Positions 1-64,000 of a stretch of DNA of 64,000 nucleotides are shown here, one piece after another. The DNA lies in NCBI RefSeq assembly GCF_032854445.1, contig NC_088300.1, positions 53,168,984-53,232,983 of the forward strand. The letters run 5' to 3'. Position numbers and translations under genes: made by a program. The DNA is from Liolophura sinensis. Its lineage: Eukaryota > Mollusca > Polyplacophora > Chitonida > Chitonidae. The notes beneath the pieces were generated by a model. It was not told where the DNA came from. It ran no database searches and saw nothing but the letters and a program-made list of their open reading frames with translations. Numbering within the stretch: position 1 is the stretch's first letter; each line of letters begins with the position of its first letter.

Positions 1-10
1 TTTTGCGAAT

Positions 11-123
11 AACTATGACTGTGAACAACTATGACTGAACAACTATGACTGCGAACAACTATGACTGAACAACTATGACTGTGAACAACTATGACTGAAC
101 AACTATGACTGCGAACAACTATG
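11..123. repeat. 30-bp tandem repeat at left edge
   Basis: About four copies of a 30-bp unit built from two near-identical halves around AACAACTATGACTG. Alternate units differ by GTG versus GCG, giving a weak 60-bp higher-order period. The array may continue beyond the left edge. No coding role is visible. Confidence 0.9.
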
Positions 124-926
124 AGCCGACATTTTTTCGTGGAATTTTGTTCGTGTTTTATCTCTAACACGGACGCATACTTCGGGTATCTTAAGGCAAA
201 CAAAAACGACAAAGATACAAGATATTGCACTAAAAAGAATTTACAAACGACAGCAACTGTTGGAAATCCAAAAGACAATTTTACGATTCCAGCAGCAGAA
301 AATTGGTGATAAGATATACCAGACACCCCAATGCTGTAGGGCTTAATTAATTCAATCACTTTACATCACTACCACCAAAACCACGTCTGTTCTTTCTTGC
401 AACCCGAGAAACTTATTCATGATTTTTTCAGACATTCAACATTGCAGACCTATTTTCAACCGCCATCCATAAATATTTTGAGCTATATATTGTATTCCTC
501 CTTTCCATTTTGTGAGTAAGATAGTTGGCATATATCTTATGAAAAATCAGACGAAAGGATAGGGAAAGACTCCATTCATTTTCCTCACAAACCCTGGCAG
601 ACAAAGGTAACATCTTTACTTGTCTAAAGTTTCCTGTTTTCGTTAAGGCAATTACTTTGCCCAGTATCTGAGAGATTCGAATGTATCACACATAACAAGG
701 ACATAAAGACACAAGAAAAAGTAAACAAACATAACAAGTCCTGTAATTTGACATAAGGCACTAATATACACTACACATTTTTCATTTTATCGTATGCAGA
801 AAAGAATCCACTATTTTACTACACACGTTTCCCCCGCATTACGTGAAAAACCAATCCAAGTTTCCAATAGCACTTCATACACTCGTGACAGTTACCAACA
901 TACTGTTAAATGCAATGCTGTTGTCT

Positions 927-1135
927 TTATTTATTTATTTATTTATTTAATTGTTGCTTTGCGCCGTACTCAAGAAAATTTCTCTTATACGACGGCGACC
1001 AGCATTACGGTTAGAGGTGAAAACCCACGATCATCTGCAGGTTGCAGGCACACCTTTCCACATTCACATCGTCCGCATCAATGAGAGGCTTCTAGGTCTA
1101 GGCCACTTCTGGTCATACTGGTGCCACGAAAGGTA
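927..1135 (-). mobile_element. SINE family A copy (antisense)
   Basis: Starts on the plus strand with (TTTA)n, followed by the conserved 3' body (GTACTCAAGAA, CTTATACGACGG, CCAGCATTA) and then diverged sequence toward the tRNA-like head. It is the reverse complement of the better preserved copies at 31.65 and 38.03 kb. The copy is clearly diverged. Confidence 0.8.
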
Positions 1136-1296
1136 GGCCGCATTCTACGTGTCAGCTGGCCCTTCTTATACATATCCAACTATTGCCTGGGGACGATCAA
1201 CACGACCTATTGGTGAGGTTTTTATTGTAAAATATTCATCTATCAGTAATGACCCAAGCCCATTCATCATTGTGGCAAATATTTATTTATAGGGAA

Positions 1297-1300
<4 letters not shown>

Positions 1301-1390
<90 letters not shown>
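1301..1390. repeat. (AT)n microsatellite
   Basis: About 45 uninterrupted TA dinucleotides. It creates spurious Ile-Tyr open frames on both strands. Confidence 0.98.
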
Positions 1391-1391
<1 letters not shown>

Positions 1392-2968
1392 TATCCTTTG
1401 TCAAGAATTGCAATCGCGAAGATTTTACATGCCTTTCAGTTCAAAGGTAAATGGGATTGGAAAATAGTTACGACGTTTCATTGTTAAGTCCTGCAGACTC
1501 TGTCAGTGTGATAAAGGCAATCATTTTTAAAATATTGTTTAGTACGCCTGTTTCATCCATCATGCATGCTATCATTTGGTTTTATATGACGAATAAACGT
1601 TGACGAAATGCTCTCCGTGTGTCAGAAATAGCTTTGCCTAAGCTCTTTTTAAAAGAGTTAATACGTCATTGTCGGCGAAGAAGGTTTGTTTTTAGCTCAT
1701 CCAGAAATCCATAACTGTCCCGATAGGTTCATTATCTACACGTTAAATGTACGGTGTTTTGACTTGGTGATTGATTGATTGCTTTCCGGATGGTGTTGTC
1801 AGGATAACTGCAGTCAGGCCAGATGAAAACCTGACAGATTATGTCAGTAAAATGTGAAAATTCAGGGGTAATAATTCTGCGCGAAAACTCTCCTCTTTGG
1901 TATGGAAAAACACAAGGCTGAACAACCTGGCGCAGTGATGAACGCCTTGAAGTAACGCTGCATATCGTAAACACACACTGTCGTGACTTTTTATGCTCTA
2001 AAGTGGCAAGACTCCGGCTATTTACCATCGGTTGACAACGCCACACATGAAGGGTGGCCATTAAACGCGCTATACACGACATGCAGGGTTTTCTGTGAAA
2101 TCGGTATTCAGCAACGACTGTTTTCTGCTTCCTTTTTTATCGCACTATGTATCCATCTCAAGGCAATAACTGACAAGGGAAGTCTTTCAGTTGTTGTTGT
2201 TTTTCATTTTATTTTTTTCACACTGGAGATGGATGGAGAGCTGGAGGATTCCTAATATAATGGTAGAACTTACGTTGTTTCCATGTCAGCATCAGTTATC
2301 CTTTGTCGATAAGGTGTCATGGTATAACTTCACCCTCAAATTCATCCCCTTTCCTATCCACCACCAAATTAAGGAGAGTGTATCTTATTTTCAGACTGAT
2401 ACCGTGGACCTAATTTACTGTAACCCATCCAATAAAGCCTTTACCCAAGTAAATTCGTAAATTACTTGTATACTGCTACTGATTCAGTCCGAATCGTCGT
2501 TTTGTAATTCACTTATTTTCTTCAAACCAATTGAGCGCTTGATCAAGATCCAGCTAACACAGTATTCAGATAAGCATCAGGTATAATGGGTGGTCCACCA
2601 CACACTGCCTTTCAAAATATATCACAAGCAAATTTCTTTCCCTATTTGATCGTTTGATTAATAGATGGGATGGTAATTGGGTGTTTTTTCATTGGGAGTC
2701 CGTCCGTTTGATAGGTTATTGGTTTGGTGGCTTACAGCTGACGACTAGGAGCCGACAGTTTTCCCGTGATAACATATACCTGCCTGCAACTCTTCTGCAG
2801 TAAATACTCGATTCATTTTCTTCGACTTTTCGCAGACAAAAACAGGGCCCACGTGTTCAAAAGATTAGTGAAAGTTTAGCCCGGCTTGAATCTTAATACC
2901 AGTCTAGTCCTAATACAAAGTAAACGACACCAGTCTGGACTAAAGCCAATGCTAGGCTTAAATCCTTA

Positions 2969-3266
2969 GGGCTATATCGGAGATTTTTGGCAAAAAAATC
3001 ACATTTGCTAATCACTTCAAATTTTGTGTATCTACCATGAGAGACTTGTAGTATTAATGGTCTTAAAATGTTTCTAAAGTTTAAATTTTAAAAAATTTAA
3101 ATTTTAGCAACTCCATTACCGATTTTGAGCGGTAACGTAGACGAGTATAATGTAAAAAGTGATATTATCTGTGAAAGTTAATAACTAGGGCTACTCTAAT
3201 ATAATAGCAAAAATTCGATAGGATTTGCACAGATTATGTTTTTGCCAAAACTTCATCGGGATAGCC
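2969..3266. mobile_element. MITE-like inverted-repeat element
   Basis: A 298-bp segment whose ends are imperfect inverted repeats. The left end reads GGGCTATATCGGAGA then TTTTTGGCAAAAA; the right end, reverse-complemented, reads GGCTATCCCGATGAAG then TTTTGGCAAAAA. Both flanks carry TTA (2966-2968 and 3267-3269), which fits the three-base TWA target duplication of PIF/Harbinger-type elements. No transposase is present, so it would be non-autonomous. A diverged, inverted relative lies at about 49.62-49.94 kb. The superfamily assignment is inference. Confidence 0.55.
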
Positions 3267-4854
3267 TTATTGACTTTATCCATTGAGGGTTTTCGCATTC
3301 TGCTAACAAAAGGGAATGTATACATACCTCAAAAACACACAGAAGGATTGAGGAAAACATGATATACTTCCCAAAATGACGACGGTGGTCATATTAATGG
3401 GTTACATTAAAAAAACGCGAATGTGGCAGCCTCCCAGGATCGGCAGATCACATGGTAATTTATCTAGTGATGATGGTGTGTTAGTTTCTTTACCTGCATT
3501 AGTTTGGTCTTGTACGAAACATCCGACACATAAAAACATAGACACACACTCCAAAAAGCGAAACACCAAACTCAAGACGGTCTTAATTTGACGGATGACA
3601 GTAATTCGGCTTACGCTACATCATTTTTTTAGGCCTGATGTAGAGAGAGTTAGTTGTCAGCCAACTGTCGCCAAACATCACGTCTCTGCTGCGCTATTTC
3701 TTCAACTTGACTATACATGTGTTCCCATAAGTCGTATATTAACGCAGTGACCACAATCACCAGGGTTCTGAGCATCCGACTAGAACCATTACCCTCAGGA
3801 ACCCATTTCCTCCTGTTGGCATGTCCACATTGTGGCATATCGGTTCTTCATCCAATAATTGGACGCGTTAGCTCACAATAACACTGATTTATGTCACAAG
3901 CCTGTCGCTTTGCTGTAACCGGCATCCAAGCAAGCCTATCAGTTATCCCTTAAGAAAAATCCTTGATATTAAAGCGGACATTTATAGACTGCTGTATGCT
4001 TGGATTGTACGATAGACTATTGGATCCATATCAAAACTAAGTTTTCATACGGGCGAAATTTGAGTGATTGCTGCCCTGGTGTCAACGTGTCTGCCACACT
4101 GTCCTTGTTGTTTTCAGTAAATACACATTGTTATAAATACTTTTATAGGTCGTCCCTTAAATCATGCCTGAGAAACCTGGAACGTGTAGTGGGAGAGAGG
4201 AGGAAGGGGAGATAAGCGAGTGTAATCCGGCGCAGGTGCCTCGGTAGGAAAAGTAATGACATTTCAGGTACCTCCACATTTTGTTTTTTACGGTTTACCT
4301 TCATTTACGTACCATTAAGCATCACGGCCGTTGTACGCCAGTTGCTGAACAACCCATGCCACCCGCACAGCACTGCAGGGCTAAATGACATCCTGGTTTC
4401 TAGGGAACAACTCTCAGGAAGATGCCGCTATACTCTCGAAAAATAGTACGAGCGTATTAAGAAGGGAATCACACAACTTGCAGACAACCCAGCATGGTAT
4501 TAATCTTATTGGATGGGTATATAGACTTTGGACATACTCAAAATCGACGTAACACTCCCCCCTCCCCACCTAGCACCCCCGTCCGTTCTGATCTGAAGGC
4601 AGCAAGGGCTTGGTTATGATATAGTACGAGCGACATTAACATAAGACAAACTTGACGAACACGTCCTAGTGTCGAAGCAGTAACTCATTAACACCCACAT
4701 CCATTAGTTTACGTTTAGATGAACTCCTTGTAGAAGTAGAATGAAAAAGCTACATGGTCTTACAAAGTTGCAGTTGGACATGTTGAAACCTTTCCGTCTA
4801 AATAATTCATTCCTGGGACAATGATTTGTCCCAGGAATAATTTTTGGCAGCTGG

Positions 4855-5250
4855 TATCGTAGTCCTTGTGTATTGCGAGAGAACAATACTATTTTGTGAG
4901 TATCTGGTAACGTAGCCCTTGCACATTGCGAGAGAACAAGGCTTAATTTGTGGGCAACTGGTAACGAAGCCCTTGTGTATTGCGAGAGAACATTGGTTAA
5001 TGGGAGCAAATGTTCACCTATAAGTAGCCTACTCGTGCATGTATTACAGGAAAACGATAGCTAATTTGTGAGCAAACGTTCAAGTATAGCACAGGAGAAC
5101 AAACAAGAGAACAAAGCTAGGTCAATTTGCGAGCAACTGGTAACGTAAAGTACTCATGTGGTACAAGAGAACAATGGTCAGTTTGAGAGCAACTGATAAC
5201 GTTTTGTACCGTACTCATGTATTACAACAAACAACAGAGCAAAACTGGGT
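4855..5250. repeat. Degenerate ~55-bp tandem repeat
   Basis: Repeated blocks contain GCGAGAGAACAA, an A/T-rich spacer, TTTGTGAGCAACTGGTAACG and GCCCTTGTGTATT. The left copies are closest to each other and copies decay rightward. No coding content. Confidence 0.75.
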
Positions 5251-5432
5251 CAATTTGAGGGCTAATGGTACCGTAGTACTCGTATATTACAACACGCCAA
5301 TGGCGAAGAAGCTTTATCTTGAACGTAACAACACAAGGGGTGCCGGTTCAATTCGTGCCTTGGACAAGGAACTCCAGAATTCGCTCTGACTGTTCGAAGG
5401 ACCTTTGTGGCAATTAATGGACGACGCTTCAA

Positions 5433-5463
5433 ACTCACTCACTCACTCACTCACTCACTCATT
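5433..5463 (+). repeat. (CACT)n tract, probable SINE B tail
   Basis: Seven or so CACT units preceded by GACGACGCTTCAAACTC, which resembles the 3' end of SINE family B (ACGACGTTAAACCCCAAG then CACTCACTC). This is probably a decayed SINE 3' end; the body upstream is not recognisable. Confidence 0.55.
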
Positions 5464-7563
5464 CAGCGTCACCGGTAGGGGTTTCAGTCGATTTTCAGAT
5501 TTCCTATATAGGGCCAAAAGATAGTGTTAAATGGTGTTTCTTGAACTTTCTAAATCAATTTACAGAACTTTAAAATCGGTTCAGTAGTTTTCTTTAAAAA
5601 TGAGTTAGAAAGTCAGAAGTATTATCCCAGGCAATCCAGTTTCCTCCTTCCCCATAAAATCTCAATCGTACAATGAATTTTGGAGCATTACAGCAAAAAT
5701 CAAATAAATCAGTCCTGTCTAACTATTACAAGATTTCAAGGGAAACAATACAGAATGATCATTTTTATGAACTGTAAGGAGTTATCTACCTTTGATCACA
5801 TGCTATTTCTACTGCAATTGGGGCAACATTAATTTAATTGTTTCTCATCGCCATCTTTTAAACATATTATTTTCTTGACGTTTCATGTTTGAGGTAACAC
5901 ATGCCTGTAACAATAAGGGACAGAACAGAAATATCGGCGTGACATGCCTAGACCCCCTTACACTGTAAATTTAGAATAACTACCATCCTGTGACGCTGTT
6001 GAGAGTGGCTGAGACATGGCCGAGAGCGTAGGGAATGTGAACATGTGTCCGCATATCCATACTCTTCCAAAAGGTTCCAGATCAGATGTCGGATGTTCCA
6101 AATCGCGTTTTACACATGCACTTGATTAAAAGCCAACTCTCCCCACCGGGGATTGCTAAATGAATCAATAGAATGATCTCCTAATCCTGTGATGCGATGA
6201 TCATTCAATCAATCAACACAGTGACATTCTAACTGATCAAGATATTGTTAGAAATTTTACAGACAAACGATACAATCAATTCCACGTGCTAAGCAGTGAC
6301 TTAGAGTCCCATAAAGAGGAGGCTACATATTGACTGGACAGGGTACGTTATATCTGATTTGAAATGTTGCGGACCTTTTTGGGGTACAGTTGGGTAGTCC
6401 TTAACAAAAGCTAACGCTACAGACAAACGCTAAAATAGCATTTAGCGATGTATTATTTCGCAGTATAACATGAAATGTTGTAACTTCTGAAATGTTTTTC
6501 GGAAGCAAAGTTAATCGCCTATAAGTAGATGTTTTTATTCCTACCAGCATCCACTTGCAGTGAAAACAAACAGTGCAAGATGACAGTCAGAAAACGGCGC
6601 TTGGAAGTGAACGATTACTTTAATTTTAACATTTCATCATTGTTTCATTTTATATAAACAAGTCAAGTAAAGACCAAAAGGAAAGCCTAAGAAAAAGTCG
6701 TATTTTACAATCTGAAGAGAGTTCTGAAACCACCAAAACTGTTATTGTACAATCAACAGTATGTATCAAAGGGATAGGCTATATACAACTACAGCCAGTT
6801 GTCTTCGACAAATGCCAAAACAGGTCAACAAAACTGTTCTTAGACACCAGTGGCTTGAGTATTTTACTTATTGCTTTTCTCATCAGCGGTTTCTTGGCTT
6901 GCTTTCCAACAATCAGCCCGTCAGTTTCCAATACATTAGCATTCAAATCAATTTTCATATACCTGCACTGAAGTTTTTCTACTGATACAACCTCGTCGAC
7001 CAACCATGTTAATCCCTTTTTCCCCGTTGTCAACTACTTAGCTTAATACCCTCTATTGTTGCCGGTTGTCACTGGAAACGTATGTTTGTATCTCCTTCGG
7101 GAGCTTCAAGAGGTGACCAGAAAGAAACTCGTTCAAAATTGATTTTTTGGAATCGCGATGAACCCAATGCGTATTGTTTTGCTGGTGGTGAGCCGTCAAC
7201 GTCAGTCTCTGCAATGTATATACTTCACAGTCTACAATGCATTTGCTTTGTCCGCACTTAGGTCTTCCGCATCATCGTTGCCAGGATAGGCTTTTAAAAA
7301 AAATCGTAAAACAAAGATTGCCATGGCTATTATATTGACAAGGCGCAATTTTCATCTAGCTGAGAATACGACTTAGTTCAGAGATCTCATTCCTCCACGA
7401 ACCCCACGGCCTTCTGAATCATCGGCAAGCCCGTGCCAAGATAGAACCATGAGCAGACGAGGGCTTTAAGAGGTGGAAAAATTAAACACGGTTAGAAAGT
7501 TAACCACGTCCTGTGCATCCTTGCACTCATACGCTGCTTTGGGGGGTCAAAGATAACAACACA

Positions 7564-7711
7564 ATGATCGGGGCCGGACGTATCCTTCTGATCCTGTTGT
7601 CCACCATCACAGGTGAGCTGAAATGAATTAACTTTTCATTTAACCACATGTCACATGGTCATTTTTGTTGCCTGTTTTTAAGGTTAGTTTTTGTAATCTC
7701 TGACTGTTCGT

Positions 7712-7803
<92 letters not shown>

Positions 7804-10800
7804 AATGTCCGGTTTGCAACGTCCTCATGTAGGTGTAAGCACAATCGTACCAAGAATCTCATACCGCAAACACCTCCATGTCAGAAAATTAAACTAACTG
7901 TAATAGGCTGAGGCAGACTAGAACCTCGAAATTGCATCCATTTACCTAACTCAGGCATGGGCCTACAATGATGACATATAGTATTGTTCATTTCAAGTGC
8001 AGTTTTTCTGGATTCAGACTGAACAAAAACATTCACTTACAGACGATTATGTAAAAGAGCGCAAGCGGCCAATGGCCGAGATTTATAGTTTTGCTTCCAG
8101 ACAAGATGAAATAAGTTTATTCCTTAGATATCCCGAATACTTCTGAGTAAGCTGAAATTTTCTTTGCATTCATAATCTGGGAATAGAGAATTTTTTTTCA
8201 TCTGCCATCTCTTCCATTGCATCAGCTGAAACCTGATTTGGTAGGTCACATACTATATTTTTTTCTTCTCACATAATCTCCATTGCACGTTTGTTACGTG
8301 TACTAAAGGAACTGGTACAGTAAGGCTGAGAATCGGCCCCAGAGAGGTACGATAAGCAAGTGCAAATTTTAAACCCCCAGCACAATTCTGTAAATTTCCA
8401 AATCAGAAGTATAAAACTTGGTCGAATAACCCATAAAATTTATATGGACAAAAAAATAGATGGTTGCTTAGTCATAACCGACCAAAAATGCACTATGGAT
8501 CAAAAACGCCAATTTGTCGTGCAAAAGAGGCACTGTGCTTTTAATTTACAGTATGAAATTAACATTGACCAGAAAACTATCTTTACTGAAACTTTCATGT
8601 GTCTCTTTCTGTGTGCTGTCAAAGTTTGGTCTTCGCTAACGCTTGCCTTCATATGTAAAACATAAACTTTATAATGCGATCAAAGTTGTCATATTTTGAC
8701 AAGTTTAAAATCCGTATTTCTGTCTTAATCTCTCATTCATTCTTCATAGTACAGTAAACTAAAGAAGTCACTGTAGACAACAGGTTGCATCTCGAGGGAG
8801 AGTTCTAATCTTTGTGGTTCTTTTTTTCCCCTTTGAAACATACTTTTGTGTGATTAAAGATATAGCCCATCTTGCATTAAATAAGTGTTGTCATGAATTA
8901 CAACGGATAATTATTAAACTATGGTATTACGCCACGTGTGGAAACTATATTGAAGTCATACGCCAATCTTGGTTGAGAGCACAATTGGTTGTCTAGCTAT
9001 CATTAACATGTTATGTGTAGCGAAAGTATAAGTTAACTGATTGGGGCATATAGCAACGTGCTCAATAATTTTTCAGAAAGTTGCATTTGTGGTGCAGTGA
9101 GTTTTCCCACACTAAAATGTCGAATACAAAGAAAGATATTTCAGTGTGACTGGATTAGGCTACCATTTTCCGACTTACTGGCATATAGATTGTTTCAGTG
9201 CATGTTTGGATCTTTATATGTCATATAACAGTAAAAGAATAGTAAAACAGAAGTGATGAAAAGAAGTGGTATTGCAAGTGAGTCAGCAGCTGTCACTCAC
9301 AGCTATACATGTAGTCGCTTCACGAGGTTCACAGTTTTTTACACTGGGGCCCACTCCAGGTATACCATACCAGGCCCTTTCAAGTCGTTCGACATGTGGT
9401 TCTGGAGAAAACAACTCTCAGATATTTTAATTTCATATCAACTTGTAACCCAACATAATGGCCAAGTCAAGTAACTCAGGGCACCCAAGTATTTAACTCG
9501 TCAAAGTCTATGTCTACTACATACCAAATTTTTATCAATCACTGCCTTGCCGTTTTAGTTGCAGAAGTTTTTCAATTTTGAAAAATGCCAAAAAAGTGCG
9601 ATTGTATAGATATGCCCTGTATCCGGTTTTCAGATGTGACTTTCGGTTAATTAAAATTTATCTCCTTGCCTTTGGAAGAAGCCTTAACACTGCATCTCTA
9701 GCTTTTGTTTTCGCAATGTGAAATGTCCTTTTTCCGGTTTTGCAAAAATTGCATATTTGGAATCAGTGATTAAAACAGCATCAGAAAGACTATATCCCAC
9801 AGTGAATTTTCACTTTGTAGAAAATATTGGCAAAAACGAGTTCTTGTAGAATTAAAAACCGAGAAAGTCGCCATGAACAAACTGAACACTCACACACTTT
9901 GTGCAACTGCAGTTTCAGTTCCAGCTCAATCGCATCAGCCGTTCTATAGAAGAAGGCATTTTTCGTTTTGAACAAAATCCAATATGGCCGCTTGGTCACG
10001 AAATCAAAAATTTTCCAAAAATTAAGGTGTACAACTTCAGGTCCTTACCTAAAACATACTGAAGTACCACAAATGTCTCATTAGCCGTTTTCTCAAAAAC
10101 GCTCCAAAATTTTTAGTGAGAATAATAATAATCCGAAAAGAAAAAATAAGGATCAAATAATATATTAAGTATGTAATATATGGCATTTGGTGTAGACGTC
10201 TAATCTGAATTTACCTCCAGTAAACCTGAAAGTATGATAAGAGGGTATCTTCAAGTATAAGTGGTCTAGTGTGGCATTTATATATTAAAGTGGGCTGGAC
10301 TATGAAAACATATGGAATTACCATAAGGTAAATAAATTCGAAAACCTGTACAGTTTTTGTATTTCACTTAGATCCATGTCTAACGTGTGCTCTCTTGCCC
10401 GAAGTAAGCCGTTTCACGGCTAACCATGTGTCTAATCATTATTGGTTTTTGCTGATGAAAATAATCTGCATTTATACACTTCGGTTTAGGACTGGAAACA
10501 TGGCAATGCCAAATCTGGTCAACATGGCAAGGTCAAATCTGGTCAACATGGCAATGCCAAGTGTTGTCAACATGGCAATGCCAAGTCTGGTGAACGTGAA
10601 CAATTTCAGTTCACACGCATTATGCTTTAACAATATGGAATTATGTAACGGAACGGAACTGCTGGGAAAACATCTGATGGGAAAACATCTGATTCACATC
10701 AGTTACTAAGAATCCAGTTAGGAATACCGGATTAATTGAATTAAGCAGATTTTAATGCCCATTGCCGGTAATTAATTTAACTAGCTAATCCATACTAATC

Positions 10801-13800
10801 ATATCTAGGTTGGTTTACTCTGATCCACTAGGCTAAATATTCTCAAGCGTCGTGAACAGCTCATCCAACTTCCAACAGTTAATGAAGGAGACACTGATAG
10901 CTGCCTTCAACTTGTAGAAGTACTCAAGAATATTTCATTTATACGACAACCGCCAGCATTATCGTGAGAGGAAACTCGACAGAGCCCGGGGGTAACCCAT
11001 GACCTGTTCTACCTTATCCTTATCTTCTTGATTCATAAGAACTTGGTAAAGTTTAATTATCACCTGACATATGTCACATTAAGGTACAGTTTACTGAAAA
11101 GTCATTGTTACCACATTCAGTCTTGCGCAAGGAGGAAACCGTGAACGAGGAGGTAAATACCGACAACAAGTTACAGACGACATTTCATAAATATGACGTA
11201 CAGTCTTAAACTCCATATTGATCTTCAGTGAGAGTTCGTCTGCGTGTCAACTACACAGTGACACCTGCGAAATCTATATATATGTCTGCCCATGGCTAGA
11301 ATTGAATCCGCACCTCAAGAGCTTCTTGTTCCCATAGCTACATGATGGATTCAAACAGTCACGTCATGATGTTAAATAACTATATGATAAATTATGAAAA
11401 CTTATAAAAGGACATATGGAAATGGAAATTAAATGTAATATACTAATGTTAACTACCAGCAACGTTACACTTGCTAACATCCCACATTTCAGACCCCGAG
11501 ATCGCAAAAAGATCTTAGACTTAAGTCAAAATTTCAGATCGCTTTAATTTGTGATTTCTTTATGCTGTCAAAGTATTGCTTGACAACATAAATTCTGGTT
11601 AAGTTATTGTACTTAAGTTAACTTAAATTTCAGCTAAATGACGGAAGGGAACATATCAAATTGAATGATTAAAATTTTGACTTAAGTCAAAGATCGCTTC
11701 GTAATTACGGTGCTCGGTTTCGACCTGCAAAGCCTGGGTATTTCACCACTTCTGTGAAATATTCCTATAGGCTATAGTAAACCTTTACTTGAGACTGTAG
11801 GCTATATACTCAGAAAATGTGGCTATTGGCGTGATCTTTTGGTTTAGTATACACACCGAGTAAACCTTTACTTGAGACTATAGGCTATAGACTCAGAAAA
11901 TGTGGTTATTGGCGTGATCTTTTGGTTTAGTATACACACCGAGTAAACTTTCAGAACACAGAATCGACCGAAAAATCGTTAAGTGCATAAGTATTGCGTT
12001 AGGCAATGAAAAGGTTGACGCCTTTACCACATGGACGACCCACCCTCTACAGTAAACTCCAATGGTGTATAACTCTGCATGTTGTATTGATGACGCGGTT
12101 AATAATGCGAACATACCAGATGGCCTATTGATACAAGTCAATATTAAACACTTCTTACTTCTGTCCCACATTGTTTTAGAAGAATGTCAAAGCATGTAAT
12201 TCATTTCATTGGAGATAAACAAGCATTTGTTCTTCGCGTGCTGAGATAAAAAGTTATACACCGTCGCATTAAAATAGCTGTGGGGCGCAATGTTAGCATC
12301 CGCGAACCATTTAGAGTTGGATTTCTTCACAGGCTACATGAAAAATGAGATGCGTCAACTTTGATGGTGAGTCCCAGAGGGTATGAAACCCAGGGCGCAG
12401 TGCATATGCGCTTCCGCTAATCGATGGAAAATCGTGCTGATCGGCATTACAAGGACTGTGAGAGACATGAGGTCCTGGGCTATGTGTGCCGTATTCACCT
12501 CACTGTCTCAACACGAAACTGGCCTATGTCAGCAACTACAATACAGTTGTCAAGACCAGAGGAAAATGCAATGAATTTTTCATAAATCGATCTGTAATTA
12601 AATCTCAACAGCAACGGGGAATTATCGGATGATAGCGAACGTCGTTGATCATAAATGATTGCCTAGATCACAAGTTACATTGTATTTCTGTAACCTACAA
12701 GCGTTAAGAACCACAGGGTTTTAGTTAATTTGTAGGCAACAGATCACTATTTCATACATCGGGTCCTAACACTTGAAACACAGTCTTCGTCTTTGTCTTC
12801 TTCCCCCTAGGAAGCTGTCCACACATTATTTGTATAAGAAGACAACAAAATGCTTGTCACTTAGGTCAGTTTAAAGGACTTACGATTAGGGGTGTTAATT
12901 ATTTATACCAAATACAAAATAAACAACATTCGAGATCACGCGCCTTTCTACGTGATCCTACTGTACCGAGACAAGGCTCGTGTATAGATGGGCGACATCA
13001 GCGCAGTGATTTCCCCCAAAATTTGGGGATAATTGTTGACAGAGGGGTATCAGATATTTAATAAGTATTTTCTGATTCCTTGAGTCTAAATCTGTATCAA
13101 TGGTATAAAATCAAGCAATGACCTGCATCTGAATTAATCAAGAACATCCAAAATAAAAATGAACTATTTACTCACGTATTAGCTAATGAATATTAACTTA
13201 TTCAACATGGTGGCGCCAACGAAAGTTGGCATGAAAAGAGAGTTCGAAGAAGTAATCTCGTATTCCAAGGCCAGTAGTGGTGTTTCTGTAGAGTTAAAGA
13301 CAAAGCAGGTTACCGGTCTTAGTGTGGCATGTGAGAAAAAAGATGCCATTGCAGTTTAATCGACTGTGTACGGTAAAAGTCTTGTATGTTTGTTTATGCC
13401 TTGAATCATCCAGCGTCGAGAACACAGTGAAGAACTCATGATAAGTATTGCTGTATCCCCTGTGAATTCTGTTATTCAGAATTAAGTAGAAAGTGTGTAA
13501 ATGTATTTAAATTACCATGGTTCAGCTTGAGCACGGACGGAGATGATAATAATACCCACGAAGCCTGTAAATAGCCCACTGCTCAACAGTTCGGTACGTT
13601 CCCCATCACGTGCAGTTGTTAACGTAAGGCGAAAGTAGTCATCTCAGATGAGGTGACGTAACGCACGAGCCTCGCTTTCGTAATACCATCTTCCGTCTAA
13701 TGCTGACAATTCTAAAAAGTTTCGTCTTACGAATTATACCGTGAATATGTGACAGTCTTTAATAGACATCTATAACGAAGCTAAGCTGACAAAGTGGAGC

Positions 13801-16800
13801 CCCTTTCCCAATGTAATTGTACACGTCTGGTTAGCTGACGTAAACAGCGTTGAGCTTTCATTGGAATAATACTCTATATAATCTGTATAGATTTACAATA
13901 ATATATTTAAACTTATTTAACATATAGTTTTTAATATATCAAGTAATATTAAAAAAAGACTTTGTTGGACCGTTCAAATTCATCTCCCCACTCCATTGCC
14001 TCATTTTGTTAAGCACTAAAAAAAGTATGTAATTATAGGAATCGAACTCGGTTATGCATCTCAGTGAAGCAGCACTAGGTAAAAGAGCAGCGGAAATCCG
14101 TCCTGCAACAAGGAGGCACATTACATGCACTCTAAGGATTCCTTCGTCGTCATATGACTAAAAAGTTGTTAAGTACGACGTTAAACCCCAAGCACTCACT
14201 CACTCTTAAGTAAACAACAGGTATGAGGAAAAGATTTTGCTGACGTGACGATATTTTTATTATGAAGGGTATTCCTTCAGAAAAACGCCTTATAATAGCA
14301 AAATCTGCTTTTGGCCCAGCCTACTTTTTCACAAAATAAAAGCTTATATATTTCATCACTCCAATTTTTCCCACACGTTCTTCAGTAATTGTACTTTGTA
14401 TTCAAGTAAGTTTTACCTGTTTTTTCTGCATGAAAAAAATTACACCTCACTGCTGCACCGAAGTGGGACGATTTCCTATCTAGTTGCAGGGCGTCCTTTC
14501 GAACAGATGTATGGACGATCGAACAGAGGCCCAGACGGATAAGCAAGTTTAATATGCGAGAGTTAAAAAATGCATACGAATGCTTTGACTCAAAAAACTC
14601 TTCGAAACAGACATTTGTAAGCTTCCATAATGGACGTTCCGGGAATGAATGTTCCATGCGAATGAATAAAATCAGTATCGTGTACCACACTAGTATATAA
14701 GTTATTGTTAGTCAGTATGTGTGTGTCTCAGTTGCATTTCGATTGCTGATGTTCATATATTCAAAGAGGCGATCTTATTGGCCGCGATGAATGTACAATC
14801 CAAACCTGAGAAATGTACGCATTGTAAAAGAAACTTTAATAGAGCGTGTTTGATGGAATATCCTTGACACGGTAGAAAACCGTTGATGGGTGAAATGATA
14901 TTTCGACTAATCTTTTGTTGTCTTTTCCTTTAAGGTTTCCCTAGGCTAAATCAGCTGAATCATCTTTATTCTTCCACTATATATTTTCTTTTCTTTTTTA
15001 ATAAAACGAAGATGAACTAGCTTCATTTTTCCATTATATATTTTCTCCTCCGCTAAAGGGACATAATGAGTTAGGTCAGTTAAATACAAAAATGAGTTGC
15101 ATTTGACTAAAATGCAACTAAATGCCCTAGGCCTATAGTTTTCGAAAAATATTAAGTGAATTACAAGGGGAAATCCGTCAATGGTGTAAAACGGTCCTCC
15201 CAACATGCAAATAAAGCAGTACAGAGATTCCCACAGTGCAACGTCCGCTGGTGGAAACGGCGTTGTATGCCAGTTTAAACAGTAGAATCATGTATATTAC
15301 AAAATATTCGTAATTCCCAGCAATAGGTAGGGCAACTGGGCGACTGAAATTAGCAGCGGATTAGTTATTAGTTATTGGAATAACTAATAACTAACTCAGC
15401 AGCGGGTTAGTTATTTGAATAACTAATAACTAACCAGCAGCGGGTTAGTTATTCGAATAACCAATAACTAAGCCAGCACCGGGTGAGTTATTCGAATACC
15501 TAATAACTAACCAGCACCGGGTTAGTTATTCGATTAACTAATAACTAACTAGCAGTGAGTTAGGTAATCGAATAACTAATAACACACTTGCTGCTCTTTA
15601 GTTATTCCAAGTCAGTTGTTTGAATAACTAATAACTAGTCGGCAGCGGGTTAGTTATTGGAATAACCAATATGTAAACCAGCAGCCGTGTAGTTATTCAA
15701 AATTAGTTATTCGAATAACTAATAACAAACACAGTAGCGGGTTAGTTATTCGAATAATTAATAACTAACCAGCAACGGGTTTGTTATTTGAAATTAGTTG
15801 TTTAAATAACTAACACAGCAACGAGTTAGCTATTCGAACTAGCTTCGGGTTAGTTATTCGAATAACTAGTAACTAACCAGCAGCGGGCTAGTTATTTGAA
15901 ATCAGTTATTTGAATAACTAATTACTAACACAGCAGCGGTGTAGTTATTCAAAATCAATTACTCGAATAACTAATGACTAACACAGCAGCAGGTTAGTCA
16001 TTCGAACCAGCAGCAGGTTAGTTATTCGAATAACTAATTAGAAGTGGGTAAGTTAATAGAATAACTAATAACTAACAAGCTGCTAGTCAGTTATTGGTTA
16101 CTGGAATAAGTAACCCGCTGCTGTGTTAGCTATTCAAAAAACTGATTTCGAATAACTAACCTGCTGCTGTCTTTGCTATTAATTCTTCAAATAACTGAGT
16201 TATTGGTTTTTCGATTTAATAACTGATTTCGAATAACTAACCTGCTGCTGTGTTTGCTATTAGTTATTCGAATAACTGATTCCGAATTACAAATCCACTG
16301 CTGGGTTATTGAAAGAACTAACAGCCGCTAGTTCGAAAAACAAAACCACTGTTGGGTTAGTTATTAGTTATTTGAATAAATGATTTTAACTAATCGACAG
16401 CTGGGTTATTTATTGGTTATTCAAATAATTGACCCGCTGCTGGTTAGTTCTAGTAATTCGAATAATTGGAATAAATAATTAATTTCCAATAACTAACTCA
16501 CTGCTGGTTTGTTATTGGTTATTCAATTTAATAACTGATTTCGAACAACTAACATGCTGGTGCGTTTGTTATTAGTTATTCAAATAACTAACCCGCTGCA
16601 GGTTTATTATCAGTTATTGGAATAATTAACCCGCTGCTGTGTTTGTTATTAGTTATTCAAAAAACTGATTTTGAATAACTAACTGGTTGCTGGGTTAGAT
16701 ACTGGTAATTCGAATAACTAACCCGCTGCTAGTTAGTTATTGCTTATTGGAATAAATAATTCGAAGTTATTCGAATAACTACTAACTAACCCGCTGCTAA

Positions 16801-19800
16801 CTTCAGTGTGCTGACAGAACTGGAGTTATATGTAGGAGATAGAGTAAGTTGTTTGGTGGGCTGCATGGTTACAACCGTCTCTAACATTTGAAATTCACTG
16901 AACATCTCCCGTCGTCCACACTCCAGTTGGCGGCGCAAGATGAGCTAAGCCCATCAAAAAAGTGAACCTTTCTAAATGTAGCGACGAGCGAGTGGATGGG
17001 TCAAAGGGAAACGCCGGATAACTGTAAACATTCCATTCTCCTCTCAAAGCCAGATGCTTGTCAAAAGACATAACGAAGTCTTAACCATATGTAGTTGACA
17101 TTTAAAAATGCAGAACACTTTTTTGGAGTCGAGAATATGTTCCTTTAACGTTTACAAAGCTGAACGAGCTAACTCATCCATCTTTGTTCTTTTGACTCCA
17201 ACTATAAGCGATGTTTACATTCAAATTGTGCGTGTGTTCCAGTTGTTTCTGGGTCGGCAAAAGGTGTGAAATTCCTCGTGGCATTTCTAAGTAATGGACC
17301 AGGAAGCAGTGACCTTCAGCTGATCATATTCAACCCAAACGAGAAGGAAAAGGCTATGGTCACTGTATCCAGCGCGGTCAACTCCACGGTACTGAACGAG
17401 AAGCAAGTGCAACGTGTTGATCAGCTGACGGTTCCTTACACCTACAGGATGGACACAAATGGTCCAAATGATAAAGGTGAGTTCGTGTCAAGTCCAAGGT
17501 ACAGATAAAATGATGACTATTCTTGCCATTGTATCTAAAAAAAGGGAATTATTTGTTCTTGATGGAAGTATAAAGAATGTGAATTCCCATTCTTTGCCAC
17601 ATATTGGCCATGCACATATAAACATGTTTACCTTTTATATAACATTTCTTTGCAACAAATAGTATAATCTAGCCTATTTTCATGAAGAGAGGTGGAAATA
17701 GACCTAAACGGCCACAGACATTCTTTCAACTGTACAAATTTTTAAAAAAATTAAAATATGTTTTATTCAGTAACTGTGAACAGGAACCGGGAACAGGATT
17801 TCGCGTAACCTACACCCCACGTACATATTGTTAAAAAAGGCAGAATAGGATAAAACAGCTGTATCGTCGGGTTACAGAAAAAACTCACACCTGATTGGTT
17901 AAAATTGATAACATGGCGACACTTCGATTTTCTCCTTGTGCATACATTGAACTGCAATATATCGGTTGTACAACATCACAAGACTAAAAAGGTATACTGT
18001 TTAAACACAGTGTGGGATTCTTTTATCAGTTCATATATACATTTGGTCTGGTGTTGTCTTTTTTAAGAGATTCATCTGCTGTCACAGATTGTAGACTATC
18101 TGTATCATTAAAGACGCACAACATAGTTACAGTTAAAAACAATTGCAGCGACGACAGAGTGATAGATGGCAAATGGTGACACCCAACCGTTGAAATACTG
18201 GCTCTTGTCAGGGTTGTATTCAGTTCATGTAAATGCACCATAGCTTAATCAAAATTGGGTGAAAAAACAGTGCAGTGGAGTTAATTGCAATTTATTAGAC
18301 ACCATCGGTATAGAATTACACAAAATGGTGTGTTGTCATCATATTTAACACACAGTCACATCAAAATATCTATTTTTATTCTATTCTGTAACTATGCCTT
18401 CATTCTATCACAGCTATTCTCGTGAGATCAACCATCCCCGTTTTAGTGAGTGCCAAAAACAGCAAGGCTGAGTCTACGGACAAATTCTTGGTCATTCCGG
18501 TCAAGAATCTGGGTAAAAGACACGTTGTGCTAACTCATCATGACGAGAAATACATGTCTGAGTTTGCCTTGGTGGCTACAAAGAATGACACGTTGGTGAA
18601 CATCACGTACCCGACAGGAGAACCCATGAGCCTGATTCTGCAGCAGTATGAGAGCTATCGAGAACAGTCTGAGGGTAGAAGTCTGATGGGCACCAAGATC
18701 ATCTCCAGTCACCCCGTGGCCATGTTTGCCGGAGGAATGACTACCAATTTCAGAAACAAGTTGGTTGGGCACATTGCCGAACAGTTACTCAGTGTGGAAT
18801 ACTGGGGAAGAACCTTTTTAATATCCCCCATGTCGGAGCAGAGGGACTTTCTGAGAATTGTCGGTCAGTATTCTTTTCGTATCAGCCAAAGTGATGTTTG
18901 TTTGTATAGATATTATACGAAAGCACGTGCAAATTTACAATAGCTGCGAAATCTCCGTATGTTGTTTCGTGTCGTCTTGCAGTCAGCTCTCCCGTTAAGT
19001 GAATGGCTTATGATAAAAGACAGGCTGGCCGTGGTGAAAGATAGGATAATGATGTTAAAAATTACACCAACCAACCGACCAAACGACAGAAAGAGCGACC
19101 TTTAGAACTGATTACTAGATGCACTTTACCGTTGTTTAACGCTGTTTTCAATAATTTTTCACTTACATGATGGAGGTATTATGGGTGGAAAAAAAAACAG
19201 TTGTTCTTTTGGCAACTTAAATACGAACATTCCCACATGTGATGTAAAGACACAGCATATTTGTGGAAGGTAACTGGTTGTCAAGAAGTTTAGTCTGTGC
19301 ATGCAAACTGCCACACAAGTGTCTCGTTGTCATCTATGTCACATGAGCAGAAATGAGAGCGGGAAAATGTACAAATTCCCTGTCTAAGGCCGGGATTTAA
19401 CCCATAACTCACGTGTCCTAGCAACAAAAAGATAAGTGTATTGGTGGATCAGCTCTGAACGTTCACGTGGTACTAGCCATTATTTCGGATGGCAGCCAAT
19501 GATCCGATTTCGTAGTTTGTAAACTAAACGGACTTCCCCATGCACAAGACCCAATTATCATATTATCATATGAAGTTCTTTCCATGGCCATTGCCATGTC
19601 ACTGGTTTTTAATAAGTCTGGTTTTTGTATTATAACTTACCAAGCATCTGAAAACATGTCAAATAGAGCAGTCTCGAACAAGTGAGTTCAGGGACCAAGA
19701 CAAGAGAACCCGACTCAACGAGGGTGTAAGTTTTCAGCTACTTTTTGTGTATGATCGTGAACGATATATGAAAGGTTGTCACTTGAAAGTTGAGTTTATT

Positions 19801-21629
19801 TAAGGAACCAAATAGTCCCTTCACTAAGAAAAAGAGAACGATTTCTTAGGTGGCCGTTAGTTTGTGGCTGCACATGTTATGAAAATGTCACGGATTTGTT
19901 TCCTCCCATTTCAGGTTACAATGAAACCACAGCCTTGAGAATCTGGCGAAACAGCACAGACAAGTACGAGTTCCACACAGTCTCTCCATTCCAGTCTTTG
20001 ATGATTGACATGGGCGCCAAGGGCGATGACCACTTGCTTGTGGAAGCCAATGACACTGTTCTGGTGGGACAGTTTTCTCTAACGAACTCAGAAAATCCCA
20101 AAAACAAGATTTTGGGGTTTACACTTGTTCAACCAAACGAACAGTTTCTACCTAGCTACGTGGTTGTAAGTTCAGGTACCGGTATTTTAACAGGCCATGA
20201 ATATGTACGCATTGTCGCACAAAACAATCAGGGATGGTTGAGCCATCTCCCGATTTACAATTCATTTGAGTCTGCTTTTACAAGCTATCAGACAGCCATT
20301 AAACACCTTGAATCTGGCCAGCAGGAATTTGGCGGTTATCAGGCATTCGGGATGAACTTGTACGAAATATCCTTTACCGATGCCTCGTCCCAGCTTGTGA
20401 ACCTACGTCTTGAGGTTCTACCCGAAAACTGTGTTAATACATCACTTGTACAATCCGACAACTTCGACAACGATTGTGATGGTAAAGTAGACGAAGAAAT
20501 CGTCGATAGCGTGGACAACGACGGCGACCGAGGAATAGATGAAGACACAAATGAAATGCTGCTAAACGTAACCCAGGCGAATATCTCAATAACTGAGTCA
20601 CTGAATGTTACGACATATCAAACTCTCCTTAATTCGTCTACCGCTTTTTTAAGCACTGGTACTGCAAAAACTACAACGAAGATAACCCATGAAGCGTCAA
20701 CAAGTGCCTCTGCTCATACTGGTGAGGATGCGCAGGGTAATGAATCAGGATCTCTGACAACCACTGCTTCCGGCAATCAGGTACAGGAGGAACCAATAAC
20801 CGAAAATCCGACACAGGAATACACAAATGATAATAGTTTGCAAGAACAGAACCCAACAGCTACTGACAGAGCTGCCAAGAATGGCACATCAGTTACTGGC
20901 AATGTGGTACAACACACGACAGATTCAGATAATGATGTTCCACTTGATGGGTCAGTTACAGGCAATCCGCCACAATACGAAATGACAACTGCGAATCATG
21001 CTGCTCCACGTGATGGGTCACTTACTGGCAATCAGGCACAATACGACACGACAACTGCGGATCGTGCTGCTCCACTTGATGGGTCAGTTACTGACAATCC
21101 GCAGCAATACGAAATGACAACTGCAGGTCATGTGGTTCAACGTGAAACGCCAGCTGCTGGCACGAGGCCACCACGAGACACGACGCCCCCTGACGATATG
21201 GGAAAAGAGGGGACAAGTGTGGAGAATGCAGTGAAACAAAGAACAACAAATGCTGCGGATGTAAAGCACGAAGAAACCATTGGTCCTGGAATTAAGAGGG
21301 ATTTGACAACGGCCCGGGAAGCCGTGGATAATCTAAGAGAAACTGTGGTAACAACATCTCCGCCAGATACAACGCCCCCAACAAGTGGAACTAATGTGGG
21401 CAAAAGTGCTGTTCAATCTGCTGCAAATGTTGAGCCGACGGTTCAGCAGGAATCCACTGATGATATTGGCATACTAACAATTGTCGCCCCATCCTTCATT
21501 TGTGGTGTGCCATTTCTCATCATTGTTATTTGCTGTTTCCGCTCCATCATGGCCGGTGTTTGCCGGAAAAAGGTTTATCCAAAGGAGAAGAAGTTTTACC
21601 AGAACGTCCAGCCTGTCCGCATAAGTTAA
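7564..21629 (+). CDS. IgGFc-binding-protein-like membrane mucin (four exons, 815 aa)
   Basis: Exons 7564-7612, 17243-17476, 18414-18863 and 19915-21629 all join in phase 1 at GT/AG sites. Residues 1-17 form a signal peptide (MIGAGRILLILLSTIT). About 24-420 resemble the IgGFc-binding N-terminal region of FCGBP-type proteins, with the typical block LLSVEYWGRTFLISPM. Residues 426-455 form an Asp/Asn-rich metal-binding motif (DNDCDGKVDEE). A Ser/Thr/Pro-rich stalk (about 460-760) includes three 22-residue repeats. Residues 762-786 are one hydrophobic helix, followed by a short basic cytoplasmic tail ending VRIS. It is probably a cell-surface, heavily O-glycosylated binding protein; many invertebrates carry such proteins and a role in mucus or immunity is only a guess. 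Least certain is exon 1, joined across a 9.6-kb intron on phase match and signal-peptide character. An in-frame ATG at 19896 lies inside the intron and is not the start. Confidence 0.87.
7714..7801. repeat. (AT)n microsatellite
   Basis: About 44 TA dinucleotides, roughly 100 bp inside intron 1 of the IgGFcBP-like gene. It is the source of spurious Ile-Tyr open frames on both strands. Confidence 0.98.
10497..10596. repeat. 24-bp tandem repeat, four copies
   Basis: Four copies of a unit like AACATGGCAATGCCAAGTCT plus GGTC. The unit length is a multiple of three, so a 104-residue frame runs through it, but no splice or domain support for coding was found. Confidence 0.9.
10920..11005 (-). mobile_element. 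SINE family A fragment (antisense)
   Basis: Contains ACTCAAGAATATTTCATTTA, then ACGACAACCGCCAGCATTA and a GAGAGGAAACTCGACAGAGC-like block, matching the 3' half of SINE A in reverse complement. The tail and head are missing. Confidence 0.75.
11776..11941. repeat. 83-bp direct duplication
   Basis: Two nearly identical 83-bp copies (11776-11858 and 11859-11941), each from AGTAAACCTTTACTTGAGAC to TATACACACCG. The few differences suggest a recent tandem duplication. A third copy starts at 11942 but diverges after a few bases. Confidence 0.92.
14055..14206 (+). mobile_element. SINE family B 3' half
   Basis: Closely matches the reverse complement of the element at 59.5-59.7 kb: TCAGTGAAGCAGCACTAG, GAAATCCGTCCTGCAACAAG, GGCACATTACATGCACT, then CGTCATATGACTAAAAAG and GACGTTAAACCCCAAGCACT with a (CACT)n end. 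The tRNA-like head is missing, so this is probably a 5'-truncated insertion. Confidence 0.82.
15343..16807. repeat. Foldback array of palindromic units
   Basis: Several dozen copies of a short unit centred on the perfect 20-base palindrome TTAGTTATTCGAATAACTAA, separated by CCAGCAGCGGG-type spacers. Spacers read CAGCAGCGGG from 15.35 to about 16.02 kb and CCCGCTGCTG from about 16.08 to 16.80 kb, so the array reverses orientation near 16.08 kb and forms two arms of about 0.7 kb. The outer ends are inverted repeats extending past the unit: left ACTGAAATTAGCAGCGG, and right end reverse-complemented ACTGAAGTTAGCAGCGG. It sits in intron 1 of the IgGFcBP-like gene, about 0.4 kb before exon 2. It could be a foldback transposon or an inverted-duplicated satellite. 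No target-site duplication was recognised. Confidence 0.92.
17477..18413 (+). other. Intron 2 of the IgGFcBP-like gene
   Basis: Donor AAAG|GTGAGT and acceptor TTCTATCACAG|CT. It contains an antisense copy of a dispersed repeat near 17.83-17.93 kb and nothing else recognisable. Confidence 0.85.
17830..17925 (-). repeat. Dispersed repeat C, antisense copy
   Basis: Its reverse complement contains GCCATGTTATCAATTTTAAC, CAATCAGGTG and ACAGCTGTTT in the same order as the copy at 63.57 kb. It is a short fragment of unknown class. Confidence 0.65.
18864..19914 (+). other. Intron 3 of the IgGFcBP-like gene
   Basis: Donor TCG|GTCAGT and acceptor TCCTCCCATTTCAG|GT, a strong polypyrimidine tract. No repeat or exon was recognised inside. 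Confidence 0.85.
20457..20546 (+). other. Asp-rich metal-binding motif in the IgGFcBP-like protein
   Basis: Residues 426-455 contain DNFDNDCDGKVDEE followed by DNDGDRGIDED. The DND(C)DGxxDEE pattern is that of the short putative metal-binding motif of the MopE type, and its acidic spacing also suits calcium. It sits between the globular region and the stalk. Metal identity is not known. Confidence 0.75.
20946..21143 (+). repeat. 66-bp coding repeat in mucin-like stalk
   Basis: Three in-frame 66-bp units encode 22-residue repeats (residues 589-654) sharing DGS(V/L)T(G/D)N, QY(E/D)(M/T)TTA and a final basic or hydrophobic stretch. Units begin at 20946, 21012 and 21078. Diverged half-units appear on both sides. 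Repeat number could vary between individuals. Confidence 0.9.
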
Positions 21630-22829
21630 ACTCCTAACTAGCAAGTAAAAAAGTTCTTTTTATCACCAGAAAAGAGTTATTCCTTACAGTGACTATCGAT
21701 ACAACAAAACAAACTTTCGACAAAGTTCGAAATTTCTCTTCTGAACTGACAAATATGGTTACAAATCTGTGTTGACATTCTCGATGTTGTAGGCGGGAGT
21801 TGTACAATGCATCGCCCTTTGCGTTACTGGTGGCGCTGTCTCATACATATATATTTCTAGGCTCTACCAAATCCTATCCTAAATGGAAATTTTAACCGCC
21901 AAGATGGATATATTCTTGTTATCTAGACACAGTGTATGTAAGAGTGACTTTTGTGTGGAAAGGTTCAGACTAAACTGTAACAAACTCTGCCATCTTGGAT
22001 CCTTGTATGCCCTTCGTTTTTTTTAACAAGAATCACGTGAGGTGCACCTTTTCCCTTATAAAGTGTATATCACATGCAGAAAAATCCAGTGCCAGTTGTG
22101 CCCACGCATGGATTTTACAGCCAAGAATCAATCCAATTTTGCGAGACAAGTTTACAAAAAGACAATTTTATGTGGTTGCATATACCATAAACAAACGGAT
22201 TCCAAAACTTATTCTGCTGAAGTAATGGGTTCCATCACGGTGAAGCAAACTTTACTTTGACACTCAAAGATATAATTTTTTTTTCCTCTTCTAAATTTGG
22301 ATAGATGTTGATATTCATCGAGGTTTTTTGCTGGATATTAGTGCTGCAGATCTGGTCGATAGGTTTCGCAGCGGACGTCGGCCGTAAACGACAAACTTAC
22401 TCGAGTATGTAAACTTCTCCAAACTTCTCCATCTTGACTTGTTGGCATTGTGCTGAAAGAATCAACAAACTGAGAGGGTCAAATGTTTGATTCCGTGCCC
22501 TCAATGACCTCTTAAAACGGTAAATGCCGTTTGAAATGATAATTGTTTACCCTCAGATTACCGTTGCCGTTTTATTGATGAATTGTCGTCTATGTGGATT
22601 TAAGCCTGACTAGTTCAAAAAAATTCTCCTTTATGTAGTAGATTAGTCTTTTGATAAATACTAGTTACATATGTCCGTTGAGGGACAGGCGTTCAAATAT
22701 ATTATATGGCAGAGCACTTATAGTTGTCACATGCACTTCACCATGTATTTATTCAGGTCTACCGTCCACGACAGAGACTTTGTACATCAGTGGTCAAAAT
22801 ACTGCTGACTGATAAACTCCATTACCATC
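21630..22829. other. 3' flank of the IgGFcBP-like gene
   Basis: This 1.2 kb should hold the 3' UTR. No canonical AATAAA was seen close to the stop codon. Short open frames at 22.0-22.26 kb show no domain features and are not called. Confidence 0.5.
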
Positions 22830-25588
22830 ACGGTTTCTATTATATCATCACTCATTGCTGCTGATAGATAGATTCCATTCTCTAAATCGCTAGTTTTATC
22901 GCCCTGAACACTGTTACTTTTATCACACTGAATACTGCTGACAGATAGATTGCATTCTCCATATGCTACTTTATCGCCCTGAACACCACTGTTGACGGAT
23001 AGATTCCATTCTCTACATTGTTACTTTTACAGCCCTGAATGCTGTTGACATCAGATAGTTTCTATTCCCTATATTGTTAATTTTATTGCCCTGAACACTG
23101 TAAACAGATAGATTCCATTCTTCACTTTGTTACTTTCATCGCCCTGACCACCGCTGACACTGGAGATTCCATTCTTTATATGGTTACATTTATCGTCCTG
23201 AATACTGCTGACAGATAGATTGCTTTCTCCATATGCTACTTTTATCGCCTGAACACTGCTCACAGATAGATTGCATTCCCCATATGCTACTTTCATCGCC
23301 TTGAACACTGCTGACATATATAGAGATTCCATCCTCTATATGGTTACTTTCCTCGCCTTGAACATAGCTGATATAGATTCTATTCTCTAAATGGTTACTT
23401 TCATCGCCTTGAACACTGCAAACGGATAGATTCCATTCTCTATATGGTTACTTGCATTGCCTTGAACATAGCTGATATAGATTCTATTCTCTAAATGGTT
23501 ACTTTCATCGCCTTGAACACTGCAAACGGATAGATTCCATTCTCTATATGGTTACTTTCATCGCCTTGAACACTGCTGACAGATATAGAGATTCCATCCT
23601 CTATATGGTTACTTTCATCGCCTTGAACATAGCTGACATAGATTCTATTCTCTAAATGGTTACTTTCATCGCTTTGAACACTGCTGACAGATATAGAGAT
23701 TCCATTCTCTGTATGGTTACTTTCATCGCCTTGAACATAGCTGACATAGATTCTATTCTCTGAATGGTTACTTTCATTGCCTTGAACACTGCTGACAGCT
23801 ATAGAGATTCCATCCTCTATATGGTTATTTTCATCGCCTTGAACATAGCTGACATAGATTCTATTCTCTAAATGGTTACTTTCATCACCTTGAACACTGC
23901 TGACGGATAGATTCCATTCTCTATATGGTTACTTTCATCGCCTTGAACATAGCTGACGGATAGATTCTATTCTCTAAATGGTTACTTTCATCGCCTTGAA
24001 CACTGCAAACGGATACATTCCATTCTCTGTATGGTTACTTTCATCGCCTTGAACATAGCTGACATAGATTCTATTCTCTAAAAGGTTACTTTCATTGCCT
24101 TGAACACTGCTGACGGATAGATTCTATTCTCTATATGGTTACTTTCATCGCCCTGAATACTGCTGACAGATAGATTGCTTTCTCCATATGCTACTTTTAT
24201 CGCCCGAACACTGCTCACAGATAGATAGCATTCTCCATGTGCTACTTTCATCGCCCTGAACACTGCTGACAGATATAGAGATTCCATCCTCTATATGGTT
24301 ACTTTCCTCGCCTTGAACATAGCTGACATAGATTCTATTCTCTAAATGGTTACTTTCATCGCCTTGAACATAGCTGACATAGATTGCATTCTCTAAATGG
24401 TCATTTTTATCGCCTTGAACACGGCTGACTGATAGATTCCATTCTCTCTATGGTTACTTTCATCGCCTTGAACATAGCTGACATAGATTCTATTCTCTAA
24501 ATGGTTACTTTCATTGCCTTGAACATAGCTGACATAGATTCTATTCTCTAAATGGTTATTTTCATCGCCTTGAACACTGCTGACGGATAGATTCCATTCT
24601 CTAAATGGTTACTTTCATCGCCTTGAACATAGCTGACATAGATTCTATTCTCTATATGATTACTTTCATCGCCTTGAACATAGCTGACATAGATTCTGTT
24701 CTCTAAATGGTTACTTTCATTGCCTTGAACACTGCTGACGGATAGATTCCATTCTCTGTATGGTTACTTTCATCGCCTTGAACATAGCTGACATAGATTC
24801 TGTTCTCTAAATGGTTACTTTCATCGCCTTGAACATAGCTGACATAGATTCTGTTCTCTAAATGGTTACTTTCATTGCCTTGAACACTGCTGACGGATAG
24901 ATTCCATTCTCTAAATAGTTACTTTCATCGTCTTGAACATAGCTGACATAGATTCTATTCTCTAAATGGTTACTTTCATCGCCTTGCACGCTGCTGACGG
25001 ATAGGTTCCATCCTCTAAATGGTTACTTTCATCGCCTTGAACATAGCTGACATAGATTCTATTCTCTAAATGGTTACTTTCATCGCCTTGCACACTGCTG
25101 ACGGATAGATTCCATTCTCTAAATGGTTACTTTCATCGCCTTGAACACTGCAAACGGATAGGTTCCATCCTCTAAATGGTTACTTTCATCGCCTTGCACA
25201 CTGCTGACGGATAGATTCCATTCTCTATATGGTTACTTTCATCGCCTTGAACATAGCTGACATAGATTCTGTTCTCTAAATGGTTACTTTCATCGCCTTG
25301 AACACTGCAAACGGATAGATTCCATCCTCTATATGGTTACTTTCATCGCCTTGAACATAGCTGACATAGATTCTATTCTCTAAATGGTTACTTTCATCGC
25401 CTTGAACACTGCAAACGGATAGATTCCATTCTCTATATGGTTACTTTCATCGCCTTGAACATAGCTGACATAGATTCTATTCTCTAAAAGGTTACTTTCA
25501 TCGCCTTGAACACTGCAAACGGATAGATTCCATTCTCTATATGGTTACTTTCATTGCCTTGAACATAGCTGACATAGATTCTCTATAT
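22830..25588. repeat. 2.75-kb minisatellite, ~51-58-bp units
   Basis: Around fifty copies of a unit containing CGCCTTGAACA, (TAG/CTG)CTGACATAGATT, (C/T)(C/T)ATTCTCTA and ATGGTTACTTTCAT. Two subtypes are interspersed, one with CATAGCTGACATAGATTC and one with CACTGCTGACGGATAGATTC, and often alternate so that a ~104-bp dimer period is visible. The left end (22.83-23.3 kb) is more diverged than the centre, typical of array-edge decay. Minus-strand open frames through it are by-products of the repeat. Unit similarity without unique spacers excludes a CRISPR array. Confidence 0.95.
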
Positions 25589-27949
25589 GGTTAGTCTTGT
25601 AGCCATTATTATGTTCCCCATATTGGAATATCGAACCTGCTTAACTCTCAGAGGTTATTGCTTATTACATTACACTGCACACAACTGTGGAAATCTCTGT
25701 AACCATTGCATTGCTTGCCGTATCTTGCTGCCTATCTGAAGTCTGTGATATTCTGCATATAACGTTTTTGCCTGCGAATGTTTTGAAATGTTGTACACCC
25801 GATTATTATTTATCGATAACATTTATGCCTACAAATTTGTACTATACGATTTGATGTTGTCCCTGTGAGTCGTACTTACGCAAAAAAAATAAAACGGTTT
25901 TTAAAGCGTGCAATGCTAACTTTAATGATGACATTTGTTTAAAAAAAGATGTTTGGAAACTAAAGAAACAAATAATTTGAGCATGGTAAATTTGCGTAAA
26001 TTTAGCTGTTTAGTGGTGGAGAAGTGAATTTATTTTCTATACACTTCTGATGAAAGAGTATAAACACATAAGAATGAATCGAGGTGAGAATTGTTTAATA
26101 TCAAACAAATGTCATATTATACCCAGTTGGCGTGCAATTAAACATTTTACTGATAGAAATGATAATTTCTTTAACCTTTAATGGAAGTCTGTGCAAACAG
26201 TTGTGAGGTTGTATTTAATGTATCCGCTGAAGTACACGTTCTTTGAAGTTGCTTTCCTCTAGCACACAAGCTTTTGACAATGTTTTTTCTTACAAATATA
26301 TGGTTGATGTTAAACTTGATGTATGAATGCTTTTCCCATGCAGTTACTCTGGATTGCTCGCTTGTGAGAAAATAAAAAGTCTATATTTTGCTCTTCCTCA
26401 GTGGTTCATAAAAATTGCCTTCGATCGTAATATTGGCAGATTTGGGTCATTAAGGTGGTCTTAATGAAGTTCATTTAAGACCCATTGCCTGATTTCTGTA
26501 AACCCAGTCAATCTACTACTATTAACATTTCGCTGATATGGTTGTGGAATGGGCATTTTAGATGAGATATACAGTACCCGCACAACTTACGTAATTAACT
26601 GGCTTAGATTTGAGGCTGGGAAATTTCTTTTGTTAGTCATGCACCTAGTAGCTCATAAGATAAATATGTACAGGCCTTTGAAATTTGAACCTGCATCAGA
26701 AAACACACTCCCGTTTTGATTGGGCTGCAATGGTCACGTGATGGAATGTATATTCGGGTATCCTACAATCAAAGTCAAACGTACCTGCTGACGCCTCGCC
26801 AAATGTGAGGGTTACCGATACCATATTTTTCCGTACCCTGTCACTGAGTAACGATGTACAGTGACTAATAATACGTGACTATTGAAACCGGATGAGGACA
26901 CGCTCTCCCTCGCTAGCAATAACGATCACAACGACAATACGATATTTAGTCGAGATTAGATCAGAACATAACATTCTGGAGAGATTCCGACCAGTCTAAC
27001 GATATTTAGTGGAATAGTCCGTGCAAATATTGTGCCCTGGTCTCAATCTCACGCTATCCTTTGAATATCTCTTCGTCGTTCAATTATCGACCAAATTTCG
27101 TCTGAATTTCTACCTCAAAATACGGGGACATCTAGGCAGTGCCAGTCGATCCTAATCTATGTTTGCTTTATCTGATATTCCATTGAATGACTACTGTAAC
27201 ATGCAAAATTGCAGCGTAAAATCCAGCACATTCGAACGACACGTGTACAGGTAAATCTTTTTTCGCGAGAAAACGGTTATCTGTGACAACTATATGTTAA
27301 CAAGTTCAAGTCAGATGTATTACCGATGAAAGCGTGGGCACATGGGTGAAATAGCTTTGTACTGAATTTGCAGGCCTTCTTATGTGTCCCAATCGCATAA
27401 TCTAGAAACCTAGCCAATGGCTTCAAACATGGACAGGTTATTTTATTTATCTGCCTGATGTGTTGCGCTATCGGTTACTTTCATGCAGGGTACATATATG
27501 AATTGTAATGGCAGTACTAGTAGCCTACACTTTAGATACATCGTGTCTAGACCAGTGCAAAGAAGGAAAGGATCGTTGACTGCTGTTTGACGCCACATGC
27601 GTAGTGTATTCCAGCCACAGCGTGCATGGTGATCAGTGGAAATCGGTGATTAAGGTTTAATACCAGTTTGGCAATATTTCAGCCATATGGCGGCTAGACC
27701 AGTGTAAAGAGGGAATCACAAAAAGCGATCCGCTAATATCATGTATAACGGTACATGTACAATACAGAATCAAACACAGATCTACATAGCGTGAACAAAC
27801 ACATATGCCTGTCTCGCGAGGCCAAATCGATATCGAATTGCACTAAACCTAGTCACTGGCTTCCCACGTGGACAGGTCACAAAGATAATTCCTGAACAAA
27901 ACTATTTCATATAAATTAAGCACTGATGCACTCAGAAAACTTATCTGTT

Positions 27950-28105
27950 AATTTTAATTGAAAGACTGTTGTCTGAGTGATGCTAGAATGTATTCTGCTA
28001 TTGTAGCAATTTATTCTGTTAAATATAACACACATATTCTATTAATTCCACATAAAGATTATATTAGACTAACAGGATATTATGTTGAATATAACATAAT
28101 GTTAA
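27950..28105 (+). repeat. Dispersed repeat D, copy 1
   Basis: Shares GACTGTTGTCT, GATGCT, GAATGTATTCTG(C/T)TATT and CTAACAGGATATTATGTTGAATATAAC-like blocks (in two parts) with the segments at 43.32-43.49 kb (inverted) and 55.16-55.28 kb. AT-rich and about 150 bp; possibly a MITE, but termini were not resolved. Confidence 0.6.
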
Positions 28106-28329
28106 TAACATTAAAACCAATTAAATAAATAAACACATGAAAATCTAACACGTAATGGCAAAGTATTGCAAAGAAGAGAAAGAAGACAACACTTGATCAA
28201 ATGTATATAAATCGACAAAATATCCCACATGATGTCTAAAATACATATCTTTTTATTTTTGTGATGTTACATAACCTAGACATCGTAGCTCATGTAATCA
28301 AAATCGAGCACATTGAAAAAATCGAAAGC

Positions 28330-28570
28330 ACTGCCATTATTAATTTTAATCAGCCTCGTAAGTTATTTATATATCCCGAGAAAGCAGCTATTTCCGCTGA
28401 CGTCACTAGAACCCTGTTTTGCCTGTTAACCATATTAAGCGTGGAGTACAAATGGCGTTGCATTATGTTCCCAGTTTCTTTAACACGGCGTGTCCCGCTT
28501 CTAAAGAATTCCAGACTCAAAGTTGATTTTACAGAGTTACCAAGCACATCAGAACAAAAGGCTGTAGCCG
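28330..28570 (+). repeat. Dispersed repeat C, copy 2
   Basis: Aligns along about 240 bp with 63.57-63.79 kb in the same orientation: ATTAATTTTAAT, AGCAGCTATTTCCGCTGACG, TTAACCATATTAAGCGTGG, AGAATTCCAGA and GAGTTACCAAGCA. Unknown class. Confidence 0.72.
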
Positions 28571-29654
28571 ATTAGGCCTGTTTCCACCCATCTTCCCGTC
28601 TAAATAATCTGAAATTATTTGTCTTCTATTTTCCGGGTATAACCTGGCCTTGACACGATGAAGTTGGATGATGTCAAATGCTCGATATGTACTAAAACTG
28701 TATATACACGCCATTTATTTATTGATTTCAACATTATGAGCTCCGTCTGTACTCATCCATATGAAGATTTAAAAGCCCTTTCTATTGCTTATGTCTCCAT
28801 CCATCCTTACGGATTTCTTCATTTTGCTAATGGACGTAAATCACCCATGTACTTATTCTTATATGCGTACATGTATGTATTTTTTGATTGGCATCAATGT
28901 TCATTGTCGATAGGCCCTATATTCTACACTGGCTTATACACCGTCCTTAACCATGAATGCGTGTCAAATAATTGAGAACACTGAACAAAGCATTTCTTGA
29001 CATCAAGTACATAAAGTATTATGTCTCGTTGCATACAATTTCCAGGAACTGGTTCCGGAGCTATAGGCCTACAAACTGTTTGAAATAATAATAACAGCCT
29101 TTAATGTATATGTAGCGTAATTAGACTAGCCATAACACACTGCTAAAATATACTTGAAAACAACATGTATGATATATTTCTCAACACCGGTTCCAGCTGA
29201 CAGGTATCTTTTATATAGGCCTACACAGAGGCTAAACAAAAGCTTTATTTATCCCTGTTGGCAAGCAACCTTAACATAATTTATGGATGCTTTTAAAACG
29301 CACTGACCATGATCCAACTGAGCAAGGTCACAACTCTAGGTTTTTGTCACATCGCAATAGCCTATAAATGCACGTAGGCTTGTATACATGTAGGCTACCA
29401 GTAATTTACATAGGCCTGTCGGTAACACAAGGTTTACAACGCAATGCACTAGATTTGAGTGAATCAATCATCATTCTGGTAACAAATAGCTCACAAAAAC
29501 ATAAGGCATGATAAGATATGATGATATGATGAAATAACGTAGTTATGTTTCACATGCTTATGATGAAACCGACTTCGTATATACATGTGTTCATAACAAC
29601 AAACGCACGTGTTCGCATTAAGTAAACCGGAACTAAGAAGAAAATGTTACAGCT

Positions 29655-29796
29655 TGTTTCATTGGTCGGCGTACTCAGTTTAACCAATGAAAATTGTCAA
29701 TTGAAGTATTGCACACACCGGCTTCGTGTGGTGAAATCGTGGCATGGCGAAGACTGCCTTAAAGATTGACTCCAAAGAACTGTCGACTTTGCCGAG
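29655..29796 (+). promoter_or_regulatory. Probable EXD2 promoter/5' UTR
   Basis: The 140 bp before the EXD2 start contain an ATTGG (29661-29665) and a CCAAT (29684-29688), a pair of inverted CCAAT-type elements, and no TATA box. That fits a housekeeping promoter. The transcription start is not identifiable from sequence. Confidence 0.35.
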
Positions 29797-32700
29797 ATGA
29801 CATCTTCATTGCAAGTTCTGAGCCGATACCTGACAGTGTTTGTAACTGGTGGTAAGATAGTTTACCACTGAGAACTCTTATATGCCTGTAGACTGTATGC
29901 CTGTTAAAACCATGAAGACAGCCAGCACAATTTTAAGGACAGTATACAAATCTAAGGACAGCACTAATACGAATAGCGTGTATAACCGGGCAGTAGATGG
30001 CTACGTATACATGTATTAAAGAAGTGCCGTACCTACAAGATTATACTAACACAGTGAAGCCCTGGCTAGTTCCATATAAGCATACATGTACCTTGAACAC
30101 CTGTGCTGATCAATGGGCAAGGCTCTGTTAACAAATGCTGGTGGTGTAGGCTAAATGAAAGTTATAAACATGTGTAAGTGAGATATACTCTTAAATTTCT
30201 TGATTCTTTTGTCACCAGTGTTTTGCTTATTTTAAAGGTATTACAGCGTTTGTTATTGCTCGAGGCCTTCAGAAGCTGATTACTGTTTCGCTGACACCTA
30301 AAGCCTTTATCAAACGAAAGGAAAAGATTTGTCTAGTTACCTCCCTTGATGAGTGGCAGAGTATCTACCCAGAGTTATCAGAAGCCTGCACTTCAGTCAG
30401 GGTAACACAAATTCCTTATCCGGAACACTTATTTGTATGTGAAGTCCTCCAGGATTCAAGGTACTGGTAGCATTAGTGGATTAAGACTGGTGCCTGTGAA
30501 TGGTTTGAGACTGGAGACCCAGAAGTTGAGTCTTTATTCTTGTTACAGCTTTACGCCAGGAAGTATTTATTTATTTATTTATTTATTTAGCATTATGGTA
30601 GGAGGAAACTGGGCAGAGGAAAGCTTTTCAGCCTCCTGGTGTTATGTGGCAGTTTGTTAAGGTGAAATAGATATCTGAGGCTTCAAGGCTTACATGCGTA
30701 CCTTATGCACCTTCTCTGTTCCTAGATCTCAGACCTGTTTATTCTTCCCAGCTTAGCTTTCAAAAATACAGATCTGCACTCTTCCATTCACTAACCTGGA
30801 ACTCCATGTTTTCTAGAAAAATCGTTCAGAAAAAGATAATGGATCATGGAATGATTTTAAGTGAAACCAATGAGATGTACACAATATAAAGAATGATTGA
30901 CAAATTGTTTGGGAGTCTTTAGTTTGTGTGCTAATAATGAACAGGAATGAACTATAATCAATTATATCGTAAAAAAGATGATTTTAATTTTGGGAAGAGC
31001 AGCCAAACCCACTCTAGCAACAGTTTGAGGTGATTTGAAAATGGCAGCTTGCGAAGGTCTGATGCAGCGTTCATTATTCATTCAAGGCCAGCTGTCTTCC
31101 ACCAATATGTTGTGCAACTCACAGTGTCATACATGAAAAGTTCATCACAAACATCACCATTACCTTCAATGGACCAGTAGTTTAACCATTCTACAACCCC
31201 CCACCTACCCTGTCCCCTCCTGCTGGTTTCCTCCACCCATAATAATAACCTCCAGTGCTTAAATCAAAAGTAATATCACAGACAACAAGCAAATCATTGT
31301 AAAAAATATAAGAAAAAGATTGGTAATATTTTGTTAGAGAGTAAATGGATGATGGAACTAATGACTTTGATGTCATAATGTCTTTAATACATTAAATGAC
31401 ATTATGCTTGATCATACATCATATTTTGTTACATTTCATATTATCTGGGTTTTTTTGTTACATTCCACATTATCATTTATGTTTTGTTACATTTCATATT
31501 ATCTGTTATGTTGTGTTACATTTCATATTACCTATTATGTTTTGTTACATTTCATATTATCTGTTATGTTTTGTTACAGTTCGTATTATCTATTATGTTT
31601 TGTTACATTTCATATTATCTATTATGTTTTGTTTCATTTCAACTTGTGAAGTTGGTTAGCTCACTAGTATAGCATAATGACCCAGAAGCCTCTCATCAGT
31701 GTGGTCGCTGTGAGTCCAGCCCATGCTGGCTTCCTCTCCGGCCGTACGTTTGTAAGGCCAGCAGCAACCTGCGGATGGTCGACGGTGTCCGCCAGGCTCT
31801 ACATGGTTTCCTCCCACCATAATGTTGGCCACCGTCGTATAAGTGAAATATTCTTGAGTACGTCGTAAAACACCGATCAAATAAATAAATAAAACTTTGT
31901 TACATATTCTCTATTATTGCACTGTATGCATTGTTTCATGATGATTCATGCTATCCTTAGTTTATCTTTCTCTGACCACACTGAACCTGTCAGCAGTCAT
32001 GAAAGAGAATATCTGATGAGTCATTGTTACGTTCATGTTCCTAGGTTGTGGGCCTTGACTGCGAGTGGGTACCTGCCCAGGATGGTGACGTCCAGCGCCC
32101 CGTGGCCTTGTTACAGATCGCCTGTCACACTGGCCTGTGTATCCTAATCCGTCTCTGTAAATTCCCAGATTTTCTGCCTCCCACATTGTCAGCATTCCTG
32201 GCAGATAGAAGGTAACTGGATTAGCAGACATATTGATGTCATAGCCTTTTAATACTCTGGAAAACTTTATTCTTTGGAATTTAATTGTTGTGAAAATGTT
32301 TTCTGGAAGCTGCCCTGAACTATGAATAAGAACAGCTGTCTGTTGAAAAGAGCACATCTGGTTGGATTGCCTATGTATGCAGTGCAAGAAATAAGCTGAC
32401 AAATATCTGCTATCATTTACTTTGAAAAGCACATAAACATCTCATTGTCTAAATATTACTGCAGTATGGCTGAAATATTTCCAATGTGGCATTATGCCAT
32501 AATCATTAATTCGTACATTGTGTCATTAATTATCACCTGATATTCTCTCCTTGCAGCATCCTGAAAGCAGGAGTTGGAGTGAAGGAAGATGGCAGTAAGC
32601 TGCTGAAAGATTACGGCATTGTCCTCAGAGGCTGTGTAGACTTACGGCATGTCCTGAACAGAGTTAGAGGAATCTACAAAATGTATGAGATTTTCTGTTT

Positions 32701-35700
32701 CTGATTGTTTAAGTGTCTTGTTTATATGTCTTCATGCATGCTTTAAACTGGACTGAAATGTCTCAAGTGCAGCATCACTTTGAACAGTATGTATGAGGAT
32801 CCAGTTGTTCAAAGTGTACCTTCTTCAGATGTTACAATTAAGTGTCAATACTTATTTTATGTTAATAGTACTCAACAAATGAAACTTAATCTCAGACTAA
32901 AATTAATACCATCTTAATACCAGGTCCACAATTTTGAACAGATAATCCTAGGTATACTTTGTAGAGAGCAATTGCAAACCTTATTTCCCTTATATAAATC
33001 TATTTTTTTTTTGTTGTGTTAGCATAATTTATCAGTATGTCATCTAAAACACTTACTCTAATGTCTGTTGTACCTTGTGACCATACACTATACATGTGCA
33101 ATGTGATTGTCTGCACTGTTATTTTTTCTAAACATTTCAGAAGGAGTCCAGGATTGAAAGGGCTTTCCAAGTCAGTATTAAACATCACATTGGATAAAAG
33201 TATATTTATCAGGTGTGGTAATTGGGAAGCTGATGTCTTAACACCTGAGCAGGTGAGACTTGACTTTAAAAGGGACAAAACTTCATTTGCATTGCTTTCT
33301 GTTTGTATGGTACATATGTTTTTTGATGATTACTGTAATTCGTATGTTTGCAAGATGTTAATTCAAGAATAATGAAGGCATTATTCTTTGTAGATTGATA
33401 AACGTGTACTTTTTGTGAAGTTCTGAAAATTGCGTATTCAACCAATGTAGTTTTGTCTCCAGAATCGAATTATATATATGTGCATAAATTGCCCTGAAAA
33501 TTGTTCTTTCATATGCTAAAAGATTGAGGAATTTAGGGTATTCCCTTGTTTGTTTGGTTGTATTCGCAAGTGATAGAATATAAGGACTATGCATGTATAT
33601 ATAGTTACATGTATACCCCAAGTATTCACATGTATACCCCAAGTATTCACATGTATATATACCCCAAGTATTCACATGTATACCCCAAGTATTCACATGT
33701 ATATCCCAGTAGCTTTTAATGTCTGGGTGTCCCTTACAGTTCATGGCATATGGATGTGACTTTTCTCTATGTATAGTTTTAACATTCATGATGTACCTTT
33801 ATTCCTCAGCCTTCTCGCATATGAAAGAGCAACTTTCAGTGCAAGACAAAACTACAGTGGTTGGTTTGGCCAATTTCAGGGCTTCGTGAAAAGTGTAATA
33901 TTATCGGTCTACACAGAGTAATGCCTTCAGATCATGCTCGAATGAACACCGTCCAAACATGCGAAAAGGTTCAAGAATTACAGTACATGTACTGTATAGT
34001 GCAAACAGTGTGTTTAACTGTGACATCTATATCATCTTTAATATGTAAATCAGGTGAAGTATGCAGCATTGGATGCATCGGTAGGAGTGGACATATTCCT
34101 TCATTTGATTGTGGCAAAGATGACTGCTTGTAAACCCACTGGCAGCTCCTTGCAGAAAATATATGAGCCAGGTTTTTGGAAGAGAACGTTGTCAGTTTGC
34201 CAGGGTGTTGTGGACGTGGCATATTCCTATAAACAAGACAGATTACTGGATTCAGATGTAAGTCTCCGTATCCTTTGTTTTTCTGTGTCGCCTCTTTTGA
34301 TGTCTGAAACACAAATTAAGTAAAGTGTTCAAGTTTGGAACACATTTTTCTACCATAATTATCATGATGTGATCCATTTTTTGCTTTTTTGTTTTGTTTT
34401 TATCAGATATAACAGATTTGGGACAATTTTCTGTGTGTTTGAGTCTTACTTTGTGAGCACATTTGAACTGCCCAGTATATCATTGATACATGCTAGTTTC
34501 GTTAACACCCTGTGTACCCAGTACTTTTCCCGTCTGTCTGTGTACAGGAGACACAAGCACATTTTTTGGTTCCCAGCAGTATATTACACCCATCATTAGA
34601 ACGATGAAGGACAAGAAAAACAATAGCTCCGTCAAGGTCCACTGCATAACAGTAATAGCTCTGTCAAGGTCCACTGCATAACAGAAATGGTTATAATTTA
34701 CGGTGAAGCCATGTCTTGGTGAAGGTATGTATTAAGTCTGAATTCAATATGATGAACTGTTCATTGTGTTCATTCACTCACCATGGACCTGCAGTAGGGG
34801 TTTCATCCAGGACCAAGAGACACACACACACACTCCCTCACCAGGGATCTGCAATAGGGGTTTCATCCAGGACAAAGAGACACACACACACACTCCCACG
34901 ACGTTAAACCCCAAGCACTCACTCACTCACTCACACACACTCCCTCACCATGGACCTGCAGTAGGGGTTTCATCCAGGACAAAGAGACACACACACACTC
35001 CCTCACCATGGACCTGCAGTAGGGGTTTCATCCAGGACAAAGACGCACACAGCTGTGCCGTCACCATGACCTGCAGTAGGGGTATGATAAGACGGTAATC
35101 TTACATTTATTCATAGTGTATGTGACATTTGTATGCTTGTATATGTACATGTAGGGGGTGGGAGAGACAAGCGGTAAATCCCGGGCCAAATCAGTTGATG
35201 TAGGCGAGATGTCAGCAGCAGTACGGTCATACTCCACGCGACAGAGCCCCCTCTACCATAACTGTAAATTACAGGCCCCGGATGGGCAGCAGCTGTGTAC
35301 CTGTGATGAGAAGAAAGCAAACTGGTACATTGAGAAGGAGTTGGGGGGTATGCTATATTTATGCTTGTAGGTCATTATTACTGATCTCTCATATACGGCA
35401 TTTAAAGTTTAGCTTTCTTCAACTCATTTCAGCTTTAGGTGAAATACACTAGTTGGTGTTAAAAGGCAGGAGCAATTAAATGTAGCCTACATTTGTGTAT
35501 TCATAGCATTGTAACTTTTCTCTTCTGTGATATTGTAGGGAAAGGTAACAATGTGATTTTTGTATCAATAACTGTTAAGAATTGAACTGGATTTTGATTA
35601 TTTGATTATACTGGTTTGTGAAAAAACAAAGCTCACCAGTTTTATGAGGCATCATAAAAGGGAGTACAGCAGTAAACACCAGTTAAATTCTGTTATTAGT

Positions 35701-38700
35701 CAACCTTATTGCACAAGGAAAGACATATTTATATATCATGTAGTGAAAAAGTTGTTATTTTATGCAAAATATAAGATAAATTTAAGGTACCAAAAAAAAG
35801 CTGGTCAGCCCTTAATTCTCTCAGTTTTGAGCTGATTATTATCCATGCTATCCCACAGAGAAGGTCTGTGATGACCCACTGACGGTACGTTTGTATTTTG
35901 AGCCATCTGGTCGGCCGGACTCAGGCAGAAATTACTACCTCCAGGACAAGGAGAACATCTGTGTGGTGTGCGGCCATTCGAACACGTACATCCGCAAAAT
36001 CATCGTGCCTCATGAGTACAGGAAGTAAGTCTGCCTAATAATTTACCATTTTGTGTATAGGTGTTTTCTAAAGGTCACAGGCCCCTTTTGCATGTATAGA
36101 TTGAACCACTTTGTTGGTTTAAGGGTTAGAGTGTCCCTCTCGAGTCGGGAGTCAGGTCATAACAAAGGCTTTAAAACTGGTATTTGCTGGTGCCTCACTT
36201 GGTGCTCAGTACTGAGAGATTTGAGTAAGGAAACAGACGTGGTTGGCCCAGTAACTCGGTATAATGTGACTGGGTGGGGTGTCATGTCTGGTGACTTTGG
36301 CATAATACTTCATTGGCGGCAGCGCTTTAGTGGCATGGACTCTCCCTGCCACAAGAAGACACAGTAAATGTACAAAGTTAACACATGATCACTCTTTGTC
36401 GTCATATGACTGAAAAATTGTTTAGTACGACGTTAAACATGAAGCATTCATTCATCCATATATAGGTTTGGGTGTACAACTTGCTATGGTATTTAAATAT
36501 AAGAAGAATATTGTGAATGCAGTTGTTGGCTGAGTGGTTAAGATGTTTGCCCTTCAGCCCTACTGTCATATACCTGTATAGTTATCAGGGAGGAAATAAG
36601 TGGTCAGAAGCACTCTAATCACAGTTAAAGTTATGTTATATGCAGTGTGTTGAAGCTAAGTTGTCTTCCATCATTATGGCATAAACTTGTAGCTCACACT
36701 GTGAACATCACACATGCCAAAAGTTATCAGATGTTTGCCAAAGGCCAGTGGTTCTCTCCTGGGACTATAGTTTCCTCCCACCATAATTATCTATCAAAAT
36801 CTGTATGGTTTCTTAATGACAATATAACTTTCTTTGTCTGATTGTAGTTACATGCATCAATATTTACGTGAGTTCAAGTCCAGCTTTCCCCTCTGACCTT
36901 GTGTGGGAAGGCCTGCCAGCAACTTCCAGATGGTTGTGGGTTTCCCCTCAGGCTCTACCAGGTTTCCTCCCATAAAAATGCTCGTCGCCGAGAACGGCAG
37001 AAAACACCGATCAAATAGATAGGACATAAGTTACTGTTTCATGTTGCTAGCAGCATAATTATGCAGATGAAATGGCTCATGACGTCTCCATTGTTCTGAA
37101 GGTTTTTCCCATTCATGATGAAGGAGCATTCATCACATGACGTGTTACTGCTGTGTCCACCGTGTCATGCTAAGAGCAGTCAGTATGACAGCTTGTTACG
37201 ACAGCAGCTGGCAGACCGGTGCGACGCGCCGCTCGACTCTGGCACTGGCACCAGAATGAGACAGGACTCTGACCTCCATAAAGTAAAATCTGCTGCAAAG
37301 TAAGTGATAATACAGTGGGTCATTAAAATAGAAATTTTTATAGAAAATTCTTATATTTTTCTACGTAACCGGAATTTGAAGCACACTTTGTCAAAGCTGA
37401 GTGAATCATTTTTTGTAGCTTCTGTAGCATTGTGGCATTATATCAAAGACTACACATGATTTCCGATAACAGGTTAGAAGTATTTTCACAGTGAAATATT
37501 ATTTACGCAATCCAGTGCAGATTAAACCACGTTTTGTTGTTTTGAAGCTCAAATTTGTATTTAGTGTATTGTTTATGTCCTTAAGATGGCAGAGACCTTA
37601 CTAAATGCAAACTCATATGCACTGCAAACTCACTTGTGCTGCAAGCATGTGTATGTATGTAACATGTTCTGTATTGCAGAGCATTGAAACAAAGCCGTGA
37701 CAAGCTTCCAGCTGACAGAAGAGAAGTTCTAGAGCATACAGTCAAGACGCACTTCGGAGTTATGTCCCTTACTGAGGAGCTCCTGGAGAAAGCATTGGAT
37801 TTAGATACAAGGTCAGCATACACAGTTTTAACACGATATTTGGCAACATGATTTTACTACCAGGTGTACCGTGTAATATTCGTACAGACTAACAGTCTGT
37901 CTATTGGATGACAGAAGCTGTTAATATATAAAGGACATTTTAAGATTATCCCCAACTTATCATTTTATGTCATATAATTAAGTGTTTCAATGCCTTATAA
38001 TTCCTTGTGCAAGCCAAACTTGTTATGTCTCCATGGCTCATTTGGTTAGCGTGCTAGCGCAGCGTAATGACCCAGGAGTCTCTCACCAATGTGGTCGCTG
38101 TGAGTTCAAGTCCAGCTCATGCTGGCTTCCTCTCCGCCCATACATGGGAAGGTCTGCCAGCAACCTGCGGATGGTTGTGGGTTTCCCCTGGGCTCTGCCT
38201 GGTTTCCACCCACCTTAATGCTGGCCACCGTCGTATAAGTGAAATATTCTTGAGTACAGCGTAAAACACCAATAAAATAAATAAATAAATAAATCAATAA
38301 ATATGAGACTTGTTATATATGTGCAGATCACCATGATGTGGCTGAAATAAAACCATAGCCATTTGCCTGGGCAGGGCATCAAGTCTTGTGTTTTAGTCTT
38401 AGGGCAATCCAGAACTATTATAAATCACCATGCATTTATATCAGCCTTCTAGGGGGAGCTACATGTACCATCATGGCATAACCAAATTAATATTTAAAAC
38501 GTCCCAGTAAGGAAATGTTAAAGTGTTGCTCAGCTTTTGGTGTATAAACTTCGCAATAAATAGACTAAATCCACTTACAGATTTATTTGCTTGTTGCTTA
38601 ACATACCATACTCAAGGGCTTTTTGCCAGTTGCTGTCAAACTTCAACAAACAAGGTCATTGAACTTCTTGTAAGACAACACGAAAGTGAGCCAACAATTG

Positions 38701-38975
38701 TCACCAAGGCCCTGAGGTCAAGGTCAGACCAAATTAATCAAAGAAAAAACATTCTATTTAATTTCAGAATATACAACAGTAAATATGTTCCTCACGGTCA
38801 GAAAGTGGTGGAGTATATCCGTCAGAGGGAAGGACTGGTCAGTTTTGAGAAAATGTGGAGACAGCATTTTCTGGACACTATGAATCCTCAGTTCTTACCA
38901 CTATACTGGTCTGTTGACCATAACCATGAGAGATTAGCCCAGTTTGATGACCAGACCAGTGACCATAAATGTTGA
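29797..38975 (+). CDS. EXD2: Exonuclease 3'-5' domain-containing protein 2 (complete, 11 coding exons)
   Basis: Coding exons 29797-29851, 30238-30401, 32045-32211, 32557-32682, 33141-33252, 34054-34257, 35155-35347, 35859-36024, 37102-37299, 37680-37811 and 38768-38975 splice in consistent phase to 574 residues (human is 621). An N-terminal hydrophobic helix (about 8-32) matches the membrane anchor of EXD2. The DEDDy fold is intact: D78 and E80 in LDCEW, D140 in GVGVKEDGSKLL, and Y211 and D215 in YAALDA. The C-terminal half has the EXD2-specific cysteine/histidine module: C375/C378 (CVVCG), H392 (VPHEY), H405/H408 and C414/C417 (CPPCH), then VPHG and WSVDHNH near the end. EXD2 is reported to act in double-strand-break end resection and at mitochondria. 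Splice sites are canonical GT/AG throughout. Seven introns or flanks carry SINEs or tandem repeats but no exon is disrupted. Confidence 0.97.
30563..30660 (-). mobile_element. SINE family A fragment in EXD2 intron 2 (antisense)
   Basis: (TATT)n followed by AGCATTATGGTAGGAGGAAAC and TGGGCAGAGG, the reverse complement of the SINE A 3' region with the segment next to the tail deleted. Confidence 0.7.
31425..31645. repeat. 29-bp tandem repeat in EXD2 intron 2
   Basis: Seven to eight copies of a unit reading TGTTTTGTTACATTTCATAT then TATCTATTA. It directly abuts the 5' end of a SINE A copy. Open frames in all three forward phases are repeat artefacts. Confidence 0.93.
31649..31894 (+). mobile_element. 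SINE family A, near full length, EXD2 intron 2
   Basis: About 245 bp. The tRNA-like head starts GTTGGTTAGCTCACTAGTA with box-B-like GAGTCCAGCCCATG; the body has CAACCTGCGGATGGTCG and CACCATAATGTTGGCCACCG; the 3' part is GTATAAGTGAAATATTCTTG with an (AAAT)n tail. A tRNA-derived SINE, same strand as EXD2. Confidence 0.88.
33600..33706. repeat. ~22-bp tandem repeat in EXD2 intron 5
   Basis: About five copies of CACATGTATACCCCAAGTAT plus TC, one copy with an extra ATAT. No coding role. Confidence 0.93.
34770..35085. repeat. ~60-66-bp tandem repeat in EXD2 intron 6
   Basis: Five copies of a unit containing CTCACCATGGACCTGCAGTA, GGGGTTTCATCCAGGAC and AAGAGACACACACACACAC. A SINE B tail fragment (34899-34935) is embedded between copies two and three. 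Located just before exon 7. Confidence 0.92.
34899..34935 (+). mobile_element. SINE family B tail fragment
   Basis: ACGACGTTAAACCCCAAGCA followed by CTCACTCACTCACTC, identical to the SINE B 3' end. It sits inside the intron 6 tandem repeat and the rest of the element is absent, so it was perhaps captured by the repeat or inserted severely truncated. Confidence 0.7.
36105..36462 (+). mobile_element. SINE family B, near full length, EXD2 intron 8
   Basis: The head GTTGGTTTAAGGGTTAGAGT resembles a tRNA box A region. The central block has GTGACTGGGTGGGGTGTCAT, TTTGGCATAATACTTCATTG and GCCACAAGAAGACACAG. The 3' block is GTCGTCATATGACTGAAAAA then TTGTTTAGTACGACGTTAAAC with a (CATT)n end. Same strand as EXD2. 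Confidence 0.8.
36862..37020 (+). mobile_element. SINE family A, 5'-truncated, EXD2 intron 8
   Basis: Begins with box-B-like GAGTTCAAGTCCAGC and continues through GGAAGGCCTGCCAGCAAC, GGTTTCCTCCCATAAAAATG and GAAAACACCGATCAAATAGA. The stretch before the tail is shortened. It ends about 80 bp before exon 9. Confidence 0.82.
38031..38302 (+). mobile_element. SINE family A, full length, EXD2 intron 10
   Basis: The best preserved copy. Head GGCTCATTTGGTTAGCGTGC (box A region) and GAGTTCAAGTCCAG (box B) indicate tRNA origin. The conserved body follows (CAACCTGCGGATGGTTGTGG, CTGGCCACCGTCGTATAAGT), with CTTGAGTACAGCGTAAAACA and an (AAAT)n tail. Useful as the family reference. Confidence 0.92.
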
Positions 38976-39880
38976 TTCCAGAAAATGGAATGGAAAATGG
39001 ACATGTTAGCACTGCTTAAAATACACACAAAAAATATTTTTTTATATTTTTTTAAGTAGTATCACTTCAGGAATGAGCTTTTGAGGTCATGCTTGCTTCT
39101 TAAGCGAGGATGTTTGTCAGGCACTCTGGAAACTCTGATTCCCGCCAGCCTGCAGTTTTGAGTGTTGTGTAGTGTTTAGAAAACTATCGTTAGTACACAA
39201 CTCGATGTCCCAGTTAATTAAATTGCCTATTGTAGGTGTGATACTAGGTCCTGCTGGCGAGCTCAAGTGTATTTTGTGTGTAGTGTCAGTCAGTTATTTC
39301 CCATCATTACCTAATGGTTCAACACCAGCCAGATAAATTAATAGCTAAATAATTAAATCACTTTTGCATCATCATCAGTCTCACCAATGCGGTTGCTGTG
39401 AGTTCAAGTCCAGCTCATGCTGGCTTCCTCTCCGGCCGTATATGGGAAGGTCTGTCAACAACCTGTGGATGGTCGTGGGTTTCCGTCGGGCTCTGCCCGG
39501 TTTTCTCCCACCATATTGCTGGCCACCGTCGTGTTAGTGAAATATTCTTAAGTACGGCGTGAAACACCAATCAGATAAATAAATAAAATCCTCATCAGAG
39601 TTCACAACGATTTACAAACTGTCAATGAGAACAGTAATATTTTAGGTGTACTCTAGAACGTTATTAAAAGATTCACATCTGGATATTATTAGTATTATGA
39701 TAAAGTAAGCATGATTTCAAAAGCTCAGATTCGTGTGTACTGTTACTTGAATTACTACTGTAGATGTTTTTGATACAGGCTGAAATACTGTGATATATCT
39801 ATGAACCAACGGAGCATGTAATTTAAATTATTTATGTCATATTTGGTTTTGTTTTGTTGCCGTTTTTGGCCAGAAATAAA
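38976..39880 (+). other. EXD2 3' UTR region with candidate poly(A) signal
   Basis: An AATAAA at 39875-39880 is a plausible polyadenylation signal; a SINE A copy (39376-39588) lies between it and the stop codon and itself contains AATAAA in its tail. Transcript data would be needed to choose. No further exon was recognised. Confidence 0.4.
39376..39588 (+). mobile_element. SINE family A in the EXD2 3' UTR region
   Basis: From GTCTCACCAATGCGGTTGCT through GAGTTCAAGTCCAGCTCATG and CTGGCCACCGTCGTGTTAGT to CACCAATCAGATAAATAAAT. The head upstream of box B is missing. Same strand as EXD2. Confidence 0.9.
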
Positions 39881-40934
39881 GTACATGTATCACAAAAGTT
39901 CGTAATATCCTGTAGGTGTGTTTTTTAGTTCAAATTTGTGCATAACTAAAATACATGTGCATCGTTATACATGTAGGGGCAACATGATGCGCAATCCATT
40001 TAGATTCATGTGCATAAGGCCATGTATTAGACAACAGTGAAGTTTACATAGCCTATGTGGCCACCTTCAAATTCTGAAGTGAATTTGCTGGGAAGAGGGT
40101 GAAATAATTCAGGAATCAGCAGATCCACGTACTGCCGGATGTAGTTTGGCGTACCAACTAGCCGAATGAAAATCGGATCCCATTGAGGTCTAATATGATT
40201 TGCACCTTTCGACTAAAATCAATAGACAGTTCACAAGCTCGATTCAATTTTGTTTACTTACGCAATTTTTTTGGTAGGCCAGCGACGTTGACAATTCGCG
40301 CTGTTTGAAGTGGCCTATAAATAAGGGTGTGTCAGCTATGCGACCAATAAAGTAATGCACATTGGTTCAATAAATAAGGTGCGGTTGGTTCTTCCATGTA
40401 TAGTATAAGTATATCTTTATATACACCTCCATGGTTCCTCCTTGGAGCTAAAAGTATTTCCATGGTTTCGTTTCTAGGCCTATAAAGGGGTCTGTGCACG
40501 GTTTAAATAAAATTTGCGAATTACATGCGCAACCGTTGGGTTGTTGGTCTAGGCCACGTGATATGGCTAGACCCTACATCTATACTTTTGTACGAAGTTT
40601 GGCCCGTTCATTTGTGGTGAAGTATATAAAAAGACATACTTGATCAGAACTGATTATCTGTGGCATTTTTTCTTTTTTTGGCAACTTTATTGTTCTAAAA
40701 AAGGTATGTTAAATCTTTTTTAGTTTTATTTTGAAACTTGAAATTTTCCCCCTTCATCAGTACGATATGACGTTCCAGTGAACAAGCATTACAGGTATAT
40801 GTAGGGTTGGAACCGGTCTCAGGAGCGTAATAAGTAAATGAAATGTTGTTGCGGGTGGAAGTGAGGCTGTAAATTGCTAAAGAGAATTCTTATCCAACAT
40901 TGTGATAATCCAGTTAATAAATTTATTTTAAGAT

Positions 40935-41090
40935 TATAAGATTATTGTTTAACGCCATACTTAGTCTAAAGAATGTTCAGTTATACGATGGCGGTCAGTT
41001 TTCTGGGTGCTGGAAGCACGGTGGCAGGGGGGTTAAATCACTAATCTTTGGCAAGTCAATGACGAACTTTCCCACGTGTGGTGTACTATA
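40935..41090 (-). mobile_element. Diverged SINE A-related relic (antisense)
   Basis: ATTGTTTAACGCCATACTTA, TTATACGATGGCGGTCAG, a GGTGGCAGGGG block and CGAACTTTCCCACGTGTGG follow the order of the SINE A reverse complement with substitutions and insertions. Probably an older subfamily. Confidence 0.55.
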
Positions 41091-43319
41091 ATACACACCA
41101 TTGTGGTTTGCAACAAACATTAGACACCGGTTGAACGCCGAGTTATATTGCACAGTATTGCAAATTGCACAAACCAAATTTCAGTACCGGTAATTACTTT
41201 TATCGACATTCATCTCTTTCCATCGTCAGTGCAGTTTGGTGATGTTCTTGAACAAATGTAACAAACTCTTTTATCAGACGATGAAACAATATTCGACTTT
41301 CGAAAATACCGACCCACCACTATTTATATTAACAGATCAATACATACGTCTGCTTTTTGTCCTCAGTATAAATGTTCATTGCAGATCAATCATGCTTGAG
41401 TTCCAAAAAGTGCACAACATTAAGGAAATAAAGACGAACATTCGGTCTCAAGAACACTGGAGTTCAATAAAAAATGTTACACAGTTTCCTATCGGTTAAT
41501 TGAACGCGATCCCGCGAGAGTGATATTTCTGAAGTAATTTTGCAGATGGTTTAGTTGTGAAAAAAATGTTACTGAATTTGGTCACCCAAAAATACATGAA
41601 GTCTGAATAAATTATAGAAAGCGATACATTTTTGTGGTTTTGCCGTATAAAAAGTCTCTTTATGTCTCGCCATATATTAAACAATGAATTCCTGGTCACA
41701 ACGACCTTCGCATATATGTAGGACCATGCAGTGAAGTGAAGAGTAAATAGAGGGTATGCAGGGTGAAGGTTGAATATCATAAATATTGTTCGAATGAGAG
41801 GTGGAAATTCTAACCCGGCAGACACAATGCTTCTTTCTTTGTAACTGTTCGTTCTCTGTATAGTATACTGTATGAACAGATCACATATATAAAGTATACA
41901 ATACGGGGAAATTGGAATTCAATTCACTACTATTCCGGTGCCGGTCTTTGAAATCTGCATATCATGTTATCATATATCATGAGGATAAAAATCAAAACTT
42001 TTGTATACAGCTTAAAACATCAGTTAAACAAGTATAACTATAAATTCTGTCGGTTTTTCTCACGCGCTGAAATACAGATATCAACGCACATTGCTTCATA
42101 ACAATCGTCATGTACAAGCTAATTGGCTAATGACATGAATTTTTTTAGAAAATCATTTCGATAGGATCCTAAATATTTATATTCATATTGCGTCCGTGTA
42201 ATGATTAACTCAGCCAATAATGTGTGACGAGTTCACAGCTGTAGCAGAGATAAATCGTGCAATCATGCAGATATTATCATTCCGTTCAAATCAACCTTGG
42301 CTCGATCTGACTGCTGTAATTTCTGCATATATCATTCTTAATTATTCTGTATACGCGGTTAATAGTTTGATAGGGGTCATCTAAAGACGTTGATACAATC
42401 GACACCAGAGTGTCTAGTTTACAGGTGAAAAAAAAGACGTCATTTATTATACAGTCTTAATATATTATAACTTGACGTAACATTTTTCTTACAAGTCTTA
42501 TAGTATCGTTGGCCACCATGCCTCCGAAATTTCCGATATCACAGTAGGCCCACATAGCCCGATACAACCTGTACATAACATAGCTCATTACAAAATATGC
42601 TAGAATCAAATAACTAACAAAATTCACGCCGCCTCATCGGCCCTTCCCACTGAACAATATTCATGTCCCTCAGATATATGTTGTCTACATAGCTTCCCTG
42701 CTTGAGGGGTCAAGCATAATTAGGTAACAGAAATTTGGACAAATCGCTCAAATAGGTCTACAGAGGTTCAAGCTGTTGCATGGGAAATAGGTCTACTATT
42801 CAACAAAGTTAAATCCTTAACAGCAAAGAGACATTATTTCACTGGCATGCCGATGCCCACACTTTTGTTTGACACTGACCTCTTACTCGATGTGGAAGGA
42901 AAATGTTTAGAGCTAACTATACTTGGAAGATCGGAGAACCTACAACGCCATTAACGCTTCTGTTAGCATTTTCTTAAGAACATCTCTTTTATATGAAAGT
43001 TGTATTAAATTAATTATGTGTAATTGACAACGTAGGTCAATTACTGGTGTATTTTCTTGAACAACTTGACTTGTGGTAAAGTACATGTATGAGCAGACTA
43101 TATCATTATTGTAATAGCTGCACGGTAGGTATTCAAATGTGCCTAATAACACCGAATATACTATAATGAAACTAAAAACGAAATTAAACAATGAATGCAT
43201 GCAAATGTCCAAACACGTGTCCACATATGGTTATGTTGACTGTGCACGTAGTCTGCTAAAGTTAACGGCAACTCTAGCATCGTTGATGCTAGCATGTATT
43301 ATATTATTATAGCAGATTA

Positions 43320-43490
43320 TTTTGTCGTTGGAGCAGATTATACTGATAAATATAGCAATATTCCAGTAATTCAACATAAAGATAGTGTTAAACTAACAGG
43401 ATATTGTGTTGCATATGACACAGTACTGGAATATAATAACAGAATACATACAGCATCGCTGAGACAACAGACTTTCCGTTAAAATCTACA
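43320..43490 (-). repeat. Dispersed repeat D, copy 2 (inverted)
   Basis: The reverse complement reads GAAAGTCTGTTGTCTCAGCG, GTATTCTGTTATTATATTCC, GTCATATGCAACACAATATC and CTGTTAGTTTAACAC, parallel to the copies at 27.95 and 55.16 kb. Confidence 0.65.
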
Positions 43491-43944
43491 GATTATCTTC
43501 TGGGTGTATGTTATAAAGACCCGCAGATCTCATTAAATACTAAGCTGCCCATGTGAAGTTGCTTAATTGGTTAATACATTAGCAAGAGGTAAACAACCAC
43601 AACCAATAACGTAGGTTGATCTCAGATGTCTTACCTGGAGGTTTTATACATGTGAGGCTCTATTGTTTACATCGTCCACAAGACTCACATTGAATGTTAC
43701 TACAAGCCCTACTTATCCATCTGTCTACCTGCACATGACAACGATCATTGTTAAATTCCACGGAGATGCGACCTGAATCTGCCACCGTAAATGCCTCAAT
43801 GAATAACAACGCATTTCTTCGTTTGTTTGTTTACTTTGTACCCTGTCCGGTTCAAGATTTATGTCATCTTCATTCTTCTCGTTATATACACCAAAATTAA
43901 TGAGTTTTATTGTCGATGGATGGATTATTTTTTGAAAGTATACT

Positions 43945-44230
43945 TCTTATTACTTCCTAATTCTATAATACATAAGACAATGGAATCCCAGGGTGTTTTC
44001 TGGGTATAACTTTGAAGGGTAAAGTATTAGCCAACGTACGAGTGTACGCTAATGCATATCAGCTATTGAATGTACTGCTGAAACAGGAAATATATCCATA
44101 CCTTAAAAAATACACATTTGGCATTATTCCTTCCTAATTCTATACAATGCATACAACAATAGAATACTTGTTTTCTGGGTATAACTTTGAAAGGTAAAGT
44201 TTTAGCCAAGGTGCATATGTTTACACCTTT
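43945..44230. repeat. Direct duplication spaced ~175 bp
   Basis: Two diverged copies (about 43950-44030 and 44125-44210) of a block running from CTTCCTAATTCTATA through TTTTCTGGGTATAACTTTGA to GGTAAAGT(A/T)TTAGCCAA. Confidence 0.8.
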
Positions 44231-44670
44231 ATGCGGTATTGCGGCACATCGGCGTAATTAATGCACGTGAACACATGAAGACGTGTTAATACACATCTTA
44301 CACGAAAACAGTAAGTCAATATTCAAGATACGCACACCTTATACTTGCTTGCATGTTTATACCCGTGAACATGATAATTATTTTAGGCTTTGTGCGTGCT
44401 GAAGTCTCAGCAGGATGAAGAAAAGAGTCTCAGATCGATATGCTATTTGTTGATCGATATTACTAGATTTATGAATAGAAGTATTAAGACAGTATTTAGT
44501 CTGACCATTGAGCGCATAGAAAGCGATATATATTGGATATATCAAACCTACCATCTAGGAATTGGCCATTCACGCATTAATCTTGAAAGGGAAGTATTGT
44601 TGAGTATAATTACTTATACAGGATACAGCTAAGTGTACGCTCGTTCACGTGTTTAACGGATTAGAATACA

Positions 44671-44677
44671 TATAAAG
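44671..44677 (+). promoter_or_regulatory. TATA box of the chitin-binding protein gene
   Basis: TATAAAG followed about 25-30 bp later by CACCTATTCAGGCC, a suitable start region, and then by an exon-like segment ending in a perfect donor (GCG|GTAAGT at 44935). The pairing with the downstream coding exons is inference. Confidence 0.5.
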
Positions 44678-44699
44678 AAGCCTCCAGCACCTATTCAGG

Positions 44700-44934
44700 C
44701 CTAACGTAGCCCCGGCTTACACATTCAAGTGGCCTGAGTTCAGATTCAGTGGCTACAGTTATCTGAATCACACCTATAAGTTATCATGGGTGCAGAAGTC
44801 GAGATATGCTCTGCAGACAAAGGAGCCAGGGCAACTAAGGAACAACTGTAGAAGAACGGAAAACGCTGGAAAGTCACCAAAAAGTGAACAAAACATTGCA
44901 GTATACTAAAGGATTTTAAGTGATCAGAAAAGCG
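44700..44934 (+). other. Probable non-coding first exon with a 21-codon uORF
   Basis: Bounded by the TATA box and the donor GCG|GTAAGTATAT. The likely acceptor is TACCTGTACAG|GTAACGCC at 45605, 62 bp before the coding ATG. It contains a short upstream reading frame, 44786-44851, beginning MGAEVEICSADKG and ending at TAG. Confidence 0.45.
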
Positions 44935-45666
44935 GTAAGTATATATATATCAGCCATCGGAAGTTGTAAAAATAGACAAGAAAAACTTTTACCTTGTTTC
45001 AGAACAAACCTGTTACGTTATACACAAGGTTATCGATCATGTCCGAATCAGATCGATCTGAATGATTGTTAACAAGGTCAGTAAGGACATGATCTGCGGA
45101 CGTGAAATCCGCAGACTTCGTGAACTAAATTACATTAAAGAACATACGAACTGCAAAGAGGCGATTTGCAAAACGTCATAGCTGTAATAGAAGATATAGT
45201 ATATTTTGTAACTACAAACTTGAGAACCAATTCAAAGTTTATTCCTAAAAATCGATTCCTAATTGTGTGATAATTAGTTATAATCATTTAAGACATGATT
45301 TACGTAGTAAGTTTAAAATGTTGTCAATGTACTGCTGTCATAATCTGGCTTGTGAGATCCTAAATATAAAAGTATTATTCTACAATTTTCGATCAAGTAA
45401 GACTGGTTTCTATCACGAACACATTATGGAAAGGTATGAGGTTGTACCGCAGACGTTTGAAAAAAGTTGATCTTTCATCTCGCCTAAGCCGCTACAAAAA
45501 TGGAAGACGTCTGCCTGACATAAGCATAAAAAATAGATCGGTTGACTATTTAAACCTTGAGAAGTAAAACCCTCCTTCCCATTTGCCCCTATCTACCTGT
45601 ACAGGTAACGCCTCTTGGAGCAGAGGCACTGTAGACTTGCTTTCCAGTTCCCGCCCTCTCAGAAAC

Positions 45667-48600
45667 ATGACGTCCACCGGAGTGCTCTCTGTGACTATCC
45701 TGATAGCCTTGAGCTGCTTTGCCTCAGGCAATCCCCGGCGGCGCAGACAAGCCCACGTGGAATTCCGCAGACACTTCTACCCATTTAAAGGTATGGAAAT
45801 AATACCCAGAACATCTCCAGAACATACCCAGATAAGGTACCTCAAAACTAGTCCATCATCTGCAATGTACATGTTCATCTTAGGCTTTAAACGAGGACAA
45901 TTATTGTACTTATTATATTGAAAAAGTGTAGATTTATGTATTTATTTCTTTTGATGTCCCGTGCACGACGGCGGCCAGATTTATGACTTGAAGAAACCAG
46001 AGGGCCTGGAGTAAAAGTGTCCTCTGTTTACAAAGTCGGAGCCAAACTAGCGCGACACCTGGATTCGAGCCTGGCACCTCACTCTCAAAACTCATGGTTA
46101 TATAGTGTGTGTTACATGTCACTATTTATTCTCAGTGTTTCACTGAATTCATTTAGACATTTTATTTGAGATATAAGACCTCTACGCACCCAACTGCTGG
46201 ACGTTTACACGAAATATTCAAATGTGTACTGGTGTGTGACCGAACAGCGTAACTTGACTCACCATGTTAACAGTCAGATTAATTTCGGTCTTGATTGACA
46301 TTAAACTGCGCATTAACAGTGTTACAACTTAATACATCTTTTATTATATTATATTCGGTATTTTATAAGGGGGTTGTATGTAACTGAGTTAATGCAATAA
46401 ACGATGTGTTTATTATGGCTGCCGTATCATTGATCACTAGCTGACTGACACTGAGTGTACATTCGTGACAGGTCAGCTGAGTCACTGAATACTGAGTCTA
46501 CATTCGTGACAGGTAAGTTGGGTTATTGAACTCTCAGTCTATCATTGGTGACAGATCAGATGTGCAACTGGACATTAAGTCTACATTCGTGAGAGGTCAG
46601 CTGAGTCACTGAACACTCAACGTACATTCGTGACAGTTCAGCTTGGTTACTGAACACTGAGTGTACATTCGTGACAGGTCAGCTGAGTTACTGAACACTG
46701 AGTGTACATTCGTCACCGGTCTGCTGAGTCACTGAACACGGAGTGTACATTGTTGACAGGTCAGATGTGCAACTGGACATTGAGTGTACATTCGCCACCG
46801 GTCAGCTGAGCCACTGATATTGGTGGGAAGTCAGCTGAGTCACTGAGCACTGAGTGTACGTTGTTGACAGGTCAGATGTGCAACTGAACAATGAGTGTAC
46901 GTTGGTGGCAGGTCAGATGTGCAACTGAACACTGAATGTACATTTGTGACATGTCAGCCGTGCAACTGAACATTGAAAGTATTAAGAATTGATTAGCTGT
47001 TTAATTAGCTGATTAGAATGGATTAGCTGTTGAACATGTACTGCTCACTGAAAGTGCACTCAGGATGGGTTTGTTGTATAACACGCACTGAATTCTGAGG
47101 CTGCATTCAGGGTGGGCTAGCTGCATAACATTCACGGCTCACTGGTAGTGCACTCGGGATGGGTTATCTGTATAACTCGCACTGATCACTGAGAGTGTAC
47201 TAAGGATGGGTTATCTGTGTGACAGGCACTGATCACTTGAGAGTGTACTAGGGATGGGTTATCTGAATAGCACGCACAGACCAATGAAAGTGCGTTCAGC
47301 ATGGGTTAGCTGAAAAACACGCACTGACCATTGAGTGCACTTGGGGTGGGTTAGCCGTATAACACGCACTGACCACTGAGAGTGCACTCAGGATAGATTA
47401 TCTGTGTAACACGCGCTGACCACTGAGAGTGCCCTCGCGATGGAGCCGCTGAATAACACGCATTGACCACTGAAAGTTCATTCGAGATGAATTGAATGCG
47501 CACTGATCCTGAGAATACACTGGGGGGGGGGGGGGGGGCTGTATAGCCCACACTGCTTAGGCCTACTGAAAGTACAATCAAGATGGATTAGCTAAAACAC
47601 GAACAGATCCCCTAGAATACACTCAAGAGTGGGTAAGCTGTATAAGCTTACCGAGTTATAGTATTCTCAGGATGGGTTAGCTGTAACACGCATTGATCAC
47701 TGAAGTCCCTAACGCTTTCTTTCGCATTTTTCATTGCCATTATGTTGTGACGCCTTAAGGAACGTGATTTGTGAAAAATGTTTGACTAAAATTGATTCAA
47801 GTTTTATGGACCTAGGGGCCTGCATGTAGAATTCAGCAGGCTTATAGATGGTTCTATTGGCCACTTGTTTGGCTTCATTATGCCTACAGTGCAAAGATAC
47901 ATATACATGCCGGGGTTGAAACGTTTACCGAAAGAGCCAGTTTATCTTGTTGATATGCATGTGTGATGAATTTGTTTGCTCGCCAGATATCGTTTCATTA
48001 CCAGTGAAAAAAATTCATATATGTATCTCTTAAACAGGTCTGTGGGAATTGTGACCTAGATTTTCCACAGATTTCATGTTCCATAAATCGACCTGAATTG
48101 AGTTATCATCCAATGTATGTTGGTAACATTTTACGCTGTTCACATCCATTCCTCCTCCCGAACCTAACACTTTCTTTGTAATTTTAGTACTACCTCGCTT
48201 GATGTTCAGTATAAGACGATGGGCCAAGTACATGTTCTGGTCAGCGTAGTGTCAGTGTTATGTGATTGGATGGGGCGTCGTGGCTGGTGTCTTTGCCATG
48301 GCGTTATAGTGAGGCAGCACTATTAATTAATGTGTTGACAATAGGTTCGGCCTGCTACAAGGAGACATCGTCCTGATATAACCGAAATAATGTTGAAAGC
48401 GATGTTTAACCTCAAAAAAAGAAACAAGCAAACCTTCTCCTGTTTTTCTCTGCAGAGATGTGTGCCCAGAAGCTTGGGGTGCCTGTGAAGGACATAAAAC
48501 AGTCGATGGCCCACGGATTGGCCGGTGGTCAGTTCTGTGCAAACTTCGTCCTCCAGTGTCAGGATAATCTCGACAACTGGACGGCCTACATGGAACAGTG

Positions 48601-50395
48601 TGGGGTAGGAATGTGGTGGAGCTTTAAGATCGGAACCTGTGAGATCCCGTCGATGGCGGACAGGCCAGAATGTGTGAAAGGTAAATTTGGGGGATCGGGT
48701 GTTGCAACAAACAGTTTTAATTCTCTGATAACCTCTGATCATACGTTCTTTCATATATATGCATATTGGAACAAGTAATAGGCAAAACAGCAAGAACGTT
48801 GCACTGTTGGAGGCCTGTCTTGCGGAAATCTTTAACTGCAAAAATATAGCTTAGTGGTTATTTATATATCAGATGAACACAAAGTAGAAACTTAAGAATT
48901 TTTGGCACTTGATGACTAGGCACTATTTTTGCAGATGCTATTGGGTAAAATATCCTTTCTGCAAAAGAAGTTTAAAAATAGGAAATGTTTGACTTTCATA
49001 CATCTGTCAATCTACCTATGAAAACAAAATTTATATACTGTTAAGGCAGCTCATGCGGACTTCCTCTCAAGTCATATGTGAGAAGTTCTTCGAACAACCC
49101 GCAGATGGTCGTGAGTTTCCCTTGCGCTGTCCTCCATGGTATAAGTGAAATATTCTTGGGTAAAACTCCAATCAAATAAGTAAATATCATTAAGTGTTTT
49201 TTGTAACGCTCTGGCAATGTCGTCTTTTGACATCAAGAGGCAAGTAGGCAATGTTTAACATTTCAGTTGTATTTGTTTTTTCCTCATCTTTCTCCTTAGC
49301 CATCTGCCCGCCAGGGAACCCCGGGTCTGTGCCCGACCCCCGGGCCTGCTACGCCTTTTATGAGTGCGAGGCAGGCTTTGCGTTCTTTGAGATGTGCGAA
49401 GACACAAGTCACTACAACCCACAAAAGATGAGCTGTGAGAATTCCGCTTCATGTGACAGACCTGCTCCGAAAACCAAACCTAATGGTGGGTTAACAGCCC
49501 TCTTGACTTTCATGTTACAAGAAGTATTTCCGTATATCAATGGCGACATTTCGCTTGGAAGTATTTCTCAGCATAGAAAAGGGCTTTTATGACTTGTCAC
49601 ATTATTCTGGTCACATTTAAAGAGGCGGTACAGGAGATTTTTTGCCAAGAAAATAACTTTAAATTCAATCGAATTTTTGCTATTGTGAGTATCTTAAATA
49701 ATTACCTTTCACAAAAGTATAAACCTCGCCTTTGCACATGTGTTCAAAATATGGTATCGGTCTAAAATTTATAAAGCGGATCGCACTATATCCGTTTCAT
49801 ATATTAGAATCATTTTAACATTATAAATAAAACAAAGGAACATTTACTGAAAGGCAATAATTGAGCCATTTTTGGTAAACACAGAAAATTTCATTTTCAT
49901 TAGTGAATATCGATTTTTGCGAAAAATCTCTGGCATATGTATAATTATATTTTTCCCTTTAAATAAAACATGGGAAACTTTATACCTTAACATAGTCAGT
50001 TTGTAAAATATCCATTTTTGAAAACAAATGTATTTACCTACGTCGTCCTCTTATCTTATTCGATGTAATACAACTTTACCAGATGACATTGTTTAGAAAG
50101 TGTTTGTATATAAATGAAGATGCAGTGAATGTTGAGCTGCAGTAGTTTATAGTGGTATTCCATGTAGCCCCCCCACCCCCCGCCCCATATCCCCCCTCTC
50201 TTCCACACACACATACACACTATTGGATGGTTTCAAGATTTACTCTTCCTGGAAATCCGATCGTCTTCCGCGTGTTTTATTTACATTTGTGTGTGTTACC
50301 AGGGAGACCGTGTACTTCCGCCGATCTTCCGCGTGTCTGCACTCCGCCTGGATATGTACCGAGTTTAGCCTACTGCGCATGTGTACATCAGCACT
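45667..50395 (+). CDS. Secreted CBM14 (peritrophin-A) chitin-binding protein, 3' end unresolved
   Basis: Coding exons 45667-45790, 48456-48680, 49300-49485 and 50303-50395 join with every junction in phase 1, so domain exons are symmetrical modules. Residues 1-21 form a signal peptide (hydrophobic VLSVTILIALSCFA). RRRR at 24-27 suggests proprotein-convertase cleavage. Exon 2 encodes a CBM14 domain with six cysteines (spacing C-x6-C-x13-C-x12-C-x10-C in the last five). Exon 3 encodes a second, more classical one (ACYAFYEC, FNPQ-like YNPQKMSC). Exon 4 begins a third (VCTPPGYVPS, CACVHQHC) whose remaining cysteines must lie in a further exon. CBM14 domains bind chitin in peritrophic matrices, cuticle and shell matrices; the protein probably acts outside the cell. 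No terminal exon could be chosen with confidence between 50.4 and 52.4 kb. Exon 4 is supported by phase and cysteine pattern only. Confidence 0.8.
45955..46125 (-). mobile_element. Possible tRNA-derived SINE relic in intron 1 of the CBM14 gene
   Basis: The reverse complement contains GGCTCGAATCCAGG, close to a tRNA box B, preceded by AGTTTTGAGAGTGAGGTGCC, and the plus-strand left end has TATTTATTTC. The body differs from families A and B except for CGACGGCGGCCAG. Class uncertain. Confidence 0.4.
46435..46975. repeat. ~41-bp minisatellite in CBM14 gene intron 1
   Basis: Roughly a dozen units containing GTGTACATTCGTGACAGGTC, AGCTGAGTCACTGAACACTG; variants have TTGTTGACAGGTCAGATGTG and CAACTGGACATTGAG. 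No coding content. Confidence 0.9.
47030..47715. repeat. ~45-47-bp minisatellite in CBM14 gene intron 1
   Basis: About fourteen units with GTGCACTCAGGATGGGTTAG, CTGTATAACACGCACTGACC and ACTGAGA. The last units are degenerate. It follows the 41-bp array by 50 bp and shares the CACTGA core, so the two may have a common origin. Confidence 0.9.
47522..47538 (+). repeat. G17 homopolymer
   Basis: Seventeen consecutive G inside the 47-bp minisatellite. It is likely length-unstable and able to form a G-quadruplex. Confidence 0.95.
48236..48412 (+). mobile_element. SINE family B, degenerate, CBM14 gene intron 1
   Basis: TGTGATTGGATGGGGCGTCG, GGTGTCTTTGCCATGGCGTT, GAGGCAGCACTATTAA, GCCTGCTACAAGGAGACATC and AAGCGATGTTTAACCTC appear in SINE B order. 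It ends about 45 bp before exon 2. Confidence 0.72.
49046..49188 (+). mobile_element. SINE family A, 5'-truncated, CBM14 gene intron 2
   Basis: GCAGCTCATGCGGACTTCCT, CAACCCGCAGATGGTCGTGA, TATAAGTGAAATATTCTTGG and CTCCAATCAAATAAGTAAAT match the SINE A body and tail with an internal deletion. Confidence 0.8.
49622..49945. mobile_element. MITE-like element, relative of 2.97-3.27 kb
   Basis: Left side GGAGATTTTTTGCCAAGAAA and right side (reverse complement) AGAGATTTTTCGCAAAAATC form imperfect inverted repeats. Internal TCGAATTTTTGCTATT and CTTTCACA match the inverted 3 kb element. Boundaries are approximate and the copy is old. Confidence 0.45.
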
Positions 50396-52070
50396 GTAAG
50401 TATATAGAGACACGTTGGTAAGCAAATAGTCCATATAGCCTATACATTCTATAAGAGCACGTTTTCCTTGAGCGTAACACGAAATAGGACCTCACTCTTT
50501 TGGATTTTTTATTGCATAAATTCTTAAGGGCAACTGTTGATTTAATTAAATATTTGATTTTTGCGTGATAGAAGTGGAGTATTTGACAACTGTGACGCAG
50601 AACATGTCGAAATAAGTCACGAAAAGGGACACGCATATATTAGCCCAGCATTATTATTATTATGCATGCTTACCTTCACATCACCTGCATGTACATGGAC
50701 GAGGTGTAGGCCTAATGGAAATTCCCCAGTTACCTCCGCGACCGAAATTACAAACATTCAAAAGTGTCAACATTATTTCTTAACAGGAAATATTTTATTA
50801 TAAAAGTAGAACATCTACACATGTTTTTTTGCATAGTGCGTAGCATATAGGACTGTAGAAAGGTTATGAAGCTTGATCAAATTGTATAATATATGTATAT
50901 ATAGATTATGTTACATCCTCTCGCCCTAAGATTGGCAGTCAATCAGTTATTCAGTGACTGACTTAATTCAGTAGCCCAATGCTTCCCTGACTCAACCCTC
51001 TGCCTTCCGACGTACTCATCGCAACAGTTGTCTCTTCAGAGTTTTTTTTACAAATATGAAATCAACTTTTTGTACATTCAGCGGGAGCCATATTGTTTAT
51101 TGTCTGCAGGTTACAAAACCTCTCTTACTATACTAACATCCTAGACCGTATACTATTTCTTATCATCTGTTGTTTTTTGCTCTTATTTTATTACTCTGAT
51201 GGGTTGTCATGGAGTCGCGTAAAGAACTTATGTCGTGTAGGTCTTGTACACGATTTATGCTTAATCATCATGTCATTCCTGTCATCAGTTTTATGCCATA
51301 TTTATTACGTAACAAGACACATCCTCATTGTTTTTCCACCTTTTATGTCTTCCAGTGGAGAGGTAGAGAAACTGAGCTGGAGTTCGTGTCAGATCTTCCC
51401 TTCAACTCATTCTCCGTTTCTTTTTCTAACATTTTCTGTTTTTACCTTTTCCATTCATGTTATGTTAGGATGTTTTTAATCTTTCCATGGAATAAAATTT
51501 GAGTTGCCTTCCAGGTCTGATTCAGTCTTTAATTCGGTTTTTTAGGGTTTTTGTTATTATTATTTTACGGAGTGTTTTCTTCAGTCTGAGTTCTTGACAA
51601 TGCCGCTATAGACTTACTGAGAATGTTCGTACTCGTACGAGGGAAGCTGTTGCAGTAACCACCAGATGTGTTTCCCCCAGGGCTTGTCCTGCTATATGTA
51701 CCTCAAGCCATGGTGCTGGCCGCCGATGCCATTTACTTCAACAATCCTAGCGTGACTATCGATTCAAGACTGTCTTTGATCACGGAACGTTAAAAATAAG
51801 GATATATCAGATGTGACAGTATTATTATTGTTTTGCGATGAAATCTGTTTTGTGGGGAAAATAATGGCTTTGTTTTGAGATTTGAGTTTTCGTGTCGATC
51901 GTGTCGATGAAAGTCAGATAATACTATCGACTATAGTTCGACAAGTACGAGGCAGTGTTTAATATTCGACGACCAGTTAAGTCTAGAGTCAGTGAAGCTC
52001 TATAGAGGTAGCTATTCGTCTCACCAGGCACGCTTTTATAACCTATGGCTACATGTGTATGGTATAGACT

Positions 52071-52322
52071 GTGAGCTTCCTGGCCTAGTGGTTAGCCCCC
52101 TAGTGCAGCCCAATGACCCAAGAGCCTCTCACCAATGCGATCGTTGGGAGTTCAACTCACTTTCTGCATGGTCGTACGTGTATGGAACGGTGTTGGAGCA
52201 ACCTGCGGATGGTTATTTTTTCCACCCGAACTCTGTCCTGTTTACTCCCGCCATGGTGTTGACCGCCGTGGTATAAGTAAAATATTCTTGATCACAGCGT
52301 GCACCAATCAAATAAATAAAAG
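52071..52322 (+). mobile_element. SINE family A, full length but diverged
   Basis: Head CCTGGCCTAGTGGTTAGCCC resembles a tRNA box A, then GCAGCCCAATGACCCAAGAG, CTCTCACCAATGCGATCG, CAACCTGCGGATGGTTAT, GACCGCCGTGGTATAAGTAA and an (AAAT)n tail. Confidence 0.85.
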
Positions 52323-53911
52323 AAGCTATATGGGAAATACAAAATCAGAAGAGCAATGCTGGCATACATCATGAGACATGTAGAGCATCACTGCAAACAC
52401 AGCGATCTGCAGGCATTCCGCATCACATGAACTAAAGTGATTAAGACGTCCAGTGGTAATTTTTGACGATGCGGTTGATGATTATCGTTGTGTAATTAAT
52501 ATGCTGTGTTATACGGCGATTAAATGTCTGTATGGCTTTTTAGGACGCCTTGATACAAAATATGTACATCATATACCACACGCGTGGGAGAAGATGACAA
52601 GTGTTTAGGGATGCAGAAATCCCAGGTATGACCAGGTGCATATGACAGCTTTAAAAAACGTTTATTATCAGTATTAATCACCATGACATAAAAGATGGCC
52701 TCCTTTACCCAAAACCACAGCTAATGTAAAGATCGTCAAGATCACCTGATACAAGAAAAAAGGGATTCTACTTCCTTTCGCTAATAACGAAGACTAAAGA
52801 AATATACAGATCACTTTCAGACAAGCGGCTAACATAACTCGCCTTGCGGTACATAATTAATTACATGGATGTGCATGAAAAAACGACCTTGTAGAGAACG
52901 CTAAAAAATCATGACCCTGTCGAGGGCAACATAAATAGACGGAGAAGACGAACTTTGAGTCACCTAGTAAGATAACATTTATCATAATTTCGCGAGGATA
53001 TGGCTAAAATATTTACGATATTTTCTATTCTTATCGTAATTTCAAACTTTTCAGTGCTCAGAGGGTTGCAAGGATCAATGGTGAATGACAACAGAACCCT
53101 CGCAGCCTGGTATCTACTAGCTATGAGACTGTATAAGTAAGACGTTAGCATTTAATGCAGACGCTTAATCAATCAATAAAAACTATATGATGGGAAGCGC
53201 CATACATGGGGCGACTGTAAGAGTAGACTTGTATGACCTGTGTGATATCAGTTGGTTCTACACTCACTTTCTTTCGTGAGGCGCCAAACAAATCAAGCTT
53301 CCTACATTTTTTTACCCTCTAATTAGGCATCAAGTGATAATTATGTACGGCAAATACAACATGTGTGACAATAGGCCTAAGTGTTCCTTGTGGATGACAC
53401 AGGATATACCTCACATATACACCAGCCGTTCACAGTAATAGGGAATTCGTTCAAGGTAATAAGTCCTATAACTGGGTTAATCACGACTTTCATGCTCAGT
53501 TAATCAATTGACAGTTTGCTTCCAAATTGTAAATAGCCTGGGTACTTCCCTGAGCGTTTAAGTCTTACGCTTGGTAAATCTGGTTACAATCGTTCAAAGA
53601 AATTTACAATGAAATGGACAAACGACCGGGCCAACTGAAGCCAACCGCTCTAGCAACATGCCTATAGGCCAATTTTAACCGATGAGTAATCAAAATACGC
53701 TAGCTTTATGTATGTCAGTCTGAGAATCACGAGGAGAATGATTCTAGAAAAAGGAACTGACAATATACGCATTATTAAAAAATGTGTTAATATTTTCACT
53801 CAGTCATATATGATAATAATGCAGCAATAACTTTAACTCACTGTGACATGAACATGACCTGAACGCATCTAAAAAAAGGAAGTGAATAACAGGTTATCAG
53901 GGTAATCGAGT

Positions 53912-53985
53912 TTATTTATTTGGTTGTTGTTTAACGCCACATTCAAGACAGACATATTCTTTGATAGATTTTATGAAGTGTTGCG
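53912..53985 (-). mobile_element. SINE family A tail fragment (antisense)
   Basis: TTTATTTATTTGGTTGTTGT, TTAACGCCACATTCAAGA: tail and 3' end only. Confidence 0.55.
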
Positions 53986-55159
53986 CATATATGACATGGA
54001 TAAGCCATTCCTGTGTACTTTCATACAATTACTTTATTTCTCCCTTGAGCAATGAAATCGCTGTGTCGAATGTAGCAAGCTCAGAGGCTTCGTGAGGGAC
54101 CTGACCAATGGTTTTGTAGACGTCTTCTTCCCAATTTGCACAAATATGCTTATTTGTCTACACATTTCAGTTAGATTTTAACTTATTTTTATTTTCTTGG
54201 TAGGCCCTAACAGAATTTTGTGTGGTGATAAAGCGATAAAGAACAATAAGCATTTAATGTCGTATAGCTGTATTCCTGGGCCCTAAAGCAATCGCATTAA
54301 GGTTCCCACTATGTCACGATCAAGTTTAATCCATACGTTTTGAAGAAAGTTTGAAAGAAATTAAAGGAAAAGAAAATACTAAAATGAAGTATGTATCAGG
54401 TGAAAGACCATTTAAAGCTGTCCAGGAAAATAGTTACATTTTTTGCTTAACCTAGTAACTAAAATGTATTGGAATATTTTGTTCTGTGGTGGCCTTTTCT
54501 GACCATTATCGGACCAGTGTCGTCACTTAAGGTTTTTGCTTCGCAACACGCATTGCAGACTGCCACATTTCATCATTCAAAATGCATATACATATAGATC
54601 TATGAATGCATTCGCTGATATGACCTTGAAACGATAGAGGCCTATTCATCGTTTTAAAGTGGTCTTTGCCTTTAAATTCACAAATACAGTAACGTGCACT
54701 CGTGTTCCAATTAGTCTCTAAACATCCCAGTCGAATTTAATTTAACTCGCAACCTTCGGTAGTGCATATACAAAGAATATACAAGGAAAATATGTTTGTC
54801 AATATATGCGAGACATCCAAGGTGTATAATCTTCTTCAAAGCATTCAAACTTCGGACAGTCAGTGCAAATATAACATTACCTACATATATACCTGAGGGG
54901 GAAAAAGGTATGTCTCTATGACATTGCTTTGGAGAACTTATCGAATACATATTTTCTTCAGATGTTTCTTTGTCTAGCCTCAGCTGACATGAGGCATCCA
55001 TCCATGCACGAATCAAAACAAGGTATGTTTTTGAAAATACAATAAATGTAGCGTTCCTAACGTAAGAAATCAGATTAGCTATATACATGCGTATGTTAAC
55101 TTCAATGCACACGTATATGAGCTACAATAAAAATAACCACATAATTTTGACAGCAAGTC

Positions 55160-55285
55160 GGTTGATTGAGTCATTTCAGAATGTATTCTGTTATTACAGT
55201 AGAATTCTGTGTCATATTCAACATTATATGCTGTTAGTTTAACATTTGTATGTACAATAACATGTTTAATATAACATTTAATACA
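55160..55285 (+). repeat. Dispersed repeat D, copy 3
   Basis: TTCAGAATGTATTCTGTTAT, TACAGTAGAATTCTGTGTCA, TATTCAACATTATATGCTGT and TAGTTTAACAT parallel the copies at 27.95 and 43.4 kb. Confidence 0.62.
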
Positions 55286-55904
55286 ATCTGGAATGATTTA
55301 ATAGAATATTGGTGCTACATGTTCTTGCATATAATTATATGTCGCTAGTAAAACGACAATGGTTGAATTGTCAATTCAGATATCACTCTGCTGATTAATC
55401 TATCAATACAATAGTATTTATTTCAAAGCAGAGTTCATTTACAGCCCGGAATTTTCATTTACAGCCCGGTATTTTCATTTCCTGAATGCACATCATGAAA
55501 CAATTCGTGACAAAAGTAACACGCCGCAATCTCCAATTCCCTGTAACCAGTCATGCAAAAGTTTGTTTTCCCTTTGAAAACCAGAAATTCGGGAATACAA
55601 TTAAGTTGATGATATATCCATCACACATCTCTCACTGAACGCTACTTAAAGTGAAAAGAGAGCGTCTTGTTAATTGTGACAGGAGGCTAACCTTAACTGA
55701 GCTTGATTGGTAACTTCTGCGCTTCTGATGGTACATCAACACTACAGTCAGAAGGACAGGAAACTAAACTGTCAGATTATAGCTGTATAGGCCTTTTGGT
55801 ATTCTCATCAAATACATAAACACTGTGCAACGAGGTAGGTTACACTCACATGGAACTCGATGCACAAATGATTCTGTTCATATTATAACTTCATAGAAAC
55901 TTTT

Positions 55905-56075
55905 TTGATTGGTGTTTGACGTCGTACTGGAGAATATGCTTACACGATGATAGTCAGCATTATGCTGGAAGGAAGGTGGGCACAGCCTTGCTAAAACGCA
56001 CGGCCATCTTCAAGTTTCCACGTGCAACAAGAGATGCCAACATGAGCTCGGCTTGAACCCACAGCGACCGCTTTG
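55905..56075 (-). mobile_element. SINE family A, antisense, diverged
   Basis: TTGATTGGTGTTTGACGTCG, ACTGGAGAATATGCTTACAC, GATAGTCAGCATTATGCTGG and GGCTTGAACCCACAGCGACC (box B region) follow the SINE A reverse complement. Confidence 0.78.
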
Positions 56076-57207
56076 GGGAGAAGCTCCACCTAAAACTTGT
56101 TCATTCACTTTGAACTTCCTTTGCCTTTTAACATTCATGTGTTCACTAGGAAATGAATTTGAAATTCCCATAAAACTTCATGACTCCAGATATAAAGTCA
56201 GAGACAAGTTCCCAGCCACCACACTGTTTTTCTCAAGGTAACTGATCAGCACGAATCAGAGCAAAACTAACAGCTGGTGAAAGATTTCAATCCTCACGTT
56301 TAATTATCCAGTCAGTCAGTGTGTTGGCCAACCCTAAGCGGTATGGGTTCAAGACAATGTTGGTTTTCTATACGTTTTTCCAAAATACCAGTACTGTGTG
56401 TTATTTCTACTTAATAATTTGAAAAAGAGAATTGTTTAATTGTATGACTTGTGTCATACTCAGGAAATATTATTTACTAATATATGATGAAAATAATGTT
56501 TGAGTGTGGAGGGAAAATGAGATCTGCAAGTAACCCATATCCCTTCGCATGATACAAACTAAAATCCTGATTTCAAGCCACTGTCAAAGGACTGGCAGCT
56601 GGAGTCAAAGCTGCGACATCATTGGTCAAAAATAGACCTTTATGCCAATGAGTCAGTAAGCGCCCTATCATGAAAAGGATGACATGAAACTCAAATGTTA
56701 TCTTCTTGTTTTGTATTCGACTTCATCAGTGAAGATTATAAACAGCATATAAAAGTTCAATGAAATAAACTTATTTGAACCTTCAGCTCAAAAACAATAA
56801 ATCACTTTGCAAAAAGCATATCACAGAAAATATAGTAGAGCTACAGGGGTTCAACATACGGTAACAAACTATGTACATGCTGACGTATCATAAAAGTACT
56901 ACATTACACATATCCATACACATACCAGAAATAGTTTAAAGTTAACAGACTTAAAAATAAGACAAGACACTCATTCCCTCTGAAAATTTCATATGTAAGT
57001 ATGTAACAGTGGTCCCGAAAACCTCACATGTACATGTACATGTATACTGTCCCATTTACAGTTCGCACATACAGCATTGTTAATTAGTTGATATCAAGTT
57101 CATACACAACCATTTGTTTCTTCAGTTCCAGCAAGTAAATTATATAAGCTGATGAAGTCGTCAGAATCTTTAACATTGACTCCTTAGATGGGCAAAATGG
57201 ATACAGT

Positions 57208-57412
57208 TTTCATGTATCTCAATGAGGTCATTGGTTAGCGTTCATGTATCTCAATGAGGTCACTGGTTAGTGTTCATGTATCTCAATGAGGTCATTGGTT
57301 AGTGTTCATGCATCTTAATGAGGTCACTGGTTAGTGTTCATGTATCTCAATGAGGTCACTGGTTAGTATTCATGTATCTCAATGAGGTCATTCGTTAGTG
57401 TTCATGTATCTA
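57208..57412. repeat. 32-bp tandem repeat, six copies
   Basis: Six copies of GTTCATGTATCTCAATGAGG then TCACTGGTTAGT, with TCATTGGTTAG variants. About 1 kb past the HELQ stop codon on its 3' side; it may be transcribed if the 3' UTR is long. Confidence 0.95.
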
Positions 57413-57429
57413 AAAACCACACTTTCTTT

Positions 57430-58460
57430 ACTCTGATAAATCTTGATCAGCTGGCCAAGAAATGTTTGAAATCCAGATGGGGTGCTTCTGTACAGTTTCT
57501 GCAGATGTCAATCCGATGAATCCTGACTTTTGTGGCTAACACAGGTTTGACATCTTGCTTAACATGACAGGTGAGTCCGAGCTTCGCTGCTGAGAAATGT
57601 TTGATATCCTGCTTAAAAATGGCAGGTGAGTCCGGTGCTCTGCAAGTGAGAAATTTTTGATATCCTGCTCAATATGGCTGGTGAGTCCTACCTCCACAGG
57701 TGAGAAATGTTTGATATCCTGCTTAATATGGCTGGTGAGGTCCCTTTCTGCTCTCAAGACAGTCATTGTCTGCAAAGAGATGCCTGACTCACTGAAAGAG
57801 ATTTTTAATTTCCAGTTTATGGCTTTTAAGGTCCCCTTCTGCTTCAGTACAGTATAAGTAAAGATCAGTCTACCGACTCCTGTCTCGCCACAGTCCTCAT
57901 CTGAGATACATGTACATGTATGTTACTGTAGATATCCAGGTCATAAATGCAACTTTTAGGTCCATTTCTGCTCTGAAACCGTGAGTGTCTGCAAAGGTTA
58001 GCTCACTACTTCCCAAGTTCTCAGCTGAGAAATGTTTGAAATCCAGGACATGACTTGTGAGTTCCCTTTCAGTTCTTTTACCATTGTCTTTCGACCCTCC
58101 AGCAGAGAGAGGTTTGATAGTCAGCTTATTATGACTGGAGAGGTCACTTAATATGCTGTCAGACAGTCAGTATCTACAAAGGTGAGACCACTGACTCCTG
58201 ACTGCCCAGCTCAGAAGTGTTTGATATCCAGCTCTTGACTGGTCTCTTCCACTTCCACACGGTGCAGGGGTTAGCTCAATGAATCCTGACTAGCTGATTG
58301 AAAAGAAGTTTGATATCCAGCTCTTGACTGGTCTCTTCCACTTCCACACGGTGCAGGGGTTAGCTTACTGAATCCTGACTAGCTGATTGAGAAATGTTGG
58401 ATATCCAGCTCATTGCTGGTGAGGTTTGTTCCTTGTTCTGTACAGTCCCTGTAGGCTTGG
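57430..58460. repeat. Degenerate repeat spanning the HELQ 3' flank and C-terminal codons
   Basis: About nine decayed units of up to ~100 bp share GAGAAATGTTTGATATCCAG, a (C/T)T(G/T)ACTGGTGAGGTCC-type block, CTGCAAAGGTTAGCTCACTG and ATCCTGACT. A compressed ~60-bp version repeats at 57.54-57.74 kb and an almost perfect 89-bp direct repeat occupies 58.22-58.40 kb. The last 20 or so HELQ codons and the stop codon (58360-58362) fall inside one such unit. Confidence 0.8.
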
Positions 58461-61400
58461 ACATCTGGCCTTCTGCTGTCACCTTATTGTCTGGTAAAGT
58501 CATGGGAATTGACATCAAATCTTCATACTCTCCCAACATAGCCTCTAACTTCTCATTCAGTAAAATCTGAACATGAAAAAATGAATTAGATTTGTTTTAT
58601 CAAAACAGTTTTCTCTTCAAGTCCTTCTTGTGACTATTTTGTTATGGTGATAGAGAAAACGCCAACCCCCTAGGAAACCATTTTATCTTGCAATAGATAG
58701 ATTTGGTTAAAGAATGTTTTTAATTTTTATTTATTTTTCTTATTTTTTGGTTTAAGTGGAAGTTATTAACACTCCTTTAGGTTACACACAGAGGACACTT
58801 ACATCTCACAAAAACATTTCACTTTAAATGTCTCACTAGTACATAGACAAGACAGCTGAACAAAGAACTAATATCTGTATTCCATATCGGCTTGCTAATA
58901 CATGATCCATGCCCCATACTTGATCACACCTGTATGTAACTCGATATACAACTCCAGATTACCTTAGCAGAGGCTACAACCTGCTTAGCTTGTCGCCTGG
59001 GGAAGTTCTCTATGATCTTCACTAGCTTGTCTGGGTCAGCCTGGGCTACCAAGGACAGAGACTTGTAACCTGCATTAAGTAGCTGTTTGGCTCGTCCCTG
59101 AAGTGTGGAAAATTCCAGATTTTAAACGCTTTATTATTATCACAATAACAAGCAAGAAATACATTGCCAAAAGACTTTGTTTAAACATATACCCATTTTC
59201 TGTTTGCTTATGTCTGGCCTACCAAGAATTTAGCACTTACTGTTTCATAACACTCTTTATTTATTCCACTGGTATTTTACAAATATACTTGAACACATTT
59301 CACTTCTATGATGGTCGTAAGATTTGTGGGCAGTGGAAATTGCACAAAGAGTAAATCATGGTACATCACCTGACAAACCTCCTGATGAAAAGTTACTATA
59401 AACAATCCAACATTAGCTGAATTAAAACACATGGCCTAGTCTGCAAGAGCTATTTGTCTGAATAGGAGTAGTGTACACCTAGGAAGGTAGTGTGAGTGAG
59501 TGAGCGAGTGAGTGAGTGAGTGAGTGCTTGTGTTTAACGTCATACTTAACAATTTTTACAATTCATATGACGATGAAGGAATCCTTACAGTGCATGTAAT
59601 GTGCCTGCTTGTTGCAGGACGGATTTCCACTGCTCTTTTGTCTAGTGCTGCTTCACTGAGGCCACCCGCCCAAGCCATTATACTGATACAGTCAACCAGT
59701 TGTTGCACTATCCCCTTCATGCTGCACGCCAAGCAAGGAAGTTACAACTTCCTCTTTTAAAGTCTTAGGTGTGACTCTACACAGGACTGACCCTGGACCT
59801 ATCACTCTCAAAGCGGACACTCTACCAACTGTGCTATTGGGGCCGGTTGGAGGTAGTTTGAGTTTCTTTATATTATTTGAACATACCAATGTACGAATAC
59901 AAAGTAGAAGACCATGTGCTTACCTGCTTAACACCTGGGATTTCCATTAATGGCAGAAGTTCCAGAGAGACACAATAGGATAGTGTTTTTATAAAGTTTG
60001 ATAACAGATCTGGAAATGCCCAAAATTCCTTTATTTCCTGTGGAAAAGAGGAAACTTTATTCAAATAAACAAGACAATGCACACACGTATTACTCTAAAC
60101 TCCATACGCATAAAACATCATGCTCTTCAAAAAATCAATTTCTTTCATGTATATATTTTTAACCGTACAAATTTAATTGGCAAAATACAGCATAAATATA
60201 TGGTGACACTGCATGACCCCAAAAAGGGGCGAAGTTTATGAGAGTTGCTTGCTTTACAGAGTGTACCTGGCGTCTAGAGGCCTGTTTCCCAAAGAGCACT
60301 TGTATAAAGTAAGCCCTTAATTACCATGACAATGTATGTTGCAGTGATACATGTATACAGTGCACTTAGCTCATGGCTATGCTTCATGAAACCGGCCAAT
60401 GGCTGAGAAGAATAACAAGGGAGTATTCTTATTTTTTTCACTTAGTCTACAAACTGTTGGCTAATCATAATAAACAGATGACATGAACTTACTGATTACA
60501 TGGCCATCCAGAATCCCTGGCATGGCTACAGATATGAGGACTCACCTGGCAGAAATGAAAGACACAGGATGCAAAGCTGGCTGCCCCAGTCAGGAGATTC
60601 TGTAAAAAGCCACGCGGCTGCTGGAAGATGGCTGCCACTTCCCATATTGTCTTCTTCTTCCACAGGTTATACAACATCAGTGTCAGGTAGAACCTCTTCA
60701 CTGTCAGACTGTCCACACTCTGCACACATAGACAGGTAATATACAACATGTACAACATCATTGTCAGGTAGAACCTCTTCACTGTTAGACTGTCCACACT
60801 CTGCACACATAGACATGTAATATGCAACGTGTGCAACATCAGTGTCAGGTAGAACCTCTTCACTGTCAGACTGTCCACACTCTGCACACACAGACATGTA
60901 ATATGCAACAAGTACAACATCAGTGTCAGGTAGAACCTCTTCACTGTTAGACTGTCCACACTCTGCACACATAGACAGGTAATATACAACATGTACAACA
61001 TCAGTGTCAGGTAGAACCTCTTCACTGTTAGACTGTCCACACTCTGCACACATAGACATGTAATATGCAACGTGTGCAACATCAGTGTCAGGTAGAACCT
61101 CTTCATTGTCAGACTGTCCACACTCTGCACACACAGACATGTAATATGCAACAAGTACAACATCAGTGTCAGGTAGAACCTCTTCACTGTTAGACTGTCC
61201 ACACTCTGCATACATAGACAGGTAATATACAACATGTACAACATCAGTGTCAGGTAGACCCTCTTCACTGTTAGACTGTCCACACTCTGCATACATAGAC
61301 AGGTAATATACAACATGTACAACATCAGTGTCAGGTAGACCCTCTTCACTGTTAGACTGTCCACACTCTGCATACATAGACAGGTAATATACAACATGTA

Positions 61401-63364
61401 CAACATCAGTGTCAGGTAGACCCTCTTCACTGTTAGACTGTCCACACTCTGCACACATAGACAGGTAATATACAACATGTACAACATCAGTGTCAGGTAG
61501 ACCCTCTTCACTGTTAGACTGTCCACACTCTGCACACATAGACAGGTAATATACAACATGTACAACATCAGTGTCAGGTAGACCCTCTTCACTGTTAGAC
61601 TGCCCACACTCTGCACACATAGACAGGTAATATACAACAAGTACAACAATAGTGTCAGGTAGACCCTCTTCACTGTTAGGCTGTCCACAATATGCAAACA
61701 TAGGCAGGTAATATTCAACATGTACAACAATAGTGTCAGGTAGACCCTCTTCACTGTTAGACTGTCCACACTCTGCATGCATAGACAGGTAATATACAAC
61801 ATGTACAACATTAGTGTCAGGTAGACAATCTTCACTGTTAGACTGTCCACACTCTGCACACATAGACATGTAATATACAACATGTACAACATCAGTGTCA
61901 GGTAGACCCTCCTCACTGTTAGACCGTCCACACTCTGCACACATAGGCATGTAATATACAACATCAGTGTCAGGTAGAACCTCTTCACTGTTAGACTGTC
62001 CACACTCTGCACCCATACACAAGCAATTAAACAGCATGTACAACATCAGTGTCAGGTAGACCCTCATCACTGTTAGACTGTCCACAATATGCAGACACAG
62101 ACAGGCAATTTAATTTTAAACCCTCAAAACTGCTCACAGTCTGCAAACCAAGGCAAATTTAACATAAACAGAGTTAGGTACAATGTACATGTAGAACCTA
62201 TAAATTGTTCGGATAGGTTACTAGGCTCAGGGTGACGCTGCAGAGCAGTTTTGGCATGTACATGTATGACAGCTCATACACATCAGACCTGCAAATTTAT
62301 TCATTCATTTGATCACTTTCTAATGCTATTCCGCACAACTTTACATAAAAGTATGAGGACCCCCACATGTACATGTCTATACAGAGAATACTCACCTGTC
62401 GCCTAGACTGACCAGAGGCCATCTTAGCAATGTATCCCTCAGGCACACCTATCAGATCTGCCACACGCAGCTCTGTGGGATCCAGATTGTTCATCTATCG
62501 AGAAATAAAGGTCTAATTTAATTAATGTACCAAGTAAATGCTGAAAAGATATCACAACATATTCCAAAGTCACAATGGATATTCAGGGGATGAAAATAAC
62601 AACAGAATGATCAAATATGAAGCATAAAATAGGTCATTTTGCATTTTAGTGTATTAAACAAAACACAAAAGACTTGAGACCTGTTGGAGACCTTTAAAAC
62701 ACGAACCTGTGTGAAGTACGTCATCCAACATGGTTTGATCTCAACACCAGTCTCATAAGGAGTCACAAGGAATAAAAGGTGCAGATAATTGGACAGAACC
62801 AGTGAGTCCTTGGCTTTCTGAAGGTCATTGTACAATCTCTGACTGTATTCAAGGTCAACAGATCCTGAAGAAGACAAGTTCATGTTATTTATTTATCTGA
62901 ACAAACTTTCACAGAATATTGATATTCCATTTGTACAATGCTGTTTAGAAACTGACAACACCTACTGCATCAAATGGAAACTTTCCAAGAATATAACAGA
63001 CAAAACCATATTCCAGCTCACAGCTTCAGTTGTATAAAGCTATGCAGGGCCATCTGAAAACAGCTTTAGCACCTCTTCTGGCTAATGCTGGGGGGAACAT
63101 GGTTGTGTAAATGACAGAATCTGTTATTGTATTGTTAAACCAACCTTTGAATGTAGCTTTTCCCAGAGGAGTGACCTCCAAAAACCGGACATCTTCTTGG
63201 CCATTTCTGCAGTCATCTTTCTTCTGTTGCACCAGGCCTAACTCTATAAGATTCTCCAAGGCATCCATCATGGCCTGTGCCACATCACACTTCAGAACTT
63301 CATTCTGCTTGTTCAGCAATGTCTTCTGCATAAACTCAGCCAGAGATAGAGTATTTGGCGTAAC
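58360..63364 (-). CDS. HELQ: HELQ helicase, C-terminal part (seven exons; 5' part outside window)
   Basis: In transcription order the exons are 63364-63145, 62864-62707, 62494-62396, 60719-60546, 60037-59924, 59097-58963 and 58566-58360 (stop TAA), joining in phase to 368 residues. Recognisable HELQ blocks in order: [99 protein letters not shown] (helix-hairpin-helix) and [14 protein letters not shown]. These correspond to the winged-helix, ratchet and HhH regions after the two RecA-like domains; the ATPase motifs lie beyond the right edge. HELQ is a 3'-5' DNA helicase related to the POLQ helicase domain and works in interstrand-crosslink and break repair. Oddities: the fourth exon listed is preceded by an 81-bp repeat array made from its own acceptor and 5' end, and the last exon ends in low-similarity tail sequence from another repeat. 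Confidence 0.96.
59491..59852 (-). mobile_element. SINE family B, full length, HELQ intron (sense)
   Basis: The best preserved SINE B. On the minus strand the head has a clear tRNA-like box A (CCAATAGCACAGTTGGTAGA, 59820-59840) and box B-like GGTCCAGGGTCAGTCC (59784-59799). The body follows with TCAGTGAAGCAGCACTAG and GTCCTGCAACAAGCAGGC, then ATGACGTTAAACACAAGCAC and a (CACT)n tail. Same strand as HELQ, between its fifth and sixth visible exons. Confidence 0.92.
60671..62110 (-). repeat. 81-bp tandem array built from a HELQ intron-exon junction
   Basis: About 18 units. On the HELQ strand each unit has about 33 bp of intron end (ATTACCTGTCTATGTGTGCAG) followed by the first 48 or so bases of the exon (AGTGTGGACAGTCTAACAGT, GAAGAGG, TACCTGACACTGATG). 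The unit next to the real exon continues into unique exon sequence at 60670. Sixteen upstream units are stop-free in the HELQ frame (27 residues each, core VDSLTVKR then YLTLMLY) and a second frame is also open, because the 81-bp unit lacks stops in both. Units near the exon encode RFY, distal ones RVY. The outermost unit (about 62.02-62.10 kb) is frameshifted, and a decayed one may follow to 62.14 kb. Confidence 0.95.
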
Positions 63365-63564
63365 CTGAAAGATGAGTTGTGTTATTTAAGTAATTCACTG
63401 CTGCATAACACGATACAAGTACTATTGTGTTGTGATCAACACAACAACATCACAACAACAGTTGAAAAAGTATACCGTTTAGCTTTGGTGATGTTCCTTA
63501 ACTGTGATATCACAATTCAAAGTAAGTAGTAAGAGTAGCAGACTTTTAGAAAATTGAAAGCGAT

Positions 63565-63792
63565 ACCATGTTATCAATTTTAACCAATCAGGTGCAAGTT
63601 GTTTCTATAGCCCAAGAATGCAGCTGTTTCTGCTAACATCACCCTGTTTCACCTTTTAACCATATCAGCGTGGGGTACAAGTGATGCAACATCCTTCCTC
63701 TGACTTTAACATTTCAATGCCTCGTAAGGATTCCAGATTATAACTTGATTGAGAGAGTTACCAAGCATGTCAGGAAAAAATGGCTGTGGTTG
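63565..63792 (+). repeat. Dispersed repeat C, copy 3
   Basis: TATCAATTTTAACCAATCAG, GCAGCTGTTTCTGCTAACAT, TTAACCATATCAGCGTGGGG, AAGGATTCCAGA and GAGTTACCAAGCA match the copy at 28.33 kb in order; its first part matches the reverse complement of 17.83-17.93 kb. Confidence 0.75.
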
Positions 63793-63996
63793 TTTATGCG
63801 GTCGCTGTGAGTTTAAGTCCAGCTCATGCTGGCTTCATCTCCCGCCATAAGTGGGAGGTGCCTGGCAACCTGCGGATGGTCAAGGGTTTCCCCCCAGGCT
63901 CTGCCCAGTTTCGGCCCACCATAATGTTAACCGCCATATAAGTCAAATATTCTTGAGCACAGCATAAAACACACCAAATAACTAAATAAATAAATA
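63793..63996 (+). mobile_element. SINE family A, right edge
   Basis: GCGGTCGCTGTGAGTTTAAG (box B region), CAACCTGCGGATGGTCAAGG, CCACCATAATGTTAACCGCC, CTTGAGCACAGCATAAAACA and an (AAAT)n tail. The head upstream of box B is missing. Antisense to HELQ. Confidence 0.88.
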
Positions 63997-64000
63997 ACAC

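Follow-up and report, generated by a model that had tools for sequence, protein, structure and literature searches.

Tandem copies of a splice junction have been described in lancelet genes as 'mirages', junction minisatellites known in Adh3, troponin C, the globins BflGb6 and BflGb9, and PGBD5; RT-PCR suggested normal splicing (PMC3087553, PMC3902484). Stochastic splicing of human UBC transcripts brings in a variable number of repeat monomers (PMC10809524). An intronic VNTR of human ABCA7 affects splicing. Splicing-altering intronic VNTRs such as that of ABCA7 are not known to be built from copied splice junctions.

The array described here lies in the HELQ gene of the chiton Liolophura sinensis, within a window of 64,000 nucleotides (the whole stretch of DNA analysed). 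Lancelet mirages are minisatellite-like runs of a tandemly copied exon-intron boundary in a working gene, located on either exon side and evolving in concert inside the array, and the HELQ array is built in the same way. Two structural features of mirages were found in HELQ: the unit spans a single splice junction, with sequence from both its exon and its intron, and the units have evolved in concert inside the cluster while its edge has diverged. In BflGb6 the repeated segment likewise joins an intron's 3' end to the 5' part of an exon, which is the HELQ layout; it has 6 and 3 units in two haplotypes, against 17 in HELQ (PMC3087553). The HELQ array also differs in happening to be in frame and in its host, a mollusc, mirages being reported from lancelets. 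The reported host range, cephalochordates, does not match a chiton, and host range is no structural criterion. The mitochondrial gene order, that of chitons and of the ancestral mollusc, likewise argues against a lancelet as host. The resemblance to polyubiquitin UBC is that splice sites stand in every tandem unit (in HELQ, CAG in 15 of 17); UBC units, however, are coding, with AGGT serving as both donor and acceptor, whereas HELQ units are intronic and it is the acceptor that is repeated. With ABCA7-type VNTRs HELQ shares the position of a tandem repeat in an intron, where such repeats can affect splicing. NAGNAG tandem acceptors likewise offer several in-frame acceptors at one exon (PMC2875228). 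They are spaced by 3 nt, as opposed to 81 nt in HELQ, where each acceptor has its own possible branch point. The HELQ array is best classed as a molluscan array of the mirage type. A first-pass annotation had known of no described case in HELQ; within a limited literature search this may hold for HELQ, but arrays of this kind had already been described in the lancelet genes. Within our limited literature search, the new elements are junction arrays in a chiton and their frequency in a small sample.

The coordinates of the locus are collected in Table 1.

Table 1. Features of the HELQ locus, numbered by position in the window.
Feature	Position	Strand	Basis or remark
81-bp junction minisatellite, including first ~50 bp of exon	60670..62109	minus	TRF: period 81, 17.9 copies, 92% matches
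17 upstream units (15 x 81, 1 x 72, 1 x 82 bp)	60720..62088	minus	segmentation
Unit starts, from the outer end	62088, 62006, 61934, 61853, 61772, 61691, 61610, 61529, 61448	minus	
Unit starts, continued towards the exon	61367, 61286, 61205, 61124, 61043, 60962, 60881, 60800; then exon 60719	minus	
Units U01-U03, near-duplicate of U04-U06 (60963-61205)	60720..60962	minus	alignment read by eye
16 units without stop in exon frame (429 codons)	60720..62006	minus	frame count
Intron stretch directly upstream of outermost unit, resembling the unit's intron part	62089..62111 (23 bp)	minus	weak: score 26; shuffles 95% 24, 99% 27
Upstream HELQ exon	62396..62494	minus	SGQSRRQ, then donor gtgagt (62395), phase 0
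HELQ exon, first ~50 bp repeated in array	60546..60719	minus	helical (ratchet) domain, Pfam POLQ_helical
Exon-proximal acceptor (GCAG preceding exon)	60720..60723	minus	sequence; expected working site, presumably used
Second tandem repeat, overlapping end of last HELQ coding exon	58219..58420	minus	TRF

The assignment to HELQ and the phase-0 junction, both proposed earlier, were supported by the exon ends and by Pfam matches to POLQ_helical (E 1.2e-32) and HHH_5 (E 5.4e-6); sequence matches in the PDB were to six POLQ entries and one ski2-type helicase. We take the gene to be HELQ in part from its resemblance to known HELQ sequence. The exon next to the array begins after cag with AGTGTGGAC and ends with HFCQ followed by gtgagt, and the reading frame runs to a stop at about 58360. 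A protein search of the genome returned four exon matches in the HELQ gene and a weak one on C1 (37%, E 3e-5), which is probably the POLQ relative; no HELQ retrocopy with a used junction was seen in that search.

Each unit comprises about 31 bp of the 3' end of the HELQ intron and about 50 bp of exon start, arranged head to tail. The repeat noted in the first pass is real, its count of about 18 corresponding to 17 upstream units and the exon. The unit length of 27 codons holds for the fifteen 81-bp units, but the 72-bp unit (start 62006) would add 24 residues; the 82-bp unit is that at 62088. Nor does every unit carry an acceptor as claimed: CAG precedes 15 of the 17 unit starts, and CAT is found at 62088 and 61691. 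The unit consensus differs from the exon at 2 positions over 50 bp. Over 48 bp, the eleven inner units show 0-3 differences from the exon (none in the unit at 60881) and five of the six outer units 4-6, the remaining one, at 62006, having only 1. U07-U09 are identical to one another in an alignment read by eye, and the near-identity of U01-U03 and U04-U06 points to a recent 243-bp duplication adjoining the exon. A dispersed repeat family was not supported: a 121-bp junction query matched the 609 Mb genome at 18 places, every one of them within the HELQ locus, of which a single copy was found, in a search that skips very common words.

Sixteen upstream units do lack stops in the exon frame, as first noted. 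Frame 2 on the minus strand is just as open: both have 0 stops, as compared with 63 in frame 1. Among the fifteen 81-bp units we counted 25 variants, 7 synonymous, 18 nonsynonymous and none creating a stop, where a random-mutation null expects 6.3, 18.1 and 0.6, respectively (P = 0.44 for synonymous changes and 0.53 for stops). Neither a synonymous excess nor a stop deficit was found in these units, and coding selection on the open frame was rejected. The translated unit reaches a 19-residue hydropathy maximum of 1.64, against 1.15 in the native part, and would insert a high-hydropathy stretch into the helicase domain. The sequence gives no indication that the units are translated. The bearing of the open frame on protein length, as originally suggested, was not upheld, given the second open frame, the neutral variants, this hydropathy, and the stops present in six other arrays (see below).

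The acceptors within the array barely differ in sequence from the real HELQ acceptor, and local strength therefore gives the real site no advantage. In 14 of the 15 CAG acceptors a CTRAY branch-like motif lies 39-46 nt upstream, and no AG intervenes for 48-59 nt. Cassette exons formed from single units were also considered; no good donor was seen within the unit, by eye and unscored. We infer that the exon-proximal acceptor would normally be used.

Junction arrays were also sought at 30 Helicase_C loci and 30 kinase loci of the genome; 20 AAA and 132 kinesin matches were left out of all counts. Six of the 30 Helicase_C loci carry a further array with the exon-intron junction in its unit, five on the donor side and one on the acceptor side, and none of the 30 kinase loci has an array on the matched exon. 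Use of an upstream acceptor would preserve the frame in HELQ, whereas all six other arrays run into a stop in the exon frame; frequent use of their copies would therefore break those messages, and splicing there would as a rule be expected at the junction nearest the exon. Under a null of free placement, 2.7 exon overlaps were expected and 3 seen at the helicase loci, and 4.0 expected and 3 seen for both families together. Enrichment of arrays at exon edges is weakly supported and depends on the null chosen.

Taken together, we consider it likely that the HELQ array is an intronic minisatellite seeded by duplication of a 3' splice junction, with the exon-proximal acceptor normally used and the protein unchanged. 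A tandem duplication of that junction (intron end plus exon start) would have been followed by growth through unequal exchange or slippage, and the units may have been homogenised, sometimes together with the exon itself. Lying inside the intron, the array would be bypassed as the spliceosome normally joins the exon-proximal acceptor, leaving HELQ unaltered. We favor this reading because the units repeat the junction and agree closely with the exon, because the variants among units are those expected under neutrality and a second frame is open as well, because six arrays of the same type at Helicase_C loci meet stops in the exon frame, and because lancelet mirages have the same anatomy, with RT-PCR suggesting normal splicing. 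Against it stand the near-equal local sequence of the array acceptors, the frame that upstream use would keep in HELQ, the lack of arrays on the matched exons of the kinase loci, and the dependence of edge enrichment on the null. Most likely the array is largely neutral; it is probably largely ignored by splicing, and likely length-variable or unstable between individuals.

That upstream acceptors are used, in a stochastic or regulated manner, so that HELQ isoforms gain n x 27 residues before the ratchet helix, seems very unlikely to us. The 15 near-identical CAG acceptors, 14 with a branch-like motif, and a frame 0 open over 16 units would allow it, and UBC is a precedent for variable monomer number via stochastic splicing (PMC10809524). 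However, there is no signal of coding selection, the second frame is equally open, the insert would be hydrophobic, and the six comparable arrays elsewhere in the genome cannot be read through. The resulting exons would moreover be long (174 + 81n nt), and exon definition disfavours long exons. An effect on expression, in which decoy acceptors slow HELQ splicing or raise intron retention depending on unit number, is unlikely; the 15 decoys are of about equal local sequence and the ABCA7 VNTR affects splicing, but lancelet mirages are reported without disturbance of splicing (PMC3087553, PMC3902484). We regard it as highly improbable that the unit number was inflated or collapsed in assembly: HiFi coverage is only 14x (PMC11068029), but the mean HiFi read of 8,347 bp (PMC11068029) far exceeds the 1.4 kb array, and the units differ from each other in an ordered way.

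Beyond HELQ, we lean slightly towards the view that splice-junction minisatellites occur genome-wide in the chiton, boundary growth repeatedly enlarging introns of conserved genes on either exon side, as in lancelets and independently in molluscs, with decoy sites passed over by position alone. In each such array, between a few and about two dozen splice sites of nearly the same sequence differ almost only in position, which would make it a natural experiment on the way in which the spliceosome selects between equivalent sites: the first transcribed, the nearest to the exon, or by exon definition. If chitons often carry such arrays, as the 6 of 30 sampled helicase loci suggest, mirages would be no lancelet peculiarity, and in a second phylum junction arrays would offer a way for introns to grow and for new ones to arise.

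The repeat upstream of HELQ exon 60719-60546 segmented into 17 units, of which 15 measure 81 bp and the remaining two 72 and 82 bp. Both this segmentation and the TRF copy number bear out the proposal, made in the first-pass annotation, that the end of a HELQ intron and the start of the next exon have been amplified together. That each unit spans 27 codons and carries an acceptor holds for most of the array, but not for the 72- and 82-bp units in the first case, nor in the second for the units at 62088 and 61691, whose starts are preceded by CAT and not by the CAG found at the other 15 of 17. With these minor corrections, the structure agrees with the earlier description. The exon aligned with the unit consensus over 50 bp with two differences. 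Over 48 bp, the eleven inner units differ from the exon at 0-3 positions (0 in the unit at 60881), and five of the six outer units differ at 4-6, the sixth, at 62006, differing at just 1. Array growth beside the exon looks recent because, in the alignment read by eye, units U07-U09 (numbered outward from the exon) are identical to one another and U01-U03 (60720..60962) repeat U04-U06 (60963-61205) with one, one and no differences. The 72-bp unit is without nine bases present in the others (ATGTTGTAC/T; by eye); these look like an internal duplication, either lost from the 72-bp unit or originally absent from it. The intron flank beyond the outermost unit shows a weak likeness to the intron part of the unit (score 26, against 27 for the 99th percentile of shuffles).

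The gene itself was identified from minus-strand exons that encode a helical domain of the POLQ/HELQ type (Pfam POLQ_helical, E 1.2e-32) together with a helix-hairpin-helix (HHH_5, E 5.4e-6). Of the seven sequences that a PDB search with these exons returned, six are POLQ (best E 5.4e-22) and the other is a ski2-type helicase; no sequence carries the name HELQ. The coding frame stops shortly past the helix-hairpin-helix, which appears to fit a HELQ, and the name leans partly on a presumed likeness to HELQ sequence. The window lies at C6:53168984-53232983 in a genome of 609,464,459 bases in 632 contigs; the Liolophura japonica assembly is described as 609.5 Mb in 632 scaffolds, built with 14x HiFi reads averaging 8,347 bp (PMC11068029), long enough to span the HELQ array. 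In the same genome, contig G000:C99 (108,685 bases) is likely a mitochondrial genome concatemer, an assembly product, because its seven COX1 matches are spaced at about 15.5 kb. The gene order of the 15,209-bp mitochondrial contig is presumably molluscan.

Of the 64,000 bases of the window, 6,619 lie in arrays with at least 3 copies, a period of at least 20 and a score of at least 100. Repetition also affects the end of the last HELQ coding exon (57456-58420), where nine sites match one 20-bp motif (GGATATCAAACATTTCTCA core) with no more than 5 mismatches (base shuffles average 0.005), the first of them within the HELQ coding end. The span 22913-25581 holds some 50 copies of a 51-bp repeat, and a 66-bp repeat (20932-21184) may be a coding repeat, since it lies within an open frame of 611 residues on the plus strand (19794-21629).

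The real HELQ acceptor is not distinguishable from its copies by local sequence, because context, CTRAY motif and AG-free span are nearly equal in the copies. The units hardly vary in context from -24 to -1, with a pyrimidine content of 50-65% between -23 and -4. CTRAY lies 39-46 nt upstream at 16 of the 18 acceptor sites (the exon's own and those of the 17 units), being absent at 62088 and at 30-57 nt for 61934, and the AG-free stretch is 48-59 nt at 17 of 18 (36 at 62088). Among six other HELQ acceptors, two with coordinates off by one, five score 0.65-0.75 and one equals the 0.60 of the array exon.

The exon was confirmed to be in phase 0: it opens with AGT (Ser), the donor at 62395 has the same phase, and the joined exons need a mere 4-residue gap at the junction when aligned with PDB sequences. 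The further proposal that distal acceptors add in-frame residues is possible in principle, given that splice sites in tandem repeats of human UBC are reported to yield variable monomer numbers (PMC10809524). Sixteen units are indeed free of stops in the exon frame (0 in 429 codons), but frame 2 is equally open (frame 1 has 63 stops) and the variants match random placement. The 25 column variants in the fifteen 81-bp units, counted without the 72- and 82-bp units, comprise 7 synonymous, 18 nonsynonymous and 0 stop changes, against 6.3, 18.1 and 0.6 in 5,000 random draws (P 0.44 for synonymous changes, P 0.53 for stops). These counts give no hint of selection for coding in the unit frame, at the low power of 25 variants. 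A unit, if translated, would introduce 19 residues with a mean hydropathy of 1.64 (native maximum of the two exons, 1.15).

To determine whether HELQ is a special case, we surveyed exon loci of two families in the same genome, 30 among 138 Pkinase matches listed and 30 among 76 Helicase_C matches listed, for arrays of period at least 20 and TRF score at least 100. The Pkinase loci (110 kb) held 5 arrays, two of which (at L051 and L038) were inspected closely and three via translated flanks alone; none overlapped the Pkinase match at any of the 30 loci. As 26 of the 30 Pkinase matches lie within open frames of at least 200 residues, few splice junctions are close by. The Helicase_C loci (96 kb) held 14 arrays, and in six the repeat unit contains a splice junction, with exon edges set from sequence reading alone. 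Three (L065, L066, L072) overlap the matched exon and three (L055, L080, L081) lie at other exons of their loci. Outside this count are the intronic arrays near an exon at L075 and L054, and that of L058, presumably DDX23-like, where some 19 copies of a 41-bp repeat (1-766) overlap the end of the last coding exon with its stop codon; the tail peptide gave no Pfam match.

The HELQ array and six further junction arrays at sampled Helicase_C loci
Array	Position (strand)	Identity	Repeat	Junction
HELQ	60670-62109 (-)		TRF period 81, 17.9 copies	
L055		eIF4A-like, PDB E 1.8e-11	45 bp x 3	donor side
L065		DEAD-box, general DEAD-box PDB matches, Pfam Helicase_C E 2.7e-16; presumably DDX52-like	22 bp x 26.6	donor side
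L066		DDX41-like, E 1.7e-21	39 bp x 22, GGTGAGT in unit	donor side
L072		probably SMARCAD1-like, E 2.6e-28	69 bp x 11.5	donor side
L080		DDX46-like, E 8.8e-24	85 bp x 9.6	donor side; donor position uncertain by 3 bases
L081		Helicase_C under cut-off, E 0.0016; no match in PDB search; presumably DDX47-like	81 bp x 5.3	acceptor side

At the five donor-side arrays, the exon frame meets a stop 1 to 14 codons past the exon end, and in L065 the 22-bp unit also causes a frameshift. In L081, a surplus base in the last unit puts the copies in a different frame from the exon, after which stops appear. If splicing often chose array copies, the messages would be disrupted; the junction nearest the exon is therefore expected to be the one normally used at these six loci. 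HELQ is the sole fully open array of the seven, about what would be expected from a triplet period, which arises one time in three, and short intron parts.

Whether exon edges are favoured depends on the null chosen, and the sample is small. Under free placement, 2.7 overlaps with the match were expected at the 30 Helicase_C loci and 4.0 in both families together, against 3 observed (P 0.55 and 0.82). When overlaps above 60 bp were forbidden, a ban that mimics selection, the expectation fell to 0.54 and 0.74 (P 0.014 and 0.036). Arrays may arise anywhere and then survive at exon edges.

Tandem duplications of exon-intron boundaries, termed mirages, are described from the lancelet Adh3 and globin genes as unstable in length and as a proposed source of new introns, and both Adh3 data and RT-PCR of globins suggest that the genes are spliced regularly (PMC3087553); lancelet PGBD5 and troponin C are also reported to carry them (PMC3902484). 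Among the papers listed by literature searches, which cover few subscription journals, there was no chiton or mollusc case, and the present one is new as far as those searches reach, which for HELQ itself is a weak test. The HELQ array is best read as a mirage-type minisatellite, intronic in effect and probably variable in length. Of greater interest is the occurrence, in a chiton, of junction arrays at 6 of 30 sampled Helicase_C loci.
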